Of a stretch of DNA of 56,244 nt, positions 1-56,244 are shown in pieces. The position numbers and the translations under genes were made by a program. The DNA is from a virus: the IMG/VR virus record IMGVR_UViG_3300025872_000068, positions 1 through 56,244 of that record; one strand, written 5' to 3'. The number at the start of each line of letters is the position of its first letter. Position 1 is the stretch's first letter. The notes under the pieces are model-generated. The model had not been told where the DNA came from, did not search any database, and saw only the letters and a program-made list of their open reading frames with translations.

Positions 1-318
1 CGGGGCTCCTGACGAGTTCGGCAACGAATGCAACGTACAGAACTGGACAAACGAGGATGAGATCTGGATCGTCAATCTCGCCACCTGCGGGGACAAGGTG
101 CAGATCCCATTCGGCGAGCGGTTCATCGGCCAGTACATCATGGACTACGAGTACCAGGAAACCACCAAGCCTCTCTATGCGATCTACTACCGTCCCTCCT
201 CCGCAGGCTCAAGTGCGATTGTCGCGGTGAATGTGATTGGCCCCGAGAGCTGCCATCCGATCACGCCCAATAATAGCTGTGTCTACCCTGGCAGCTTGAT
301 CTTTAATGGCGACGATGA
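1..318. repeat. Left copy of the terminal overlap (circularisation repeat)
   Basis: Bases 1-318 align without gaps to 55927-56244, with 11 mismatches counted by eye. Seven mismatches are synonymous and four change three codons (YQET-type to HQGA-type residues), so they look like allelic variation rather than sequencing error. The overlap indicates a circular or circularly permuted molecule assembled from mixed strains, or less likely a true internal domain duplication. Confidence 0.85.
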
Positions 319-970
319 ACCCGATGTCTGCCAGACCGACAACTTTGTTGAGGGTGCTGACATCTGGATCGTAGATGTCGCCAGCTGCAACGACCCTGGA
401 TCCATTCCCAACGGAGAGCGGTTTGTCGGACACAGGCTGGGATACCATACCCACGCTGGTGAGACGCTGCCCCTGTATGGGATCAAGCATGTGCCTGCTA
501 ATATTGGCGTGTCAGGTGCGTACTTCGATACTGGCTTCTTCGCTGCACCTGGACAGTTTGTCGATGTCTTGCCAGGATTTGAAACTATCGAGCTTTTCGG
601 AGCGTCGGGGCTGTCAATAGATGCCAGTTTCATTCGCAATACATCAGGCACGGCGATAAGGTATGCGGTTAATGCTGAGATCTTTTTTGTTTTCGGCAGC
701 GCAATTCCAGGCGTTGCTGAGTGCCTTTTCGCCAGCGGACAAGTTGGGCTAGGAAACGGCTCCGGTTCAACTGTGTTTACGGACTACAGGTTCAATGACC
801 ACCTCGACACAAGTCTTTGCGGAGGATGGGGAGATGCAGTACTATGGTCTCATCGTCATGCCTGCCTATGCAGTATCATCCAGCTACAGCCTAACGAATT
901 GGTGAGCGGGTTCATGAATGGAAGCGGAGGAAGTGTCCGCATTCGTGGTACGCTGACAAGGCTCGCATAG
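2..970 (+). CDS. Tail-tip/fibre protein with Cys-rich repeats, C-terminal part
   Basis: The frame is open from base 2 with no start codon, so this is the 3' part of a longer gene. The gene entering the right end (54464-56244) carries the same sequence over 318 bases. Joined at 55926/1 they give an uninterrupted protein of 810 residues. This part holds repeat unit 3 (about 2-220) and unit 4 (about 248-500) of a domain of about 90-110 residues, with conserved Cys, an IWIV core, a GERF(I/V)G turn and an LY(A/G)I strand. The remaining 150 or so residues are non-repetitive, glycine-rich and probably a C-terminal adhesion domain. By position after the tape measure it should be a tail-tip or receptor-binding protein. 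The function is inferred from order and repeat architecture only. Confidence 0.75.
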   Translation, partial: GAPDEFGNECNVQNWTNEDEIWIVNLATCGDKVQIPFGERFIGQYIMDYEYQETTKPLYAIYYRPSSAGSSAIVAVNVIGPESCHPITPNNSCVYPGSLIFNGDDEPDVCQTDNFVEGADIWIVDVASCNDPGSIPNGERFVGHRLGYHTHAGETLPLYGIKHVPANIGVSGAYFDTGFFAAPGQFVDVLPGFETIELFGASGLSIDASFIRNTSGTAIRYAVNAEIFFVFGSAIPGVAECLFASGQVGLGNGSGSTVFTDYRFNDHLDTSLCGGWGDAVLWSHRHACLCSIIQLQPNELVSGFMNGSGGSVRIRGTLTRLA

Positions 971-980
971 GGGGAATGCC

Positions 981-1199
981 ATGGGATGTGGGTGCCAAGG
1001 CGGGAAGAAGAAGGAGGCGGCAGCGATGTCCCCTCCGGCGGCAAGCGTGAAGGTGAGGTTGATCAACCACTCACAAACGCCTGATGCGTTAGTGGGCAAG
1101 TCGACAGCCAAGAACTATGGTCGATTCAAGAATGGCGACCGCATCACAATCCAGCGGATTGACTACGAGGCGGAGCCGGAGAAGTTCGTGCTGCTATGA
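981..1199 (+). CDS. Small Cys/Lys-rich N-terminus protein, unknown
   Basis: A 72-residue protein starting MGCGCQGGKKK, 10 bases after the tail-tip gene, with a weak ribosome-binding site (GGGGG) close to the ATG. A short linker of basic and small residues follows the Cys-rich start. The rest is predicted to be mostly beta strand (KVRLINHS, GDRITIQRI, EKFVLL) and could be a small SH3-like barrel. Its stop overlaps the next start by 4 bases (ATGA), so the two are translationally coupled. I do not recognise a family. Position at the end of the tail module suggests a virion accessory or lysis-associated role, which is speculation. Confidence 0.65.
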   Translation: MGCGCQGGKKKEAAAMSPPAASVKVRLINHSQTPDALVGKSTAKNYGRFKNGDRITIQRIDYEAEPEKFVLL

Positions 1200-1522
1200 T
1201 CGCCGAGATGCTGATGTTGTCGCTTGCTGTGTGGCGTCTCAGCTACATGATTACGAGCGAGGTGGGGCCAGCCAGGATTCTGGAGCGATTCCGAACGTGG
1301 GCTGGTGTCGTCGTGGATCGGTTGGACGATGGAACCGAGGAGGTGATTGCGTCTCCAGGCACACTTGCTGACCTCGTTACTTGCCAATGGTGTGCCTCGG
1401 TATGGCTGGGCATGGCGGTAGCCTTACTCCACGCGGTGAGCCCACGCATATGCTGGGTTGCCGCCATGCCTTTCTTTCTTTCGGCAATGGCACTAGGCTA
1501 CGCAAAGCTCATGGATCGCTGA
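1196..1522 (+). CDS. DUF1360-like membrane protein
   Basis: A 108-residue protein. The N-terminus has hydrophobic residues, then the RLSYMITSEVGPARILERFR pattern, then a CQWCASVWLG motif (about residues 62-71), followed by two hydrophobic segments (about 70-85 and 88-102). The order of an R-L-T-D/E-x-G-P-F/A segment followed by C-x-W-C-x-S-x-W matches what I remember of the DUF1360 family, found in Bacillus and in many phages, often near lysis genes. It is an integral membrane protein by composition. It overlaps the upstream gene by 4 bases. The role is unknown; a lysis or host-envelope role is possible. Confidence 0.7.
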   Translation: MIAEMLMLSLAVWRLSYMITSEVGPARILERFRTWAGVVVDRLDDGTEEVIASPGTLADLVTCQWCASVWLGMAVALLHAVSPRICWVAAMPFFLSAMALGYAKLMDR

Positions 1523-1623
1523 TGCCTCCTGTCTTTCCACCAGATAATTTCTTTTTCTTCTTGGCTTGCTGACCTGGTCGTCGGTCGGTAGATTTCTCCG
1601 CACGACAGGACGAGGAGACAGCC

Positions 1624-1968
1624 ATGGCGAAGAAAGAACCGCTGCGGAAGCGGTACTCAGATCTTAGTGAACCGATCCTTCAGTATGCGGCTTTGCGTCA
1701 AATGGGGTGCAGCTGGGCTGAAATCGTTCATGCACTGCGAGTCGATGATGTCGACGGCGTAGAGTTGGGAAAGCTCGACCTGATGGTTTGCGTGTGGCAT
1801 GTGATGCAGTATGGGTTGCCGCCGACTGTCTTTGTCGATGTCCCGTCTCCTGTTAAATGCCCACGCTGCGATGCAATGGTGCAAGCTGTGCCATGCCGCA
1901 AATGTGTAGTAGAGGGAGCGTGGCCCTCTGGTCTCGACGATGTTCCCCCGGACGTTGAGATTTTCTAG
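1624..1968 (+). CDS. Zinc-ribbon protein, replication-module leader
   Basis: A 114-residue protein with a good Shine-Dalgarno (GAGGAG) 7 bases upstream. The N-terminal two thirds is helical and looks HTH-like around residues 18-40 (LRQMGCSWAEIVHALRVDD). The C-terminus has two CxxC pairs, CPRC and CRKC (about residues 80-96), forming a likely zinc ribbon. It is the first gene of the block containing the SSB-like protein and helicase, so a nucleic-acid-binding or regulatory role is likely. The 101 bases before it hold only a poor promoter-like pair (TTGCTG at 1566, TAGATT at 1589, 17 apart). Confidence 0.7.
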   Translation: MAKKEPLRKRYSDLSEPILQYAALRQMGCSWAEIVHALRVDDVDGVELGKLDLMVCVWHVMQYGLPPTVFVDVPSPVKCPRCDAMVQAVPCRKCVVEGAWPSGLDDVPPDVEIF

Positions 1969-1991
1969 GGGTAACCTTTGGAGGAAGAAGC

Positions 1992-2585
1992 ATGCCTAAG
2001 TTCACTATTTCCCAAGCGTTTCCTACCGGACGAACCAGTGATTGGACTACGCAGACTGGCGAGACCATCGTGTTCGATCTGTGGAGCGTTCAGTTTGTCG
2101 AAGCCCCTGGCATGGTGCTGGAGATCGGGCAGACGAAGAAGGCTGGTGCGTTGTCGCCCGGCATGCAGCTGGATGGCACCATCGAGCAGGGCAAGCGTGG
2201 AGCCTACTTCAAGAAGGCACCTCGCCCCCAGAACCAGGGTGCAGCAGGCGGCGGCAATCGCTACGGTGGTGGCGGTCGCACTGACGATACGCAGAAGTAC
2301 ATCATCGCTCAGTGTGCGCTGAAGTGTGCCATCGAGATGTCGAAGGCGCAGGAGAAGTACGACACGGCGTTCATCGAGAGCGCGATGGCTATCTGCTGGG
2401 AGCTGATCCACAAGTACGCGAATCGTCAGGTTGATGCACCTCCTGCTCCAGCTGCTCCGATGGCTGCACCTGTTCCGCAGATGCCGCAGATGCCACAGAT
2501 GCAGATCCCGCAGCAGTACCAGCAGGCTGCCTACGCACATGCTGGCAACGGCAATGGATTCGGCAACGAAGAGATCCCGTTCTAG
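1992..2585 (+). CDS. Single-stranded DNA-binding protein-like
   Basis: A 197-residue protein with strong Shine-Dalgarno GGAGGAAG. It has three parts: a beta-rich N-terminal region (about 1-75) that could be an OB fold; a Gly/Arg-rich and helical middle (about 80-140); and a Pro/Met/Gln-rich disordered tail (about 145-185) ending NGFGNEEIPF. That acidic, phenylalanine-terminated tip closely resembles the DDDIPF tip of bacterial SSB, which recruits replication proteins. The order N-terminal fold, low-complexity linker and acidic tip is the SSB architecture. It sits directly before the helicase. The N-terminus does not visibly match the standard SSB family, so this may be a diverged or analogous SSB. 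Confidence 0.7.
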   Translation: MPKFTISQAFPTGRTSDWTTQTGETIVFDLWSVQFVEAPGMVLEIGQTKKAGALSPGMQLDGTIEQGKRGAYFKKAPRPQNQGAAGGGNRYGGGGRTDDTQKYIIAQCALKCAIEMSKAQEKYDTAFIESAMAICWELIHKYANRQVDAPPAPAAPMAAPVPQMPQMPQMQIPQQYQQAAYAHAGNGNGFGNEEIPF

Positions 2586-2612
2586 GCGATCTCTGTCTCT
2601 GTCTTCCTCCTT

Positions 2613-2656
2613 GCTGACGGCTGCTGGGCGTGGGGTAGTGCCTGGCAGTCGTCAGC
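2613..2656 (+). other. Large imperfect RNA hairpin between SSB-like and helicase genes
   Basis: GCTGACG at 2613-2619 pairs with CGTCAGC at 2650-2656. Inner CTGC/GCAG and GGC/GCC pairs extend the stem. It is followed by GGGTTTCT, not a real U-tract, so it is more likely an RNA stability or processing element, or a weak attenuator, than an efficient terminator. It occupies most of the 96-base gap. Confidence 0.45.
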
Positions 2657-2681
2657 GGGTTTCTATGGACGAGGTGTCACG

Positions 2682-4211
2682 ATGGATCTGTGGCCGCATC
2701 AGGTTCGTATCATTGGTGCCATCGAGGACAGGATGCAATCGAAGGGGCATCGGCTCCTCATCTCTGCTCCAACCGGGGCCGGTAAGTCTCGGTGCATGCT
2801 GGAGTTGTTCAAGGCGAACAGGCATCGGAAAGCCTGTCTCTACACCCACCGGCGGCTATTGCTCGATCAGTTGGCCCAGAACCTTCAGGATGCAGGTCTT
2901 GAGTTCGGGCTTCGTGCTGCAGGACACGACACGGATTACTCGAAGAACCTCCAGCTGTGCATGATCCAAACGGAACACAGCAAGCGGGAGGATCGCGGCC
3001 TGCACGACGCAGAGCTGGTGATCATCGACGAGGCCCATGTGATCAAAGCCTCCATGGCGGAGGAGATTGTCTCAGAGCATGTCGATGGTGGCGCGTTGAT
3101 TGTTGGCTTCACTGCCACGCCACTCGACCTCGGACACATGTACGACGAACTCTTTGTCGGTGCCGCCAACAGCCAACTACGGGCCTGCGGAGCCCATGTG
3201 CCTTGCTATCACTACGCTCCCGACTCGGTAGATACCGCGAAGCTAAAGCGGCAGAAGACCGGCGAGTACTACCAGGGCGACGTACTGCGGGCGATCATGA
3301 CGCCGACCATCATTGCCAGGGTGGTTGCCAACCACAAGCTGTTGAACCCAGAGCAGCGGCCTGCGATCCTGTTCGCCCCAGGTGTCAGCGAGTCTCGTTG
3401 GTTTGCCGAGGAGCTGTGCAAGGCTGGCATTGAGTCGGGCCACATCGATGGCGAGTATATCTGGATGGATGGCAAGACTGTCCCCAATACGACGATCTAC
3501 CGAGAGGAGTTTCTTGGCAAGCTGCGGTCAGGCGAGATGAAGGTGGCCTGCAACCGATTCGTCCTGCGAGAGGGCATCGACGTGCCGGAGCTGTATCACG
3601 CCATCTTTGCGACCTGCTTCGGGTCGCTGCAAAGCTACCTGCAGGCAGGCGGTCGTCTGCTGCGATCTCACTCGTCACTTAGTCATGTGATCGTGCAGGA
3701 CCACGGCAACAACGTGCTGACACATGGCAGCTTGAATGCGGATCGAGATTGGGAGCTGGGAGACACAGCACAGAAGACGCTCTCCCAACGCATTGAGCGA
3801 CTGAGGGAGCAGAAGGAAGAAGAGCCCATCATCTGCACCGAGTGCTTCGGCATTCGAGCAGGTGGGCCGAGATGCCCGATCTGCGGGCATTGCGAGAACC
3901 GCAGGGTGAGAAGGGTGATCGAACTGGATGGCTCTCTGAGGATGGTGGAGGGACCACTCTACAAGCCGATGAGGGTGGACAAGAAGCCAGGCTCGCTGGA
4001 GCGATGGAAGAAGATTTACTGGCGGGCCAAGAATTCCAAGAACATGACGTTCAGGCAGGCCAGGTCACTTTATGCCAAAGAGAGCGGCGACTGGACCTAC
4101 CCGAGTGCCTTCCTGCCGCTGATGCCGATTAACCCGGAGGACATGGTAGAGCGGGTACGCGATCTGCCATCGTGGAAGCTACGTCAATCGACAATGGAGG
4201 ATGTTCAATGA
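2682..4211 (+). CDS. DEAD/DEAH-box superfamily 2 DNA helicase
   Basis: A 509-residue SF2 helicase. Motif Q-like WPHQ is near the start, Walker A APTGAGKS at 29-36, Walker B DEAH at 116-119, motif III-like TATP at 144-147. Motif V/VI is in the segment REGIDVPELY followed by QAGGRLLRS (about 295-330). A four-Cys zinc ribbon (CTEC and CPIC) lies at about 385-402. The length and Zn ribbon resemble phage replication helicases that open the origin or run ahead of the fork. It sits between the SSB-like protein and the primase gene, consistent with a replisome cluster. The start is supported by GAGGTG 8 bases upstream. Confidence 0.92.
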   Translation: MDLWPHQVRIIGAIEDRMQSKGHRLLISAPTGAGKSRCMLELFKANRHRKACLYTHRRLLLDQLAQNLQDAGLEFGLRAAGHDTDYSKNLQLCMIQTEHSKREDRGLHDAELVIIDEAHVIKASMAEEIVSEHVDGGALIVGFTATPLDLGHMYDELFVGAANSQLRACGAHVPCYHYAPDSVDTAKLKRQKTGEYYQGDVLRAIMTPTIIARVVANHKLLNPEQRPAILFAPGVSESRWFAEELCKAGIESGHIDGEYIWMDGKTVPNTTIYREEFLGKLRSGEMKVACNRFVLREGIDVPELYHAIFATCFGSLQSYLQAGGRLLRSHSSLSHVIVQDHGNNVLTHGSLNADRDWELGDTAQKTLSQRIERLREQKEEEPIICTECFGIRAGGPRCPICGHCENRRVRRVIELDGSLRMVEGPLYKPMRVDKKPGSLERWKKIYWRAKNSKNMTFRQARSLYAKESGDWTYPSAFLPLMPINPEDMVERVRDLPSWKLRQSTMEDVQ

Positions 4212-4498
4212 ACCGGAAGTACCACACCAGGGCCAGCAAGAACGGTTTCTTTGCTTACGAGACCGATGTCGGCCTAGTAGCTGCCGCCGCTCAGATGTTT
4301 GCCCACTGCGGGAGCGGGGAAAAGCTCCGTTCCTATGCCGCTAAACTAGCCAGGGAGAACGTGTCGGATCACGACCGCCAGCTGCTCGGTGCGATGTACG
4401 CCGCCAAGCGACAGATACTGATCGCACTGGGAAGCTGGGAGACGAAGGATGGACAGCTGCAACTGGACGGAGCCCCCAGCTATGAGCCAAACACTTGA
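4208..4498 (+). CDS. Small helical protein of the replication cluster, unknown
   Basis: A 96-residue protein. The ATG at 4208 is preferred over the earlier in-frame ATG at 4172 because GGAGG lies 8 bases before it and it forms the usual 4-base ATGA overlap with the helicase stop. The sequence is mostly helical (ETDVGLVAAAAQMFAHC, KLRSYAAKLARE, DRQLLGAMYAAKRQILIAL). It overlaps the primase start by 17 bases. Tight coupling to both neighbours suggests an accessory of helicase or primase, for example a loader, but no family is recognised. Confidence 0.7.
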   Translation: MNRKYHTRASKNGFFAYETDVGLVAAAAQMFAHCGSGEKLRSYAAKLARENVSDHDRQLLGAMYAAKRQILIALGSWETKDGQLQLDGAPSYEPNT

Positions 4499-5285
4499 GC
4501 AAGCACTTGCCTATCTTGACATGGGACTCGCCGTCATTCCCATTGGCAGCGAAAACAAGATTCCCATGATCAAATGGAAGGAATTCCAGACCAGATTGCC
4601 CACCCACGCAGAGGCGTCTAGCTGGCCCTGGGAGGGCATCGGAATGCTGACAGGTGCCGGAAGTGGCTATGTGGTCGTGGACTGCGATACACGCGAAGCT
4701 GGGGCCTTCTGGAGCCGTTTTAGGACCAGCACTCCCATGATCTGTCAGACGAAGCGTGGATTCCACTTCTATTACCAGATGACCACCCCCATCCGCTCGG
4801 ATGTTGGCATCCCCCTTTCGGGGGGGCTGTCGTACGACGTTAAGGGGGTATCGAGCTACGCCATTGTGCCGCCAACAAAGGGCTACCAGTGGCTGCATGG
4901 GATCTACCCGGCAGACCAGCTGCCCCGATTCAACGCCAGTTGGAGGCCGGACCGGAAGTCAGCTGCAGGTTCTGGCGGAGGGTATAATGTCAGCACGCGA
5001 GGTGGGGTCTATGCTCTCGGCCAAGTTGAAACGCTCATCCTGAACACAGCGATACGGGACGCAGCTAATGGACGAAACCTCGCCGGATTCCGAGCGGCTA
5101 TACAGCTCAGGGACAATGGATTTCCCATTGAGCATGCTCAAAGAGTTCTTGAACAATTCGTCTGCGTCGTCGGGAACTACGGATCAAGCCGCTACACATC
5201 TGAAGAAGCCAGGCATTCCGTGCGAAACGCCTACTCACGCCCAGCCCGCTCACCATGGGACTCGCTGCGTTCGTCTGTTCAATGA
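4482..5285 (+). CDS. Bifunctional primase/polymerase (prim-pol) N-terminal domain protein
   Basis: A 267-residue protein from the ATG at 4482. An in-frame ATG at 4449 would extend it by 11 residues but would overlap the upstream gene more. The N-terminus (ALAYLDMGLAVIPIG, then KIPMIKWKEFQ) is the classic prim-pol opening. The metal-binding pair is DCD at 67-69 within YVVVDCD, and the GFHFYY motif at 93-98 holds the conserved His. The fold belongs to the archaeo-eukaryotic primase superfamily. It makes primers and may extend DNA. No helicase is fused to it; the separate DEAH protein upstream probably fills that role. The last 70 residues are helical, as in the PriCT-type region. Confidence 0.88.
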   Translation: MSQTLEQALAYLDMGLAVIPIGSENKIPMIKWKEFQTRLPTHAEASSWPWEGIGMLTGAGSGYVVVDCDTREAGAFWSRFRTSTPMICQTKRGFHFYYQMTTPIRSDVGIPLSGGLSYDVKGVSSYAIVPPTKGYQWLHGIYPADQLPRFNASWRPDRKSAAGSGGGYNVSTRGGVYALGQVETLILNTAIRDAANGRNLAGFRAAIQLRDNGFPIEHAQRVLEQFVCVVGNYGSSRYTSEEARHSVRNAYSRPARSPWDSLRSSVQ

Positions 5286-5541
5286 GACCTTCCTCGTGGA
5301 GTTCGTCCCCAGGTCGCAGCTGGAGGATCATGGCGAGTGCGAGGATCCCCAGGGCTGCCAGTTTGAGATCCCTCGGATACGAATCAGGGATGACCTATCC
5401 GAGTTGGATACGCTCGTTACCCTCGTCCACGAGATGGCCCACGGCTGCAACTGGCGGTGGCTCTCCGAGGACTGGGTATCGGAGATGAGCGAACACATTG
5501 GTCGATCCCTCTACCAATTGGGGTATCGGCGTGTCGCGTAG
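5068..5541 (+). CDS. HExxH zinc-metallopeptidase-like protein
   Basis: The frame is open from ATG 5068 (157 residues), but its first 72 codons lie inside the primase gene in another frame, so the true start may be nearer 5116-5260. The C-terminal 90 residues are convincing: a beta-rich stretch (EIPRIRIRDD) leads to TLVHEMAHGCNW, an HExxH zinc site, then WVSEMSEHIGRSLYQLG with a downstream Glu as possible third ligand. This resembles a small phage family found beside replication genes and related to SprT-like or ImmA-like metallopeptidases. Substrate unknown. It overlaps the following phosphoesterase by about 11 bases. Confidence 0.65.
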   Translation: MDETSPDSERLYSSGTMDFPLSMLKEFLNNSSASSGTTDQAATHLKKPGIPCETPTHAQPAHHGTRCVRLFNETFLVEFVPRSQLEDHGECEDPQGCQFEIPRIRIRDDLSELDTLVTLVHEMAHGCNWRWLSEDWVSEMSEHIGRSLYQLGYRRVA

Positions 5542-6295
5542 ATTCATCGCCTTCTCATGCCTTCACTTCCCAGAACACGACCCCTCCGCAATCGACTGGC
5601 TGCTAGCACAAATACGAGAGCAGCAGCCTAGCTATGTCGTCAGCCTGGGTGACATGATCGACACGGCCTGCCTGTCTCGATTCAGCAAGGACTCGGTCGC
5701 CTCTCTGGCATCCGAGTACGCAGCGGTGGATCAGTTCTGTTCAGCTGTCAATGACGCGGCACCGAAGGCCAAGCGTGTCTGGATTCAGGGTAACCATGAA
5801 CAGCGGATGTTTCGGGCTGAGCATGCTGCCCTCTCGGACATCCTCGACTACAGAAAGCACATCCGCTCCGCTCGCAGCTGGAAACACATCCCCTACATCT
5901 ACTCTCGACAGCATGTGTTTCGACTTGGCCCTGTCACCTTCCACCACGGCTTCAATTGCAGTGACAGTGGAATCAAACGCGAGGTCATCAACCTAGGCAA
6001 TCCCAATGGGCTGGTCATCTCAGGCCACACTCATCGCCCGCATGATGTGATCCCTGTCGCTTTTGGGTCGACTGTAGTACCCTACTGGTTCGCGAACCCA
6101 GGCACCTTCATCCGCCCAGAGCAGGGATACACACACACTCTGGACACATCGAGATGGGGTACTGGAGTCGTCGTTGGCGACACAATAACGAAACGGCAGG
6201 TCGGGAGTACTCCTGAATGGACCGCGAGCCTCATCACCTACAGGAACCACTGGGATGGCCCGAAGAATCGCTCCGGTCCCGAAGCTGACGCCTAG
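5531..6295 (+). CDS. Calcineurin-like metallophosphoesterase
   Basis: A 254-residue protein starting at GTG 5531, which overlaps the upstream stop by 11 bases; an earlier in-frame ATG is at 5498. Motifs of the calcineurin-like fold are present in order: GDMID at 40-44, GNHE at 87-90, FHHG at about 137, and SGHTH at about 160. Motif I, normally D-x-H, reads SCLH at 9-12, so the first Asp is replaced by Cys. Phage members of this family act as nucleases or phosphodiesterases in DNA processing. Location in the replication block fits that. The altered motif I may change metal use or activity. Confidence 0.85.
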   Translation: MSRRFIAFSCLHFPEHDPSAIDWLLAQIREQQPSYVVSLGDMIDTACLSRFSKDSVASLASEYAAVDQFCSAVNDAAPKAKRVWIQGNHEQRMFRAEHAALSDILDYRKHIRSARSWKHIPYIYSRQHVFRLGPVTFHHGFNCSDSGIKREVINLGNPNGLVISGHTHRPHDVIPVAFGSTVVPYWFANPGTFIRPEQGYTHTLDTSRWGTGVVVGDTITKRQVGSTPEWTASLITYRNHWDGPKNRSGPEADA

Positions 6296-6668
6296 GCAGA
6301 AACGAGTCTACGCACACCTCTGTCGCAAGATCAGGTTCCCGCTGGTGTACGGTCACGCTCGTGGCTGCTACATGGCTATCAACGACGCACTCGAAGAACT
6401 ACACGGGTCCGAGTCTGCCCACCCAGCTCTCAGTATTGAGATCTCGGAGGTACTGTCTAAGCGGTCCTGTCTCGTGCTGGAGTCGCTCGACATCCAGTCC
6501 GTTCAGCACCTGATCGACTGCGACTGGGAAGAGCTGCTAGAAGACATGAAGCAGCACAAGAAGTACGATGTGATGGTTGGCATGGAGGTGTCGAGAGTTC
6601 GCGAGAAGTACGAGAACGCGAACTATTCACCAAAGAAAAAGTCCCCACCAGCCTCGTCTGAATACTGA
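6255..6668 (+). CDS. Conserved helical protein, unknown
   Basis: A 137-residue protein overlapping the phosphoesterase by 41 bases. It starts with a basic segment (RRIAPVPKLTPRQKRVYAHL) and continues helical with two possible Cys ligands, then an acidic helix (DWEELLEDMKQHKKYDVM) and a Lys/Pro/Ser-rich tail. The initial TPRQKRVYAHL pattern hints at a DNA-binding helix-turn-helix, but this is only a resemblance. Last gene of the rightward replication block, facing the leftward block across a 177-base gap. Confidence 0.65.
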   Translation: MARRIAPVPKLTPRQKRVYAHLCRKIRFPLVYGHARGCYMAINDALEELHGSESAHPALSIEISEVLSKRSCLVLESLDIQSVQHLIDCDWEELLEDMKQHKKYDVMVGMEVSRVREKYENANYSPKKKSPPASSEY

Positions 6669-6676
6669 TGGGGGCA

Positions 6677-6847
6677 TGGTCCATTACGCAACGGACCAAA
6701 CCTGCCGCTTGGTTGCGAACCCAAGTTACGCAAGCTGCTCTCACAGCTCCGGCAGGCAAGGAATATCCTGGCTGGTGTTAAACGCCACCTCCAGCTTGGC
6801 GACCCATGCTGCCGTCTTGCTCAACAGCCAAGGCCAGGGTGGGCCTT
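6677..6847. other. Convergent intergenic region with three small hairpins
   Basis: This gap separates convergent transcription units. It holds TGGTCC/GGACCA (6677-6698), CTTGG/CCAAG with an 8-base loop (6708-6725), and AAGGCC/GGCCTT (6830-6847), the last overlapping the stop of the leftward gene. None has a proper U-tract in either direction, so a bidirectional rho-independent terminator is plausible but not established. Confidence 0.3.
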
Positions 6848-7373
6848 ATTGCGTTTCCCAAGGACTGCCGACCACATGCGACAATGTTCCGTCCTTGTTT
6901 TTCCTCCAGCCTGCCATTTCAGACACGTTGCTGGCATCGTCATACTTAACGACAAACACCAGAAACCTTCCGTAACGCTCACCGGAGTTTCCATTCACCT
7001 TGTCAAGCATCTGCGTGATGACAAAGGTGTCGCTGGATCGCATCGGCAATTCGCTTTCAAGCGTCAGCGTTGGAAACAAGATTGAGATCATGCATTGGTT
7101 GCCATCCGGGTCTGGCAGAACGCCGCTATAAAGCAGCCCATCCGGGTCTTCCTGAACATGCCACTTGATATCATTCATGATGTTCAGCATTGGCGGGTCA
7201 AGCCTGCCGTCGCTCATGATCGCATCGGCGTAGGCATCGCTGAAGTCGGGGAGCATTCGCACCCCCCTTTGCGTTTGGGCTGAAATGAAATCAGCAGCCG
7301 CATCCCTGCGACGCCGCTTCTGTGAAAGCCTTCGTGCTTGGAGCTTTTGCTTCCTTGTGCGTTTCTTGCTCAT
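6846..7373 (-). CDS. Basic-N-terminus protein, unknown
   Basis: A 175-residue protein, last gene of the leftward run. The first 26 residues are extremely basic (MSKKRTRKQKLQARR, then QKRRRR), suggesting nucleic-acid binding. The rest is mixed alpha/beta with an acidic central region. Start supported by AAGGAA upstream. It overlaps the preceding gene by 4 bases (ATGA), so these two form one translational unit, placed after a strong terminator at 7838-7883. No family recognised. Confidence 0.7.
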   Translation of the reverse strand: MSKKRTRKQKLQARRLSQKRRRRDAAADFISAQTQRGVRMLPDFSDAYADAIMSDGRLDPPMLNIMNDIKWHVQEDPDGLLYSGVLPDPDGNQCMISILFPTLTLESELPMRSSDTFVITQMLDKVNGNSGERYGRFLVFVVKYDDASNVSEMAGWRKNKDGTLSHVVGSPWETQ

Positions 7374-7810
7374 GCGTCATTCCTTTCATCGAGTTTGCTT
7401 GGCAGCATTGACAGGTACTTCTTCAATCTCCTGATTGAATCCCTGTTCGACTTGATGTCTCGCTCACACAAAGCGATTGATTCATCGATGTCATCACGGT
7501 AGAGCAACACGGCGTCGGCCTTAGTGCGGCAGTAGTCGTCGTGAACAGCGTGAATCCCAGGCCGTCCATTCACCCCTAGTTGCCGGACGATGTACCCGAC
7601 ACCATCAGACACGCACACAACCTTGTGCATCTCAATTTGGCAGTCTTCATCATCAAAAGAAAAGACACTGTCGCCAACCTTCAGCCCTTTGAGGCAGTTC
7701 TCAATGTCAGGCTTTTCGCGATCCGCTTGCACCGTGCGCCAGTATCCATACCCGTTTTTTGCGCTCAAGATTGATTCAGCAACCGCCGCCAATATGTCCT
7801 TATCATTCAT
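7370..7810 (-). CDS. Unknown protein with SH3-like middle and helical ends
   Basis: A 146-residue protein. The ATG at 7810 is chosen because GGGAGA lies upstream at the right spacing; the open frame before it runs through a terminator. The N-terminal helix (ILAAVAESILSAKNGYG) is followed by a beta-rich part with GLKVGDSVFSFDD, then a Lys/Arg-rich helix (CERDIKSNRDSIRRLKKYL). Position directly after a terminator means it needs read-through or its own promoter. Function unknown. Confidence 0.75.
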   Translation of the reverse strand: MNDKDILAAVAESILSAKNGYGYWRTVQADREKPDIENCLKGLKVGDSVFSFDDEDCQIEMHKVVCVSDGVGYIVRQLGVNGRPGIHAVHDDYCRTKADAVLLYRDDIDESIALCERDIKSNRDSIRRLKKYLSMLPSKLDERNDA

Positions 7811-7837
7811 TGCCAAGTCTCCCGTGGCACTCGTTGT

Positions 7838-7883
7838 AAAAACCTGCCCGCCCCCGGTGGTGACGCCAGTGAGGGCGAGCAGG
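7838..7883 (-). terminator. Rho-independent terminator for leftward transcription
   Basis: Read on the minus strand, CCTGCTCGCCC pairs with GGGCGGGCAGG to form an 11-pair stem with one U-G pair and a loop of about 19, followed directly by TTTTT. It lies between the stop at 7930 and the start at 7810, splitting the last two leftward genes from the operon. Confidence 0.85.
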
Positions 7884-7929
7884 CTGCAACCAGGCAGCAA
7901 CGAGCCACCGAGTCACGACCATTTCCTGG

Positions 7930-8349
7930 TTAATTAACCTTTGCCACCACGCCACACGGCGTGCCATCCACCAAAGTAAAATCCCGGAGCAACTCCTCGG
8001 CAGTGTGCTCGCTAAGGTTGACGAGGCCAGCCTGCCTCAACGTCACCAGCCAACTGCCATGCTCATTGATACGCACCCCGACGCATGCGAACATCGCCCC
8101 GTCACTGCGGCGACACAGATGCTCCGAGATCAGCTGCCGTAGCTCGCTTCTGCCGAGGGGCTCATACGGCTTGGGCGGTGCCACACGCACCGTGAACCCG
8201 TTCAATACAGCCGCTACCAGATCCTCCACTCCATTTAGCTGCGACCAGTGTCCTGGCACCGGATCTCGCTGCTGGTAGAGGATATCCCTGCCCTCCGCGA
8301 TTGCACGGAGGAACGGCATCACCCTCTTCGCGTCGTCGATCATGGACAT
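7930..8349 (-). CDS. Phage protein of unknown function with NGF-V-R-V-P motif
   Basis: A 139-residue protein with AGGAGAT 6 bases before the ATG at 8349. The segment LVAAVLNGFTVRVAPPKPYEP (about 45-65) is a pattern I have seen in small phage proteins of unknown role, a short beta hairpin followed by a Pro-rich stretch. The C-terminal half contains a helical EL-x-x-LI segment and a beta sheet (SWLVTLRQAGLVNL). It overlaps the upstream gene by 10 bases and precedes a strong terminator. No function assigned. Confidence 0.75.
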   Translation of the reverse strand: MSMIDDAKRVMPFLRAIAEGRDILYQQRDPVPGHWSQLNGVEDLVAAVLNGFTVRVAPPKPYEPLGRSELRQLISEHLCRRSDGAMFACVGVRINEHGSWLVTLRQAGLVNLSEHTAEELLRDFTLVDGTPCGVVAKVN

Positions 8350-8795
8350 AGTGCATCTCCTTTGCCTGGTTTGTAATCTGGGGCCACAACGCCTTTGCCA
8401 TCCATCGGGTGGTGGATCGCCACTCCCGCCTGCGCTCTACGAGCCATGACCTCGATCTTCTCTTCGCTGCCAGCACGGTACTGGCACGGTGCGTCTGCCA
8501 TCGGCGGCTCCCACTCGTCCGGCGTTCCGGCGTAAGCACCTCCCAGATTCTGCACATGGCCGCGATAGTCCAGCGGATCGATCTCCCCGGTCTCGATCTT
8601 GGCAACGAGGTCTGTCAGACGCTCGATCAACCATAGTGGCATCTTTCTCTTGCGACGCATCTGCTCGGTAAAGTACGCACCGCTTGTCGTGTCAGCCGCC
8701 CTGGCGACCTCCACAAAGGACAAGCTGTGGGCTCGCAGCCTCTGAGCGATATGCTCAGGCAGGTATGCGCTCCCCTCTGAATCAATCTCTATCAT
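8340..8795 (-). CDS. Protein with HTH-like N-terminus, unknown
   Basis: A 151-residue protein. The ATG at 8795, with AAAGGA upstream, is preferred to longer frames that run into the next gene. Residues 10-60 (LPEHIAQRLRAHSLSFVEVARAAD, ending MPLWLIERLTDLVAKIETG) resemble a lambda-repressor-like HTH: a helix pair, a turn, then a helix before a Trp. The second half is Pro/Gly-rich and less ordered. Sits between a membrane microprotein and a small unknown gene. A DNA-binding role is inferred weakly. Confidence 0.7.
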   Translation of the reverse strand: MIEIDSEGSAYLPEHIAQRLRAHSLSFVEVARAADTTSGAYFTEQMRRKRKMPLWLIERLTDLVAKIETGEIDPLDYRGHVQNLGGAYAGTPDEWEPPMADAPCQYRAGSEEKIEVMARRAQAGVAIHHPMDGKGVVAPDYKPGKGDALCP

Positions 8796-8797
8796 GC

Positions 8798-9034
8798 CTA
8801 ATCCTTTGACACAGTCGTTGCGAATGCCCATGCCGCCATGAAACAGATCACGGGGCCAAGCATCCAGGCTCCTGTTGGTATCGACCACCACCACAGACTA
8901 AGCACCATTGCCAGGATGGACACGGGTAGCACGAGCCACTTCGGTGCGTCCATCCATGCTGCCGCCAGGGCAAATGTCCCGGACAACAACACTATCGCCA
9001 TCATTATGGAGGCTAATATTGCGAGGTATTCCAT
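8798..9034 (-). CDS. Small three-helix membrane protein
   Basis: A 78-residue protein starting MEYLAILASIMM. It has three hydrophobic segments at about 3-26, 31-48 and 52-72, with a short polar C-terminus. A GGAAGG site is 10-12 bases upstream. The gene starts 2 bases from the stop of the DpdA-like gene upstream and ends 2 bases before the next start. Could be an early membrane-acting protein (superinfection exclusion) or a holin-like protein; nothing distinguishes these. Confidence 0.7.
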   Translation of the reverse strand: MEYLAILASIMMAIVLLSGTFALAAAWMDAPKWLVLPVSILAMVLSLWWWSIPTGAWMLGPVICFMAAWAFATTVSKD

Positions 9035-9035
9035 G

Positions 9036-9770
9036 TCAGAAGAGACTTCCTTCCTCATTCGTGTCCATTGACCCTCCATCCCATACTGGCGGGCTCTGGT
9101 GCGCCTCAATTCTCCACGCAGTAATGATTGCACCCTGTCCGCTCGTGAGGTGCTGATCGATTCGCTTGCCATTTCTCGTTGCATTCTGAGCGCAGTTCGT
9201 GCTGTCTACTGAGCGAAACGGATACTTCTTGAATATCGATGGATTCATCATTCGCAAGCCGTGTAGCTTGCACAGCGGGCGGCCCTCTCGGTCGGTCACG
9301 GCGTCCATCACCAGGGCCATTCGCTCGCACCAACTCGCATTGCCTGGCGTCGGCCAATCGCCGCTACTGCCAATTGCGACGACGGGCCACTCGTTCGCCA
9401 GTCGCTCCGCCCTGTCCAGGGATTCATGCAAGTGATAAACAGGGGCTCCTGCAATGCCAGAAGGCCAGTCTGCGAGCATGGCATCGTTGTCTTTTTCGGT
9501 GCCATCGATCACATCGGGGATCAACGCCCAATCAAAGCCTGGGTGCCAGCAAAACGAACTGACCCACGAGACATACCCGGCATAATCGAGAGTCCCGCCT
9601 TTTCTCCAAATACTGAATGCTCCGTTGTCCACAACAAAAGATCGGCAGGCAGACAGCACCAATGCCAGGTCTTCGGGGCGAGGGAATGGGACCAATGCAT
9701 GGCGACCGAACAAAAACCTGGCGGCTTCCATCCTCTGTCCACCGCACGGCGTTCCGTGATAGTGAATCAC
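9036..9770 (-). CDS. TIM-barrel phage protein, possible tRNA-guanine transglycosylase/DpdA relative
   Basis: A 244-residue protein starting MIHYHGTPCGG with GAGGGTG upstream. Conserved blocks include FVVDNGAFSIW (about 46), FDWALIPDVIDG (about 78), PVYHLHES (about 110), CKLHGLRMMNP (about 168) and VDSTNCAQN (about 190). I recall this arrangement from a widespread phage family. Repeated strand-acidic pairs and a late D-S-T motif fit a barrel fold like the queuine tRNA-ribosyltransferase/DpdA family that inserts deazaguanines in DNA. No preQ0 synthesis genes are visible here, so the modification role is only a hypothesis. Confidence 0.6.
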   Translation of the reverse strand: MIHYHGTPCGGQRMEAARFLFGRHALVPFPRPEDLALVLSACRSFVVDNGAFSIWRKGGTLDYAGYVSWVSSFCWHPGFDWALIPDVIDGTEKDNDAMLADWPSGIAGAPVYHLHESLDRAERLANEWPVVAIGSSGDWPTPGNASWCERMALVMDAVTDREGRPLCKLHGLRMMNPSIFKKYPFRSVDSTNCAQNATRNGKRIDQHLTSGQGAIITAWRIEAHQSPPVWDGGSMDTNEEGSLF

Positions 9771-9985
9771 TGAATCACCCTCATTGACTGAGGGGTCAGG
9801 TTGCGCAATGACCCGTCATCGAATACCACCGAGCAACGGCCCGATCTCCAGACCTTCTTGATCACGCCCACTCGACCATCCGCTCCGTCACCGTCGCCGC
9901 TTACATGCACTTTCATTCCCGCACAAAGCTGATTTTCTTCATCGCCTTTGCCTTGGGTTTCTGACTTACCCTGCATGTCACACAC
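9767..9985 (-). CDS. Small SH3/KOW-like protein
   Basis: A 72-residue protein with AAAGGAG upstream of the ATG at 9985. After a polar N-terminus, residues 25-70 form a compact beta pattern (MKVHVSGDG, GRVGVIKKVWRSGRCSVVF, DDGSLRNLTPQSMRVI) typical of KOW or SH3-like barrels that bind RNA or protein. It overlaps both neighbours by a few bases. The function is unknown. Confidence 0.7.
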   Translation of the reverse strand: MCDMQGKSETQGKGDEENQLCAGMKVHVSGDGDGADGRVGVIKKVWRSGRCSVVFDDGSLRNLTPQSMRVIQ

Positions 9986-10319
9986 TCCTTTTCATCAGCC
10001 ACTCATTCATCGCCGCATTGACACTGACACCAGAGGCGTACACATCCCCCAGCCATCTTCCATACTTCTCTTTTCTCTTGGTCTTGACAAGCACCCACTG
10101 CCCGAAGACCAGCTTTCGCAGGTACTCGGCAGCAGCTGGTCCTCGTTCCTCTCGCAGCTCCGGTGCCATGACATCACTCAGGCGAATGGTCTGTCTGGTC
10201 ATGGTCACTCCCATGCCCAGGTCGACGTTCACCTTGATCGTGTCGCCATCGTGGACTTCGATCACGAGGGCATGGTAGACGTATGGTTCAGGCTGCATCC
10301 TATCTGCCTCTCTTTCCAA
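9978..10319 (-). CDS. Staphylococcal-nuclease-like (SNase) endonuclease
   Basis: A 113-residue protein. The ATG at 10319 has a strong GGAGGAGAG site. Typical SNase features: VHDGDTIKV near residue 22, the catalytic Arg/Asp region TIRLSDVMAPELRE (about 43-57), a second helix with GPAAAEYLRKLV, then VLVKTKRKEKYGRWLGDVY with the conserved K-Y-G-R-W/x-L sequence. These match thermonuclease-family proteins, Ca-dependent sugar-non-specific nucleases. It could degrade host DNA or have a recombination role. The usual order of motifs is intact and no signal peptide is evident. Confidence 0.88.
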   Translation of the reverse strand: MEREADRMQPEPYVYHALVIEVHDGDTIKVNVDLGMGVTMTRQTIRLSDVMAPELREERGPAAAEYLRKLVFGQWVLVKTKRKEKYGRWLGDVYASGVSVNAAMNEWLMKRSV

Positions 10320-10566
10320 AGATTCTCTCCTCCATAGCCTCGTACTCTAGCTGCTCTGACGAAGTCCAAAGGCAACGGACAGCACTGATCGCGGTCCACA
10401 GCCTTCCGTGTTCCTCGATGTCTCGCTTCGCCTTCGCATCTATCTCTGGATACATGTTGATGCATGGAGTCGACTCGTCTCCGCCTGAATAGAACAAGAA
10501 AAGCACGAAGGCCGCAAGTATCAGCCAGCCCACGGGATGGCAAAGCAAGAACAGTAGGGTCCACAT
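10300..10566 (-). CDS. Small membrane-anchored protein
   Basis: An 88-residue protein with ACAAGGAG 6 bases upstream. One N-terminal hydrophobic segment (about 3-26, TLLFLLCHPVGWLILAAFVL) is followed by an acidic to basic soluble tail ending RIFGKRGR. It overlaps the nuclease start by 20 bases. Orientation and function are unknown. Confidence 0.7.
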   Translation of the reverse strand: MWTLLFLLCHPVGWLILAAFVLFLFYSGGDESTPCINMYPEIDAKAKRDIEEHGRLWTAISAVRCLWTSSEQLEYEAMEERIFGKRGR

Positions 10567-10580
10567 CGCATTGCTCCTTG

Positions 10581-10739
10581 TCAGTTTTCGGATCGATGAT
10601 AGTAGTTCGGACGCTCGTAGATCGAGTCACTGTCGCACCGCTGATGCAGCTTGACCGCGCTCCACACAAGTACGGACACGAGCGTCAGCAGGCATCCGAT
10701 TGCGACGCCCAGCACCAGCCCCAGGATCGCCCATGTCAT
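10581..10739 (-). CDS. Membrane microprotein (52 residues)
   Basis: Starts MTWAILGLVLGVAIG at 10739, giving one transmembrane helix (about 2-27) and a polar, Tyr/His-rich tail (HQRCDSDSIYERPNYYHR). The start overlaps the MazG stop by 4 bases (ATGA). It is too short for family assignment, but hydrophobicity and coupling support that it is real. Confidence 0.65.
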   Translation of the reverse strand: MTWAILGLVLGVAIGCLLTLVSVLVWSAVKLHQRCDSDSIYERPNYYHRSEN

Positions 10740-11074
10740 TCGCCACCATCCTTGTCGGCACGGCGCAGAGCCTGATCGTTGCTGTAGGTGCCGCTGGGGT
10801 AACGCCTCGACAGCTTCCGCATGTTGGCCTCCAGCACCTGCTCCATGCTCATGCCACATACCTGGGCCAAGGCCACTGCATAGAACATGATGTCGCCCAG
10901 CTCCTCCAGCAGGTTGTTGGTGTCGAGGTCAGCATCGTAAGCATGCATCCGCTTGACCGTCGTCTGCACCTCGCCTGCCTCGGAGCCCAGGCCCAAGGCT
11001 GCATGCAGCAGGTCGTGGCTGAAGTCCACTCGCTTGAACAAAGCACGCACCATCCGCTCGTAGTCATCGATCAT
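10736..11074 (-). CDS. MazG-like nucleotide pyrophosphohydrolase
   Basis: A 112-residue protein with GGGAGAT upstream. It has the all-alpha MazG core: a first metal-binding motif LGSEAGEVQ (about 30-38) and a second LLEELGDIMFYAVALA (about 55-70), then a terminal helix. MazG hydrolyses NTPs or dNTPs to monophosphates; phage copies may adjust nucleotide pools or lower ppGpp. It lies between two membrane microproteins in the leftward operon. Confidence 0.9.
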   Translation of the reverse strand: MIDDYERMVRALFKRVDFSHDLLHAALGLGSEAGEVQTTVKRMHAYDADLDTNNLLEELGDIMFYAVALAQVCGMSMEQVLEANMRKLSRRYPSGTYSNDQALRRADKDGGE

Positions 11075-11156
11075 AGAGATCTCCCAGGTAGATCAGGATT
11101 GCAAAGTAGAAACCACCCACGCAGGCCACCGACAACGCTGCCTCATTAGTCCACAT
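11064..11156 (-). CDS. Transmembrane microprotein (30 residues)
   Basis: An ATG at 11156 opens a 30-codon frame ending at TGA 11064-11066. It has a GGGAGGA site about 8 bases upstream and overlaps the upstream stop by 11 bases and the MazG start by 11, the spacing usual in this operon. The product is nearly all hydrophobic, with the core ALSVACVGGFYFAILIYLG, so it is probably a single membrane helix. Its short length limits certainty, but context is good. Confidence 0.55.
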   Translation of the reverse strand: MWTNEAALSVACVGGFYFAILIYLGDLYDR

Positions 11157-11382
11157 CCCTGCGATCCTCCCAGTACTCATTCATTACCCTATCCATGATG
11201 TCATTGCCACGCACATCGCTTGCAGACATGAGGTCCATGTGAAGGATCTCAATGTCATCGAACACACAGTCGTTGCGTTCGACTTTGAGCATAGCCTCCT
11301 CATAGTTGCTCGCCAGTACCTTGGCCTTGGCGAACACGCCCTTCGCGATCTCTACGCTGAACAGATACTTATTCATTGACAT
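11146..11382 (-). CDS. Small acidic protein of the CsrA region, unknown
   Basis: A 78-residue protein starting MSMNKYLFSVEIAKG (an alternative start at 11376 has better spacing to GAGG). A short beta hairpin (YLFSVEIAKGVFAKAKVLA) leads to a helix and a strongly acidic C-terminus. It overlaps the csrA stop by about 8-14 bases. It resembles many phage proteins with an N-terminal 'YLFEVE...A' strand, of unknown function. Confidence 0.65.
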   Translation of the reverse strand: MSMNKYLFSVEIAKGVFAKAKVLASNYEEAMLKVERNDCVFDDIEILHMDLMSASDVRGNDIMDRVMNEYWEDRRDVD

Positions 11383-11539
11383 TGTCCTCGATCTCAGTCC
11401 GCACAACATGCACGCTGCGATCCGCATCTACACCGACACGAACCCGCTTGCCCTGCACAGACACCACATGAATCTCAATCACCTTGCCATCGACGGTCAG
11501 CTTCAGCGACTCGCCTTCCTTGCGTCCCAGTACCAGCAT
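11369..11539 (-). CDS. csrA: CsrA/RsmA-family RNA-binding regulator
   Basis: A 56-residue protein starting MLVLGRKEGESLKL with a strong TAGGAGA site. Features of CsrA: the initial M-L-x-L-x-R-K-x-G-E-S/T, a middle VIEIHVVSVQGKRVRVGV strand pair, then the D-x-x-V-H-x-x-R-x-E-I signature (VHVVRTEIED). CsrA is a dimer that binds GGA motifs over ribosome-binding sites and represses or stabilises mRNAs. A phage copy could redirect host translation or tune this operon. The length matches the family (about 55-65). It precedes the tyrosine recombinase on the same transcript. Confidence 0.93.
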   Translation of the reverse strand: MLVLGRKEGESLKLTVDGKVIEIHVVSVQGKRVRVGVDADRSVHVVRTEIEDNVNE

Positions 11540-11549
11540 TGTCGGTCTC

Positions 11550-12113
11550 CTACCACTTCGTGTTTTCGAGTTCATTCAAACGCTCTGTCGGATCCAGTTC
11601 CAACAGATAGATGCCAGTCGTTGTCACCTTGGTATGACCCAGCTGGCCCTGGATCAGGTCCATCCGTACACCCTTGCGGAACATGTGACTCGCTCCGCTG
11701 TACCGCATCTGGTGCGTGTGGATGCGTTTGTCGATGCCAGCCTTGTTGGCAAGCATCTTGTATGTCTTGTTGCAGTTGGTCTTGTCGAGGTACGCCCCCT
11801 CCGGCGTGCAGAAGATCGGTGCCTTGGGGCCGAGGTCGCCACGGTACTGAAGCCAGTGATCCAGCTCACGCCGTGCATCCTCCGGCACATGCACCGTCCT
11901 GCTCTTGCCGCCCTTGCCGTTGCGGATCAGCAGGCAGTGCTGGTCCTTGCGGTAGTCCCTGGGCATCAGGTGCAGTGCCTCGCTAATGCGAAGCACACAT
12001 CGGTACTGGACGTAGATCAACGCCCTGTTCCTCTTGCCTGCAAACGACCTGCGGCAGCAGGCCATCATCATGCCGACTTCTTGGACGGTCAGCACCTCTC
12101 GTATCCATTTCAT
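11550..12113 (-). CDS. Tyrosine recombinase (integrase), catalytic domain only
   Basis: A 187-residue protein. All conserved catalytic elements are in order: first Arg in VLRISEAL (about 40-48), the Lys beta-hairpin GKGGKSRTV (about 66-74), H-x-x-R in HTHQMRYSGAS (about 131-141), the second His in LGHTKVTTTG (about 158-167), and the nucleophile Tyr in GIYLLE (about 168). The usual N-terminal SAM-like core-binding domain and arm-binding domain are missing: the catalytic domain begins within about 15 residues of the start. It may be a resolvase for multimers or an integrase of unusual design. It lies beside two HTH genes, one Xis-like. Confidence 0.9.
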   Translation of the reverse strand: MKWIREVLTVQEVGMMMACCRRSFAGKRNRALIYVQYRCVLRISEALHLMPRDYRKDQHCLLIRNGKGGKSRTVHVPEDARRELDHWLQYRGDLGPKAPIFCTPEGAYLDKTNCNKTYKMLANKAGIDKRIHTHQMRYSGASHMFRKGVRMDLIQGQLGHTKVTTTGIYLLELDPTERLNELENTKW

Positions 12114-12126
12114 TGCTATGCCCTTG

Positions 12127-12345
12127 TTATCGAAGTCTCAGCGGCTTCCTCGTTAACGAATATCCAAACGCTGCACACAAGCGGTCGAAACTGTTTGCTC
12201 CAATCCCCCTGGGTGCTTCCCCCCTCATCCACTTCCAGAGGGTAGTCCGGTCCACCTCTGCGATCTCCGCGATCCGCTTCAGCGTCACGCCCTGCTGCAT
12301 GAGGTCGCGTATCTCATCCTGAATGATCTGACTCGGCGTTTTCAT
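12127..12345 (-). CDS. Helix-turn-helix DNA-binding protein
   Basis: A 72-residue protein with GGGAGG upstream. Residues 15-60 form an HTH: VTLKRIAEIAEVDRTTLWKW, then a fourth helix with ANSFDRLCAAFGY. This looks like a Cro/C1-type or plasmid-type regulator in which the ILAEE-like first helix is DEIRDLMQQG. It sits just upstream of the recombinase, a position usual for a repressor or Cro-like regulator. The DNA target is unknown. Confidence 0.85.
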   Translation of the reverse strand: MKTPSQIIQDEIRDLMQQGVTLKRIAEIAEVDRTTLWKWMRGEAPRGIGANSFDRLCAAFGYSLTRKPLRLR

Positions 12346-12556
12346 GTGGGCCTCCCAATCGATCCAGCTGCCAGAGGTACACCGCTTCCAACGTCGTCAA
12401 TGGCAGTCCGCAGGTAGTACGCCAGCACTGAAGCGTGCCTGTCTCGCAAGCGGACTTGAGTGTCTCCCTCGGGATGCCGACATGCTTCGCGATATGGCTC
12501 AACCGCCACATGCGTCGTACATCCGCATCCGCAAGGAAATGGTCAGGCGTCTGCAT
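12314..12556 (-). CDS. Excisionase-like small DNA-binding protein
   Basis: An 80-residue protein starting at 12556, one base into the preceding stop (TAATG). The pattern RRMWRLSHIAKHVGIPRETL followed by ETGTLQCWRTTCGLPLTTLEAV resembles the MerR/Xis winged-helix fold: first helix, recognition helix, beta wing with a Cys/Arg turn, then a helix. A location two genes before the recombinase suggests an excisionase/directionality factor. Confidence in the exact function is moderate. It overlaps the next HTH gene by 32 bases. Confidence 0.65.
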   Translation of the reverse strand: MQTPDHFLADADVRRMWRLSHIAKHVGIPRETLKSACETGTLQCWRTTCGLPLTTLEAVYLWQLDRLGGPHENAESDHSG

Positions 12557-13278
12557 TAGATCGCGAAGCCTGCCTTCTTCAACGCCTTGTCTGTCGGCAG
12601 CTCACAGTTGCGCCAGAAGCGAGCCACCCCGAAGGCCAAGGCCAGCAGCTCACCGTTGGTCAAGAACTTCAGCTTTCGCACCAACGCAACCGTGTCGATG
12701 TCCCACTTCTCGTCGAGGCCGTGAGTGTCAATGAGGTTCGGAATGATGCTGGACCACAGCATTGATCCGTTGTTGGCATCACAGATGGCGCATGCCTCGT
12801 TCTTTGTGATAGGGATAGACGACAATGTGATCGCCAGATACTGGTCCACAACGACCCAGTCCATCTGTCGGTACTCGGCATCCTGGTCCTTGTCCAGCGT
12901 CTCGACGAACAGGTCGCTGTCCAGCAGGTCGCTGATCATCGCGTCGTAGTCACGTTGCAGGTATGACCGCAGCTTCGCCTGCCGATCTCGGTACTGCTCG
13001 CTGCCTGGGTATCCCCTGCCAGGAGGCAACACATCGTAGCTCCGCAGGGCCGAGATCACATGGCTGTTGCTGTCGCAGACGAACACAGTGTCATGCTCCG
13101 CTTCACCATCCCAGTTCGACCGAAAGCCGACACTGACGACGTACCTGTCGCCAACCTGATAGATGCTGCTGGTGTACCAGCGTAGTGCTTCGAGATGCTC
13201 TGTGTCCGCCTCGGCTACCAGCACTCCATCAAACTGAAGCGGAGGCATGCCCGTCCTTTGTAGCGTATGCGTTTTCAT
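12556..13278 (-). CDS. Large unknown protein of the leftward operon
   Basis: A 240-residue protein. The ATG at 13278 with AAAGGAC is preferred to an in-frame ATG at 13293 which lies in the terminator stem. The N-terminal 80 residues are beta-rich (FDGVLVAEADTEHLEAL). The middle is acidic and helical (YDAMISDLLDSDLFVETLDKD). The C-terminal 60 residues are helical with a Leu-rich segment (LKFLTNGELLALAFGVARFW). I do not recognise a family. Follows a terminator, so probably transcribed at a reduced level. Confidence 0.7.
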   Translation of the reverse strand: MKTHTLQRTGMPPLQFDGVLVAEADTEHLEALRWYTSSIYQVGDRYVVSVGFRSNWDGEAEHDTVFVCDSNSHVISALRSYDVLPPGRGYPGSEQYRDRQAKLRSYLQRDYDAMISDLLDSDLFVETLDKDQDAEYRQMDWVVVDQYLAITLSSIPITKNEACAICDANNGSMLWSSIIPNLIDTHGLDEKWDIDTVALVRKLKFLTNGELLALAFGVARFWRNCELPTDKALKKAGFAI

Positions 13279-13293
13279 TCTTTGTCCTTTCAA

Positions 13294-13329
13294 GAAAGCC
13301 GACCGGAATTATGACAGCTCCGGTCGGCT
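13294..13329 (-). terminator. Rho-independent terminator after the XRE-type regulator
   Basis: On the minus strand AGCCGACCGGA (13329-13319) pairs perfectly with TCCGGTCGGCT (13307-13297) around an 11-base loop, followed by TTTCTTG. An 11-pair perfect GC-rich stem with U-rich tail, in the 66-base gap between the regulator at 13345-13584 and the 240-residue gene. Confidence 0.85.
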
Positions 13330-13344
13330 GATCAACCCCAGGTG

Positions 13345-13584
13345 TTACTGTTCGTTGGCATACGGATCTTCGTATGCCCACTGGCACAGCCATGCGGGAG
13401 GAACCTCCAGCACTTCAGCCAACTTTCCCACGAACGCCAGCGAAGGCTCCTTCTTTCCCTGCTCCACCTCGGAGACGTAGGACTGGCAGCTCTGAATTCG
13501 CTTCGCCAGCATATCCTGGGACATGTTCACTTCTTTCCTTCGAGCCGCCACATAGGCACCAAGTCGCTTGATATCAATATTCAT
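13345..13584 (-). CDS. XRE-family (Cro/CI-like) HTH regulator
   Basis: A 79-residue protein. AGGAG precedes the ATG at 13584; longer upstream frames belong to another gene. A classic XRE fold: RLGAYVAARRKEVNMSQDML is helix 1 and start of helix 2, then AKRIQSCQSYVSEVEQGKKE gives the HTH and the conserved E-x-G turn, and PSLAFVGKLAEVLEVPPAWL gives helices 4-5. It lacks a dimerisation or cleavage domain, as in Cro or small plasmid repressors. It is followed by a strong terminator and preceded by a promoter about 475 bases upstream, so it may control the divergent or leftward promoters. Confidence 0.88.
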   Translation of the reverse strand: MNIDIKRLGAYVAARRKEVNMSQDMLAKRIQSCQSYVSEVEQGKKEPSLAFVGKLAEVLEVPPAWLCQWAYEDPYANEQ

Positions 13585-13594
13585 CTCAGCACTC

Positions 13595-14002
13595 CTATTC
13601 CAAGATCTCGATTTCACCCTTAACCGTCGTTGCGCCCTTGCGAGGAGCCTTCGGCATGGCGTCCAACGCCTTCTCGACCATGCGGTCGACTTCCTCGTCG
13701 ACATCGCCCAGCAGGTTGTCGATGGTCTCGGCGTTGCTGGGGTCCATGCAGAACGCGACCGCCTCGATAGCCAGTTGGGTGGCGGCCTGCACATCCTTGT
13801 TGCTGCTGTGGTACGCGATCCACTTCGCGACCTTGAGCCACGGCACCGAAGCCGTAGGCCGGACCATGTAGTCCTGGCCCTTGCTGATGCTGGCCTTCAC
13901 TCGGAGGGTAATCACCTGATCCACCTCGTACTTGCCAGCGGTCAGGTCCGGCAGGTCTTTTGCCAGCAGCTTGCCAATCGCCACCATCGATGCATTGTCC
14001 AT
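13595..14002 (-). CDS. Conserved early protein, unknown
   Basis: A 135-residue protein beginning MDNASMVAIGKLLAKDLP with AAGGAC upstream. Helical first third, then a beta strand region (GKYEVDQVITLRVKASISKG), then helical (WIAYHSSNKDVQAATQLAIEA), and an acidic middle with a Lys-rich end. It is the first gene downstream of the consensus promoter at 14058-14086, with a leader of roughly 48 bases, and so is probably well expressed. No family is recognised. Confidence 0.72.
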   Translation of the reverse strand: MDNASMVAIGKLLAKDLPDLTAGKYEVDQVITLRVKASISKGQDYMVRPTASVPWLKVAKWIAYHSSNKDVQAATQLAIEAVAFCMDPSNAETIDNLLGDVDEEVDRMVEKALDAMPKAPRKGATTVKGEIEILE

Positions 14003-14057
14003 AGCTTTGTCCTTCTTTGCTTGGGGCCAGCGGCCCTTCCAGTAACGTGACGCTCTC

Positions 14058-14086
14058 ATTATACGCAACCGTCTATCGAATGTCAA
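14058..14086 (-). promoter_or_regulatory. Consensus sigma-70-type promoter (leftward)
   Basis: Minus-strand -35 TTGACA (14086-14081), a 17-base spacer and -10 TATAAT (14063-14058) give a perfect consensus. The spacer contains CGATAGAC, also seen next to promoters at 21.1-21.4 kb. It lies over the stop of the upstream gene and drives the gene at 13595-14002 and beyond. Confidence 0.85.
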
Positions 14087-14294
14087 CGACAACCGTGTCG
14101 CCTTCGACATCGAACTTCCCGCTCTCCATGACGACATCCCAGTCCACGGTGGGGGTGCCAGCAGCCTCGCTGTCCCAGCACCGGAGAACCTCCCGCAGCG
14201 TGGGCCTCATCGACTGGTCGGGCCAGTTGTAGTGGACGAAGCGAAAGATCCCAGGTGCGTTGACCAGTTCGGTAGAACGAAATTCAAGTCTCAT
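14073..14294 (-). CDS. Small beta-rich protein, unknown
   Basis: A 73-residue protein with AGGAGC before the ATG at 14294. Starts MRLEFRSTELVN, a beta-strand-type opening, and continues with a Trp/Pro-rich loop, ending VVMESGKFDVEGDTVVVDIR. The C-terminal codons overlap the -35 box of the promoter that follows. No known family. Confidence 0.7.
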   Translation of the reverse strand: MRLEFRSTELVNAPGIFRFVHYNWPDQSMRPTLREVLRCWDSEAAGTPTVDWDVVMESGKFDVEGDTVVVDIR

Positions 14295-14305
14295 TGCCGT
14301 TGCTC

Positions 14306-14800
14306 CTATGAAAGTGTTATTCCATCCAGCGGGCCACTGACCAGCCAGATCCACGACTCATCCAATTCCTTGCTGGACACAGGCTTTCCTGCGTAGGTCA
14401 TCCATGTCCTGGTGTCCTGGCTCAACCATCTCTTGCCTGGGACAACGTAGCATTCGGAATCCTCGTCCCAGTGGGCTACCAGGTGACCATCCACTCCTTC
14501 CACAAAGGACCAGTGGAGGACACCCTGCTCGCCGATCATCTGTCCAGCAATAAACAAGTCCGATGCCTCTGACAAGACGACTGGGCTACAGCCGCCAGTG
14601 TTGAAGCCAGGCACAGTGCCGAGCATTTCCAGCAGCCTGGTAAGGAGACCGCTTTCTGCTGCGATGTCCTCGCGGTCCACCAGTGCTTCAGCTGCTGATC
14701 GCAGGTCGCCTCCCGGCATGCTATCTATGGCAGACAGAAACTCTCTCCAGAACCCCATCTTCTCGAAGAGAGGGTTAACGTGCATGATCTCTACGGGCAT
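14306..14800 (-). CDS. Unknown protein, acidic
   Basis: A 164-residue protein with AGGAG upstream. The first half is helical and acidic (FWREFLSAIDSMPGGDL, LTRLLEMLGTVPG). The second half is beta-rich with several Trp residues (GVLHWSFVEGVDGHLVAHW, SWIWLVSGPL). No motif recognised. It overlaps none of its neighbours and keeps the standard 10-base spacing of the cluster. Confidence 0.7.
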   Translation of the reverse strand: MPVEIMHVNPLFEKMGFWREFLSAIDSMPGGDLRSAAEALVDREDIAAESGLLTRLLEMLGTVPGFNTGGCSPVVLSEASDLFIAGQMIGEQGVLHWSFVEGVDGHLVAHWDEDSECYVVPGKRWLSQDTRTWMTYAGKPVSSKELDESWIWLVSGPLDGITLS

Positions 14801-14803
14801 TGT

Positions 14804-15370
14804 TCACTCCTGATAATTGAGGATCTGATCTCGCAGTGCTTTGGCATTGTCGTGTTCTGTGTGCTGGCATACCACCCGAATGTGTGGCACCTTCATCGAG
14901 TGGTAGGCAGGAACAACCTTGGGGAAGTCCCACTCACCGGGCCGCAGCAGCACACATCCCTCCTCGCTGCTCATGCGATCCAGCAGTGCCTCCACCCAGT
15001 GTCGCCCCAGGTCGCTCGGAAAGAAACCTGACGCCATGATATCGGAGACCAGATCTTCGTAACTCTCGCAGCTGTCCTCTCGTTCAGCGTGATCCTCAGC
15101 CTCCTCATGGATCAACGCTTCATCCGCGCTGACCTGGCTCCGACTCTCGTTGCCGAGGTCATCACCGGAGGACCAGCGGAAACCAACGATGCCAGCAACC
15201 TCGGCCCGCTCCACCCAAACACAGCCGCCTGCCATCCGATTGGGACCACGCTGCGCTGGGTCAACCACGCAGTAAGTGATCTCACGGATGATAAACCACT
15301 CTGCTCCCTCGAACAGTTCGTCGAGGTCCAGCCCTGCCTCGATCAGCAGGTCAATGTCAATTTTCTTCAT
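14804..15370 (-). CDS. Unknown acidic protein
   Basis: A 188-residue protein. The ATG at 15370 is preferred because ACAAGGAG sits 7 bases before it; the ATG at 15376 would leave only 1 base. Begins MKKIDIDLLIEAGLDLDELF. It has a Cys/Trp-containing beta core (FIIREITYCVVD), a long acidic helix (EEAEDHAEREDSCESYEDLV), and a C-terminal ILNYQE. The start overlaps the upstream stop by 14 bases. Unknown. Confidence 0.68.
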   Translation of the reverse strand: MKKIDIDLLIEAGLDLDELFEGAEWFIIREITYCVVDPAQRGPNRMAGGCVWVERAEVAGIVGFRWSSGDDLGNESRSQVSADEALIHEEAEDHAEREDSCESYEDLVSDIMASGFFPSDLGRHWVEALLDRMSSEEGCVLLRPGEWDFPKVVPAYHSMKVPHIRVVCQHTEHDNAKALRDQILNYQE

Positions 15371-15617
15371 TTTCATTCTCCTTGTTGCTTCCAATGTGCA
15401 TGGTCAATCGCACCGGAGGTTCCATGAACTCCGCCATGTAGCTGACGCGAGTACTTTCGCCCGTGTCGCGGGGCAGTCGACCATCTTCAAGTGCAGCAGA
15501 AGCGGCCTGCGCGATCTCCAGCCACTCCCGAAGCGGCTCATCAGCGAACCACTTTGTTTGTCCCATCGGCTGACCGTCTAACGTCTCTGCGATCAGCGTC
15601 ATGCGCCATTTAGCCAT
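15357..15617 (-). CDS. Small protein, unknown
   Basis: An 86-residue protein with CCAAGGAG upstream. The sequence suggests a beta hairpin followed by a helix (WRMTLIAETLDGQPM, WLEIAQAASAALEDGR), a beta strand (PPVRLTMHIG), and an Asn/Glu-rich tail (KENENEEN). Overlaps the downstream start by 14 bases. Function unknown. Confidence 0.68.
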   Translation of the reverse strand: MAKWRMTLIAETLDGQPMGQTKWFADEPLREWLEIAQAASAALEDGRLPRDTGESTRVSYMAEFMEPPVRLTMHIGSNKENENEEN

Positions 15618-15915
15618 TGTTGTTCTCCTTGGTCAGTGGTGGACTGTCTGAACCCAATTTGGACCCGAGGCCGTACCCCCTGTCGTAGCCGAGTTGATAC
15701 CCAGCCACATAATCCTCGATCCGCTTGAGCGATGCCTGCGAGCCGGTCACCCAGAGGTGTGCCAGGTCGCCCTGGGGCGAGTAATGCCACTCTGCGTCGA
15801 CCTTCAGCTTGTGATCCCACACGAAATCTCCCACCAGGTCTGCGGTGACCTCTCGGTGGAGGATGGGAACCGTGAATATGTGGCGAGTCAGCCAGTTCGT
15901 GCGGCCAGTCGGCAT
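15610..15915 (-). CDS. Small protein, unknown
   Basis: A 101-residue protein with ACAAGGAG 8 bases before the ATG. Mixed alpha/beta; the centre has YSPQGDLAHLWVTGSQASLK and then a Gly/Tyr-rich helix-like segment (VAGYQLGYDRGYGLGSKLG). The C-terminus is polar. The ribosome-binding site reads as a near match to the ACARGGA core recognised by CsrA. Confidence 0.68.
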   Translation of the reverse strand: MPTGRTNWLTRHIFTVPILHREVTADLVGDFVWDHKLKVDAEWHYSPQGDLAHLWVTGSQASLKRIEDYVAGYQLGYDRGYGLGSKLGSDSPPLTKENNNG

Positions 15916-15942
15916 TGTCTTGTCTCCTTGTTGTTGCTGAAA

Positions 15943-16188
15943 CTACCAGTAAAGATGACCGTCGACGAGCGTAGCAGCACATGCCCTACCGTCCTCATCG
16001 TGCCAGCCGTTGACGTTGCACATGCGGACCTCGTACCGCTTCGAGGTCTTGCGAACCTGAACCACCTGCACGCCGCCATGCGAGGAGGGATTGCAATCCT
16101 CGTGATTGACGCACCCACTAAATGGGCGGTTGTGGACGACCGTCTGCCACTTCGATGAGACAGAGACGGGAAGCTTGACGCTGTTCAT
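15943..16188 (-). CDS. Small Cys/His-containing protein, unknown
   Basis: An 81-residue protein with GCAAGGAG upstream. Several Cys and His residues (SGCVNHEDCNPSSH and later VRMCNVNGWHDEDGRAC) could bind one zinc. Otherwise beta-rich. No family recognised. It sits in the middle of the evenly spaced small-gene cluster. Confidence 0.65.
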   Translation of the reverse strand: MNSVKLPVSVSSKWQTVVHNRPFSGCVNHEDCNPSSHGGVQVVQVRKTSKRYEVRMCNVNGWHDEDGRACAATLVDGHLYW

Positions 16189-16211
16189 TGTCTTCTCCTT
16201 GCTGCCTGAAA

Positions 16212-16679
16212 CTACTTGTCGCCTGCAGCACGCTGCCGCAGGGCGGTGATGATCTCATTCTTGTCGACACTGCTCACGCCTGGAATCAACTCCACCAGCA
16301 GGTGCTTAAGGCGGTCGTCAAACTCCACCTCGCCCGAGGCGAGTGCTTCAGCGTAGTACTCGCAGTCATCCAGCTGCGAGGCGTTGTCCTGGAACTCGAT
16401 CTCGTACCGAATGACATCGTTCAGCTTCTCGGCCAGCTCCTGCTGATCAGGAGTAGCTCCCTTCCGGTAGGCCACGAAGCCGCAGCGGTCATACACCTGA
16501 TCGTACTTGCCTCCGTTCCAGTTTCGGAACAGGGAGTCATAGGTGTACACGATACGGCTCTCGTCACAGAAGTCACGGACAACATCGTAGACGCCATCCA
16601 CATCGATCCCGCTGCCGGAGTAGGACATGTAAGTCCCCTCAATCAACATCTCCACGTTCGCACACACCACCAGGTTCAT
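16212..16679 (-). CDS. Unknown protein, acidic
   Basis: A 155-residue protein overlapping the preceding gene by 4 bases (ATGA). The N-terminus is beta-like (MNLVVCANVEMLIEGTYM), then an acidic alpha/beta middle with Tyr (YDVVRDFCDESRIVYTYDSL), then helical (PDQQELAEKLNDVIRYEI). The C-terminal 40 residues are a Leu-rich helix pair (RLKHLLVELIPG). No motif recognised. Confidence 0.68.
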   Translation of the reverse strand: MNLVVCANVEMLIEGTYMSYSGSGIDVDGVYDVVRDFCDESRIVYTYDSLFRNWNGGKYDQVYDRCGFVAYRKGATPDQQELAEKLNDVIRYEIEFQDNASQLDDCEYYAEALASGEVEFDDRLKHLLVELIPGVSSVDKNEIITALRQRAAGDK

Positions 16680-17020
16680 TGAGATTCCCTTTCCTTCTCG
16701 CGTGCCATGGACTCTTCGACGCTGCGTTCGATCATGCCAGCCACTCGCCGCATGAACTGTTTCCTGGTCATCGTGTCGGCATTGGTCACCAAATAGTGCC
16801 AGTTCTTGATGCAGTCAAACTCAGTAAATTCCTTGGCGACATCCAAAACATCGGCATGTCCCAGGTATCGGATGCGGAAAATCCACTCGTTGACATTGCC
16901 CATGTGGATCTGTGACAGGCCAACGTGCATACTCATCATCACGAGATCGCGAACGATCTCCTCTTCCACTTTTCCGATGGGCTTGCGATTGCAATTCTCC
17001 CAACTGTACATCAGCGGCAT
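16676..17020 (-). CDS. Unknown helical protein
   Basis: A 114-residue protein with ACAAGGAG upstream. Mostly helical, with MYSWENCNRKPIGKVEEEIV at the start and a very charged tail (ESMAREKERESQ). No recognised family. It lies directly after the small terminator-like hairpin at 17037-17057. Confidence 0.68.
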   Translation of the reverse strand: MPLMYSWENCNRKPIGKVEEEIVRDLVMMSMHVGLSQIHMGNVNEWIFRIRYLGHADVLDVAKEFTEFDCIKNWHYLVTNADTMTRKQFMRRVAGMIERSVEESMAREKERESQ

Positions 17021-17036
17021 TGTCTTTCTCCTTGTT

Positions 17037-17057
17037 AAAACCAGTCGTTGATCGACT
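17037..17057 (-). terminator. Weak terminator-like hairpin
   Basis: On the minus strand AGTCG/CGACT form a 5-pair stem with a 5-base loop, then GG and TTTT. The stem is short, so termination is likely partial. The rest of the 121-base gap (17058-17141) has an ACAAGGAG site, but no convincing gene after it. Confidence 0.4.
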
Positions 17058-17141
17058 CAGGCAGCACACGCCACGAGCGATGCTCCCTCTTCTCCAACCA
17101 TTCGTTTGTTGTCTCCTTGTGCGTGCATTCTACACAAACCG

Positions 17142-17465
17142 CTATTGCCCATCAACGCCAAGTGAGGAAATTTCGTTGTCGATGAACTCCCACGCCTTCC
17201 ACGCCCTGTCGAATCGTCGACTGTTGTTGTGGATGTCGAGGTTGCTGCACTCGTCGCAGTCGCGACCGCAATGCTCATCATGCGAGTCACAGAACAGACC
17301 GCGAATCTCGTCCAGCTCTTCCAGCGTGTAGAAGTTTCCACTGCGGTTGACCAGTGCAACCATCTCATCGGTGATCGTGTCTGAGCCAGCATTGCGGTCG
17401 ATGACATACCGCAACGTCTTCTTGCTGATGCCCAGGTCGTCCTGAAGGTGATACTTCCTACTCAT
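17142..17465 (-). CDS. Small protein with Cys-rich region
   Basis: A 107-residue protein starting MSRKYHLQDDLGISKKTLR, with ATGGAG upstream and an 8-base overlap with the preceding stop. The opening looks like a small HTH (LGISKKTLRYVIDRN). A four-Cys/His cluster follows (FCDSHDEHCGRDCDECS, about residues 63-79), possibly a zinc knuckle. No family is known to me. A regulatory role is possible. Confidence 0.68.
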   Translation of the reverse strand: MSRKYHLQDDLGISKKTLRYVIDRNAGSDTITDEMVALVNRSGNFYTLEELDEIRGLFCDSHDEHCGRDCDECSNLDIHNNSRRFDRAWKAWEFIDNEISSLGVDGQ

Positions 17466-18000
17466 CGTCTTGCTCCATTGGTTGAAGGATCTTTTCGCCC
17501 TTGAAGTACACGTTGCCCTGATCGTCGCACACCCAGAAGTGCAGCGTGATCGGGCCATCGTCATTCAGCCAGTACCAGTAGTCGCCAGCGTACAGGTTGC
17601 ACGCCTTGTCGACATCGACGCCCTGCTCGAACATGTCCGCCGTCGCGAACTCGTCGCGGTAGTTGACCGCGATGCGGGTGGACTTCTCATCCTGCTCGAC
17701 GCACCACTTGGACACCGGCTCAACGAGGTTCTTGATGTTGGCCGTGTAGTCGGCAATCAATACCCAGTCCTCGTTTCCGAACACGAGGTAGACGTAGCCT
17801 AGACACTGCCTGCTGGCAGCATCGTGCAGCGTCAGCCACTGCTCCGATGTGCTGCCCATCTCGTTTAGCACCGCATCTCTGTCGGTGCTGTTGTGGTCCA
17901 GTGCCAGTTTGTCGCCGCCATCGTCGATGTTGAGCGTATAGCCTGCGGCCAGGAAGGCGTCTACCAGTAGCTCACACGTCGCGCGTTCACTTGGTTTCAT
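17458..18000 (-). CDS. Unknown protein, acidic and Trp-rich
   Basis: A 180-residue protein with AAAGGAGAT upstream. The N-terminal 45 residues are mixed with a GGDKLALDHN turn. The central part contains YVYLVFGNEDWVLIADYT, and residues 90-130 have an acidic helix. The C-terminus is strongly beta (YWYWLNDDGPITLHFWVCDD). The start overlaps the upstream microprotein stop by 4 bases. No family is recognised. Confidence 0.7.
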   Translation of the reverse strand: MKPSERATCELLVDAFLAAGYTLNIDDGGDKLALDHNSTDRDAVLNEMGSTSEQWLTLHDAASRQCLGYVYLVFGNEDWVLIADYTANIKNLVEPVSKWCVEQDEKSTRIAVNYRDEFATADMFEQGVDVDKACNLYAGDYWYWLNDDGPITLHFWVCDDQGNVYFKGEKILQPMEQDDE

Positions 18001-18098
18001 GGTTGATCTCCTTTGCCATCTTGAGGATCCTTCGCCGCCGCCTCGGCAGCCTGCCAGAGGTCGGCGGGCTGCGAGAGGTTCTTGCGTTCAGCGGTCAT
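17997..18098 (-). CDS. 33-residue microprotein
   Basis: An ATG at 18098 lies in an ATGA overlap with the preceding gene, and its own TGA overlaps the next ATG by 4 bases (17997-18000), so this short frame fills the gap exactly. The product is polar and alanine-rich (TAERKNLSQPADLWQAAEAA then KDPQDGKGDQP). The two-sided overlap is the main evidence; no function can be inferred. Confidence 0.55.
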   Translation of the reverse strand: MTAERKNLSQPADLWQAAEAAAKDPQDGKGDQP

Positions 18099-18610
18099 TG
18101 ACTAGCCCCTACAGGTTGGGTGGCGATCGACGTTTCCAGTTCGGCAATGGCAACCTGCATTGCCGCGATCGAGTGCGTGCGCTGTGCCCAAAAATCCAGC
18201 GGTCCCCACTGCTCGCCAGCTGCCGTCAGCACATAGTCACCGCGAACTGCACGGTGCTTGCGGGCAGCGTCCTTCAGCTGCCTCACCCACGCGGCGCGTT
18301 CGCGCTGCTCAGCTTCGTGCTCAGCAATCACCTCGTCAATCTCAGCGTCTGCGGCACGCAACTTCCGCAGCCAGGCCGAGATGAACCGCTTGGCACCAGC
18401 GAGGGTGCCGCACAGCCCGTCTACCGTGTAGTCGCAGGGGTAGCACTGACCGTGATCGGCGATGCGGATCTTCAGCTGCTGACCGTCTGGCGCGGTGACC
18501 ATAACGTACATGCTGCCAGTACCAGCTATCTGGTAATCGGCATCGAGGCCGAGTCGCTCGGCATGTGCGATGACCGATTGGCACTGGCGGTACACTTTGG
18601 CTGTGGTCAT
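18095..18610 (-). CDS. Unknown protein, helical C-terminus
   Basis: A 171-residue protein. The ATG at 18610 has AAAGGAG at about 7 bases, better than the ATG at 18616. First third: a small beta sheet region (YQIAGTGSMYVMVTAPDGQQ, then LKIRIADHG) with a pair of Cys. The rest is a long charged helix (EIDEVIAEHEAEQRERAAWV), probably coiled coil, and a Trp-rich end. Unknown. Confidence 0.7.
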   Translation of the reverse strand: MTTAKVYRQCQSVIAHAERLGLDADYQIAGTGSMYVMVTAPDGQQLKIRIADHGQCYPCDYTVDGLCGTLAGAKRFISAWLRKLRAADAEIDEVIAEHEAEQRERAAWVRQLKDAARKHRAVRGDYVLTAAGEQWGPLDFWAQRTHSIAAMQVAIAELETSIATQPVGASQ

Positions 18611-18632
18611 GGTCATTCTCCTTTGTGTTGGT

Positions 18633-18860
18633 TTAGTTGAGTTCACCACAGGCGGCGAACCCCGTCGCCCAGTCGTCGAGCCTACGCATCGCCTGCGGGT
18701 AAGCGCGGGCTTGCAGCATTCGCCATTCGCCATCGCCCGTCACCCGAAAGTCACACCTGATCTTGTTCTGCTCGACGAACTCGGAGAACAGAGCCATCAG
18801 CCGGTCTTCCTGCGAGGAAGGGAAGAAGAGGATTCGTCGCATCGGTTCTTTCGTTGCCAT
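18633..18860 (-). CDS. Small unknown protein with AAAGGGT leader
   Basis: A 75-residue protein from ATG 18860 with GAAAGGGT before it. Starts MATKEPMRRILFFPSSQEDR, with mixed alpha/beta pattern and a C-terminal helix around RRLDDWATGFAACG. This is the first of five genes whose ribosome-binding site is AAAGGG rather than AAGGAG. No family known. Confidence 0.65.
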   Translation of the reverse strand: MATKEPMRRILFFPSSQEDRLMALFSEFVEQNKIRCDFRVTGDGEWRMLQARAYPQAMRRLDDWATGFAACGELN

Positions 18861-18962
18861 TGCCACACCCTTTCGTTGAACTTGTTGAGTTGAGGTAACC
18901 TGCCTCATCAGACCGCCGGAGGTAATCCCGGCGATGTCGCCCCATCACTGGGACGATTCGGC
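18861..18962 (-). promoter_or_regulatory. Structured leader between leftward small genes
   Basis: A 102-base gap holding CGCCGG/CCGGCG around an 8-base loop (about 18912-18931), a CCCA/TGGG hairpin near 18944-18955, and a GAGG/CCTC pair near 18892-18906. There is no U-tract. It probably forms a structured 5' leader for the gene at 18633-18860. Confidence 0.35.
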
Positions 18963-19169
18963 TTACCAACCGCGCCGCTCTTCACGCACCTCGAAGTAGT
19001 CCCGCATGAAGCCCGTCGCATCTCGCACTGAGGTGAACTCTGTTGCGATCTCCTCGTCAGTCATCGTCTCAATGATGACATCACCACCCCTCTCGTATCG
19101 TTCCATCGCCAGTTTCTTGATGCGATCTACCCGTTTCCGAAGCTGCGTTGTCCAATTGAAGCTATCCAT
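18963..19169 (-). CDS. Small helical protein
   Basis: A 68-residue protein starting MDSFNWTTQLRKRVDRI at 19169 with GAAAGGGC upstream. Predicted to be all helical and rich in charged residues (KLAMERYERGGDVIIETMTD, then VREERRGW). Possibly a small regulator, with no family recognised. Longer open frames through its upstream gap are not supported. Confidence 0.65.
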   Translation of the reverse strand: MDSFNWTTQLRKRVDRIKKLAMERYERGGDVIIETMTDEEIATEFTSVRDATGFMRDYFEVREERRGW

Positions 19170-19194
19170 GTCATTGCCCTTTCGTTGAAGGTTG

Positions 19195-19449
19195 CTATCG
19201 GTAGTGCGTGCGAACGACCACATAGTTGCCACTCCACCATTGTGCATCGTCGTCCTCATCGCCAGAGCCGTCCGGCGCTTCCCACCGCCGCATCCCACCG
19301 GCTCGCCGGAACGTCTCCCATTCGGACTGGGGCAGTCCGAGGGGCTCGCGCTTTGCCATCGCCAAGCTGAAGTCGAGCGTGTCCCACTCTCCGCAGTAGC
19401 TAAGTCCTTCGCCAGCCGGTGCGCGGTACAGACGGTATTTGATGACCAT
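19195..19449 (-). CDS. Small unknown protein preceded by 60-bp repeat
   Basis: An 84-residue protein starting MVIKYRLYRAPAGEGLSYCG at 19449 with CAAAGGGT upstream. A beta-rich N-terminus is followed by a Trp/Arg-rich helix (SEWETFRRAGGMRRWEA) and an acidic segment GSGDEDDDAQWW. The 60-bp repeat at 19475-19534 begins 25 bases upstream and is its leader. Function unknown. Confidence 0.65.
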   Translation of the reverse strand: MVIKYRLYRAPAGEGLSYCGEWDTLDFSLAMAKREPLGLPQSEWETFRRAGGMRRWEAPDGSGDEDDDAQWWSGNYVVVRTHYR

Positions 19450-19474
19450 TGCAAGACCCTTTGCTGAAAGAACA

Positions 19475-19534
19475 GAACCGGAACAGTACACACTAGGCAG
19501 CACGCCGAACTGGTCGAGGTGCTGCCCGATACGG
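19475..19534 (-). repeat. 60-bp direct repeat, copy 1 (hairpin leader)
   Basis: Identical for 60 bases to 19829-19888. Contains an 8-base perfect inverted repeat GGCAGCAC/GTGCTGCC with a 15-base loop (19496-19526) and the GTACACACTAG segment. It sits in the leader of the gene at 19195-19449. Perfect identity over a non-coding segment suggests a conserved regulatory or RNA-processing element or a recent duplication. Confidence 0.85.
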
Positions 19535-19554
19535 GCTGGTCAAGGCGGGGCAGT

Positions 19555-19806
19555 CTACATGCCTTTGCGAATCAAATTCCAGTCGCAAGCGCTCCAGTGG
19601 CCGTCACACCAGTCCCGCACTCGGCACACCGCTTGTTTGGAGCCGGTGACAACAACCGCGATATTTTCGTGAGAATCCCGAGTGGTTATTTCGCTGATCC
19701 TCAGCCGATTGACCTTGATGAACACCTCCATCCTGAACTTGAAGTTCTCGACTTCCGAGCCGTCGAGTACATAGACGCAGTTCTGAACTTGATTCTTGAT
19801 TGCCAT
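19555..19806 (-). CDS. Small beta-rich protein preceded by 60-bp repeat
   Basis: An 83-residue protein with CAAAGGGT upstream. Begins with a hydrophobic beta sheet (NQVQNCVYVLDGSEVENFKF), later IAVVVTGSKQAVCRVRDWC and ends IRKGM. The pattern looks like a small ferredoxin-like or KH-like alpha/beta fold, but this is unproven. Its leader is repeat copy 2 (19829-19888), as for the gene at 19195-19449. Confidence 0.65.
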   Translation of the reverse strand: MAIKNQVQNCVYVLDGSEVENFKFRMEVFIKVNRLRISEITTRDSHENIAVVVTGSKQAVCRVRDWCDGHWSACDWNLIRKGM

Positions 19807-19828
19807 TGTCTAACCCTTTGTTGCTGAG

Positions 19829-19888
19829 GAACCGGAACAGTACACACTAGGCAGCACGCCGAACTGGTCGAGGTGCTGCCCGATACGG
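19829..19888 (-). repeat. 60-bp direct repeat, copy 2 (hairpin leader)
   Basis: A perfect copy of 19475-19534, offset by 354 bases, again placed in the leader of a small leftward gene. The hairpin arms are at 19850-19857 and 19873-19880. Confidence 0.85.
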
Positions 19889-19906
19889 ACTGGATTGGAC
19901 TGTACC

Positions 19907-20656
19907 CTATGCCATCACCAGACTGATCGCGTGGAGCTTGGGCTTGGAGCCGTGGCCGATGATGGCGTAGCCACCCTTGCCGTACTGCGTTCCGCTGCAA
20001 CCGAAGCACTGATCGCACGTCTTGCGCTTCCCACCCTCATCGGACGCGGGGCAGACCTTCTCGCCAGCCATCAGGGGCTGATCGGCACGACGCAGGCGGA
20101 ACGTACGCCATCCAGCGGCGATGGCAGTTTCCGCACCGGGGAGAGTCTCGACCGATGCCATCAGGAACTCTAGCCATCGTTGATCGCAATTCCGCCACTG
20201 GTGGGTGTAGCCGGTGCGTTTCTTCCCGGTGATGGCGATGAGCGGTAGCCAAGCATCAAGGGGGCTAGCGGTGGGATCCCCGTACGCCCCGCAACGCAAG
20301 CCCCGCCCCGCGAACAACCAGCCGTGTTTCTCTTCATTGAAGACCGGATAAGCACCCCGATGGTAGGCATGGTAAATCGATTGGGGTGCTTGCCCGACGT
20401 TGACGTAGCAAGCACGATTTTTTCCCAGCACACCCCGTAGTGGGCAATCACCGCAGATAGCATCGTCTACACCAGTAGCCACCGCATCGACCGGAGTTAC
20501 ATCGGTCCTGAGAATCCACGTTTGAACCATGTCACCAGTTTTTCTATTGCTGGTCTTCATGGTAGCAATCACCACAATCGGGGAGCCGTCGATGAGGGAC
20601 GGTCCCTGCCATACCACTACGCCACGATGCTTAGTGGGCTTCTTGATCTTAGCCAT
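19907..20656 (-). CDS. Conserved Cys-rich phage/plasmid protein, unknown
   Basis: A 249-residue protein from ATG 20656 with CAAAGGGT upstream. Conserved blocks include VVWQGPSLIDGSPIVVIAT, CGDCPLRG (about 69-76), CYVNVGQAPQSIYHAY (about 83-98) and GRGLRCGAYGDPTASPLDAW (about 116-135). Near the C-terminus there is a second Cys cluster (CPASDE, then CDQCFGCSG). I have seen this conserved protein in phages and plasmids without any known function. The Cys pairs suggest metal binding, perhaps Fe-S or zinc. First gene of the leftward operon downstream of the tandem promoters. Confidence 0.8.
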   Translation of the reverse strand: MAKIKKPTKHRGVVVWQGPSLIDGSPIVVIATMKTSNRKTGDMVQTWILRTDVTPVDAVATGVDDAICGDCPLRGVLGKNRACYVNVGQAPQSIYHAYHRGAYPVFNEEKHGWLFAGRGLRCGAYGDPTASPLDAWLPLIAITGKKRTGYTHQWRNCDQRWLEFLMASVETLPGAETAIAAGWRTFRLRRADQPLMAGEKVCPASDEGGKRKTCDQCFGCSGTQYGKGGYAIIGHGSKPKLHAISLVMA

Positions 20657-21126
20657 TGTCAAACCCTTTGCTATCAAGGAAAACCGGAAGAACATATAGC
20701 CGACCACAGGCTATTTATTCCCCTGTGGGCAGTTAATACCCTTGCGAGTGTTAACCTGATTTAGCTAACGGCGGGCTTTGTGCATCGTCGGTAGGAACAC
20801 CTACCTAGCACCCCCATGGCTCATCACCGCGCCACCCCCCTATTCCCACCGTTACACGGAACCACCCTAGGGTGCCGCTTGCCGTATCCCCATCATGCCA
20901 ACAATCAGGTACACTACTAGCCCGATTGATGATGGGTACGCGCCGGTTCAATAGTCCGATCTGCGCTTGCCGTATCGAATTGCCAAAGATCTATGCGTCT
21001 GAACGTCTGTGGTCCAGTACGGATTCCAAGCGAGAGGGATCCCTCGTATGGAAACTGGTCCAACGTCATCACGACGGTGGCCGCAACTGATGGAAACGCC
21101 GGTATCGCTTCCCACCAGATGCCCTA

Positions 21127-21155
21127 ATTATAGCCTATCGAAGGTAGCTTGTCAA
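21127..21155 (-). promoter_or_regulatory. Consensus leftward promoter P1
   Basis: Minus strand -35 TTGACA (21155-21150), a 17-base spacer and -10 TATAAT (21132-21127), a perfect sigma-70 consensus. The spacer ends in CGATAGGC directly before the -10. Confidence 0.88.
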
Positions 21156-21241
21156 CCTCTAGCTTTCCATTCCCCGACAAGCCACTCAAGGGTCTAGGGA
21201 AGTACTTGCGTGATGAGGTTCTCACCACTCTCGACTTGCTC

Positions 21242-21270
21242 ATTCTACTCTATAGGCGATTGGCCGTCAA
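21242..21270 (-). promoter_or_regulatory. Leftward promoter P2
   Basis: Minus strand -35 TTGACG (21270-21265), a 17-base spacer and -10 TAGAAT (21247-21242), each one base off consensus. It is 115 bases upstream of P1, with shared flanking sequence (CCCG..., CAAGGG..., GGGAAG) on the upstream side. Confidence 0.72.
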
Positions 21271-21363
21271 TGGGTTCTGATCATTTTGTTCCCGCTCAGC
21301 CATTCAAGGGAGCAAGGGAAGCCAAGACCGTGAACCACAACAAACCATTCACCCAACACTTGT

Positions 21364-21392
21364 AGTATAGTCTATCGCCCGTACCATGTCAA
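21364..21392 (-). promoter_or_regulatory. Leftward promoter P3
   Basis: Minus strand -35 TTGACA (21392-21387), a 17-base spacer and -10 TATACT (21369-21364), one base off consensus. It is 122 bases upstream of P2. Its spacer ends in CGATAGAC, matching P1. Confidence 0.85.
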
Positions 21393-21623
21393 CAACTAGA
21401 GTGGGAATTCCCAAGAATGCGGAAACCCGAAGGCTATTGGGGGTGACTTCTTCATTCGTCCAGAAACCATTTCGTCTCAAAATGAGAATGCCCCAGGATC
21501 GACGACGGCGCCCACCTATGACCTGTGACACGTCCTGATGGCGGATGAGTCTGGTGGGCAGCTAGGGGGCTTGCCGGGCATGGTATACACTTGTTCACTA
21601 CCGCTTGGAGCCGTTTTCCCGCA

Positions 21624-21891
21624 CCCCTCTAATGGGGCAGGGACGGACTCCACTTGGGTGGTGCCGCAGCTTGCCACCAATGGGGGTGGCCTGACCACCC
21701 CATGAGGGGGGGTGTCGTGCGAGACGCGGCTCACGCAATGCGGTAGTGTACGGTTGTACACTGTCAAGCGGAATCGTGCGAGAAGGTGCAGGCCCGTACC
21801 TACTACCCTGTCGAGGTAGGTATGTAACCCCCACTAGGGGGACCCACCTTTGGGTCCCTCCGCACCACCCACTAGGGGGGGGTGGGGCCCC
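21624..21891 (+). other. Array of GC-rich stem-loops
   Basis: At least eight short inverted repeats within 270 bases: CCCC/GGGG (21624-21637), GGGGTGG/CCACCCC (21683-21701), AGTGTAC/GTACACT (21745-21762), TACCTAC/GTAGGTA (21797-21822), CCCCC/GGGGG (21828-21841), GGGACCCA/TGGGTCCC (21839-21858), CCACCC/GGGTGG (21865-21885) and GGGGCCCC (21884-21891). Two share bases and so are mutually exclusive. It lies directly before the first rightward gene at 21940. Confidence 0.7.
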
Positions 21892-21939
21892 AAACAGACC
21901 TCATGCCAGAAATCGACCAGTTTTTAGGAGCTTTTCCCT

Positions 21940-22329
21940 ATGGACGACATGATGCTCAGCGACGAGTACAAGTACCGTCACGACCTGAATATGGTGCTTC
22001 GGGCGATGAAGAATCGTTGGGAGATCACCGACGAGACGAAGGTGAAGATCGCAGAGCGTGCGGTGGAGTTGATTGACCATCACGACAAGCGGGTTGCCAT
22101 TAAGGCCATCCAGGTACTCGCGAGTCTTGAGGCTCAGAAGCAGAAGGATGATCACAAGTATCTGGACCTCGTGTCATCGGCGGCAAAGAAGGAGCAGGTG
22201 ACGAACAACAGCTTTACTCAGATTGCTGTTGGCGATCTTGATAGTGTTTATCAACTGTTGGATAAGCTGTCGCCAGGGTCGTCTCCTGCTCTGGAGAATC
22301 AAGGTACCCCTGGCGAAAATGAGAATTGA
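21940..22329 (+). CDS. Possible small terminase subunit
   Basis: A 129-residue protein with AGGAG 10 bases upstream. Mostly helical and charged: a first helix (YKYRHDLNMVLRAMKNRW), then ETKVKIAERAVELIDHHDKR and VAIKAIQVLASLEAQKQKDD, which looks like the oligomerisation and DNA-binding part of small terminases I know from other phages, and a disordered acidic end. No Walker motif. It is placed far from the large terminase (29383), so the assignment is tentative. A terminator follows at 22340-22373. Confidence 0.45.
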   Translation: MDDMMLSDEYKYRHDLNMVLRAMKNRWEITDETKVKIAERAVELIDHHDKRVAIKAIQVLASLEAQKQKDDHKYLDLVSSAAKKEQVTNNSFTQIAVGDLDSVYQLLDKLSPGSSPALENQGTPGENEN

Positions 22330-22339
22330 TCGATTTCCC

Positions 22340-22373
22340 TGTCGGGTTTTTGCAATTTCCCGACACGGTTTTT
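22340..22373 (+). terminator. Rho-independent terminator after 21940 gene
   Basis: TGTCGGG (22340-22346) pairs with CCCGACA (22359-22365), with a 12-base loop, then CGG and TTTTTCT. A 7-pair stem and U-run 3 bases beyond, 11 bases after the stop codon. Confidence 0.7.
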
Positions 22374-22419
22374 CTATGGTCGATTGGCTATGCACCGCTA
22401 CAAATAAAAGTGGTGCGTT

Positions 22420-22659
22420 CTAGTTGCCGAGTATGTCTTCGGCCTTCGCCAGTGCTTCGACCAAGCAGGCAACGAGACGTTGTGCTGCTTCCTCGGTGAC
22501 GAACACAGGTTCTTCGTCGATATCGAGGACGATGCCGAATACGGTGAGTCCATCGAGGGCATTGCTGCCAACCACCTGGGCTACTTGGATGCCAACCAGT
22601 CCGGTGTAGATGGTGTCGGTCTGTTGGTCGAAGGGATCGTCAGATTCGAGCCATTCCAT
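22420..22659 (-). CDS. Lone leftward small protein, unknown
   Basis: A 79-residue protein from ATG 22659, with AAAGGAG 8 bases before it; an in-frame ATG 24 bases earlier has no site. Acidic N-terminus (MEWLESDDPFDQQTD), then a regular alternating hydrophobic beta region (GIQVAQVVGSNALDGLTVFG and IVLDIDEEPVFVT) and a C-terminal helix. It is the only leftward gene right of the control region. It may be a small regulator with its own promoter. Confidence 0.6.
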   Translation of the reverse strand: MEWLESDDPFDQQTDTIYTGLVGIQVAQVVGSNALDGLTVFGIVLDIDEEPVFVTEEAAQRLVACLVEALAKAEDILGN

Positions 22660-23465
22660 GAGTCGGGTCTCCTTTGGCACCATTGTATCGTCGGAGTCGG
22701 GATTGTCGGAGCTTGTACCTACTTCGCGGACCATCCCTTAACTACCAACCATATTAACGGCAACCATATTGGTGCATGTCGCCACCTATCGGTCACCGGT
22801 GGCGGCTACTGTTGGTCCGACACATGGCGGCTACCACGCTGCGACTACTCTCCCGTTGGTCGAGCAGTCTTGCCGTCGCTCACCTGCGGTGCAGGCTCGC
22901 TCTGTGGTTGCCTAGTACGAGTAGTAGCTCCATTCCGTTCCCGTTGGTCACTCCATGGAGAACTTCGTCATCGACATCCAGTCGAGTGACTACGCCCCCC
23001 CCTACCCCCCCAAGCACCTTGATGCTCGGAAAAAGTAGGGATGAAGAGCGTTACGCCCCTTCGATGGCATGGTTAGACCCCCATCGAAATGCCGTGTTTC
23101 GGCACCCCCTTTGGGTCTCCGCGAACTGCCCGCAATCATTGCGAGGCAAGCGGATCCGCTGTAGAGACAGACGGCAAGGAAGATTTGTTTTAAGTCGGTC
23201 GCAGGTATCTATTGCTGAATTTGGCGACTTCGACTGGGCCGCATGCTTGGTGCCATGTCGGCCATTGGGACGGTCCAGATCAGTCCGAGTCTCTGGAGGG
23301 TCACCACTCGCGGCGGAGTGGTCCGGGTTTGCCGCAGCACAGGCACCGGCCAGCCTAATTACGGTAGTCATCGGACGCCCGTAGTATACACGACTGGACG
23401 CGCGGATCAACTGCGGTTAACCTTTGTCTGGTTTCGGAATTTAATCAAGGCATGTGGGGTTTACA
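22660..23465. other. Second long non-coding stretch
   Basis: About 800 bases with no convincing gene. It contains a repeated AACCATATT (about 22746 and 22761), CACCGGTG (about 22795), GCCG/CGGC around 23090, CGCAATCATTGCG (about 23130-23142), GCGGATCCGC (about 23151-23160) and a C-run at 22994-23011. A rightward promoter lies at 23417-23445. A weak leftward pair (TTGATC and TATACT, spacing 15) lies at 23384-23410. Role unknown, perhaps regulatory or origin-related. Confidence 0.55.
23417..23445 (+). promoter_or_regulatory. Rightward promoter before exonuclease gene
   Basis: -35 TTAACC (23417-23422), a 17-base spacer and -10 TTTAAT (23440-23445), 20 bases before the ATG at 23466. The -10 is one base off consensus and the -35 two off. 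Confidence 0.55.
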
Positions 23466-24269
23466 ATGATTTTCTTTGACATCGAAACGGGTCCGCAGGA
23501 TGGGGTGCTGGAGTCGCGATTCGCTCCAGGCAATGAGGCGTATGACCATCGACCGTTCGATCCTGCCAGCGTGAAGCGGCTCAAGAAGGATACGGACGCC
23601 AGCTACCAGGATCGCGTGCAGGTGGCCGACGGGGTTTACGTCCTGAAGGCGGCTGAGAAGGCTGGCAAGCACCACCTCGACTCCCAGAAGAAGCGGGAGG
23701 AGTTCCTCGACAGCTGCTGTTTGTTCGCGCACCTGGGTCGGGTGCTTGTGATCGGCGTCATGCAAGGAAATGATTTCCAGACAATCGAAGGAGATGAAAG
23801 GGAAATCCTCCAGAAATTCTGGGATTTGTTTCGGGAGTCCAGCAACCGGGCGAAAGAAATGGTGGGCCACAACATCCTGGGGTTCGACCTGCCCTTCATG
23901 GTGCGGCGGAGCTGGTCGCTGGGGGTGAAGGTGCCGACCGATGTGGTTACGGTCAAAGGGCGGTATGTGAACTGGCATCCGCTGTTTCAGGACACGGCGA
24001 CCCTGTGGCTGCTGGGGCAGTACGCCCGCGATACAAAGTGGTCGCTCGATGCGGTGGGCTATGCGTTGGGTTCTGGCGGCAAGATCGTCGAGAACGTCAG
24101 CGGCAAGGGCTGGTGGCGGACCTATCAGTCGAATCGGGAGCAGGCTCTGGCCTACTTGGAGAACGACTGTCGGCAGACCAAGCAGATCTACACGGTGATG
24201 GCTCCGGCGTCAAAGAGCGAACTGGTCGAAGCGCAGAAGCAACTCGCCAAGGCCGTCCTGGGGGTGTAG
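23466..24269 (+). CDS. DnaQ/DEDD-type 3'-5' exonuclease
   Basis: A 267-residue protein. Exo I: FFDIET (about 3-8, D5 and E7). Exo II: NILGFD (about 136-141, N and D). Exo III: YLENDC (about 229-234, Y and D). These are the DEDD catalytic acids, with spacing like family B polymerase exonucleases or RNase T-like enzymes. No polymerase domain is attached. It could process replication ends or act in recombination. The start at ATG 23466 has GTGGGG 6 bases before it. The last 15 residues (KSELVEAQKQLAKAV) are encoded by a 46-bp segment also found in the protease/scaffold gene. Confidence 0.88.
   Translation: MIFFDIETGPQDGVLESRFAPGNEAYDHRPFDPASVKRLKKDTDASYQDRVQVADGVYVLKAAEKAGKHHLDSQKKREEFLDSCCLFAHLGRVLVIGVMQGNDFQTIEGDEREILQKFWDLFRESSNRAKEMVGHNILGFDLPFMVRRSWSLGVKVPTDVVTVKGRYVNWHPLFQDTATLWLLGQYARDTKWSLDAVGYALGSGGKIVENVSGKGWWRTYQSNREQALAYLENDCRQTKQIYTVMAPASKSELVEAQKQLAKAVLGV
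24212..24257 (+). repeat. 46-bp direct repeat, copy 1
   Basis: Identical for 46 bases to 32954-32999 and read in the same frame, coding KSELVEAQKQLAKAV in two otherwise unrelated proteins. Here it forms the extreme C-terminus of the exonuclease, flanked by mismatches on both sides. Confidence 0.9.
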
Positions 24270-24271
24270 CC

Positions 24272-24760
24272 ATGCAGATCCGAGGTAAACGAGGGAAGCC
24301 GTCCCGTTACACCGTCGAGGATGTGCAGGGCATGGAGCGGATGCAGCGAGCAGGCTTCCGCTTGCAGGACATCGCGGCCAAGTACCGCTGTGCGATTTCG
24401 ACGGCATGCGAATTCATTAACAACGCGGAAGAAATCATGACCCACCCCAACAAGCGTCGGGGCAACGACCTGGAACGAGAGATTGTGAACCTGGCTACGG
24501 AGCGTGGCCTCCCGGCGAAGCGAGCCTGGGGCAGCAATGGCAAGGCACTCGGGGAGCATGAGACGGTCGACCTCCTGCTGGCAGGCTTGAAGATTCAGGC
24601 CAAGCGGCGGAAGTCGATTGCCACATTCCTGCAAGTGCCGGAAGCCTGTGATGCGGTAGTATTTCGGCAGGACAGGAAGCCCGCCATGGTGCTGATGTCC
24701 CTGGAGCGTCTGTTCGAGTTACTGAAGAAGGAGTGCGACGATGGCGAAAAAGCCAGCTAA
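24272..24760 (+). CDS. HTH plus Holliday-junction-resolvase-like nuclease
   Basis: A 162-residue protein two bases after the exonuclease stop, with GGGGGTG upstream. The first 50 residues look HTH-like (RAGFRLQDIAAKYRCAISTA). Residues about 60-155 match a small RecB/Hjc-type nuclease: GNDLEREIVNLA (early E), HETVDLLL (D at about 97), then LKIQAKRR where the usual E-x-K catalytic pair reads Q-A-K, and finally DAVVFRQDRKPAMVLMSL. The E-to-Q change could weaken catalysis. Probably a resolvase or archaeal-type junction nuclease in recombination or packaging. Confidence 0.7.
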   Translation: MQIRGKRGKPSRYTVEDVQGMERMQRAGFRLQDIAAKYRCAISTACEFINNAEEIMTHPNKRRGNDLEREIVNLATERGLPAKRAWGSNGKALGEHETVDLLLAGLKIQAKRRKSIATFLQVPEACDAVVFRQDRKPAMVLMSLERLFELLKKECDDGEKAS

Positions 24761-24845
24761 GGTGGGCGGCTGCAAGAACTGCAAGAAGGCGGCGAGGTGC
24801 TGCCCAAGCATTTCGGCCAAGCGGCGGATCAAGAAGACCAAATGA
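24741..24845 (+). CDS. 34-residue Lys/Cys-rich microprotein
   Basis: ATG at 24741 with AAGGAG 8 bases before it; stop TGA 24843-24845, which overlaps the next ATG by 4 bases. The product is strongly basic, with four Cys: MAKKPAKVGGCKNCKKAARC, then CPSISAKRRIKKTK. Two pairs, CKNC and RCC, could bind zinc or an RNA/DNA element. It overlaps the resolvase stop by 20 bases. A real short gene on the evidence of its ribosome-binding site and overlaps. Confidence 0.65.
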   Translation: MAKKPAKVGGCKNCKKAARCCPSISAKRRIKKTK

Positions 24846-25135
24846 AAAAGAGATACTTTGTCATTGGCGAGCTGCCGGAGGGATTCGAGCTGGATGCCCT
24901 GATCATCCGCTACTTCGCGGAGCGGAATGACTGGGTCAGCGGGGCGGATACCTATCTGCACGATGTCACCTCGGTGCTTGGTGCGGACGGGGTGATCCTG
25001 GGCGATGAATGGTTTGAGGATCGCTACGCCATTGCCATGCTGGCTGCGGCCAGGGCATGCGGTCGTCCGGTGCTGGATGCGTCCACGATGGAGCATTCGG
25101 TGATGATCACCATCCCCTGGGGTGGTGAGGAGTAG
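24842..25135 (+). CDS. Nucleoside deoxyribosyltransferase-like small protein
   Basis: A 97-residue protein starting MKKRYFVIGELPEGF, coupled to the microprotein by ATGA. The second half has DTYLHDVTSVLGADGVILGD, then AIAMLAAARACGRPVLDA, an order like the nucleoside 2-deoxyribosyltransferase/DUF4406 fold (strand, acidic turn, helix, strand 'G-x-P-V/I'). Usual members have a catalytic Glu in the final helix. Here this is AIAMLAAARA and the Glu is absent, so it may be inactive or divergent. Function uncertain. Confidence 0.5.
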   Translation: MKKRYFVIGELPEGFELDALIIRYFAERNDWVSGADTYLHDVTSVLGADGVILGDEWFEDRYAIAMLAAARACGRPVLDASTMEHSVMITIPWGGEE

Positions 25136-25163
25136 ATGCGCTTCGATTTTCAAGGAGGAGCCT

Positions 25164-25466
25164 GTGGCAAAACGGAAGGCAGCTAAGAAGAAGATCAGCA
25201 AGGCGGACATGCCCTGCAACAAACCGAAGCGGACCCCGAATCACCCCACCAAGAGCCATGTCGTGAAGGCATGCCAGGGTGGCGAGGAGAAGATCATTCG
25301 CTTCGGCCAGCAGGGTGTGAGCGGAAGTCCTGCACGGCAGGGGGAGTCTGAGAAGGATCGAAAGCGTCGAAAGGCGTTCAAGGCAAGGCACGCCAAGAAC
25401 ATTGCCAAGGGCAAGATGAGCGCAGCCTATTGGGCTGACCGCACCAAATGGGCGTGCGATCTTTAG
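25164..25466 (+). CDS. Basic conserved phage protein (DUF6321-like)
   Basis: A 100-residue protein from GTG 25164 with a very strong AAGGAGGAG site. It is highly basic: N-terminus MAKRKAAKKKISKADM, a block KPKRTPNHPTKSHVVKACQG, then EEKIIRFGQQGVSGS and KAFKARHAKNIAKGKMSAAY, followed by WADRTKW. This string of blocks matches a conserved phage protein I know as DUF6321 (from memory). Function unknown, but basic composition suggests nucleic acid binding, for instance in packaging or replication. Confidence 0.7.
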   Translation: MAKRKAAKKKISKADMPCNKPKRTPNHPTKSHVVKACQGGEEKIIRFGQQGVSGSPARQGESEKDRKRRKAFKARHAKNIAKGKMSAAYWADRTKWACDL

Positions 25467-25479
25467 ATTGGGGGACGTA

Positions 25480-25794
25480 ATGTCTATTTACAGCGAGATT
25501 GCGATTGTGGCAGTGGCGGCGGTAGCGACTGCCTTTGCCGTGGGGGAGGATCCAGCCATGCGTAGCGTGGAGACTTTTGGCCGCGTGGCCTGGACCGATG
25601 GCGGCTTCTTGGTTCAGGAGGTGGAGGTCACCACCTACGACGGCGGTGGAGAGGTCGTCAAGCAGGAGAAGTTCTGGGAGGTCTGCCGCAGGCTCTCGGA
25701 CGCCGAGTCGATCCGGCTCAAGAACAACGAGATGACCAACGGCTTCCTCGTGAAGGATCTCACGGTCCCCGGTGCCAGGTTGCGGAAGGAATAG
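25480..25794 (+). CDS. Small protein with N-terminal membrane/signal segment
   Basis: A 104-residue protein from ATG 25480, with GGGGGAC at 5 bases; an in-frame TTG is at 25468. The first 22 residues are hydrophobic (SIYSEIAIVAVAAVATAFAV) and could be a signal or anchor. The rest is beta-rich (DGGFLVQEVEVTTYDGGGEV, then KNNEMTNGFLVKDLTV). No family recognised. The last gene before the terminator at 25864. Confidence 0.68.
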   Translation: MSIYSEIAIVAVAAVATAFAVGEDPAMRSVETFGRVAWTDGGFLVQEVEVTTYDGGGEVVKQEKFWEVCRRLSDAESIRLKNNEMTNGFLVKDLTVPGARLRKE

Positions 25795-25863
25795 GGTTCT
25801 GGTACAGTATCCAGCATAGTTACCTCGTTTTGGACCTGCTTTGCTGGCGTCCAGACGAATCAC

Positions 25864-25901
25864 GGGTCATGGCTGCGTCAACAGTCATGACCCTTTTCTT
25901 T
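25864..25901 (+). terminator. Strong rho-independent terminator
   Basis: GGGTCATG (25864-25871) pairs with CATGACCC (25886-25893), with an inner CTG/CAG, then TTTTCTTT. It divides the DNA-metabolism genes from the head genes. A weak promoter-like pair (TTGCGG at 25780 and TACAGT at 25803, 17 apart) lies just upstream. Nothing else is seen in the 207-base gap 25795-26001. Confidence 0.92.
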
Positions 25902-26001
25902 GCGCCTCTAGTTGTTTCTCTCACAGCAACGAGCCGACTGCCCTGCCATGCCAGTTACGATCATCCGTGGGAATCCCACGATCAGATCACTGGAGGGCCA
26001 C

Positions 26002-26409
26002 ATGGCACTTTCGTTTACTGCTACCCTGCGCAGCAACAGGGCGGACGAGATCACGGCGGCAGTTGGGGGCTCTGGGCTCCTTCGCATTTATGATGGCACG
26101 GTCCCTGCCAATGTTGGGACGGCGATCAGCGGTCAGACACTGTTGGCCGAGTTGACCTGCAACGCCACCTTCGCCCCGGCGGCTTCCAATGGCGTGCTGA
26201 CGCTTAACTCCATCACGCAGGACTCGTCAGCGAATGCGACTGGTACTGCGACCTTTTTCCGATTGACCACCTCAGGCGGCACTGCCGTGGTTCAAGGAAC
26301 CGTGACAGCCACTGGCGGCGGTGGAGACTTGACGTTGAATACTACGTCGATCTCCAGTGGTGCTGCCGTCTCCATCACCAGCTTTGTTATCACCGAAGGC
26401 AATGCCTGA
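26002..26409 (+). CDS. Beta-rich phage structural protein
   Basis: A 135-residue protein from ATG 26002 with TGGAGG upstream. Starts MALSFTATLRSNRADEITAA and has repeated strands with Gly/Thr/Ser-rich turns (SSANATGTATFFRLTTSGG, VTATGGGGDLTLNTTSI). I recall similar proteins near the head genes of other siphophages with the pattern 'ADEIT-x-x-VG-x-x-LLRIYDG-x-x-P'. Possibly a head decoration or tail-appended protein. Stops one base into the next ATG. Confidence 0.65.
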   Translation: MALSFTATLRSNRADEITAAVGGSGLLRIYDGTVPANVGTAISGQTLLAELTCNATFAPAASNGVLTLNSITQDSSANATGTATFFRLTTSGGTAVVQGTVTATGGGGDLTLNTTSISSGAAVSITSFVITEGNA

Positions 26410-26882
26410 TGAATGCTGAACAGATCAGGGCCGCGATCCTGGCTGACCCGGATCTCCGCTTGGCTATCGAGCAGGGAGACGACCAGCTGGTGGCCGATGC
26501 GCTATCCCTGCTGGCGGACCCGGAGCCGACTGGTGAGCTGTACACGGAGCGGGCCGTGTTTGCAGCGGTCGGTCCCATCATGGGCGAGTCAATCTTCTCC
26601 AAGCTGGAGAGCTTCGCCTCCACTGGCAACAGCGGATCGTCCGTGGTGGCGAGGGGTCTTCGGTGGTTGCATCCATCGAACGGGGGGCTAGACTTTCAAA
26701 ACTCCGATGTCAAGCAGATGCTCGCTGGTCTCAATGTCGCAGGGATCCTGTCGGCAAGTGAGTTGGACGCGCTGAACCAGCTGGGTACGCGACCTGGTCA
26801 GGTGACTATCTCTGAGGTCGGTGAAGCAGTGTCCCCCTGGCGGCCAGACGGCAAAATCCAACCGATCCCGAGCGAGGTGTAA
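26409..26882 (+). CDS. Conserved head-region protein, unknown
   Basis: A 157-residue protein with translational coupling (TGATG). N-terminus MNAEQIRAAILADPDLRLAI, then DDQLVADALSLLADPE, AVFAAVGPIMGESIFSKLES, and the C-terminal GGLDFQNSDVKQMLAGLNVA, LGTRPGQVTI. This order I have seen in proteins upstream of phage head genes, role unknown. All-helical except the end. Possibly an internal or assembly protein. Confidence 0.65.
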   Translation: MNAEQIRAAILADPDLRLAIEQGDDQLVADALSLLADPEPTGELYTERAVFAAVGPIMGESIFSKLESFASTGNSGSSVVARGLRWLHPSNGGLDFQNSDVKQMLAGLNVAGILSASELDALNQLGTRPGQVTISEVGEAVSPWRPDGKIQPIPSEV

Positions 26883-26885
26883 CGC

Positions 26886-27416
26886 ATGGCACTGCCCGAC
26901 TATGTAGAGATCACACAAGGCACGGCAATCGTGTTCGGGGAGAGTGGTGCATCTGGCGTGACGCACACGCTGAGTTTTGATGGGCAGGCAAACGCTACAG
27001 CGCAGATGAGTGCATCGGCAGACCTCGGTGCGAACTACGCTGACGAATACTTGGTCTTCTTTCGCATCGAAACCGGGACTGCCCCCACTGCCGGTAACAC
27101 CATGGACCTCTACTTGGTGTCAAGCTACGACAACACTAACTGGCCTGCTAAGGTGACTGGCAGTGCTGGCTCCTACACGCTCGGCACGAGTGACGCCAAT
27201 ATCAAACAGGCTGGACCTCCAGTGTCTGTGCTGATTGCAACGGCAGACACCAACACCGTGCTAGAGCAGCAGCCAGTGATCTGGCGACCTCGCGGACGGT
27301 ATGTGGTGGCGATTGCCGACAACAACCTGGGGCAAGCGGTCAGGGATGAGACTACTGCCACCGACAATGGCTCTCGTGTGATCCTGGTTCCGCGACGAGT
27401 GGTCATTAACGAATAG
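26886..27416 (+). CDS. Beta-rich putative virion protein
   Basis: A 176-residue protein with GAGGTG 6 bases upstream. A beta sandwich pattern (TAIVFGESGASGVTHTLSF, YLVFFRIETGTAPTAGNTMD, VLIATADTNTVLEQQPVIW). Ends in RVILVPRRVVINE. It looks like a small capsid-attached or tail protein of the kind that precedes a large virion protein. No family recognised. Confidence 0.6.
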   Translation: MALPDYVEITQGTAIVFGESGASGVTHTLSFDGQANATAQMSASADLGANYADEYLVFFRIETGTAPTAGNTMDLYLVSSYDNTNWPAKVTGSAGSYTLGTSDANIKQAGPPVSVLIATADTNTVLEQQPVIWRPRGRYVVAIADNNLGQAVRDETTATDNGSRVILVPRRVVINE

Positions 27417-27423
27417 GCCACCA

Positions 27424-29028
27424 ATGCGGTATCCCAGCTGGTCCGATTACGCAACTGGAGATCAGAGCGATGCTCCGCACCTGCATCGCAACCTCTGGGC
27501 TGCGTGGATGCCGATGCTGGGCTCGACAGGCTCAACCCTCTTCGATGTTGGGCCTCGTGGCTACCACGCTGCTGCAAATAATCGAACCAATGCAACCGAC
27601 TGGGTGACGAAGCAGTTTAGCTCGGCCTATTTCCAAGAGGCGAACTCCTCTGGGAGATTCATTCCTCCAGCTTCTTCATCGCTCCTTGGTCAGGGTGAGG
27701 CAACGATCTCCTGTTGGGTGTGGTTGGTCGCCACTCCAGCGACGACTGGAGCGATCTATCAGGACACTGCTACTGGACTGACTGGTGCAAGGTTTGGCCT
27801 GCTGTGGACTAATGCAGGCAACATCCAGTTCCAGATGCGTGACCCATACACGCAGCGATCACTGAGCCCATTGACTGCTTCGGTCACGACCGACACTTAT
27901 GGCCGATGGTCTCATTGGTGTGCAACTTACTCAGCAGCGCAGGCGACGATCAATCTTTATCGAGATGGAGTCTCCGTCCGCACGGCTGCCAACAGCGGCG
28001 ATGTGATTCGTTCCACATCAGTCTATGGGATCGGCATTGGCGGACGCATCAGTTCAGCTGCTGCTGAAGCGTCGAATGATCTGTATATAGCAGACATCCG
28101 GCTGTGGAATCGTTCTCTCAGCAGTGAGGAAGTTCGAGAGCTTGGTTCTGGACCTGGGGCAGGCTTCCGCCGCAGGAGCATGCTGTCTCGTGTCGCTATA
28201 TCGCTAGGCGCAGAGACGATCACAGGCAGTAGTGCAGTAAGCACAGATGCAGCGACATCATCCGCGTCTGGCCTGCAAACGATCACGGGGTCGGCATCGG
28301 CTTCGACAGACACTTCTGTTTGCTCGGCTTCAGGCCAAGTTAAAGTAGTTGGTTCAGCATCGACGACGCCTGGCGATGCTTCTTCGGCTGCCAGTGGTTT
28401 GGTCGCTGTAATTGGAACTGCTTCGAGCGTCACTGGCGACTCCAGCTGTTCCTCTGCTGGGATTGTCAGTGTGTCTGGCGCAGCATCAGCGACAACCGAC
28501 AATGCCACATCGTCAGCTGTAGGCGGATCTGGATTCTTTGGATCTGCATCCGTTCAGCTAGAGCAAGCTGTTTCTCAGTGTGCCGCAGTTGTTTCGAGTA
28601 TTGGATCGGGTGCTGCATCCACTGACTGCCAATGCGGTTCTAGTGGATTGGTCACAGATGTCGGCTCTTCATCGGTAACAACGGAAGACGCGCTGGCTTC
28701 AGCGTCCGCATTTTTCGGGCTCATTGGAACAGGCTCTTCGACAACAGATGCATCGGCTAGTGCAGCTGGTGTTGTGAGCATTATCGCGATAGGGCTGGCG
28801 ACTACTGGCAACTCTATCTCACAAGCCACAGGCGGAATCCCGACTCAGGGTTCAGTGGCAGTAACACTTGAGTCCGCATACTGCATTAGTGCTGGAGTGG
28901 TCAAAGAGATTGATGTTGTGCTGGATGCCTCTGTAGAACTAACAGAGTTGTCGGGAGGTATATCGGTCCCCTCGGTCCAGGGCCGCGTAAGATACGACGT
29001 ATTGGAGGGTCGCAAGATATGGCCGTAA
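27424..29028 (+). CDS. LamG-like surface protein with about 11 degenerate Ser/Ala repeats
   Basis: A 534-residue protein. Residues about 40-250 form a concanavalin A/LamG-like domain: EATISCWVWLV, GRWSHWCATYSAAQATINLY, ISSAAAEASNDLYIADIRLW, which is the classical closing strand. Then about 11 degenerate repeats of 20-21 residues (about 265-500), each with the pattern S-A-S, T-x-D, S-A-S/A-G, V-x-V-x-G, are followed by a short C-terminal domain. It has low charge and few aromatics in the repeats, like an extended fibre. A binding and display protein on head or tail is likely. Its position before the terminase points to a head fibre or decoration protein. Confidence 0.7.
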   Translation: MRYPSWSDYATGDQSDAPHLHRNLWAAWMPMLGSTGSTLFDVGPRGYHAAANNRTNATDWVTKQFSSAYFQEANSSGRFIPPASSSLLGQGEATISCWVWLVATPATTGAIYQDTATGLTGARFGLLWTNAGNIQFQMRDPYTQRSLSPLTASVTTDTYGRWSHWCATYSAAQATINLYRDGVSVRTAANSGDVIRSTSVYGIGIGGRISSAAAEASNDLYIADIRLWNRSLSSEEVRELGSGPGAGFRRRSMLSRVAISLGAETITGSSAVSTDAATSSASGLQTITGSASASTDTSVCSASGQVKVVGSASTTPGDASSAASGLVAVIGTASSVTGDSSCSSAGIVSVSGAASATTDNATSSAVGGSGFFGSASVQLEQAVSQCAAVVSSIGSGAASTDCQCGSSGLVTDVGSSSVTTEDALASASAFFGLIGTGSSTTDASASAAGVVSIIAIGLATTGNSISQATGGIPTQGSVAVTLESAYCISAGVVKEIDVVLDASVELTELSGGISVPSVQGRVRYDVLEGRKIWP

Positions 29029-29357
29029 GGGTGATCTACCAGAATGACACGAGGCACCTGCTGTTGCAGATTGCTGACCCTCGCGATCCATCAGGGATCT
29101 ACGACCTGTCGTTTGCTCAGACAATCGAAGTTGCCATTGGCGATTGTCCTGCAGGTGCTATCCAGACATTTACATTCCCTGCTGCCGCAGTGACGGTTGG
29201 TCCACCAGCCAATGGAGAGGTATCGTTAACGCTGGATCCAGCCCAGACAGCTTTGCTTCCAGAGGGCAAGCATGAGCTGCGGGTCCGTGTGCTTGAAGCA
29301 GACGGTGACAGGTACACCGTGTACACCGAAGTTGTGCTTGTGAAGTGTTCGCTTTGA
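29019..29357 (+). CDS. Small Ig-like beta protein
   Basis: A 112-residue protein overlapping the preceding gene by 10 bases, with GGAGGG upstream. MAVRVIYQNDTRHLLLQIAD, then GAIQTFTFPAAAVTVGPPAN, and the C-terminal GKHELRVRVLEADGDRYTVY give a beta sandwich of two sheets. Possibly a domain partner of the LamG protein. Not recognised as a family. Confidence 0.65.
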   Translation: MAVRVIYQNDTRHLLLQIADPRDPSGIYDLSFAQTIEVAIGDCPAGAIQTFTFPAAAVTVGPPANGEVSLTLDPAQTALLPEGKHELRVRVLEADGDRYTVYTEVVLVKCSL

Positions 29358-29382
29358 TGAAGCGAAGGATGGGGGGCTTCCT

Positions 29383-30804
29383 GTGACTGCAACTGTCGAC
29401 ACTACGCAGCTAGCATCGATGCTTGCCCAGGCCAGTACGATTGGTTGGGGGCGAGTCGCCATGGGCGAGAACTTCCATGCCTACCCGTGGCTGCGTGTGC
29501 TCGAACATAAGTACCTTTTGCCGCTTGAGCTAGGTCAAATAAAAAGGTTGGCGATCTCTGCTCCAAGCCAGCATGGGAAATCCACGGTTGCCGCGAATCT
29601 ATTTGCCAGCAGGTACTTGGCGAAGAATCCAGACAAGCATGTGACCATCGTTTCTTACGGTGATGACCGCGCACAAAACATTGGATCGCAATGCCGCGAC
29701 CTGCTTACCGAGCATGGGCATCTGTTCAACGTCGAGGTGGATAAGGGCAATCGCTCGAAGGTCCATTGGTTCTTGCACGGCCACCGTGGCAGCATGCGTT
29801 CGGTTGGTTGGGGCTCTCCACTCACGGGTTTCCCATCAGACCTCTTGGTGATCGACGACATCTGCAAGTCGATGGAAGAAGCGTTGTCCTCCACCTTCCA
29901 GGCGAAGTGGATGCAGTTCTGGCAGGCCGTTGCCAGTCAGCGTCTCTCGAAGGATGCGAGGGTCTTGCTGATTGGAACCAGGTGGTCGCCAGACGATCTG
30001 ATCGGTCAGATCCTTAGGGAGAAGCGCACCTACGGCCCGCAGTGGAGTGAGGCGGTCTTCAAGGCTATCGCCACCGAGGACGAGGTCGACCACAAGGGAG
30101 AAGTCTGGAGGAAGGAGGGCGATCCCCTCTGTGCAGATCTGCACCCCATCGAACAGCTGCTGGAGGCCAAGCACACGTTCCCCAGGCATATCTGGGAGAC
30201 GATGTACCAGGGCAACCCGGTCACGCCCGATGGAAACCTGTGGGACGGCAATCTGTTTGTGGACACGGACGAGCATCCTATGTGGTGCGACGAATTGCCA
30301 TCCGACATCCTCTATTGCACCATTGCGGTCGATCATGCCCTTGGTCGCGACCTGAAGAACTCTGACTACTCGGCCATCGTGGCACTGGCTGTGAGCAAAA
30401 CTTCCGAGCGTCTTTATGTTAAGGCATCGCTGGAGCGCACAGGGCCGGACCAGACCATCGATAGGTTGATCGATTTCATCCGAGACCTGCCGGTGCAGCC
30501 CGACATCATTGGATCGGACGCCAATCAGTTCCAGAGCTTTATCGTCAACATCGCAGCGGATCGCCTTCAGGATGCGGGCATTGTCACCCCAATTGTCCCC
30601 ATTGAAGAAGATATGCGTGTAAACAAAGAGAATCGAATTATGGAGTTGGACGGTTCTGTCCGGCACCAGGATTTCCTATTCGTCCGTGACAAGGGGACGG
30701 AAATCCTCGTATCCCAGCTAAAGGCATTCCCCCACGGGCGACATGATGATGGGCCTGACGCCCTGCACATGGCAGCCAAGATGATGAGGATGATCGCGGA
30801 ATGA
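29383..30804 (+). CDS. terL: Terminase large subunit (packaging ATPase and nuclease)
   Basis: A 473-residue protein from GTG 29383. Walker A APSQHGKST (60-68) and Walker B LLVIDD (about 153-158) form the ATPase domain. The C-terminal RNase H-like nuclease has AVDHALG (about 316) with the first acidic residue, GSDANQF (about 370) with the middle one, and HDDGPDAL (about 454-461) with the last. The motor threads DNA through the portal and cuts it. The length and fold are typical of TerL of siphophages (470-560). It overlaps the portal by 4 bases. Confidence 0.95.
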   Translation: MTATVDTTQLASMLAQASTIGWGRVAMGENFHAYPWLRVLEHKYLLPLELGQIKRLAISAPSQHGKSTVAANLFASRYLAKNPDKHVTIVSYGDDRAQNIGSQCRDLLTEHGHLFNVEVDKGNRSKVHWFLHGHRGSMRSVGWGSPLTGFPSDLLVIDDICKSMEEALSSTFQAKWMQFWQAVASQRLSKDARVLLIGTRWSPDDLIGQILREKRTYGPQWSEAVFKAIATEDEVDHKGEVWRKEGDPLCADLHPIEQLLEAKHTFPRHIWETMYQGNPVTPDGNLWDGNLFVDTDEHPMWCDELPSDILYCTIAVDHALGRDLKNSDYSAIVALAVSKTSERLYVKASLERTGPDQTIDRLIDFIRDLPVQPDIIGSDANQFQSFIVNIAADRLQDAGIVTPIVPIEEDMRVNKENRIMELDGSVRHQDFLFVRDKGTEILVSQLKAFPHGRHDDGPDALHMAAKMMRMIAE

Positions 30805-32312
30805 TTGACGAATCTGTAAGCGGTGAACTCCAGATCATGGAGCAGTTATCCAATCGCCTGGGCGGGCTGACTAGAGAGGCCATGTGCCAGTCAGGCTGGA
30901 ACGGCTTTGGCACGTTCGGCTACTGGGATGACAGCGGCAAACGGCTGCCGTACTACGACTCGACCAGCATGGACCACATGTACCGTGTTGGCTTCGAGCT
31001 GTGGCGGTTCCCGATCATCAAGGCCATGATCGAGCATCTGATCAGTTATTGCGTGGCGAAGGGTCATAAGTACATCCCCCAGCGAAAGACGGGGAAGTCA
31101 GTGACCCAAAGCACCCTGACTCGGATCGAGGGTGCCATCGAAGACATCATGGAGGAGGTGGACCTAGGCAACGCCACGGGCTGGTACTTGCTGCAAGAGG
31201 AGACCGTCCGCCGCCATTACCGGGACGGCCAGTGGTTCCGCAAGTTCGGATTCTACGCTGACGGCAGGCTCTGGGTCCGGTTCATCGAGCCCATGGACAT
31301 CAGGCCACCATCCTTCTTGCCAACCTCCGTTTCCAGCACTGGCCCTGTCGATCAGGTGCGACTGGTCAATATCTCGGGCCAGGTTGTCCCGGTCGTTGGC
31401 AGCACCGTCTGGCTGGGCGAGTTCGGGGTTGTCACCGATCTCAACGATGCCTGCAACATCATTGGCTACTGGAGGAGACGCATTCGCCAAAATGGCGAAC
31501 TGGGAAAAGTTTCCGAGTATTTTTTTGAGCCTGCCTTAAACATCCAGTCTGGCAAGGCTGGGGTGGACATGAACGACCCCAGAGGGGTGCCTGCCTTCTA
31601 CGATGTGTACTGCCATTGCAAGCAGTTGGAGGAGGTGATCAACGCCATGGTGGAGTTGGCGATCACCCAGTCCAGCTTCGCTGCGGTGTACACCCACAAG
31701 GCTGCGACCACTGCGGATGCACTGCGGAACATCGCTAAGCAGACCCAGAAGATGGTCCAAGAGAACGACGGCAGGCCCAATCCTGGGCAGATCGTGCATG
31801 TGAAGGGAGCCGAGTTGGAGCTTCCCGGCATGAACGTCCGTGCCACTCAATACGTTGAATTGATCCAGTCGCTTCAGAGAATTCTTGGAAATGTTTACGG
31901 AATCCCAGAATTTATGGCGACTGGTGACGCAAATACCGGCAATCGCTCATCGCTGATTGCAGCCGAAGGTCCGTTCGCTTTGCGTGTTCAGCGAGAGCAG
32001 AAGAACCAGTCCGCCCATGACGTTGACCTGATGTGGCAGGCAGTGGCGAGGAAGCTGGGGTGGACCCAGTCCAAGCTGGCATCGGTCCAGTCCAGTGTCC
32101 GCATTCGGGCAGAGTACCCGACCGCAGCCATCCGCGATTGGGCCAAGGAGATGAATGTCATGTTGGAGCTGTACAAGGAAGGCGTTGTGTCTGCTCAGCA
32201 GATCAATCGACGCATGGATGTTGATGACGAGCAGATGGTCTATGAGTTGAAAGTTCGAGAAGCAACTCCCACGAGGGCTCCGCAGCCTGCTGAGCCAAAT
32301 AATCCGCAGTAA
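30801..32312 (+). CDS. Portal protein
   Basis: A 503-residue protein following TerL with a 4-base ATGA overlap. The sequence has the helical and acidic character of portal subunits: an N-terminal wing (YRVGFELWRFPIIKAMIEHL), the core strand section (GRLWVRFIEPMDIRPPSFLP), the stem/clip region and the C-terminal helices (LIQSLQRILGNVYGIPEFMA, ATGDANTGNRSSLIAAEG). This last segment, with the conserved G-x-P-x-x-x-x-G and N-R-S-S, is typical for phage portals. It forms a dodecamer at a capsid vertex. A terminator follows. Confidence 0.88.
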   Translation: MIDESVSGELQIMEQLSNRLGGLTREAMCQSGWNGFGTFGYWDDSGKRLPYYDSTSMDHMYRVGFELWRFPIIKAMIEHLISYCVAKGHKYIPQRKTGKSVTQSTLTRIEGAIEDIMEEVDLGNATGWYLLQEETVRRHYRDGQWFRKFGFYADGRLWVRFIEPMDIRPPSFLPTSVSSTGPVDQVRLVNISGQVVPVVGSTVWLGEFGVVTDLNDACNIIGYWRRRIRQNGELGKVSEYFFEPALNIQSGKAGVDMNDPRGVPAFYDVYCHCKQLEEVINAMVELAITQSSFAAVYTHKAATTADALRNIAKQTQKMVQENDGRPNPGQIVHVKGAELELPGMNVRATQYVELIQSLQRILGNVYGIPEFMATGDANTGNRSSLIAAEGPFALRVQREQKNQSAHDVDLMWQAVARKLGWTQSKLASVQSSVRIRAEYPTAAIRDWAKEMNVMLELYKEGVVSAQQINRRMDVDDEQMVYELKVREATPTRAPQPAEPNNPQ

Positions 32313-32353
32313 GGCTGTAAATGGAATTTAGCAGGGAAGCTAACAGCCTTTTT
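32311..32353 (+). terminator. Rho-independent terminator after portal gene
   Basis: AAGGCTGT (32311-32318) pairs with ACAGCCTT (32343-32350), with an inner stem TTAGC/GCTAA (32328-32343), ending in TTTTT. It overlaps the portal stop codon by two bases. Partial read-through is expected because the next head genes are in the same direction. Confidence 0.85.
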
Positions 32354-32369
32354 AAAATACTGGAGTGCC

Positions 32370-33329
32370 ATGAAACCAGAACGACTTGTCGAGCAATTCG
32401 ACTTTCGCGGATCAACAGTAGACCGCGAAAACTGGGTGATTAAGGGTGTAAAAGTCCTTGGTCGCACGAGTCGCAATGGCCGCATCTACGAGGACTCGGC
32501 CATCCGAGACTCCTCGCTGCTGTGCGAGAACTTGCCAGTTACGGTTCGTGGTGGACACAACCGTAATGACAGGGACTACCACAGCCAGAACGGCCAGCTG
32601 CGCAACGGCGAAGCCCGCAATCTTGGCACTGAGAAGGCAGCTAGTTATTACGACTGGCACCTCAATCCTGCGGACGAACTTACGGAGAAGATCTGCTACG
32701 ACGCAGAGAACTTCCCCGAGAACGTCCCGCTCTCCCACGAGGTGAGCGTGTACCAGGGTGAAATGGACGAGCAAGGCGTTCTTCATGTTGAACGCCTGAT
32801 TGAAGTCGACGGGGTCGCCGCTGTCTATCGAGGCGGGACGAACCGCTCACTGTTTGAATCGGAGACAGAAACGATGGATCTCAAGACCCTCAAGACGCAG
32901 CATGCCGAATTGATCGAGCAGTTGCGTACCGAAATCCTCGCCGAGGATACGGTAAAGAGCGAACTGGTCGAAGCGCAGAAGCAACTCGCCAAGGCCGTCG
33001 CGGAGAAGGAATCTCTACTGGAGAAGCTCAATGAAGCAGAGTCGACGCTTTCCGAGTATCGGGCCGTGGAAGAACGTGCGGCGAAAGGCCGTGTCATCCA
33101 AGAAACGGCGAAAGAAGTCCTAGGCAGCGGCATCAGCGACAAGCTGGTAGAGAGCCTGCTGCCGTTGGCGGATGAACAGATTCGAGAAGTCCTGGCTGAG
33201 ATCAAGGCGAGCAAGGCCAATGTCAGCCAGCCGGAATCCGTGGCCTCTGCACCCGACAGCACGAGTGGCGCAGCCTACGCCAGCGGTTCTGCCCCCATTA
33301 ACAAGATCGGTTTCCAGAACCGCTTCTAA
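32370..33329 (+). CDS. Head maturation protease fused to scaffold-like coiled coil
   Basis: A 319-residue protein with TGGAG upstream. The N-terminal 165 residues resemble prohead proteases: WVIKGVKVLGRTSRNGRIYE (about 22-41), LPVTVRGGHNRNDRDY (about 54-69, probable catalytic His), and PLSHEVSVYQ (about 119-128, candidate Ser/His). Residues 168-285 form a long coiled coil (ELVEAQKQLAKAV then EKESLLEKLNEAEST), typical of a scaffolding domain. The C-terminal 40 residues are Ser/Ala-rich, ending NKIGFQNRF. An internal ATG (32874) with GGAG could start a separate 151-residue scaffold. Confidence 0.75.
   Translation: MKPERLVEQFDFRGSTVDRENWVIKGVKVLGRTSRNGRIYEDSAIRDSSLLCENLPVTVRGGHNRNDRDYHSQNGQLRNGEARNLGTEKAASYYDWHLNPADELTEKICYDAENFPENVPLSHEVSVYQGEMDEQGVLHVERLIEVDGVAAVYRGGTNRSLFESETETMDLKTLKTQHAELIEQLRTEILAEDTVKSELVEAQKQLAKAVAEKESLLEKLNEAESTLSEYRAVEERAAKGRVIQETAKEVLGSGISDKLVESLLPLADEQIREVLAEIKASKANVSQPESVASAPDSTSGAAYASGSAPINKIGFQNRF
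32954..32999 (+). repeat. 46-bp direct repeat, copy 2
   Basis: A perfect copy of 24212-24257, here in the middle of the scaffold coiled coil (KSELVEAQKQLAKAV). The phase is the same as at the exonuclease C-terminus. Confidence 0.9.
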
Positions 33330-33340
33330 GGAGTTTTGAA

Positions 33341-33877
33341 ATGGCTTGCACTGCTACGAGTTCGGTAAACGTCGGACTGCGACGTAAATACGACCACGCC
33401 TACCTCGAACTGCCCGTGGACCCGGAATGGGGCATTCCCGTTCCGAACTGCTGGGTCTACCTCGACACGGTGACCAACTACATCCGCCCGTTCTCCTCGA
33501 CCGATGAGGTGACGGACATCACGAACAGCCCCGTAAAGGGCGTCGTTCAGGACTTCGTTCGACCCGGTGTGGATCGCGTGCTGGTCGTCTGGACCTGCGG
33601 CGTGTTCCAGTTCAACATCTCGGCGGCTACTGAAGTCGTTGGCGGCGTCACTGGATTCATTCCGTATCTGGACGGAGCTGCCGTGAGCAACACCAAGTTC
33701 GCCCCCGCTGGCGAAGGTGACACTGCGATCTTGACGGCCATCCAGCATGGTCCGTGCATCTGCCAGTCGCAGTACTCGGATGCTTGCCAAACCGCAGGCG
33801 ATGTTGCCTCGGAGAGTCCAACTACCCCACTCGCCATTGCCAACGTGACGAACGCGGTCGGCAAATTCTGCCTCTAG
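33341..33877 (+). CDS. Head decoration/accessory protein, Cys-rich
   Basis: A 178-residue protein with AAGGAG upstream, between scaffold and capsid genes. Seven Cys residues (MACTAT, PNCW, WTCG, GPCIC, DACQ, KFCL). A beta-rich core (DRVLVVWTCGVFQFNISAA, GGVTGFIPYLDG) looks like capsid-decorating proteins which cap local threefold axes. Assignment is by position and composition, not a family match. Confidence 0.6.
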   Translation: MACTATSSVNVGLRRKYDHAYLELPVDPEWGIPVPNCWVYLDTVTNYIRPFSSTDEVTDITNSPVKGVVQDFVRPGVDRVLVVWTCGVFQFNISAATEVVGGVTGFIPYLDGAAVSNTKFAPAGEGDTAILTAIQHGPCICQSQYSDACQTAGDVASESPTTPLAIANVTNAVGKFCL

Positions 33878-33886
33878 GAGTACAGC

Positions 33887-35266
33887 ATGTCCAAAACGAA
33901 TATCAACGACTTTTTGGTCGAAGGTTACCGGAGTGCTGCTCCGAACGGCACGGTGACCAGTCAAGAGCGTCTTCAGGAAGTCTTCCGCGATGTGGACAAC
34001 CGTGCGTTGGACCGCGAGCTGGACTTTCAGGAGCTTGACTACAAGCACCTCTTCGAGCGGATCATGCCGAAGCAGGTCTTCGATCTGTTCAACTCCTCTG
34101 GTCGCATCCAGAGCAAGGAGCAGCTGAAGCCCCTCAAGGAATCGGCGGAAGCCGCCATCAAGGCGAGCTACTTCGATCAGTTCCTCGACCGCTGCGTCAC
34201 CCGTCAGCTGTTGCAGTTCACCTGCGACATGGCCCCCACGCTGCTGCGTGGTCTGGTCACGCGGGTGGATGCCCCCTGCTCCAGCTACAACGACCGCAAG
34301 CTCTGCGAGTTCCCCATGGATCCCCCGCCGGATCTGTGCGGAAAGTCGGAGGAGGATGAGGAGCCAGCACGGTTCTACCAGCTGGGTCGCCAGCGTTGCT
34401 GGACGATGCCGAAGCCGAACTACGTCAGCTTCAGCTTCGCCCTCCATCGCAACCTCGTGTGCGTGGACCCCACGGGCGAGGTGCGTCGACAGATCGAGCA
34501 GCGTGTGCGCTGGTTCGATGTCATCGACGAGAAGAATGCCGCTCGGCTCATGTTCGACATCAAGGGTGCTGGCATGTGTCAGTATCCCTACAGCTACGAC
34601 GGTACGACCTACTCGTCTGGCTACAAGGGTGCTTCTGCTGGAGCCCCGTGGGCGAACGTCATCGAGGACGCTGGACTGAAGCTCAGTGGATGCTCGGAGG
34701 CTCCGCTGTGTGCCATCGAGCAGATCTACGAGGACATGCGTGACCCGTACAACTGTTTCCCGCTTGACTGCGGAAACGGTTACCAGGTGATGCTGACCCG
34801 CGACTGCCAGAAGTATCCGTACCTGGATATGATCGCACCGAAGTCGGTGACTCACACGTTGTCTGGTCAGAACTGCGAAGCCGCTCAGGTGACGGATCGC
34901 ACGGCCCGTGACGGCTGGACGACCAGCCCGCTGATGAGCCGCTGGGTGTATGACGAGCTGGTGAAGTTCTACAAGAGCGGAGCCTACGTCGACCTGGGTG
35001 GAACGACCCGCACCTACAACGACGCCCAGGCTGCCTACGCCGCGACGAACACCTATCTGGTGTCCAAGTCGATGGCAGAGACGTTCGGCTTCATGGTCGA
35101 CTTCGATGTCACGACCCGTGAACTGTCGGGTACGGACACTTGGCAGTACTTCGACCGGGGCGTCACCTGGATGCGTCGGTACGAGCGGAAGGCCAGCTAC
35201 ATGTGGCTTCGTCCCTGGATGACGCTGCTTGTTCGTGCCTTCCCGACTTTCGATCCTCTGGACTAA
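33887..35266 (+). CDS. Major capsid protein (putative)
   Basis: A 459-residue protein placed directly after protease/scaffold and decoration genes, where siphophages keep the major capsid gene. N-terminal half helical (NINDFLVEGYRSAAP, LQEVFRDVDNRALDRELDFQ), then mixed alpha/beta regions (KPNYVSFSFALHRNLVCVDP), and a C-terminal MAETFGFMVDFDVTTREL, with WLRPWMTLLVRAFPT at the end. It has 14 Cys residues, unusually many for a capsid protein, so disulphide or metal cross-links are possible. The HK97 fold cannot be read directly from sequence here. Confidence 0.72.
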   Translation: MSKTNINDFLVEGYRSAAPNGTVTSQERLQEVFRDVDNRALDRELDFQELDYKHLFERIMPKQVFDLFNSSGRIQSKEQLKPLKESAEAAIKASYFDQFLDRCVTRQLLQFTCDMAPTLLRGLVTRVDAPCSSYNDRKLCEFPMDPPPDLCGKSEEDEEPARFYQLGRQRCWTMPKPNYVSFSFALHRNLVCVDPTGEVRRQIEQRVRWFDVIDEKNAARLMFDIKGAGMCQYPYSYDGTTYSSGYKGASAGAPWANVIEDAGLKLSGCSEAPLCAIEQIYEDMRDPYNCFPLDCGNGYQVMLTRDCQKYPYLDMIAPKSVTHTLSGQNCEAAQVTDRTARDGWTTSPLMSRWVYDELVKFYKSGAYVDLGGTTRTYNDAQAAYAATNTYLVSKSMAETFGFMVDFDVTTRELSGTDTWQYFDRGVTWMRRYERKASYMWLRPWMTLLVRAFPTFDPLD

Positions 35267-35290
35267 TTCCTTCAGAAAGTGGGGTGATGG

Positions 35291-35767
35291 GTGGAAGAGT
35301 TTCAGATTCGTCGTGGACCCGGTCGTCCGCCAAAGCAGGTTTCGGAATCAGCACCGAAGCCTGCGGTTGACGGGGAGTCCACGGCGTCCGTAGTGGAGCA
35401 GAAGCCTGCTCCGCAGCCAGTTGTCCGCAGCGAGGGCAATGAGGCGTTGCAGTCCAGGCTTCGTTCGATGGAGCTTCAGCTGCAGGCGATTTCGGGAAGG
35501 CGTGAAAGCCGGGACGAGGTCTTTGATAAGGCACGAGAGATTGTTGACCGAATCAAGGGGGCTCGTCTCAAGTCAGGTGTCAATCAGTGGCGAGTCCATA
35601 ACTCTCGCTACCGAGATGCGGCTGGTGATCCCGTGACGCATGAGTTCTGGTCTGATGCATCGGACCCGGAGTCTGCACGAGCGGACTATAATCGCCGCAA
35701 TGGCCGTTACTGGTCGCCTGATGAGGGTGACGATCCGCTGAAGTTCGAGTTGATCGTGGAGCAGTAA
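35291..35767 (+). CDS. Small protein with AT-hook-like N-terminus
   Basis: A 158-residue protein from GTG 35291. It begins MEEFQIRRGPGRPPKQVSES with an AT-hook-like GRPPK motif, followed by a Pro/Ala/Gln-rich linker, and a charged coiled region (LQSRLRSMELQLQAISGRRE, then DEVFDKAREIVDRIKGARLK). The C-terminal third is mixed. It lies between the capsid and fibre genes and ends one base into the next ATG. DNA-binding or internal head protein is conceivable. Confidence 0.6.
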   Translation: MEEFQIRRGPGRPPKQVSESAPKPAVDGESTASVVEQKPAPQPVVRSEGNEALQSRLRSMELQLQAISGRRESRDEVFDKAREIVDRIKGARLKSGVNQWRVHNSRYRDAAGDPVTHEFWSDASDPESARADYNRRNGRYWSPDEGDDPLKFELIVEQ

Positions 35768-37824
35768 TGGCAAACGTCAAGCCGACTAGCAAGAAGTTTT
35801 CGCCTCTCGACCCTGATGTGAACTCAATCCCGGTTGGAGACTCTCTGCCTCCGGGTAAGTTTTCAGATGGTGCGCAGTTCTTTCACAAGGACAATAGCAT
35901 CCTTTACGTCTACGCAGACGGTGGGTGGCAGGCGACAACTGGTGCAGGAGGAGTGGTGGATGAGTTCATCGCTCTCTCCGACACACCTGGCAGCTACGTT
36001 GGTTCTGGCGAACTTTGGGTAACCGTCAAGGCAGATGCCTCTGGCGTTGAGTTTGTAAGCCCCGCCTCGGCTACCTCTCGCCTAGCCGTGATGACGGGTG
36101 CAACCGCTGGTGCGGCTGGGACCAAGGGAATGGTTCCGGCCCCGGCGGCGGGTTTTCAAGGTCGCTTCCTTCGGGGCGATGCATCGTGGCAAAATGTTGT
36201 TACCAGTGAGGTGGAAGTCACCCGTGGCTTCGGACCTCCGACTGGCCTGCCCAGCAGCACGAACGATCTGTATGTGGACCTGAACAGCAGTTCGATCTGG
36301 TATTCGACCGGATCGCTGTGGGAAAAGATATCTGTACCGAACGTCGCAGATGTCTACGCCACCATGCCTGCTGGGTATCCAGCCAATCCTTCGTCGCCAA
36401 CGCCAGCTGAGGCACAGGCTTATGCTGCGTCTCTTGGTCTGATTGGCCCGACCATTGTGTCTTATGCGGGTGGTGGTAGCACCACAGACCCAGCATTCGC
36501 ATGGTTCATCGACTCTGTCGGCTCTGCGGTTTGCATCCGCGACCTGACAGCACAGAAGGGTGATACGGGTGCCGCAGGTCCACCGGGGCCAGCGGGCGTG
36601 GTTTGGCAGGGTAACTGGTCATCTTCTGCCAGCTATGCCACCAATGATGCCGTACTCTATCAGGGTACGTCATGGCGTGCCTTGCAGTCCCACACGAACC
36701 AGACTCCGGTTGCTGGTGCCTACTGGGCTGTGCTTGCCCAGAAGGGCGCGGATGGCGGCCTGTCCGATGGGGACAAGGGTGACATATCCGTCACTTCGAG
36801 CGGCAGCGTCTGGACGGTCGATGCGAACACTGTCACCTACTCCAAGATGCAGGATGTCTCCGCAGCATCCCGGTTGCTTGGCCGTGGCTCAACGGGAGCT
36901 GGTGACCCGCAGGAGATCAGCCTTGGCACTGGCCTGACCATGACCGGGACAACGGTCAGCGTCAACGGCACGATACCGGACAACGACTACGGCGACATTC
37001 AGGTTACTGGTGGCGTGTGGAAGGTCGATGATGACGCAGACATTCAGCTCAGGTCTGCGTTGCTTGGTTCGACCAGTGGCGGTGGCGTTGGCCTACACAG
37101 CGCACAAGCTAACCTGCTTGAGGTGCGAAGCGGTGCAGCTCCCAATAAGCTGGCCGTGTACAACGCATATCAGTCGCCGACAAATCACGAGCGAATTCTG
37201 ATCGGGTGGTCTGGGAACATAGGCTGCATTGCCACCGAGAAGGGATCTTCTGGCGGTGCGGCTCGTTCCATCTCGATTGCGACTGATGGCACAGAGCGGA
37301 TCAATGTTGGTGCCAACGGATTTATCCGATTCAATCAGGCTTATACCTTCCCAAATACGGTCGGTACTTTGGGTCAGGTGCTGGGAGTAGGCACTGGCTC
37401 CGTGCTGGAGTGGTTTACTCCATCGGATTCACAGCCATCGGTATCGAACCCGAAAATGGTAACCAGCACGCCGCATGGGTTTACAGCCGCGAGCATTGGC
37501 TATCCGCTGTTTGCAGCGACAACCTATGTGGATACGGACCCAGAGCAGTGGCCTACTGGCATCTTTGCCGAGTATCTCAACGCCACTTCGTTCCGATATG
37601 CAACCGAGGGTTCTTCCCTGGACATTGCATCCAGTCTGTTCGAGGTTGGATACAGCATTGACGCAGGCGGGCGTTTTGTCTTTTGGGACTATTCAGTTCA
37701 GATCTATAAGGCCGAGAAACCCGTCGACTCGGATCCTAGGCTTGGGCCATTGCTGATGGTGAACTACCTGGAGTCTGGCAAGTTCAACTGCACCGTACTC
37801 GGATTGGGGCCAAGCTCATGGTAG
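35767..37824 (+). CDS. Tail fibre with collagen-like and carbohydrate-binding segments
   Basis: A 685-residue protein. The N-terminal 250 residues are beta-rich repeats. A short collagen-like stretch (KGDTGAAGPPGPAG, about 265-278) leads to a chitin/carbohydrate-binding-like unit (WQGNWSSSASYATNDAVLYQ, about 282-301). Then come DGDKGDISVTSSGSVWTVDA (about 335) and SRLLGRGSTGAGDPQEISLG (about 365), fibre repeats also present in the gene at 41856. The C-terminal region resembles a fibre tip (FIRFNQAYTFPNTVGTLGQV). Such proteins trimerise and bind host surface sugars. Confidence 0.82.
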   Translation: MANVKPTSKKFSPLDPDVNSIPVGDSLPPGKFSDGAQFFHKDNSILYVYADGGWQATTGAGGVVDEFIALSDTPGSYVGSGELWVTVKADASGVEFVSPASATSRLAVMTGATAGAAGTKGMVPAPAAGFQGRFLRGDASWQNVVTSEVEVTRGFGPPTGLPSSTNDLYVDLNSSSIWYSTGSLWEKISVPNVADVYATMPAGYPANPSSPTPAEAQAYAASLGLIGPTIVSYAGGGSTTDPAFAWFIDSVGSAVCIRDLTAQKGDTGAAGPPGPAGVVWQGNWSSSASYATNDAVLYQGTSWRALQSHTNQTPVAGAYWAVLAQKGADGGLSDGDKGDISVTSSGSVWTVDANTVTYSKMQDVSAASRLLGRGSTGAGDPQEISLGTGLTMTGTTVSVNGTIPDNDYGDIQVTGGVWKVDDDADIQLRSALLGSTSGGGVGLHSAQANLLEVRSGAAPNKLAVYNAYQSPTNHERILIGWSGNIGCIATEKGSSGGAARSISIATDGTERINVGANGFIRFNQAYTFPNTVGTLGQVLGVGTGSVLEWFTPSDSQPSVSNPKMVTSTPHGFTAASIGYPLFAATTYVDTDPEQWPTGIFAEYLNATSFRYATEGSSLDIASSLFEVGYSIDAGGRFVFWDYSVQIYKAEKPVDSDPRLGPLLMVNYLESGKFNCTVLGLGPSSW

Positions 37825-39896
37825 CGAAGATCAAGACCACCAAGGACAATGTGATCTCGGTTGTCGGAACTGGAAACGCAGAAATCGACAACATGCGATT
37901 TGCGCTGGCTGTGTCCGCAGCTAATGCGTTTTATTCCAGCACTGGCAGGCCAGCAACGATCCTCATTGATCGTGAAGTTCACATCATTGGTGAGCATATA
38001 TTCACCAGCCCGACTGGCCTCGAATGCACCAAGGGAAGCTGGCTTGTCCGCGACGACTCGACTGCCAAGGTTTCATACAACACTTCCCAGTCTGCCACAT
38101 TCTCCTATTCTTCGGCGGCCTATGGTGAGATGACTGACACGGCAGCAGGTGCTGCTGTTATCAGCCTTCCTTACGAATACCAGTTGGCAGCTGGCGATTG
38201 GGTTTTGATCTACGGGTTCAACCAGATCAGCGACATCACGCCACACTCTACGGGAACGAAGAGCTTCCCCATGGAGCTACAGCGTATCAACCGTAGAGCG
38301 TCCACGGGAGCGTGCAACGGGACGGGGACTCGGTGCGACTATGTCTTTGACGACTTCCTCGACGAGGTCTACCAGACGGTGACCAGTGGTGGCGTCACCA
38401 AGGCACCAAGAGTCGCCGTGCTGCCGAACATGATGAGTGGCATTCGGATCAGGAACTTCAACTACCGAATGAAGGATGCTGCCTACAGTGCCAGCACCGC
38501 TCCGTCCGTTTACATGTCGGCTCTGTATTTTGAGCGATGTCATGACATTGAATTGAGCAACTGCTCTTTCGGCGAGTGGCACCCAGGGACAATGGGGTTC
38601 AAGTACTGCGCCAATGTTCGTCGCCATGGCTGTAACTGGTCGTCTGTTGAGAACTTCGAGTACGACTCGGAGACTGGAGTTGTCTACGGAATTCTGGATT
38701 CTGTCTGTAATGGCATGGATATCCAGAACTGCACTTTCGGTGGAATGAGGCACGCTTACACGACAGGCGGAACTGCGGCAGCTTCAATCCACAGCCCGTC
38801 AACGTCAGATCGCGTTGGCACTGTAAAGAGCGTCCTGATCCAGGGTAATCGCTTTGGGAATAATGGTCGGCTTTCTGGATCCACGCTTTCCGGCATGGCG
38901 ATGGTCAACCCTCACTGCGAGGGAAGGCGGATTGTTATCAGCGATAACCAGTTCAATGTGCCTGGAGAGCAGAGCGTCAGGAACATTGGGATCACGGTCA
39001 GATACAGAGACGCTGTCATTCGCAACAACACTTTCAACTGCGGGCCAGCGGCTGCTCCGTTGATGATCTACGGCACGAGGGCTACAGTCGCCAACAACAC
39101 TTTCAACGGCGGCCTGTACTGCTCTGTGAATTCCCTGAACAGCTTTGTGAACATTGATAAGGTTCGGTTCGCTAACAACACGTTCCGAAACTTCGTGTCA
39201 CCGGCAATTCATATCACGACTGGCACCGACCACGAGATCGTCGGCAACACGTTCGACAACTGCGGCTACCAGCTGGTGACCGGATACAAGAAGGCTGCGA
39301 TTGAGGTTGCCTCGCTGACGGCTGGTGGAAGCATCCGCATCAAGGATAATTCGATTGCTAAGTACTCGAATGACTTTGCAATCCACACTGGGAGCCTGCT
39401 GCCGTCACAGGTCATCCTCGATGGCAACCTTTGCAGTGGATATGGCGGCTTGTCCTTGGGGCTTGATCGGTCCTTGGCGAACACTGCCGAGATTGAGATG
39501 CTGTCCCTGCCGAGGAACAACGGTTCCATCAAGGCCGTGGTTATCCAGCAGCAGGGCCATGCCTTGACTGCGTCGAATGTTGGAATGCCGATCACTGGAA
39601 GCCACGCTGTCTACAACGATGTGACGGCTGGATTCGGAGTCATTGGCGTGATGGCCGACAGAATCGACTCGAACCACTACATCCTATACCTGCCACATGA
39701 GCCGTTCCTGCTGTCGCCTTCGTTGGTGGCCGCAGGATATATCTTCCCGACTGGTGGCCGAGATCTCTACTGGGATCAGTCGCAGCTTAAGTACGTTGCA
39801 ACCAAGCCTGGCGATTCCGCAGGCGACTCTGTTGCGATCATCCGCGTACATGCATCCAAGACCAGTGGCTATCTGGTCAGCGTCAAAAGCATTTAA
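37818..39896 (+). CDS. Beta-helix tailspike (putative polysaccharide depolymerase)
   Basis: A 692-residue protein overlapping the fibre gene by 7 bases. After an N-terminal region, residues about 200-540 show repeated rungs of the right-handed parallel beta-helix with short periods: GIRIRNFNYRM, HDIELSNCSFGEW, MDIQNCTFGGMRH, AVIRNNTFNCGP, TVANNTFNGGL, KVRFANNTFRNF, HEIVGNTFDNCGY, SIRIKDNSIAKYS. This is the pectate-lyase/tailspike architecture. The C-terminal domain is probably the trimerisation or binding domain. It may degrade a capsular polysaccharide of the host. Confidence 0.82.
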   Translation: MVAKIKTTKDNVISVVGTGNAEIDNMRFALAVSAANAFYSSTGRPATILIDREVHIIGEHIFTSPTGLECTKGSWLVRDDSTAKVSYNTSQSATFSYSSAAYGEMTDTAAGAAVISLPYEYQLAAGDWVLIYGFNQISDITPHSTGTKSFPMELQRINRRASTGACNGTGTRCDYVFDDFLDEVYQTVTSGGVTKAPRVAVLPNMMSGIRIRNFNYRMKDAAYSASTAPSVYMSALYFERCHDIELSNCSFGEWHPGTMGFKYCANVRRHGCNWSSVENFEYDSETGVVYGILDSVCNGMDIQNCTFGGMRHAYTTGGTAAASIHSPSTSDRVGTVKSVLIQGNRFGNNGRLSGSTLSGMAMVNPHCEGRRIVISDNQFNVPGEQSVRNIGITVRYRDAVIRNNTFNCGPAAAPLMIYGTRATVANNTFNGGLYCSVNSLNSFVNIDKVRFANNTFRNFVSPAIHITTGTDHEIVGNTFDNCGYQLVTGYKKAAIEVASLTAGGSIRIKDNSIAKYSNDFAIHTGSLLPSQVILDGNLCSGYGGLSLGLDRSLANTAEIEMLSLPRNNGSIKAVVIQQQGHALTASNVGMPITGSHAVYNDVTAGFGVIGVMADRIDSNHYILYLPHEPFLLSPSLVAAGYIFPTGGRDLYWDQSQLKYVATKPGDSAGDSVAIIRVHASKTSGYLVSVKSI

Positions 39897-39907
39897 GGAG
39901 TTGGGGT

Positions 39908-40225
39908 ATGCGTGAACTGATCATCGTTCTTCGTGAATTGCTGTCGAAGTCCAAGGATGGGACTGCCACGTTTCTCGATTGGCTACGAGCCCTGGATGCG
40001 GTGATTCATCTGGTGATGGATTCGCAGATGGGGTTCGGTCAGTCTATGGACGAGGACGAGGAAGAGGAACTTCGCCACATCACCGGCGAGCTTACCGGAG
40101 AGCCGACCAATGGCATGGAGATGGGAATCGCCGGGAGCATTCTGCTGAACCTGCTCCTCAAGTACCTGCTCAGCCAGGTTTCTAAGAAGGCAAATGGGGA
40201 GGCCATGGATGATGAATCCGCGTAA
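39908..40225 (+). CDS. Small membrane-associated protein, possible holin
   Basis: A 105-residue protein with AAGGAG upstream. Soluble N-terminal helix (MRELIIVLRELLSKSKDG), then a partly hydrophobic region (TFLDWLRALDAVIHLVMD), an acidic loop (DEDEEEELRHITGEL) and a clear hydrophobic segment (MGIAGSILLNLLLKYLLSQV, about 73-92), with a polar tail. Size and hydrophobicity fit a small holin or a membrane factor. It sits immediately before a signal-peptide protein and a protease. Confidence 0.5.
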   Translation: MRELIIVLRELLSKSKDGTATFLDWLRALDAVIHLVMDSQMGFGQSMDEDEEEELRHITGELTGEPTNGMEMGIAGSILLNLLLKYLLSQVSKKANGEAMDDESA

Positions 40226-40895
40226 GGCCATTCTCGTTCTGGTATCATGCGTCTCCGCAGTGGCGGTTACGTTCGTGGGTGGGGCAGCCCAGGTACAACA
40301 GCAGGTTGCCGTGACTACCAACTCCAGCACGCATATCCAGGTCGCACCCTCTGCGTCCCCAGGTTCTGACATCACCTGGGAGATACGCGATCCCGTGGGC
40401 CATCCATTCCTTGCCAGCAAGGACAATCGTTCGATTGTTTTCTTTACTGAGGGGCTGTCGAGGATCGTCGTTGTCTGTGATGTCATCGACTGGGATCTCC
40501 GAAAGCGGGACCGTGTCGAGACGATTGTGACTCCAGGCAGCAGTCCACAGCCGGTGGACCCAGTAAAGCCCGTTCCTGCTCCTAGGCCCAGTGGCTTTGC
40601 TGGTGAGGTCTACGATCAGGCAGTCCCAGTGAAGCGGCCATCTGAGGCGATCAAACTCTCGGACAACTACGAGAACGTATCGGCCCAGATTGCTGCGGGT
40701 GGAATAACCACACTGGAGCAGGCCAACGAGGAGATCAACCGTCAGAATAAGAGCCTGAGACTTGGTGCCGAATGGAAGCCGTTTGGTGCTTGGATCGGAT
40801 CGCAGTTTGACCAGAAGGTCGATGAGCTTCCAGAGGCCCACGACATGATGCACGAGACTTCGATTGGGCTAGGAGCAGCTGGGGGTAGGGAATGA
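40209..40895 (+). CDS. Signal-peptide protein with Ig-like and Pro-rich regions
   Basis: A 228-residue protein from ATG 40209 (GGGAGG 6 bases before), overlapping the upstream stop. MMNPRKAILVLVSCVSAVAV then TFVGGAA is a signal peptide or anchor. Residues 30-110 form a beta sandwich (ITWEIRDPVGHPFLASKDN, FFTEGLSRIVVVCDVI). A Pro-rich linker (SSPQPVDPVKPVPAPRPSG) precedes a helical C-terminus (ITTLEQANEEINRQNKSLRL). Predicted to be exported and probably periplasmic. Coupled to the following papain-like gene by ATGA. Part of the candidate lysis or envelope module. Confidence 0.65.
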   Translation: MMNPRKAILVLVSCVSAVAVTFVGGAAQVQQQVAVTTNSSTHIQVAPSASPGSDITWEIRDPVGHPFLASKDNRSIVFFTEGLSRIVVVCDVIDWDLRKRDRVETIVTPGSSPQPVDPVKPVPAPRPSGFAGEVYDQAVPVKRPSEAIKLSDNYENVSAQIAAGGITTLEQANEEINRQNKSLRLGAEWKPFGAWIGSQFDQKVDELPEAHDMMHETSIGLGAAGGRE

Positions 40896-41854
40896 GTGAG
40901 AACTTGGGTTGGATTCCGCCAAGCGAGCGAGACCTGACTCAACGCCGGATGACCCTGGCGTTTGATCGGGAAACGCCTGCCTTCGGTGAGGCCAACCCTT
41001 TTCTTATGGAGCTACCGAAGGAAGCCTTGCTCTATCACCTGGAGATCAAGGCTACTGGCAACCTGCTGCCTCGCTACTACCAGCTGAGCGGAAGCTGTGT
41101 TGGCTTTGGTGGAGCTAGAGCCTACTGCTTGGCCCAGTGTGGAGATGTCGTCCACCGTGGTGACAGGGAAGAGATCAAGCTGGTGCATCCACTGCCCACT
41201 TACGGCAAGGGTCGCCAGCTAGCTGGATATCGCAGCAAGGGGGAAGGCAGTTTCGGTGCAGCACAGGCAAGGGCCGTCAAAGAATGGGGCATGCTGGCCC
41301 TTGATGACCCACGACTTCCGAAGGCTACGCTGACCGATGGATGGCTCAAGTGGTCTTCCAAGACAGAGATCGACTGGAGCTACTCGCCGCAGTGGCCCGT
41401 GAAAGAGTCGGCACTGTTCGAGGATGCAAAGAATCACGTTATTCATTCAGTCTCCAGGGTACGGACGCTTTTGGAGCTAAAGCAGGGACTAGCCCAGGGT
41501 TATGCAGGGACGATGGCTTGCATGTTCGGATCGAAGAACATGCGGGTGAGAGATGGCTATCTCATCGCGCCCTGGGATACACGCTGGGCGCATCAGCAAA
41601 CCATTGCTGGCTATACGGAGCATCCCGTGCATGGCGACCTTTTCGCGATAGACAATCAGTGGAACAAGAACGCCCACCCATTGTGTCCCAAGCTGTCAAG
41701 CATCGGCTCCGGCGTGAACGGTAGCTACTGGGTGACTGGCGATACGATGAAGCAGATACTCGCGAGCGAAGACTCTGAGGTGTTCCTCCATAGCAATACC
41801 GCTGGCTTCCCTGCACGCAAGATCAGTTGGGGCAACATGGGGATCGGAGAATAA
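40892..41854 (+). CDS. Papain-like cysteine peptidase, candidate lysis endopeptidase
   Basis: A 320-residue protein. The motif [20 protein letters not shown] (about 66-85) has Q, then the S-C active-site pattern with the catalytic Cys in SGSCVGF, as in C1-type peptidases. Later, [11 protein letters not shown] (about 230) gives the catalytic His, and AIDNQWN (about 252) the Asn. The order Q-C-H-N matches the papain fold. Substrate unknown. Context (membrane protein, exported protein, then this) allows a peptidoglycan-cleaving endolysin role, or a head/tail protease. No lysozyme or amidase is found elsewhere. Confidence 0.7.
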
Positions 41855-41855
41855 C

Positions 41856-44363
41856 ATGAGCTGTAAGATCACAGCGGATTGCGTCTGCGGCCTAGAAGAA
41901 TTCGTCCTCGACGTAGTCGCTGGTGGAGGCGGAGGTGGCGGTGGAGAATGCAACCTCACGACGGGTGACAAGGGTGACATCACTGTCAACACGATCAACA
42001 GCTGGTCGATTGACAACGGTGTCGTTAGTTACCCCAAGATCCAGAACGTCAACACGGATCGGCTGTTGGGTCGCGTCTCTGCTGGAGCTGGCATTGTTGA
42101 AGAGATTCTGTTCACGGACGTAGCGCAGGAACTGCTGACGCAGAACACGATCAACTCGATTCGCACTTACCTTGGCCTGGGAACTTCCAGCACCCAGAAC
42201 ATCAACTACTTTGCACTAGCTGCTCACACGCACGATGCCGCTGACATTGTCTCCGGCACGATGTCGACAGCTAGGCTTGGAAGCGGTACTGCAAACAGCA
42301 CCACCTTCCTTAACGGTGCGAACCAGTGGGTGACGATCAACGCTGCTGCCATCGCGGATGGAGACAAGGGCGATATCGTTGTCAGTGGCTCTGGGGCAAC
42401 CTGGACCTTTGATCCATCGGTGGTCACTACTTTCGCACGAACGCTACTGGACGACAGTTCGGCAGCTGCTGCACGGGCTACTCTTGGTATTACCGACCTG
42501 ACGCTGTCTGCGTTTGGTCAGGCGATGATCACCGCAGCGAACTCGGCAGCTGGCACGGCCCTGCTCGACTCGTTTACCTCGACCGCCAAGGGACTCGCTC
42601 CTGCCTCCGGTGGTGGCACGAGCAACTTCCTTCGTGCTGATGGGACATGGGCTGCACCCACGACGTTCATCGGCCCCGATACCGTCACAACCACGACGAT
42701 CATCAACGACGCGGTGACCAACGCGAAGCTGGCCGAGATGGCAGCCAACACGATCAAGGGTAATAACACAGCCGCCACGGCTAATCCCTTGGACCTTACC
42801 GGCACCCAGGTCACTGCGATGCTGGATGCATTCAGCAGTTCTGCGAAGGGCCTTGCTCCTGCTTCTGGCGGAGGGACTGCGAACTACCTGCGTGCAGACG
42901 GCACATGGGCAGCACCTCCTGGTTCTGGCGGAGTCACAGACGGCGACAAGGGTGATATCACTGTCACTTCGTCCGGTGCCACCTGGACGATTGACAATGG
43001 CGTGGTTAGCTACGCCAAGATGCAGAACGTGTCGTCGTCTGACAGGCTGCTTGGCCGTGCTTCTGCCGGTGCTGGCGTTGTGCAGGAGATCACCTGCACT
43101 AGCCTTGGCCGAAGCATTCTGGATGATACGAGCGTCACCGCCGTCCACACCACCCTGGACCTGAACACCTACTACAGTCAGGTGGGCCATACGCATGACG
43201 CTGGTGATGTCACGACTGGCGTATTCAATACAGCTCGCCTCGGCACTGGATCGGCAACGTCCTCGACTTACCTTCGCGGCGATGGAACATGGGCATCGGT
43301 CAGCGGCGGGACCGCGACTCCTGCTGGGAATGACAACGAAATCCAGTTCAACAACAGCGGTGTGCTTGGTGCGGACACGAACTTCACCTGGGACGGGACT
43401 GAACTGTTCATCGGACGCACTTCTGGAACTCCTGGCAGGATCAGGCTGGAGACCGGCACTGGCACTGCTTCCGTTCCACTAAACGCAGCAGTGTCGCTGA
43501 TTCAGACCTGGAACTACGGTGCCTCTGCCGCTGTTGCTCCCATTCAGGTGGCAATCACAGACACTGCTTCTGCCGCCGTCAGCAAGGTTCAGACAGTGGC
43601 GGTTAGTGGCGTGACGGTCAGCAGCATCCAGAAGGATGGCCTTACTTGGGGCAAGGCTGGCTTCATGACCGACAACGTCAACGCATCTGGATTCAGCTAC
43701 GAAGACGGGACTGGTCTGTTCTGGGATGCCCTGAGCGAGATCGGCCAAAGGGATTACATCTCTGCCCAGAAGTTCTCTGTGTACAACAGGTCGGCACTTA
43801 ATGCTCCTGGCACGACGTATGAGCGCGGCGTTCTGGACTGGAAGGGCGAATCCGGCGTCTTCAGGGTAGGCACAGAGAAGGGTACTGGCGTTGGTGTAGT
43901 TGCGAGGCCAATGCACCTGATCACTGATGGCACTGAACGCATCGAGATCAGTGCTACCGGAACCATTCAGTTCAACAATGCCTACACATTCCCGACCTCT
44001 GCTGGCAGTGCTGGTCAGTCGTTGGTGAGCAACGGTTCCGGTGGCCTTACGTTCCAAGGTGTAGTGTCGTCATCTGTGTCCACTACTGCCAGCACTTCGA
44101 TCACCCTGGCTGCCTCTGACAGTGGCAAGGTGATCTTCACTGCCGCTGGCAGTGCCGTGACGGTTACTATTCCTGCTTCCTTGCCAGCTAACTTCAATGT
44201 GCGGATCATCCAGGGTGGCAATGGTCAGGTTACTGTGCAGGCAGCGTCTGGTGTGACGCTGACCAGCTTGGCAAATAAGGTCGCCAGTGCTGGCGTCAAC
44301 GGCGTCATGTGGTTGACCGGCATTTCCACGAACTTCTACAACCTCAGCGGCGACCTCGCCTAG
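41856..44363 (+). CDS. Long tail fibre with repeated motifs
   Basis: An 835-residue protein with GGAG before its ATG. A Gly-rich linker ([12 protein letters not shown]) follows a 20-residue head. Multiple fibre repeats: 'GDKGDI.V' at about 37, 170 and 365, 'RLLGR.SAGAG' at about 69 and 395, '[20 protein letters not shown]' and '[20 protein letters not shown]', and two 'LAPASGGGT..(N/F)LRADGTWAA' elements. The C-terminal 250 residues hold a sugar-binding-like tip and a [19 protein letters not shown] segment similar to the fibre at 35767. Probably trimerises; receptor recognition at its distal end. Confidence 0.85.
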
Positions 44364-44371
44364 GTGGACTG

Positions 44372-45934
44372 ATGCCCTACACGTTGATGGATTTCAGTGA
44401 CGGTGTCGTCCGTGATGCGGCTTGGGCCAGCACCCAGCCCAACGGCAGTCGGGTCGTGATCATTGATGGCAAGGGCGACAGTGTCGTTGATCAGTTCAGC
44501 ATCGCCGTGGGAGAGGGTCGCAATGGGAGCAATGCCCTTCGGGTCAGGTCCGTACCAACCTCAACCGGCGGGGACAACCTGCCAGGCTTCTGGGTAATTC
44601 CGTACATCAAGACGGCGAGTGGGCTGATGAAGCCCAAGGACTCTCGTGGGTACATGGTTCCGCCAGGTACTCGCGTGAATCGATTTGGGGCATGGCTGAA
44701 GTTTCCAGTTGGATTCCAGCAGGCATATACGACCGCGATTGCCGCAGGCACCAAGTATTTCAACTTCAACATCGGGACTTACCACCATGATCCCGGCCTG
44801 ATTGACGGACGCGATGTGCAGGAGACCAACAACTGGCACGGCTACTATCAGGTAACTCTGCGGCATGATCTGGCCCAGGGCGACTGGATCCACATGCTGG
44901 TCAACGAGATGCCAAGTCACCAGCGTGGTTACGGTCAGTACCGAGTGCCGAATCGTTTCACAGGCACAGCTGGCGGCATGTGGGATACGCTGACTCGGCT
45001 TTACCTGGATACATCGCCATACAAGGGTGATCCCGAAGTCCCGTATCCTGTGGATATGCTTGTCGATTCGATGTACTGCGATTACGTCGACGAGGACATG
45101 GGCATCCAGGTGCAGATCGAGAACTTCGAGGACGGCCAGGACTTCACCTGTGTCAGCGGTCAGCAATACAGCCTGACTGTTACGATCACCAATTCAACAG
45201 CAGCGGCAGTGACCGGCAAGCTGTACCACAGATCGCACTACAGCATGAGTCCACAGTTGATTGACGCGGTGACCAGTGCCAACGCACACAACACCAACGT
45301 CACGATTGCACCCAATTCGTCGAAGCTGTTTATTTTCAAGATCACTCCAGCCAGCACTAACAACTACATGACTGGCGTGGTGTTCTCACCCTCCTCTCAG
45401 AATATTCCGCCAGTTGGTCCGCTCCAGCCCAACCTGAGCGATCAGAGAACTGCCGTCAGCATGAACGTGTACGGCCAGTACAGCCCATGGGATGGCAAGC
45501 TAGCAAGTGCCTGTATCAAGACCCGGCCTCAGGCAACTGTGACGCTCCCCCTCAAGCCCTGGTCTAGGGGCGGCAAGGTGTACTACGGCGCGGTCGGTGG
45601 CAACATTACTGGCACCTTACCGGCAAGCTCTCCTTCGGGAGAGACGATGACCTTTAGCAAGGTCGATCAGCAGTCGACGGGTGGAAACATCACGATTGAA
45701 GCTGACGGGGACTTCACATTCGTCCCAACCGCTGGGTTTGAGGGTGCCTACTTCTTCCGCTATTTGATCAACGACGGCAGCCAGAATTCCGATATCTTCG
45801 GTGCCTGGGTCTACGCTGGCGAGGACGAAGGTGGTGGTGGTGTTGATCCGCCACCTACTGTGCCGGAACTTAAGATCCAGATGACGGGTGCCAGCACCAT
45901 GGGCTTCGCCGATGGCAAGTTGCTGGTGAGGTAA
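44372..45934 (+). CDS. LamG/cadherin-like virion protein
   Basis: A 520-residue protein from ATG 44372, 9 bases after the fibre gene. Residues 1-250 look like a jelly-roll lectin domain (RFGAWLKFPVGFQQAYTTAI, TRLYLDTSPYKG, PYPVDMLVDSMYCDYV). The middle (about 250-345) is an Ig-like domain (YSLTVTITNSTAAAVTG). Residues about 415-475 have a cadherin-like/VCBS pattern (GNITIEADGDFTFVPTAGF, FFRYLINDGSQNSDIFG), then a Gly/Pro tail and a short end domain. Such domains help adhesion. Probably a fibre or baseplate-associated protein. Confidence 0.65.
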   Translation: MPYTLMDFSDGVVRDAAWASTQPNGSRVVIIDGKGDSVVDQFSIAVGEGRNGSNALRVRSVPTSTGGDNLPGFWVIPYIKTASGLMKPKDSRGYMVPPGTRVNRFGAWLKFPVGFQQAYTTAIAAGTKYFNFNIGTYHHDPGLIDGRDVQETNNWHGYYQVTLRHDLAQGDWIHMLVNEMPSHQRGYGQYRVPNRFTGTAGGMWDTLTRLYLDTSPYKGDPEVPYPVDMLVDSMYCDYVDEDMGIQVQIENFEDGQDFTCVSGQQYSLTVTITNSTAAAVTGKLYHRSHYSMSPQLIDAVTSANAHNTNVTIAPNSSKLFIFKITPASTNNYMTGVVFSPSSQNIPPVGPLQPNLSDQRTAVSMNVYGQYSPWDGKLASACIKTRPQATVTLPLKPWSRGGKVYYGAVGGNITGTLPASSPSGETMTFSKVDQQSTGGNITIEADGDFTFVPTAGFEGAYFFRYLINDGSQNSDIFGAWVYAGEDEGGGGVDPPPTVPELKIQMTGASTMGFADGKLLVR

Positions 45935-46022
45935 AGTTTGTTAACATGGTTTGAGTTCGCAGAGGAATTGCGGCTTTCTTTGAAGGGAAGCTACTGCTTG
46001 GACTCAGCATAAGGAGCTACAC

Positions 46023-46175
46023 ATGCGAGTCGCTTTGATGGCCTTGGTTCTGTTGGCGTGTTCGTCGGTCACTGAGGCTGGTCTGATCTTCCACCGTGGA
46101 AGCAAGACGGTCGTCCGTTCGAGCAAGGCTGGTGTCCGCGTTGTCTGCCGCAGTGGTGCTTGCCAGGTGCGATAG
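46023..46175 (+). CDS. 50-residue lipoprotein (possible Rz1-like spanin)
   Basis: ATG 46023 with a good AAGGAG 6 bases upstream and a TAG at 46173-46175. N-terminal hydrophobic signal MRVALMALVLLACSS carries a lipobox LLAC (Cys 13). The rest is short and basic (SKTVVRSSKAGVRVVC). Small outer-membrane lipoproteins of this size are the o-spanin in phage lysis, but none of the usual partners (i-spanin) is obvious. Stop and next GTG overlap by 1 base. Confidence 0.6.
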   Translation: MRVALMALVLLACSSVTEAGLIFHRGSKTVVRSSKAGVRVVCRSGACQVR

Positions 46176-46384
46176 TGTCTGCGTACTACTACTGCAAGCT
46201 GTGCGACATCCGCTGGAGGGGCGACTGCTGGTGCGAGAACTGTGGGAAGGTATCCAAGGCGGATACCAGCCACTACAGGACTTCCAACGAGGAGTCGGCC
46301 ATGCCAACGGAGAAGTGGACGAAGCATGAGCATGGGCAGAAGGCGAAGTACAGCCAGATTAAGCGTGGCAAGTACCGTCGATGA
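46175..46384 (+). CDS. Small zinc-ribbon protein
   Basis: A 69-residue protein from GTG 46175, coupled to the lipoprotein stop (TAGTG). CKLC and CWCENC (about 7-23) form a compact four-Cys zinc ribbon with a basic middle (IRWRG), and the C-terminus is highly basic (KHEHGQKAKYSQIKRGKYRR). It likely binds nucleic acid or a protein partner. A terminator-like hairpin follows. Confidence 0.65.
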   Translation: MSAYYYCKLCDIRWRGDCWCENCGKVSKADTSHYRTSNEESAMPTEKWTKHEHGQKAKYSQIKRGKYRR

Positions 46385-46392
46385 TTTCCCCT

Positions 46393-46444
46393 GGCGTCTG
46401 GGCCACCGTCTTGAGCCCCACCAAGCGGTGGTCTGGACGCCTTT
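46393..46444 (+). terminator. Hairpin terminator/attenuator before neck genes
   Basis: GGCGTC (46393-46398) pairs with GACGCC (46436-46441) and CCACCG (46403-46408) with CGGTGG (46426-46431), then TTTAAGG. A two-part stem of 12 pairs with a short U-run. The next gene starts at 46455, so it may act as an attenuator. Confidence 0.55.
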
Positions 46445-46454
46445 AAGGTGACAT

Positions 46455-46748
46455 ATGGCAGAACACTGCGAACCGAATTGCCCCGACTGCGAAGGTGTCG
46501 TCGACTGCGAGCGTGCCAAGCAGTTGCGATGCAAGGTTATGGCCCAGATTGAGGCTTTGCTTTGCGCTCCCAGTGGTCCGATTGAGATCGAGGGAGTCAA
46601 GTATGAAAGCAAGGGTTCAGCCCTGGCTTATCTTCGCGAGTTAATCGATTGGACCTACCTGATCTGTGAAAGGTCCATGGAGGAGGATGGTCCGATTATC
46701 GAGTGGGTTGGCCCACAGCCGTGTGGCGGTGGAGATTGCTGCCAATGA
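46455..46748 (+). CDS. Cys-rich neck-region protein
   Basis: A 97-residue protein with AAGGTGA upstream. About 11 Cys, clustered at both ends: MAEHCEPNCPDCEGVVDCER and PQPCGGGDCCQ. The middle is helical with IEALLCAPSGPIEIEG and KGSALAYLRELIDWTYLI. It lies first in the neck block before the gp10-like protein, so it is likely a head-tail connector or adaptor, but this rests on gene order alone. Confidence 0.6.
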   Translation: MAEHCEPNCPDCEGVVDCERAKQLRCKVMAQIEALLCAPSGPIEIEGVKYESKGSALAYLRELIDWTYLICERSMEEDGPIIEWVGPQPCGGGDCCQ

Positions 46749-47332
46749 TGCCAGCGTCCGCCGTCACCCTGCTAGACTGCTCTGGTGCATCGCACGAGGT
46801 CTGTGCCTACGTCGCTGCGGTGACGGCTGGGATGTCGGATGATGGCAGCACCATGATCGCCAAGGTGACGGCGGTGGTTACGGGGGACATTGGATTCCAG
46901 GCCAGGACGCTGGTGTTCGACGAGACTGAGTACACGGTATTCGCTACCAAGCAGGTTCCCTCAGCATGCACTACCAAGGTGGAGGCGTTCAGGGTCATGC
47001 TCAGGGGATGTGATGTCTGTGATGGGGTCGCCAAGACGCTGGCTGTACCAGAGAGCTGTGACGAGGATAGCACTGATGCCTACGGTGCGCTGGCAGTGAG
47101 GTTCTCTGCTCGCCACATATCTACGGACTCTCGCCGCCGAGGGGATATCGTGAGCCACACAGAGAGCTACGAACTGATGTTCGAGGGTAGTCCTGAATTG
47201 ACGACGGACATGGTCATTGAGGGATGTGGTAAGCTGTACAAGATTCGAGAGATCAGGTCGCAGTCGGATATTCGCAGGCCGATGCGTGTTCTGGCAGAGG
47301 TATCCACCCGTCCGAGGGCCGACATCCGATGA
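46745..47332 (+). CDS. Putative head-tail adaptor
   Basis: A 195-residue protein coupled by ATGA to the preceding gene. N-terminal beta/helical region (AVTLLDCSGASHEVCAYVAA), beta strands (DIGFQARTLVFDETEYTVFA), then a Cys pair (MLRGCDVCDG) and the C-terminal beta-rich part (YKIREIRSQSDIRRPMRVLA). The order adaptor, gp10-like, tail terminator, tail tube is the standard neck order, so a stopper or adaptor role is likely. No clear family signature. Confidence 0.6.
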   Translation: MMPASAVTLLDCSGASHEVCAYVAAVTAGMSDDGSTMIAKVTAVVTGDIGFQARTLVFDETEYTVFATKQVPSACTTKVEAFRVMLRGCDVCDGVAKTLAVPESCDEDSTDAYGALAVRFSARHISTDSRRRGDIVSHTESYELMFEGSPELTTDMVIEGCGKLYKIREIRSQSDIRRPMRVLAEVSTRPRADIR

Positions 47333-47781
47333 TCAGGGACAGAACCGACCAGATGCTCAAGCGTGCCACTGACAAGCTAATGAACGGCATCGAGTCCGCC
47401 ATGGCGAGGCATGCGGATGTTCTCCGTTATCTTGTAGATACTCCAGTTGATGTCGATGCCAGAGGTAGGGTTATCCGCCGAAGCAAGCCAGGAGAGTACC
47501 CACGGCTGGAGACTGGGCAGTTGCAGAACAACATCGCCTGGGGAATCGACCGAGAGGGTCTTGAGGGCAGGGTTGGCGTTAAGGGATACGGCACTGACGA
47601 GCAGTTCCTGCACGCAGACAGGCCGAAGCGTCCGTATAGCTGGGGTCCAGCCGATGAGAATATAGGTGGGTTGGCCCTAGTGTGGCTGGAGGAGTTCGGG
47701 GACCGCCGGGGCATCAAGGCCAGCTACGAACTGCGTGATATGTTCATTGCCCGTGAGATCATCGAGGGGGCCGAAGGGTGA
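47329..47781 (+). CDS. HK97 gp10-like neck protein
   Basis: A 150-residue protein overlapping upstream by 4 bases. The segment SKPGEYPRLETGQLQNNIAW (about 53-72) is the gp10-like hallmark 'G-x-P-P/x-R-x-x-T-G-x-L-x-x-S/N-I' found in head-tail joining proteins, followed by GVKGYGTDEQFLHADRPKR and a C-terminal helix (LALVWLEEFGDRR). These proteins link the portal to the tail. Start supported by ATGA coupling. Confidence 0.82.
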   Translation: MIRDRTDQMLKRATDKLMNGIESAMARHADVLRYLVDTPVDVDARGRVIRRSKPGEYPRLETGQLQNNIAWGIDREGLEGRVGVKGYGTDEQFLHADRPKRPYSWGPADENIGGLALVWLEEFGDRRGIKASYELRDMFIAREIIEGAEG

Positions 47782-48197
47782 GTTGCTGTTGCGATATCAA
47801 CACGGAGAGTCCATGCACCATCGATGAGGCTGTTAAAACCATACTCGTCAATGAAGGGGTGCTGGCCTCGATTCATTCGGGAGCCTTGGCCCATCAGGAC
47901 GAGCAGAACTGGCCTGTCATGGTGTTCGAGATGCTGGAGCCCTCGGTTCCCGTATCCAACGGATGCTGTTGGCAGTCGGATGTCACGCTCCAGCTTCGCG
48001 TCTACACCACGACGAAGGTGGCTGGAGTGCAGTTGGCCCAGGAGGTATACGCAATCCTGAAGCCACTGGAGCCAATCCAGAGTCTTGCTGGCAACTTCAT
48101 CATTTTCAGGCAGACAATTCCGCAGCAGCAGGATCTGCCGGATGGCATTTTTATGACCAGGGTTAACTACCGCCTGGTTGTGTGGACACCTAAGTAA
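47778..48197 (+). CDS. Tail terminator (gpU/DUF3168-like)
   Basis: A 139-residue protein from GTG 47778. N-terminal helix with Cys cluster (MSCCCDINTESPCTIDEAV), strand-rich middle (WPVMVFEMLEPSVPVSNGCC, WQSDVTLQLRVYTTTKVAGV), then helix (AQEVYAILKPLEPIQ) and a final strand RVNYRLVVWTPK. The order helix, strand, strand, helix, strand resembles the DUF3168/gpU fold that caps the tail tube. The place between gp10-like and tail tube genes supports this. Confidence 0.78.
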   Translation: MSCCCDINTESPCTIDEAVKTILVNEGVLASIHSGALAHQDEQNWPVMVFEMLEPSVPVSNGCCWQSDVTLQLRVYTTTKVAGVQLAQEVYAILKPLEPIQSLAGNFIIFRQTIPQQQDLPDGIFMTRVNYRLVVWTPK

Positions 48198-48211
48198 AAG
48201 GGAGTTTTGTC

Positions 48212-48796
48212 ATGGCGTGTGGATTATGCCCTGGATATTTCAGCGTCTGGTACTTGAAGGATGTTGGCGAAGGAAGCCCAGACTTCCAGTGGATTCAGAT
48301 CGGCAACATCGATTCTTGGACGCTGGACGCGAATGTGCAGGAGGCTACCAAGAAGCGTACCTCCAGCACGAACGGTCTGGCTGTGAAGTTCTGCGAAGAC
48401 ATCGTGGACTACACCGCATCGGTGACGACCACTGTCTGCGAGACGGACTGGCTGTGGTGCCACATCCTTTCCGATTCTGGAAATAAGAATCAGATGTCAG
48501 ACACCCGCGAAGGGTGGTGGTTCTTCGGATGGGGCAAGGACGGCACTTCGCCGGAAGCTCCTGATGGATGGACCACCATGGAGATCGCGGCTTGGGAGGT
48601 CTGGCGAGCTGGCGGTGCGGAAGCAGGTCCGCATCAGGACAGCGGTGTTTTTGTTTACGGGAAGGTCGTTCCCGGCGGCATTGGCGGCGACAACACGGCA
48701 ACCGACCCAACGACGGCCACGTTCACAATCAACGTGTCCTTTGGGCCGATCCTGCCTGAAGTAAACGCCAGCTGCGATCTTGTTGCGCCTGAGTAA
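48212..48796 (+). CDS. Major tail (tube) protein
   Basis: A 194-residue protein with GGGAG upstream. Beta-rich with Gly/Thr (GNIDSWTLDANVQEATKKRT, DYTASVTTTVCETDWLWCHI), and an end sequence ATFTINVSFGPILPEVNASC. The size and composition are typical of tail tube subunits, and it sits between tail terminator and chaperone genes. The Ig-like extra domain found in some tail tubes is not evident. Seven Cys, unusually many. Confidence 0.82.
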   Translation: MACGLCPGYFSVWYLKDVGEGSPDFQWIQIGNIDSWTLDANVQEATKKRTSSTNGLAVKFCEDIVDYTASVTTTVCETDWLWCHILSDSGNKNQMSDTREGWWFFGWGKDGTSPEAPDGWTTMEIAAWEVWRAGGAEAGPHQDSGVFVYGKVVPGGIGGDNTATDPTTATFTINVSFGPILPEVNASCDLVAPE

Positions 48797-48817
48797 TAAC
48801 CTTTTGGGAGTGGGGCT

Positions 48818-49285
48818 ATGAAACCGACTGGTGTGGATTTTGATGTCGTGATTGATGGTGAGAAGCAGACGTACTACATCAAGCCTGATGTGTTCTCTGA
48901 GTCCACCATGACGAAGCTGGCCGCTTACGTTAAGGCGAAGCGGTCGGAGACCCGGAGGGAGATGCTCCGTGATATCGCCGATGCTTCCAAGGGATTGCCC
49001 GAGGATGCCATCAAGGCGATGACTCAGGAGGTGATCCGCAACGGGCTGGACAACGCCTCAGTGGACTACGAGACAGCCATTCAGGCACTCCAGTCCGCCG
49101 ATGGCGAGGGTCTTGCTATCGCCCTTGAGATGAATGTCGACGGCATTAGCTCTCGTCATGAAGCTCGCAAGGTGATGTCTGCGTACCCGAACGTGGCAGA
49201 CTTGATGGCGAAGGTCGTGCAAGCTGGCATGACTGCCCTGGAAGCTGCGCAGGAGTATGACCCCAAAACCGGCCTGGGAAACTGA
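48818..49285 (+). CDS. Tail assembly chaperone (gpG-like)
   Basis: A 155-residue protein with GGGAG upstream, between the tail tube and the tape measure, the classic place for gpG. Beta N-terminus (GVDFDVVIDGEKQTYYIKPD), then helical (STMTKLAAYVKAKRSETRRE and AIKAMTQEVIRNGLD). Ends with a -1 slippery site GGGAAAC directly before its stop. It binds the tape measure during assembly. Confidence 0.85.
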   Translation: MKPTGVDFDVVIDGEKQTYYIKPDVFSESTMTKLAAYVKAKRSETRREMLRDIADASKGLPEDAIKAMTQEVIRNGLDNASVDYETAIQALQSADGEGLAIALEMNVDGISSRHEARKVMSAYPNVADLMAKVVQAGMTALEAAQEYDPKTGLGN

Positions 49286-49324
49286 TCCCGCCCCGTGGTG
49301 ATGGCGTGAAGTCCATGTCACGGG
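49276..49324 (+). promoter_or_regulatory. Programmed -1 frameshift site and hairpin
   Basis: Slippery heptamer G GGA AAC at 49276-49282, in the 0 frame of the chaperone, three bases from the TGA stop. A 6-pair hairpin CCCGTG (49292-49297)/CACGGG (49319-49324), with inner ATGG/CCAT (49301-49316), begins 9 bases downstream. The layout is the same as in the G/GT genes of lambda. Confidence 0.88.
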
Positions 49325-49515
49325 AGGAGGGAGACGTATCCCTCGCGAGGGAATACCACCTGTCACTGGACCAGATACGCGGGCTGAACCAGTACGACAA
49401 GCGATTGATGATGGGCTGGGTTCCCTTCAATCGAGAGCTTGCCGAAAAAGCTGCGGCTGACCATGTCTCTGGGATGATGGCAATGGTCAAACGCCACGGG
49501 GTCAAGCATGGCTGA
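49282..49515 (+). CDS. Frameshifted C-terminal part of tail chaperone (gpGT-like)
   Basis: Open in the -1 frame from the slippery site through CTG ATC, with the stop at 49513-49515. After the slip the product is a 232-residue fusion of gpG (155) with 77 residues including SREEGDVSLAREYHLSLDQI and NQYDKRLMMGWVPFNRELAE. A stand-alone start (GTG 49306) is possible but less likely. It overlaps the tape measure start by 8 bases. The gpT-like domain recruits the tube protein to the tape measure. Confidence 0.82.
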   Translation: MIPPRGDGVKSMSREEGDVSLAREYHLSLDQIRGLNQYDKRLMMGWVPFNRELAEKAAADHVSGMMAMVKRHGVKHG

Positions 49516-52500
49516 AGAATTTGATCTGATCAGTGCGTTCATCTCTGTCTCGATACGCAAGCAGAGTCTTGAACAGGTCGAATCGCAGATCAAAGGAATA
49601 GCCGAAAGGCTGAAGTCTCTCAAGGCGTCCGTTGGGTTACGCCTTGTTGGTCGCCAGGATTTTCGCAAGGAGCTTAAGGCATTCCTTGACAAGCTCCCGA
49701 AGGGCAAGGTCAAGGTCACGCCAGTCATCGACGGAAAGAAAGAATTCAAGGATGCTTTCAGAAAGCTAAAGAAAGATGCTGGCGACAAGCCGATCAAGGC
49801 CACCGTCAAGATCGAGACTGGCGGTGCTGAGAAGGCGATCAACAATCTAGTCGGTAAAGCCAAAGTCATTGCTACTGCCGCACGGCGTGCTGGCGAGGAC
49901 ATCGACAAACTCAATCGAGAGATTGAGCGATGGGGTAGGATTCGCGGCAGGTCTGCTGAAGCCGAGACTCTTCTCGGAATTACTGGCAAGCCAAACTTCG
50001 GCAGCATGAAGCAGATCGAAGAAGTCAAAGCGCGAATGCGCTACTATGACAGTCTTCGTAGTCAAGCCGAAAGAATTTCTGAGCTAACTGCTGACATCCA
50101 AGACTGGGGAACTGGGCAAGGCAGGGCGGAGAAGGCTCAGGAACTTATCTCCAGGGTCGGAGCAAAGGGCTTCGGTTCCAGCGGTGACTTCCGTGCGATA
50201 CTCCGCGAGATGCGTGCAGTCGACAAGGCGATTGCCAGCACGGAGAGGAAGGCTGAGGCGATCTCGTTTGCCAATAGCTGGGGCAAGGCTACAGGCAATA
50301 TCGAGGCAGCCAAGAAGGCAATTGCTGAAATAGAGTCCAAGGACTTCTTCAGCCAGAGAGATCTTGCTGCGGTTAGGGCGGTCGCCAGGGAGTACGACAA
50401 GATCTCCTCTGATGCCGAGAAGATCGCACAGCTGAATGCAAGGATCTCGGAGTTCGGTGAGAAGCCAGGGCGGCAGAAGGTAGCACAGGAGTTGATGACT
50501 CGCGTCAACGCTCCTGGGTTTGCCGTGGCAACTCAGTCAAACGCGGTGCTTCGCGACATGCGTGCTGCGGACAGGCAGATTGCCAGCATGTTTCGCAAGA
50601 ACGAAGCAGCTGCGTACCTGAACAACTGGCAAAGACTGAGTGGCAAGGTCAAAGAGACACAGCAGCTCTTGGAAATGGTGAACCAAACGAAGTTGTTCAC
50701 CAAGGAAGATTTCGCCGCCATCCGCCAGATGACAAAGGAGATTGATCAGGTATCTGCCGCAGCAGCAAGGGCTCAGGCTGCATTAAACAAGGCCAGCAAC
50801 CAACTGAAGATTATTTCCAAGCCAGACCCTCGGGCTATGTTCAAGTTTCGCTCTGACTTTGTGCCGATGCAAGACATTCTTGCAAACACAATGGATCTGG
50901 ATGCGAAGAGGGCGCAGCAGCAGGCCGATGCAGAGAAGCAGCGACAGGACAATCTTAAGCGAGCAGCAGCAAGGGCAGCGGCAGAGGGCAGGAGAACTGC
51001 TAATGAGTTCAGGGCGCAGAGGGCCAGGCGAGCTACTGCACTGCGTGGTGCGTTGTTTGAGGCTGGCTTCGTTGCTGGCCCAGCTGCTGGCATCCTTGGA
51101 AACCTTGTCGGCGTCAAAAACCAAACAAGCGCTTTCATACAGAACAGCCAGCTTGCCCAGCGGGCAGCGAGTAAGTTCCGAGTAAGCATCGGTGCGCTTG
51201 GCGCAACAGCTGGAGTCGCCGCGAGCGTTGTGACCGCTGCTGTTGGTGGAATCGTTGCTGTCTTTGGGCAAGCGTTTTCCGTGATAAGCCAATTCAACCA
51301 GCAGGCAATCGCTGGTCTAAAGGGCGCACTGAGTGCAGTTATTGGGCCAGCACTTGCTTTGTTCCAGGCAATTCGCGGAATCGCAACCTACCTCCCGCTG
51401 GTGGCAGCTGGTATCGCGGGCTTCGTTGGCGAGACGTTGACGAAGGCGACTGTGGAGTTTGACAAGATCCAGTCGCTGTTCAACTTCACGTTCGCAGATC
51501 AGGCAGCGTCGCAGCTCAACCTTGTGCGTCAGGTGAGCGATGCATTTGGGTTGAGCCTCGATGCGTTGGCGGTTGGCTATGGCAAGCTGGCGGCTGCTGC
51601 CAAGGACAGCGGCGTAACCCAAGAGGAGATACGCCAGCTATTCATCGGCACCTCGTCCGCTGCGGCAGTATTCAAGCTAAACCAGGGCGACCTGGATGGC
51701 GTGTTCCGTGCCTACCAGCAGATCATCTCCAAGTCCGTTGTCAGCTCTGAGGAGTTGCGTCAGCAGTTGTCTGAGCGGTTGCCTGCGGCATTCTCACTAG
51801 CCGCCAAGTCTCTCGGTAAATCGCAGCAGGATTTGAACGAAGCCTTGGCGAATGGCAGTGTCACGGCAGAGGAGTTTATCCCTGCGTTCGGCAGGGCTCT
51901 GCGGCAGGCTTACGACCAGAACGCTTCTGGCATTGTCGACACTCTGCCAGCCAAGCTAAATCGCCTGCAGAATTCGCTGCTCGATCTCCAGAGATCTGCC
52001 GAGGGTACTGATTTCCTTGAGTCGTTTGTTGACCTGAAGCAGGGTCTGATTGACCCGTTCATCAAGGACGGTGCAATCAAAAATGCACTCAAGAATGTAT
52101 TTGTCGAGGCTGGTAATGCCTTCAGGTTCTTCACTGCTCAGATACCACTGGCAATAGAATTGCTGAAGAATGTTTGGCGAGCGGTGCGTCCGCTGGTGGA
52201 GGCGTTCGCCACGTTGCAGCTGGTGTTCAGTGCGCTTGCCATTGCCGCCGCCAAGGAGTTTCTTGATGTACGCAGGAATGCGGAAATAGGACTTGGTGAC
52301 GCGATCCTGAAGGTTAAAGAGTTTTCCGACAACATCAAGTCCGCACTGAACCTCGACCTGTCTGACTTCAAGTCCATCATGGGATTTGTCAAAGTAATTA
52401 TCGTGAATTCGGAACTCGCATTGGCTGCTTTTCTAGAGGCACTCAACGGTGCGATCCGAGTGATTATTACGTTTGCATCAACCCTTTATAGCCAGATAAT

Positions 52501-53227
52501 TCCGCTGATGTTCGAGCTTGGCGTGCAGATGGGCAAGGCCATTGGAAATGGGTTAATGATGGCACTGACTGGTGGAGACAATAGGCTGAGGGATGCGACG
52601 AATAGGCTGGCCGACGTGGGGACTTTGCTGCGCGATAGGGAGGTTACTGAGGTACTAAGTCCATTCCTTCCCCCTAGCAGACGAAAGCTAACGCAAGACG
52701 AGATAAGCAAGCTTAACGTAGAGAGACTTGCTCTCACTTCAGAGGTATTGCGACTTGAAAAGGCTGGAAAGCCAGGCGGATTGGGCGGCTTGTTTGCTGA
52801 GGCGATTAGTTTTGCTGGCTCCAAGGCATTCGACGAACTGTCTGGTATCAATCTCGAACCATTCGAGAAGATTGGTGCGCTGTCAAAGAAGGCCCAGGAG
52901 AATCTTGCCGAGGTGCAAAAGGAGCCGAAGCGAGATTTGTCGTTCCTTGAAATTGCACTGACGGAATTGAGGAAGTCGCTTGGCACTGGTGCTGCAACCA
53001 CATCTGATTTTGAATCGCAGTTCTTTGGCTTCGAGGAGTTCCAGCGATTCCTGCAAAGCGGTGAGCAGGTGCGTGTTGCAGAGAACACGCAAAAGATCTA
53101 TGAAATAAGCCAGCAGCAATTGGATGTGCTAAACAAGATGAACACGAACCAGGCGTCATTAAACAGCCTGCTAAATCTTGAGGGTGCTTACATGCGAGCC
53201 CCGTCCACCCTGCGATGGGAGAACTAA
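49508..53227 (+). CDS. Tape measure protein
   Basis: A 1239-residue protein, the longest here. Residues about 136-427 hold five helical repeats of about 58 residues with WG/FG turn, A-x-E-L and a long helix (for example NREIERWGRIRGRSAEAE and NARISEFGEKPGRQKVAQ). Residues about 465-520 are very Ala/Arg-rich coiled coil. Two hydrophobic regions follow (about 560-600 and 613-647). The TMP N-terminal domain (SLFNFTF..., SSEELRQQLSERLPAAF) lies at about 648-805, then more helices. Length sets the tail at an estimated 180-190 nm by the usual 1.5 angstrom per residue rule. Confidence 0.94.
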   Translation: MAEEFDLISAFISVSIRKQSLEQVESQIKGIAERLKSLKASVGLRLVGRQDFRKELKAFLDKLPKGKVKVTPVIDGKKEFKDAFRKLKKDAGDKPIKATVKIETGGAEKAINNLVGKAKVIATAARRAGEDIDKLNREIERWGRIRGRSAEAETLLGITGKPNFGSMKQIEEVKARMRYYDSLRSQAERISELTADIQDWGTGQGRAEKAQELISRVGAKGFGSSGDFRAILREMRAVDKAIASTERKAEAISFANSWGKATGNIEAAKKAIAEIESKDFFSQRDLAAVRAVAREYDKISSDAEKIAQLNARISEFGEKPGRQKVAQELMTRVNAPGFAVATQSNAVLRDMRAADRQIASMFRKNEAAAYLNNWQRLSGKVKETQQLLEMVNQTKLFTKEDFAAIRQMTKEIDQVSAAAARAQAALNKASNQLKIISKPDPRAMFKFRSDFVPMQDILANTMDLDAKRAQQQADAEKQRQDNLKRAAARAAAEGRRTANEFRAQRARRATALRGALFEAGFVAGPAAGILGNLVGVKNQTSAFIQNSQLAQRAASKFRVSIGALGATAGVAASVVTAAVGGIVAVFGQAFSVISQFNQQAIAGLKGALSAVIGPALALFQAIRGIATYLPLVAAGIAGFVGETLTKATVEFDKIQSLFNFTFADQAASQLNLVRQVSDAFGLSLDALAVGYGKLAAAAKDSGVTQEEIRQLFIGTSSAAAVFKLNQGDLDGVFRAYQQIISKSVVSSEELRQQLSERLPAAFSLAAKSLGKSQQDLNEALANGSVTAEEFIPAFGRALRQAYDQNASGIVDTLPAKLNRLQNSLLDLQRSAEGTDFLESFVDLKQGLIDPFIKDGAIKNALKNVFVEAGNAFRFFTAQIPLAIELLKNVWRAVRPLVEAFATLQLVFSALAIAAAKEFLDVRRNAEIGLGDAILKVKEFSDNIKSALNLDLSDFKSIMGFVKVIIVNSELALAAFLEALNGAIRVIITFASTLYSQIIPLMFELGVQMGKAIGNGLMMALTGGDNRLRDATNRLADVGTLLRDREVTEVLSPFLPPSRRKLTQDEISKLNVERLALTSEVLRLEKAGKPGGLGGLFAEAISFAGSKAFDELSGINLEPFEKIGALSKKAQENLAEVQKEPKRDLSFLEIALTELRKSLGTGAATTSDFESQFFGFEEFQRFLQSGEQVRVAENTQKIYEISQQQLDVLNKMNTNQASLNSLLNLEGAYMRAPSTLRWEN

Positions 53228-53228
53228 G

Positions 53229-54458
53229 ATGGCTGAGGTAGCTTACGGATTTGTGGTGGATGGGGCTCCGACAGAGCGGTACACCAGCAACGGCGGCATG
53301 GAGGCGAGTGTCACTTTCTTTGGACCTGCCGCCAACCGGATGCTGTTCCTTCAGTACATCTTCGGGAGGTGGGATTATGAGAACTGGGGCAACATAAATG
53401 CAAGTCCATCATCGCCACAGATACCAGATGGAATTTGCTATACAAGCCTGCCGAAGCCTTTTGTTTCGATGAGCGAGCTTTCTAGCAATGAAACGCATGT
53501 AGATTGCTTCAGGCCCGAGTATGCCACTCTGCCCTACAGCGAGACATCATCGCACTTCCTTTGGCCCGACACCTGGGAGATTGCATCTGCGGATCCGAAT
53601 TCCAGGGCTGAGTTCGTTAACTGCATCCAGCCCGGTTCTGACGATCCTGAAGAAAGGGCCATGTACAGGCCCATCGACTACACCTGCAATTGCTATGTCA
53701 CGGTCCACTACCGCAATAAGAGCAATGGCAGTTGGCCCATTTCATTTCAACGCTATGTTGATGGTGCTGCATACGGAGGCGTTCCAGCAATTCCTCCGGG
53801 AACCTATATCGACGTAAAGACGCGGGTGTCCGGTGAAGTGCAGACCATTGAGGGGCAGGGCCTCTCCTACGATCTCTCCAGTGGTGCAACATGGGAGACA
53901 AATGGCGGTGCCGTTACAGTTGGCACGAGGCTACCGCCAGGTATCAGCGTTGGCAGTATCGTGTCGACCACCCAGATGGATGTGACATGGTCGGGCGTAC
54001 CGTTTCCGTCGTGGTCATTCATTGACGGGCTGCAAGGCCGCGTGAACCACGAGCCTTTCCTGGGTTATCCGCCAGAGTCCGTATGCTTCTTCGGTGCTGA
54101 GTGGACCACGCAAGGCAGTTTCGGCGGAGTCTCTCTTTACACGATCCACTACTCATTCATCATCAAGACCGCACAGGTGATGATTAACTCCGCTCCCAGC
54201 AGCTTAGATTATGCTGCGGCAAAGATGATACCTGGAACGACGGCAGTCGGGATTTGGAATCGCAGGGCGAATAGTGTCGCTATCAAGTACGGCAATTCGA
54301 TAGTGACAAACTACGTCCCGATTCACACAGCAGAAGGAAACAAGCCGCCTTTTCAGCCTACCGACACCAATAACAACTTCTGGCATCTGTTCACCATGAA
54401 GAATGCCTCCGGTGTGCAGTCGAATTCGGCATCGCAGCTGCTTTGCCCAGGGGCCTAA
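53229..54458 (+). CDS. Distal tail/baseplate protein
   Basis: A 409-residue protein from ATG 53229 with GGGAGAA upstream. It follows the tape measure, the position of the distal tail or tail-tip attachment protein. Beta-rich throughout (EVAYGFVVDGAPTERYT, ASVTFFGPAANRMLFLQYIF), with Cys pairs (YTCNCYVTVHY) and an Ig-like section (GATWETNGGAVTVGTRLPPG), with aromatic-rich C-terminus. No recognised family; the assignment is by position. Confidence 0.68.
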   Translation: MAEVAYGFVVDGAPTERYTSNGGMEASVTFFGPAANRMLFLQYIFGRWDYENWGNINASPSSPQIPDGICYTSLPKPFVSMSELSSNETHVDCFRPEYATLPYSETSSHFLWPDTWEIASADPNSRAEFVNCIQPGSDDPEERAMYRPIDYTCNCYVTVHYRNKSNGSWPISFQRYVDGAAYGGVPAIPPGTYIDVKTRVSGEVQTIEGQGLSYDLSSGATWETNGGAVTVGTRLPPGISVGSIVSTTQMDVTWSGVPFPSWSFIDGLQGRVNHEPFLGYPPESVCFFGAEWTTQGSFGGVSLYTIHYSFIIKTAQVMINSAPSSLDYAAAKMIPGTTAVGIWNRRANSVAIKYGNSIVTNYVPIHTAEGNKPPFQPTDTNNNFWHLFTMKNASGVQSNSASQLLCPGA

Positions 54459-54463
54459 GCCTT

Positions 54464-56244
54464 ATGAAGATTATCAAGGGCAGGGGGTATTTAGGAAGCA
54501 CCAACCAGTTCAGTGTTGGCCCGGTAATGGGTCAGGAACTGGTGCGCAAGGCACAGGAGTATCTATCTACCGGCAACGGATCGAAGCTGATCGGCCCCAA
54601 CATGGAGGCCATCGTCTCTGATATCCAGGGCAATGGATTCTTCTTCGCCACGCCTCAAGAGACGATCCTCTATGCCACGCTAACCCAGTCTGGCAATTAC
54701 AACAACTTCACCGCATCTAGCGGCACTGCTGCATACACTCGTCTAGAGGTCAACAACAAAGACTGGGCTCAGGTTCCAGGCTCTGGCGTCACTTACGAAT
54801 ACAGCACCCTTTACGAATCTCCAGATTATGTCGTTGAAGTCTGGAACACGCATAAGGGGATGTGGCTGTGGGAAGGCGTGACCTACAAGTTTACGCTCGA
54901 CCCCGACTCTGGACGATTCATCCCAATTGACCTGCCTCTCCAGCCAGTGGTCATGGCGCGGGTAGTCAACGATGACATCGACTTCTCCACGGAGGGGCAG
55001 GCAGTTGTCTACAAGAATGAATTGCCGTTCTTTGTGGAGCCACCCGGTGGAGGCACGCCTGATGAAGTGATCATCAAGGTGCAGCATTACTGGGTGAAGT
55101 TTGCGGAAAAGATTCCGCAAGGCACTAATGTGCTGGTGCAATGGATGCCTGAACGCGGCCAGCAGGAGCAGGGCGCATGGGTGATTATCGGTGCAGATGT
55201 CGCCACCGAGTCGGATGTGATCATTGCAGAGATCACTGCCAGCCCTGGAGTCGATGACTGCGGATCGGTGAGCAGGAGCCCCGTCTGCCTCTATCCTGCA
55301 CGGAGGGTCGCCAACAATCCAGCGGCAGCCACTCAGTGCGACGACACACCGTGGACTGGCATCGAAGAAGAGATCTATCTGGTCGATATCACCGGATGCG
55401 ATCCGGTAACGACACTGAAGAAGGGTGATCGATACCTTGCGAAGAGGCTGGGGATCATCACTCTAGGTGGGCAAGATCGCGAGCTTTATGCCATCCGTGG
55501 CGACAAATCCTCGACCTCGGTGAAGGTCATCGAGATTGACTACGACGAAGAGGGTACGCCGAACTGCGAGACGGTCCAGACCAATGATGGTTGCGTCTAC
55601 AGGGCGATCATTTCTAACAATAGCATTGGTGACCAATGCTCTGGTCAGTGGTCTGCTGGCGATCCTGTCTGGGCAATCAACGTCGCAGCCTGCAATCAGC
55701 CATCTTCGGTCAAGCGTGGCGACCGATTCGTTGGGCTTGGTCTTGGCAGCCTCACGGTGGGAGGCGAGACGCGGGAACTCTACGCCTTCCGGCATGTTGA
55801 TGGCGGCGACCAGACCAAGATCGTCACTGTGCTTCCCTATGCGAGCCAGCCCCTAGCCTGCCAGACCATCGATCCGGCGGCTCCTGACTGCATCCTCAAT
55901 GGCAGGATCTCCAGTGCGCTGGCCTTCGGGGCTCCTGACGAGTTCGGCAACGAATGCAACGTACAGAACTGGACGAACGAGGACGAGATCTGGATCGTCA
56001 ATCTCGCCACCTGCGGGGACAAGGTGCAGATCCCATTCGGCGAGCGGTTCATCGGCCAGTACATCATGGACTACGAGCATCAGGGAGCCACCAAGCCGCT
56101 CTATGCGATCTACTACCGTCCCTCCTCCGCAGGCTCAAGTGCGATTGTCGCGGTGAATGTGATTGGCCCCGAGAGTTGCCATCCGATCACGCCCAATAAC
56201 AGCTGCGTGTACCCTGGCAGCTTGATCTTTAATGGCGACGATGA
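54464..56244 (+). CDS. Tail-tip/fibre protein with Cys-rich repeats, N-terminal part
   Basis: Starts MKIIKGRGYLGSTNQFSVGP and runs open to the end of the window. The first 250 residues are non-repetitive, with a helix and strands (PVMGQELVRKAQEYL). From about 55250 come repeat unit 1 (C, IEEEIYLVDITGC, KGDRYLAKRLG, ELYAI), unit 2 (55561-55794: VWAINVAACN, GDRFVGLGLG, ELYAF) and unit 3 (55857-56140), each ending in a linker with Cys. The window end is identical in frame to bases 2-318. The complete protein would be 810 residues if circular. Repeats like this may form a stack of small beta domains with disulphides. Confidence 0.8.
   Translation, partial: MKIIKGRGYLGSTNQFSVGPVMGQELVRKAQEYLSTGNGSKLIGPNMEAIVSDIQGNGFFFATPQETILYATLTQSGNYNNFTASSGTAAYTRLEVNNKDWAQVPGSGVTYEYSTLYESPDYVVEVWNTHKGMWLWEGVTYKFTLDPDSGRFIPIDLPLQPVVMARVVNDDIDFSTEGQAVVYKNELPFFVEPPGGGTPDEVIIKVQHYWVKFAEKIPQGTNVLVQWMPERGQQEQGAWVIIGADVATESDVIIAEITASPGVDDCGSVSRSPVCLYPARRVANNPAAATQCDDTPWTGIEEEIYLVDITGCDPVTTLKKGDRYLAKRLGIITLGGQDRELYAIRGDKSSTSVKVIEIDYDEEGTPNCETVQTNDGCVYRAIISNNSIGDQCSGQWSAGDPVWAINVAACNQPSSVKRGDRFVGLGLGSLTVGGETRELYAFRHVDGGDQTKIVTVLPYASQPLACQTIDPAAPDCILNGRISSALAFGAPDEFGNECNVQNWTNEDEIWIVNLATCGDKVQIPFGERFIGQYIMDYEHQGATKPLYAIYYRPSSAGSSAIVAVNVIGPESCHPITPNNSCVYPGSLIFNGDD
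55927..56244. repeat. Right copy of the terminal overlap
   Basis: Aligns to bases 1-318 with 11 mismatches and no gaps; see the left copy. Both read in the same frame of the tail gene. Confidence 0.85.

Follow-up and report, generated by a model that had tools for sequence, protein, structure and literature searches.

A −1 programmed ribosomal frameshift of the lambda G/GT type is predicted, with a probability of about 0.94, to set the ratio of two tail assembly chaperones in an uncultured phage known from the IMG/VR viral record IMGVR_UViG_3300025872_000068, the 56,244 nt of which were analysed here (the window). Two overlapping frames, an in-register slippery heptamer, the stop codon that follows it and a downstream hairpin are present and conserved, and the −1 frame is under coding selection from the heptamer on; from these we infer that a fraction of the ribosomes slips at this site. 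The features of the region are as follows, with L025 denoting the corresponding locus of a diverged relative.

47329–47781, + strand: candidate neck or tail completion protein, 150 aa (PHROG 879, E = 0.015 in the window and 3.3e-07 in L025)
47778–48197, + strand: candidate tail terminator, 139 aa (weak match to PHROG 123, E = 0.15 in the window and 0.014 in L025)
48212–48796, + strand: candidate major tail protein, 194 aa, immediately 5' of G (by position; a PHROG of unknown function matched weakly, E = 0.002)
48818–49285, + strand: G-like gene, a 155-aa ORF in the 0 frame from ATG 48818 to the stop TGA 49283–49285; predicted tail assembly chaperone (by position)
49261–49285, + strand: overlap of the open 0 and −1 frames, 25 nt, the sole possible site of a frame change
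49276–49282, + strand: slippery heptamer G_GGA_AAC, in register with the G ORF and directly 5' of the TGA; found at this codon also in L002 and L025
49276–49515, + strand: T-like region, an open −1 frame read only after a −1 shift; C-terminal part of the predicted 232-aa GT fusion
49292–49324, + strand: predicted stimulatory hairpin, 9 nt past the heptamer, pairing CCCGTG (49292–49297) with CACGGG (49319–49324), plus ATGG with CCAT
49508–53227, + strand: tail tape measure protein, 1239 aa (Pfam TMP_3, E = 1.2e-23; PHROG 2335, E = 1.5e-38)

According to the ORF list and our reading of the sequence, the −1 frame is closed by a TGA at 49258–49260 and then stays open over 49261–49515, and because of this upstream stop any change of frame is confined to the 25-nt overlap. 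The last sense codons of the G ORF are CTG GGA AAC, and a −1 slip at the heptamer adds 78 further codons, stop included. An earlier sequence-only reading had placed a heptamer of the form X-XXY-YYZ just before the G stop and had proposed a 155-residue G, a 78-codon extension and a 232-residue GT, all of which agree with the frames found here. The second of the two overlapping ORFs thus lies in the −1 frame with the switch near the end of the first, as in systems of the lambda G/GT type, and the pair immediately precedes the tape measure gene, the start of which (49508) overlaps the T end by 8 nt. On the other side of G, the 194-aa ORF occupies the place expected of the major tail protein and was given no family assignment.

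Relatives were sought with G, T, the tail protein, the tape measure protein and the terminase among viral contigs, GTDB genomes and cultured phages, and across these searches two contigs holding the G/T pair were found. The terminase searches of IMG/VR returned nine related contigs; L016 gave L025, and the seven other terminase-related contigs were fragments without the G/T pair. In one of the two contigs with the pair (G003, IMGVR_UViG_3300044632_000832), G and T are 99% identical to those of the window, and this contig adds no independence. In the other (G007, IMGVR_UViG_3300047457_000907, locus L025), G and T are 62% and 66% identical to the window proteins, respectively, and conservation of the site across divergence is read from this one diverged relative. 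L025 has GGGAAAC at the same codon, a stop directly after it (TAA versus TGA in the window), a 9-nt spacer and the hairpin; persistence of the heptamer among relatives had been set as a test in the sequence-only reading, and the site passed it.

The strongest evidence for the frameshift comes from the substitutions that separate the window from G007, the pattern of which indicates that purifying selection passes from the 0 to the −1 frame at the heptamer. In the G gene, 44, 31 and 86 differences fall on codon positions 1, 2 and 3, respectively, and the corresponding counts for T, taken in the −1 frame starting at the heptamer, are 20, 11 and 45. A changepoint model using these rates placed the frame switch best at 49279, inside the heptamer (positions 49265–49285 lie within 2 log units), and was 45.5 log units better than a model with no switch. 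These substitutions also bear on the possibility that T is a separate gene, translated from a start of its own or by reinitiation once ribosomes have terminated at the G stop, with a coincidental heptamer. The −1 frame of the window does hold a GTG (49306) and an ATG (49315) shortly past the G stop; however, neither codon is kept in L025, where the first T-frame start is a GTG further downstream (11909 in that locus), neither is preceded by a Shine-Dalgarno-like stretch, and the GTG at 49306 lies within the hairpin loop. Moreover, the residues KLI-PRGDG-KS, which precede any common start, are conserved, and their changes follow the codon pattern of the −1 frame (1, 1 and 7 differences by codon position between the heptamer and the first T-frame ATG of the window). 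Since the two window starts are absent from G007, only ribosomes coming from G can translate the conserved residues just past the slip site, and we consider independent translation of T very unlikely.

Less probable still is that the two frames are a single long ORF broken by a sequencing or assembly error or by a recent mutation: indels can occur in metagenome contigs, but the same arrangement is present in three separate contigs including the window, one of them strongly diverged and ending G with TAA instead of TGA, which refutes this explanation for practical purposes.

GGGAAAC occurs five times in the window against 5.95 expected, and the heptamer alone is thus not enriched; when the end of G was redrawn with synonymous codons, some X_XXY_YYZ motif fell within the final 24 nt in 25% of the draws. 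Of 341 ORFs (at least 60 aa, both strands), G alone combines an in-frame heptamer in the final 30 nt with 50 or more further codons in the −1 frame, and in-frame heptamers of this kind numbered only six in the 8184 codons of the larger genes. Because the combination is unique among the 341 ORFs and every element of it is conserved in the diverged relative, it is not chance-like, though its single elements are unremarkable.

The hairpin was recovered at the coordinates and with the fold that had been proposed for it from the letters, two paired blocks starting 9 bases past the heptamer. Folding of the 70 nt that start at the slip site gave −32.9 kcal/mol (z = −3.16), and one of 200 shuffled sequences folded equally well; taken alone, the 45-nt segment with the hairpin ranks 50th for stability among 644 sampled segments. 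In the two distinct sequences available (window and L025), all ten base pairs of the stem are standard (z = −3.16 and −2.19, respectively); one pair differs between them by a double change, U-A to C-G, and another by U-A to U-G. No other 6-bp helix occupies a matching position in the two sequences, and sliding the partner strand by 1–3 columns of the alignment left 25–55% of the positions paired. Stem covariation had also been suggested as a check: the pairs are indeed kept with one double change in L025, but 239 of 500 shuffles did as well, and with only two distinct sequences this covariation is a single event and weak evidence by itself. A stable structure at short spacing past the heptamer, kept with a compensatory change between two distinct sequences, agrees with −1 programmed frameshifting stimulated by an RNA structure. 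Other candidate RNA signals were rejected: a pseudoknot that would pair the hairpin loop with sequence further 3' (a single weak 5-bp candidate in the window and none in L025, with none common to both), an upstream Shine-Dalgarno-like stimulator (AGGAG near 49250 in the window, absent from L025) and a second stem at the heptamer (GGGA/TCCC, broken in L025). Scans of the window for tRNAs and Rfam families gave no hits. Slippage of the RNA polymerase instead of the ribosome would likewise yield a −1 fusion, but the chance of this is very small, as runs of A or T in the overlap reach four bases at most, no such run of at least five occurs in G or T before 49445, and transcriptional slippage has no need of a conserved RNA hairpin at ribosomal spacing.

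Under the predicted ribosomal frameshift, most ribosomes would read G_GGA_AAC in frame and end at the TGA, giving the 155-aa G. Held up by the hairpin, a minority would slip one base back, the Gly and Asn tRNAs on GGA and AAC re-pairing in tandem with GGG and AAA, and would pass the stop to give the 232-aa GT. By analogy with lambda, G would coat the tape measure protein and GT would, in addition, recruit the major tail protein.

Neither G nor T matched a family in Pfam, PHROG or NCBIfam, and sequence comparison with solved structures gave no match. Their structure models were of moderate confidence (pLDDT 77 and 69, respectively), and all matches in fold searches with these models had E-values above 0.01, none being significant. 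Tail assembly chaperones diverge widely and often show low mutual similarity (PMC5009743), and for this reason the lack of a sequence or fold match speaks neither for nor against homology of the proteins. We infer the chaperone role of G and GT from gene order and from the conserved pair of products.

The region resembles lambda in having a G-type ORF followed by a −1 T ORF, a G_GGA_AA heptamer just before the stop, a position of both upstream of the tape measure gene, and a short and a long product (here predicted from sequence). The heptamer of lambda is G_GGA_AAG, ending in G where that of the window ends in C; unlike in lambda, there is an obvious and conserved hairpin, and no protein similarity to the lambda pair was detectable. 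The match to lambda G/GT claimed from the sequence alone hence holds for architecture and mechanism and not for sequence, since no family was matched by G or T, and the major tail protein is assigned by position only. In lambda, where G and GT are made at about 30:1, the binding partner of G is the tape measure protein and that of the T part is the major tail protein (PMC5009743). The identical heptamer, G_GGA_AAC, is the shift site of the same gene pair, g-t, in the haloarchaeal virus HCTV-1, which differs in having an archaeal host (PMC5009743). In E. coli, A_AAG is a more slippery A-site codon than A_AAC, as compared for A_AAA heptamers (PMC5009743); the weaker codon counts against a frameshift here, to the extent that E. 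coli can stand for the host of this phage.

A further comparison is offered by the Casjensviridae (chi-like phages), of which Klebsiella phage Salado and Ruegeria phage vB_RpoS-V16 were examined. Their tape measure proteins are related to that of the window over about 300 aa (30–33%), and a G of about 150 aa is followed by a T of about 70 aa in the −1 frame, which reaches the tape measure start or extends past it. In contrast to the window, the G/T overlaps of these two phages (L008 5380–5551 and L009 5407–5500) contain no canonical X_XXY_YYZ heptamer though T lies in the −1 frame, and the shift in these examples may use another motif. Such an absence is expected, because the canonical motif is missing from most annotated phage frameshift overlaps (PMC10885494, a tool paper). 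Profiles of G and T aligned to the Casjensviridae G and T with hhalign probabilities of 22% and 0.2%, respectively, and homology was not detected.

Several other observations concern the window as a whole. Its ends (1–318 and 55927–56244) are 96.5% identical, with 11 mismatches in 318 positions, and repeated stretches occur in the last ORF (from 54443 on). The genome may be circular or permuted and nearly complete, the cut that produced the contig lying inside a repeat. Three large proteins (35767–37824, 37818–39896 and 41856–44363) contain segments related to those of one another, as seen from tblastn cross-matches in relatives, which suggests a duplicated or repeat-rich tail fibre or structural module. 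The genes at 40892–41854 and 44309–45934 are 98% and 94% identical to those of L025, respectively, with neighbours at 37–68%, a pattern suggestive of recent recombination between the two phages at these places.

Frameshifting between G and T is an ordinary, widely known phage device that is widely conserved in long-tailed phages, and the present case leaves the understanding of tail assembly or frameshifting unchanged. It is conceivable, though rather doubtful, that G and T represent a new family of chaperones, not detectably related in sequence to the known ones, in a lineage for which no near cultured relative was found and which employs a eukaryotic-virus-like G_GGA_AAC with a simple, conserved hairpin in place of the A_AAG preferred by better-studied bacterial phages. 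A correct annotation of the tail chaperone gene, as G and GT, becomes possible in a lineage whose G and T proteins lack a database match, and one more natural G_GGA_AAC site with a hairpin becomes available for the study of slip codons outside E. coli.
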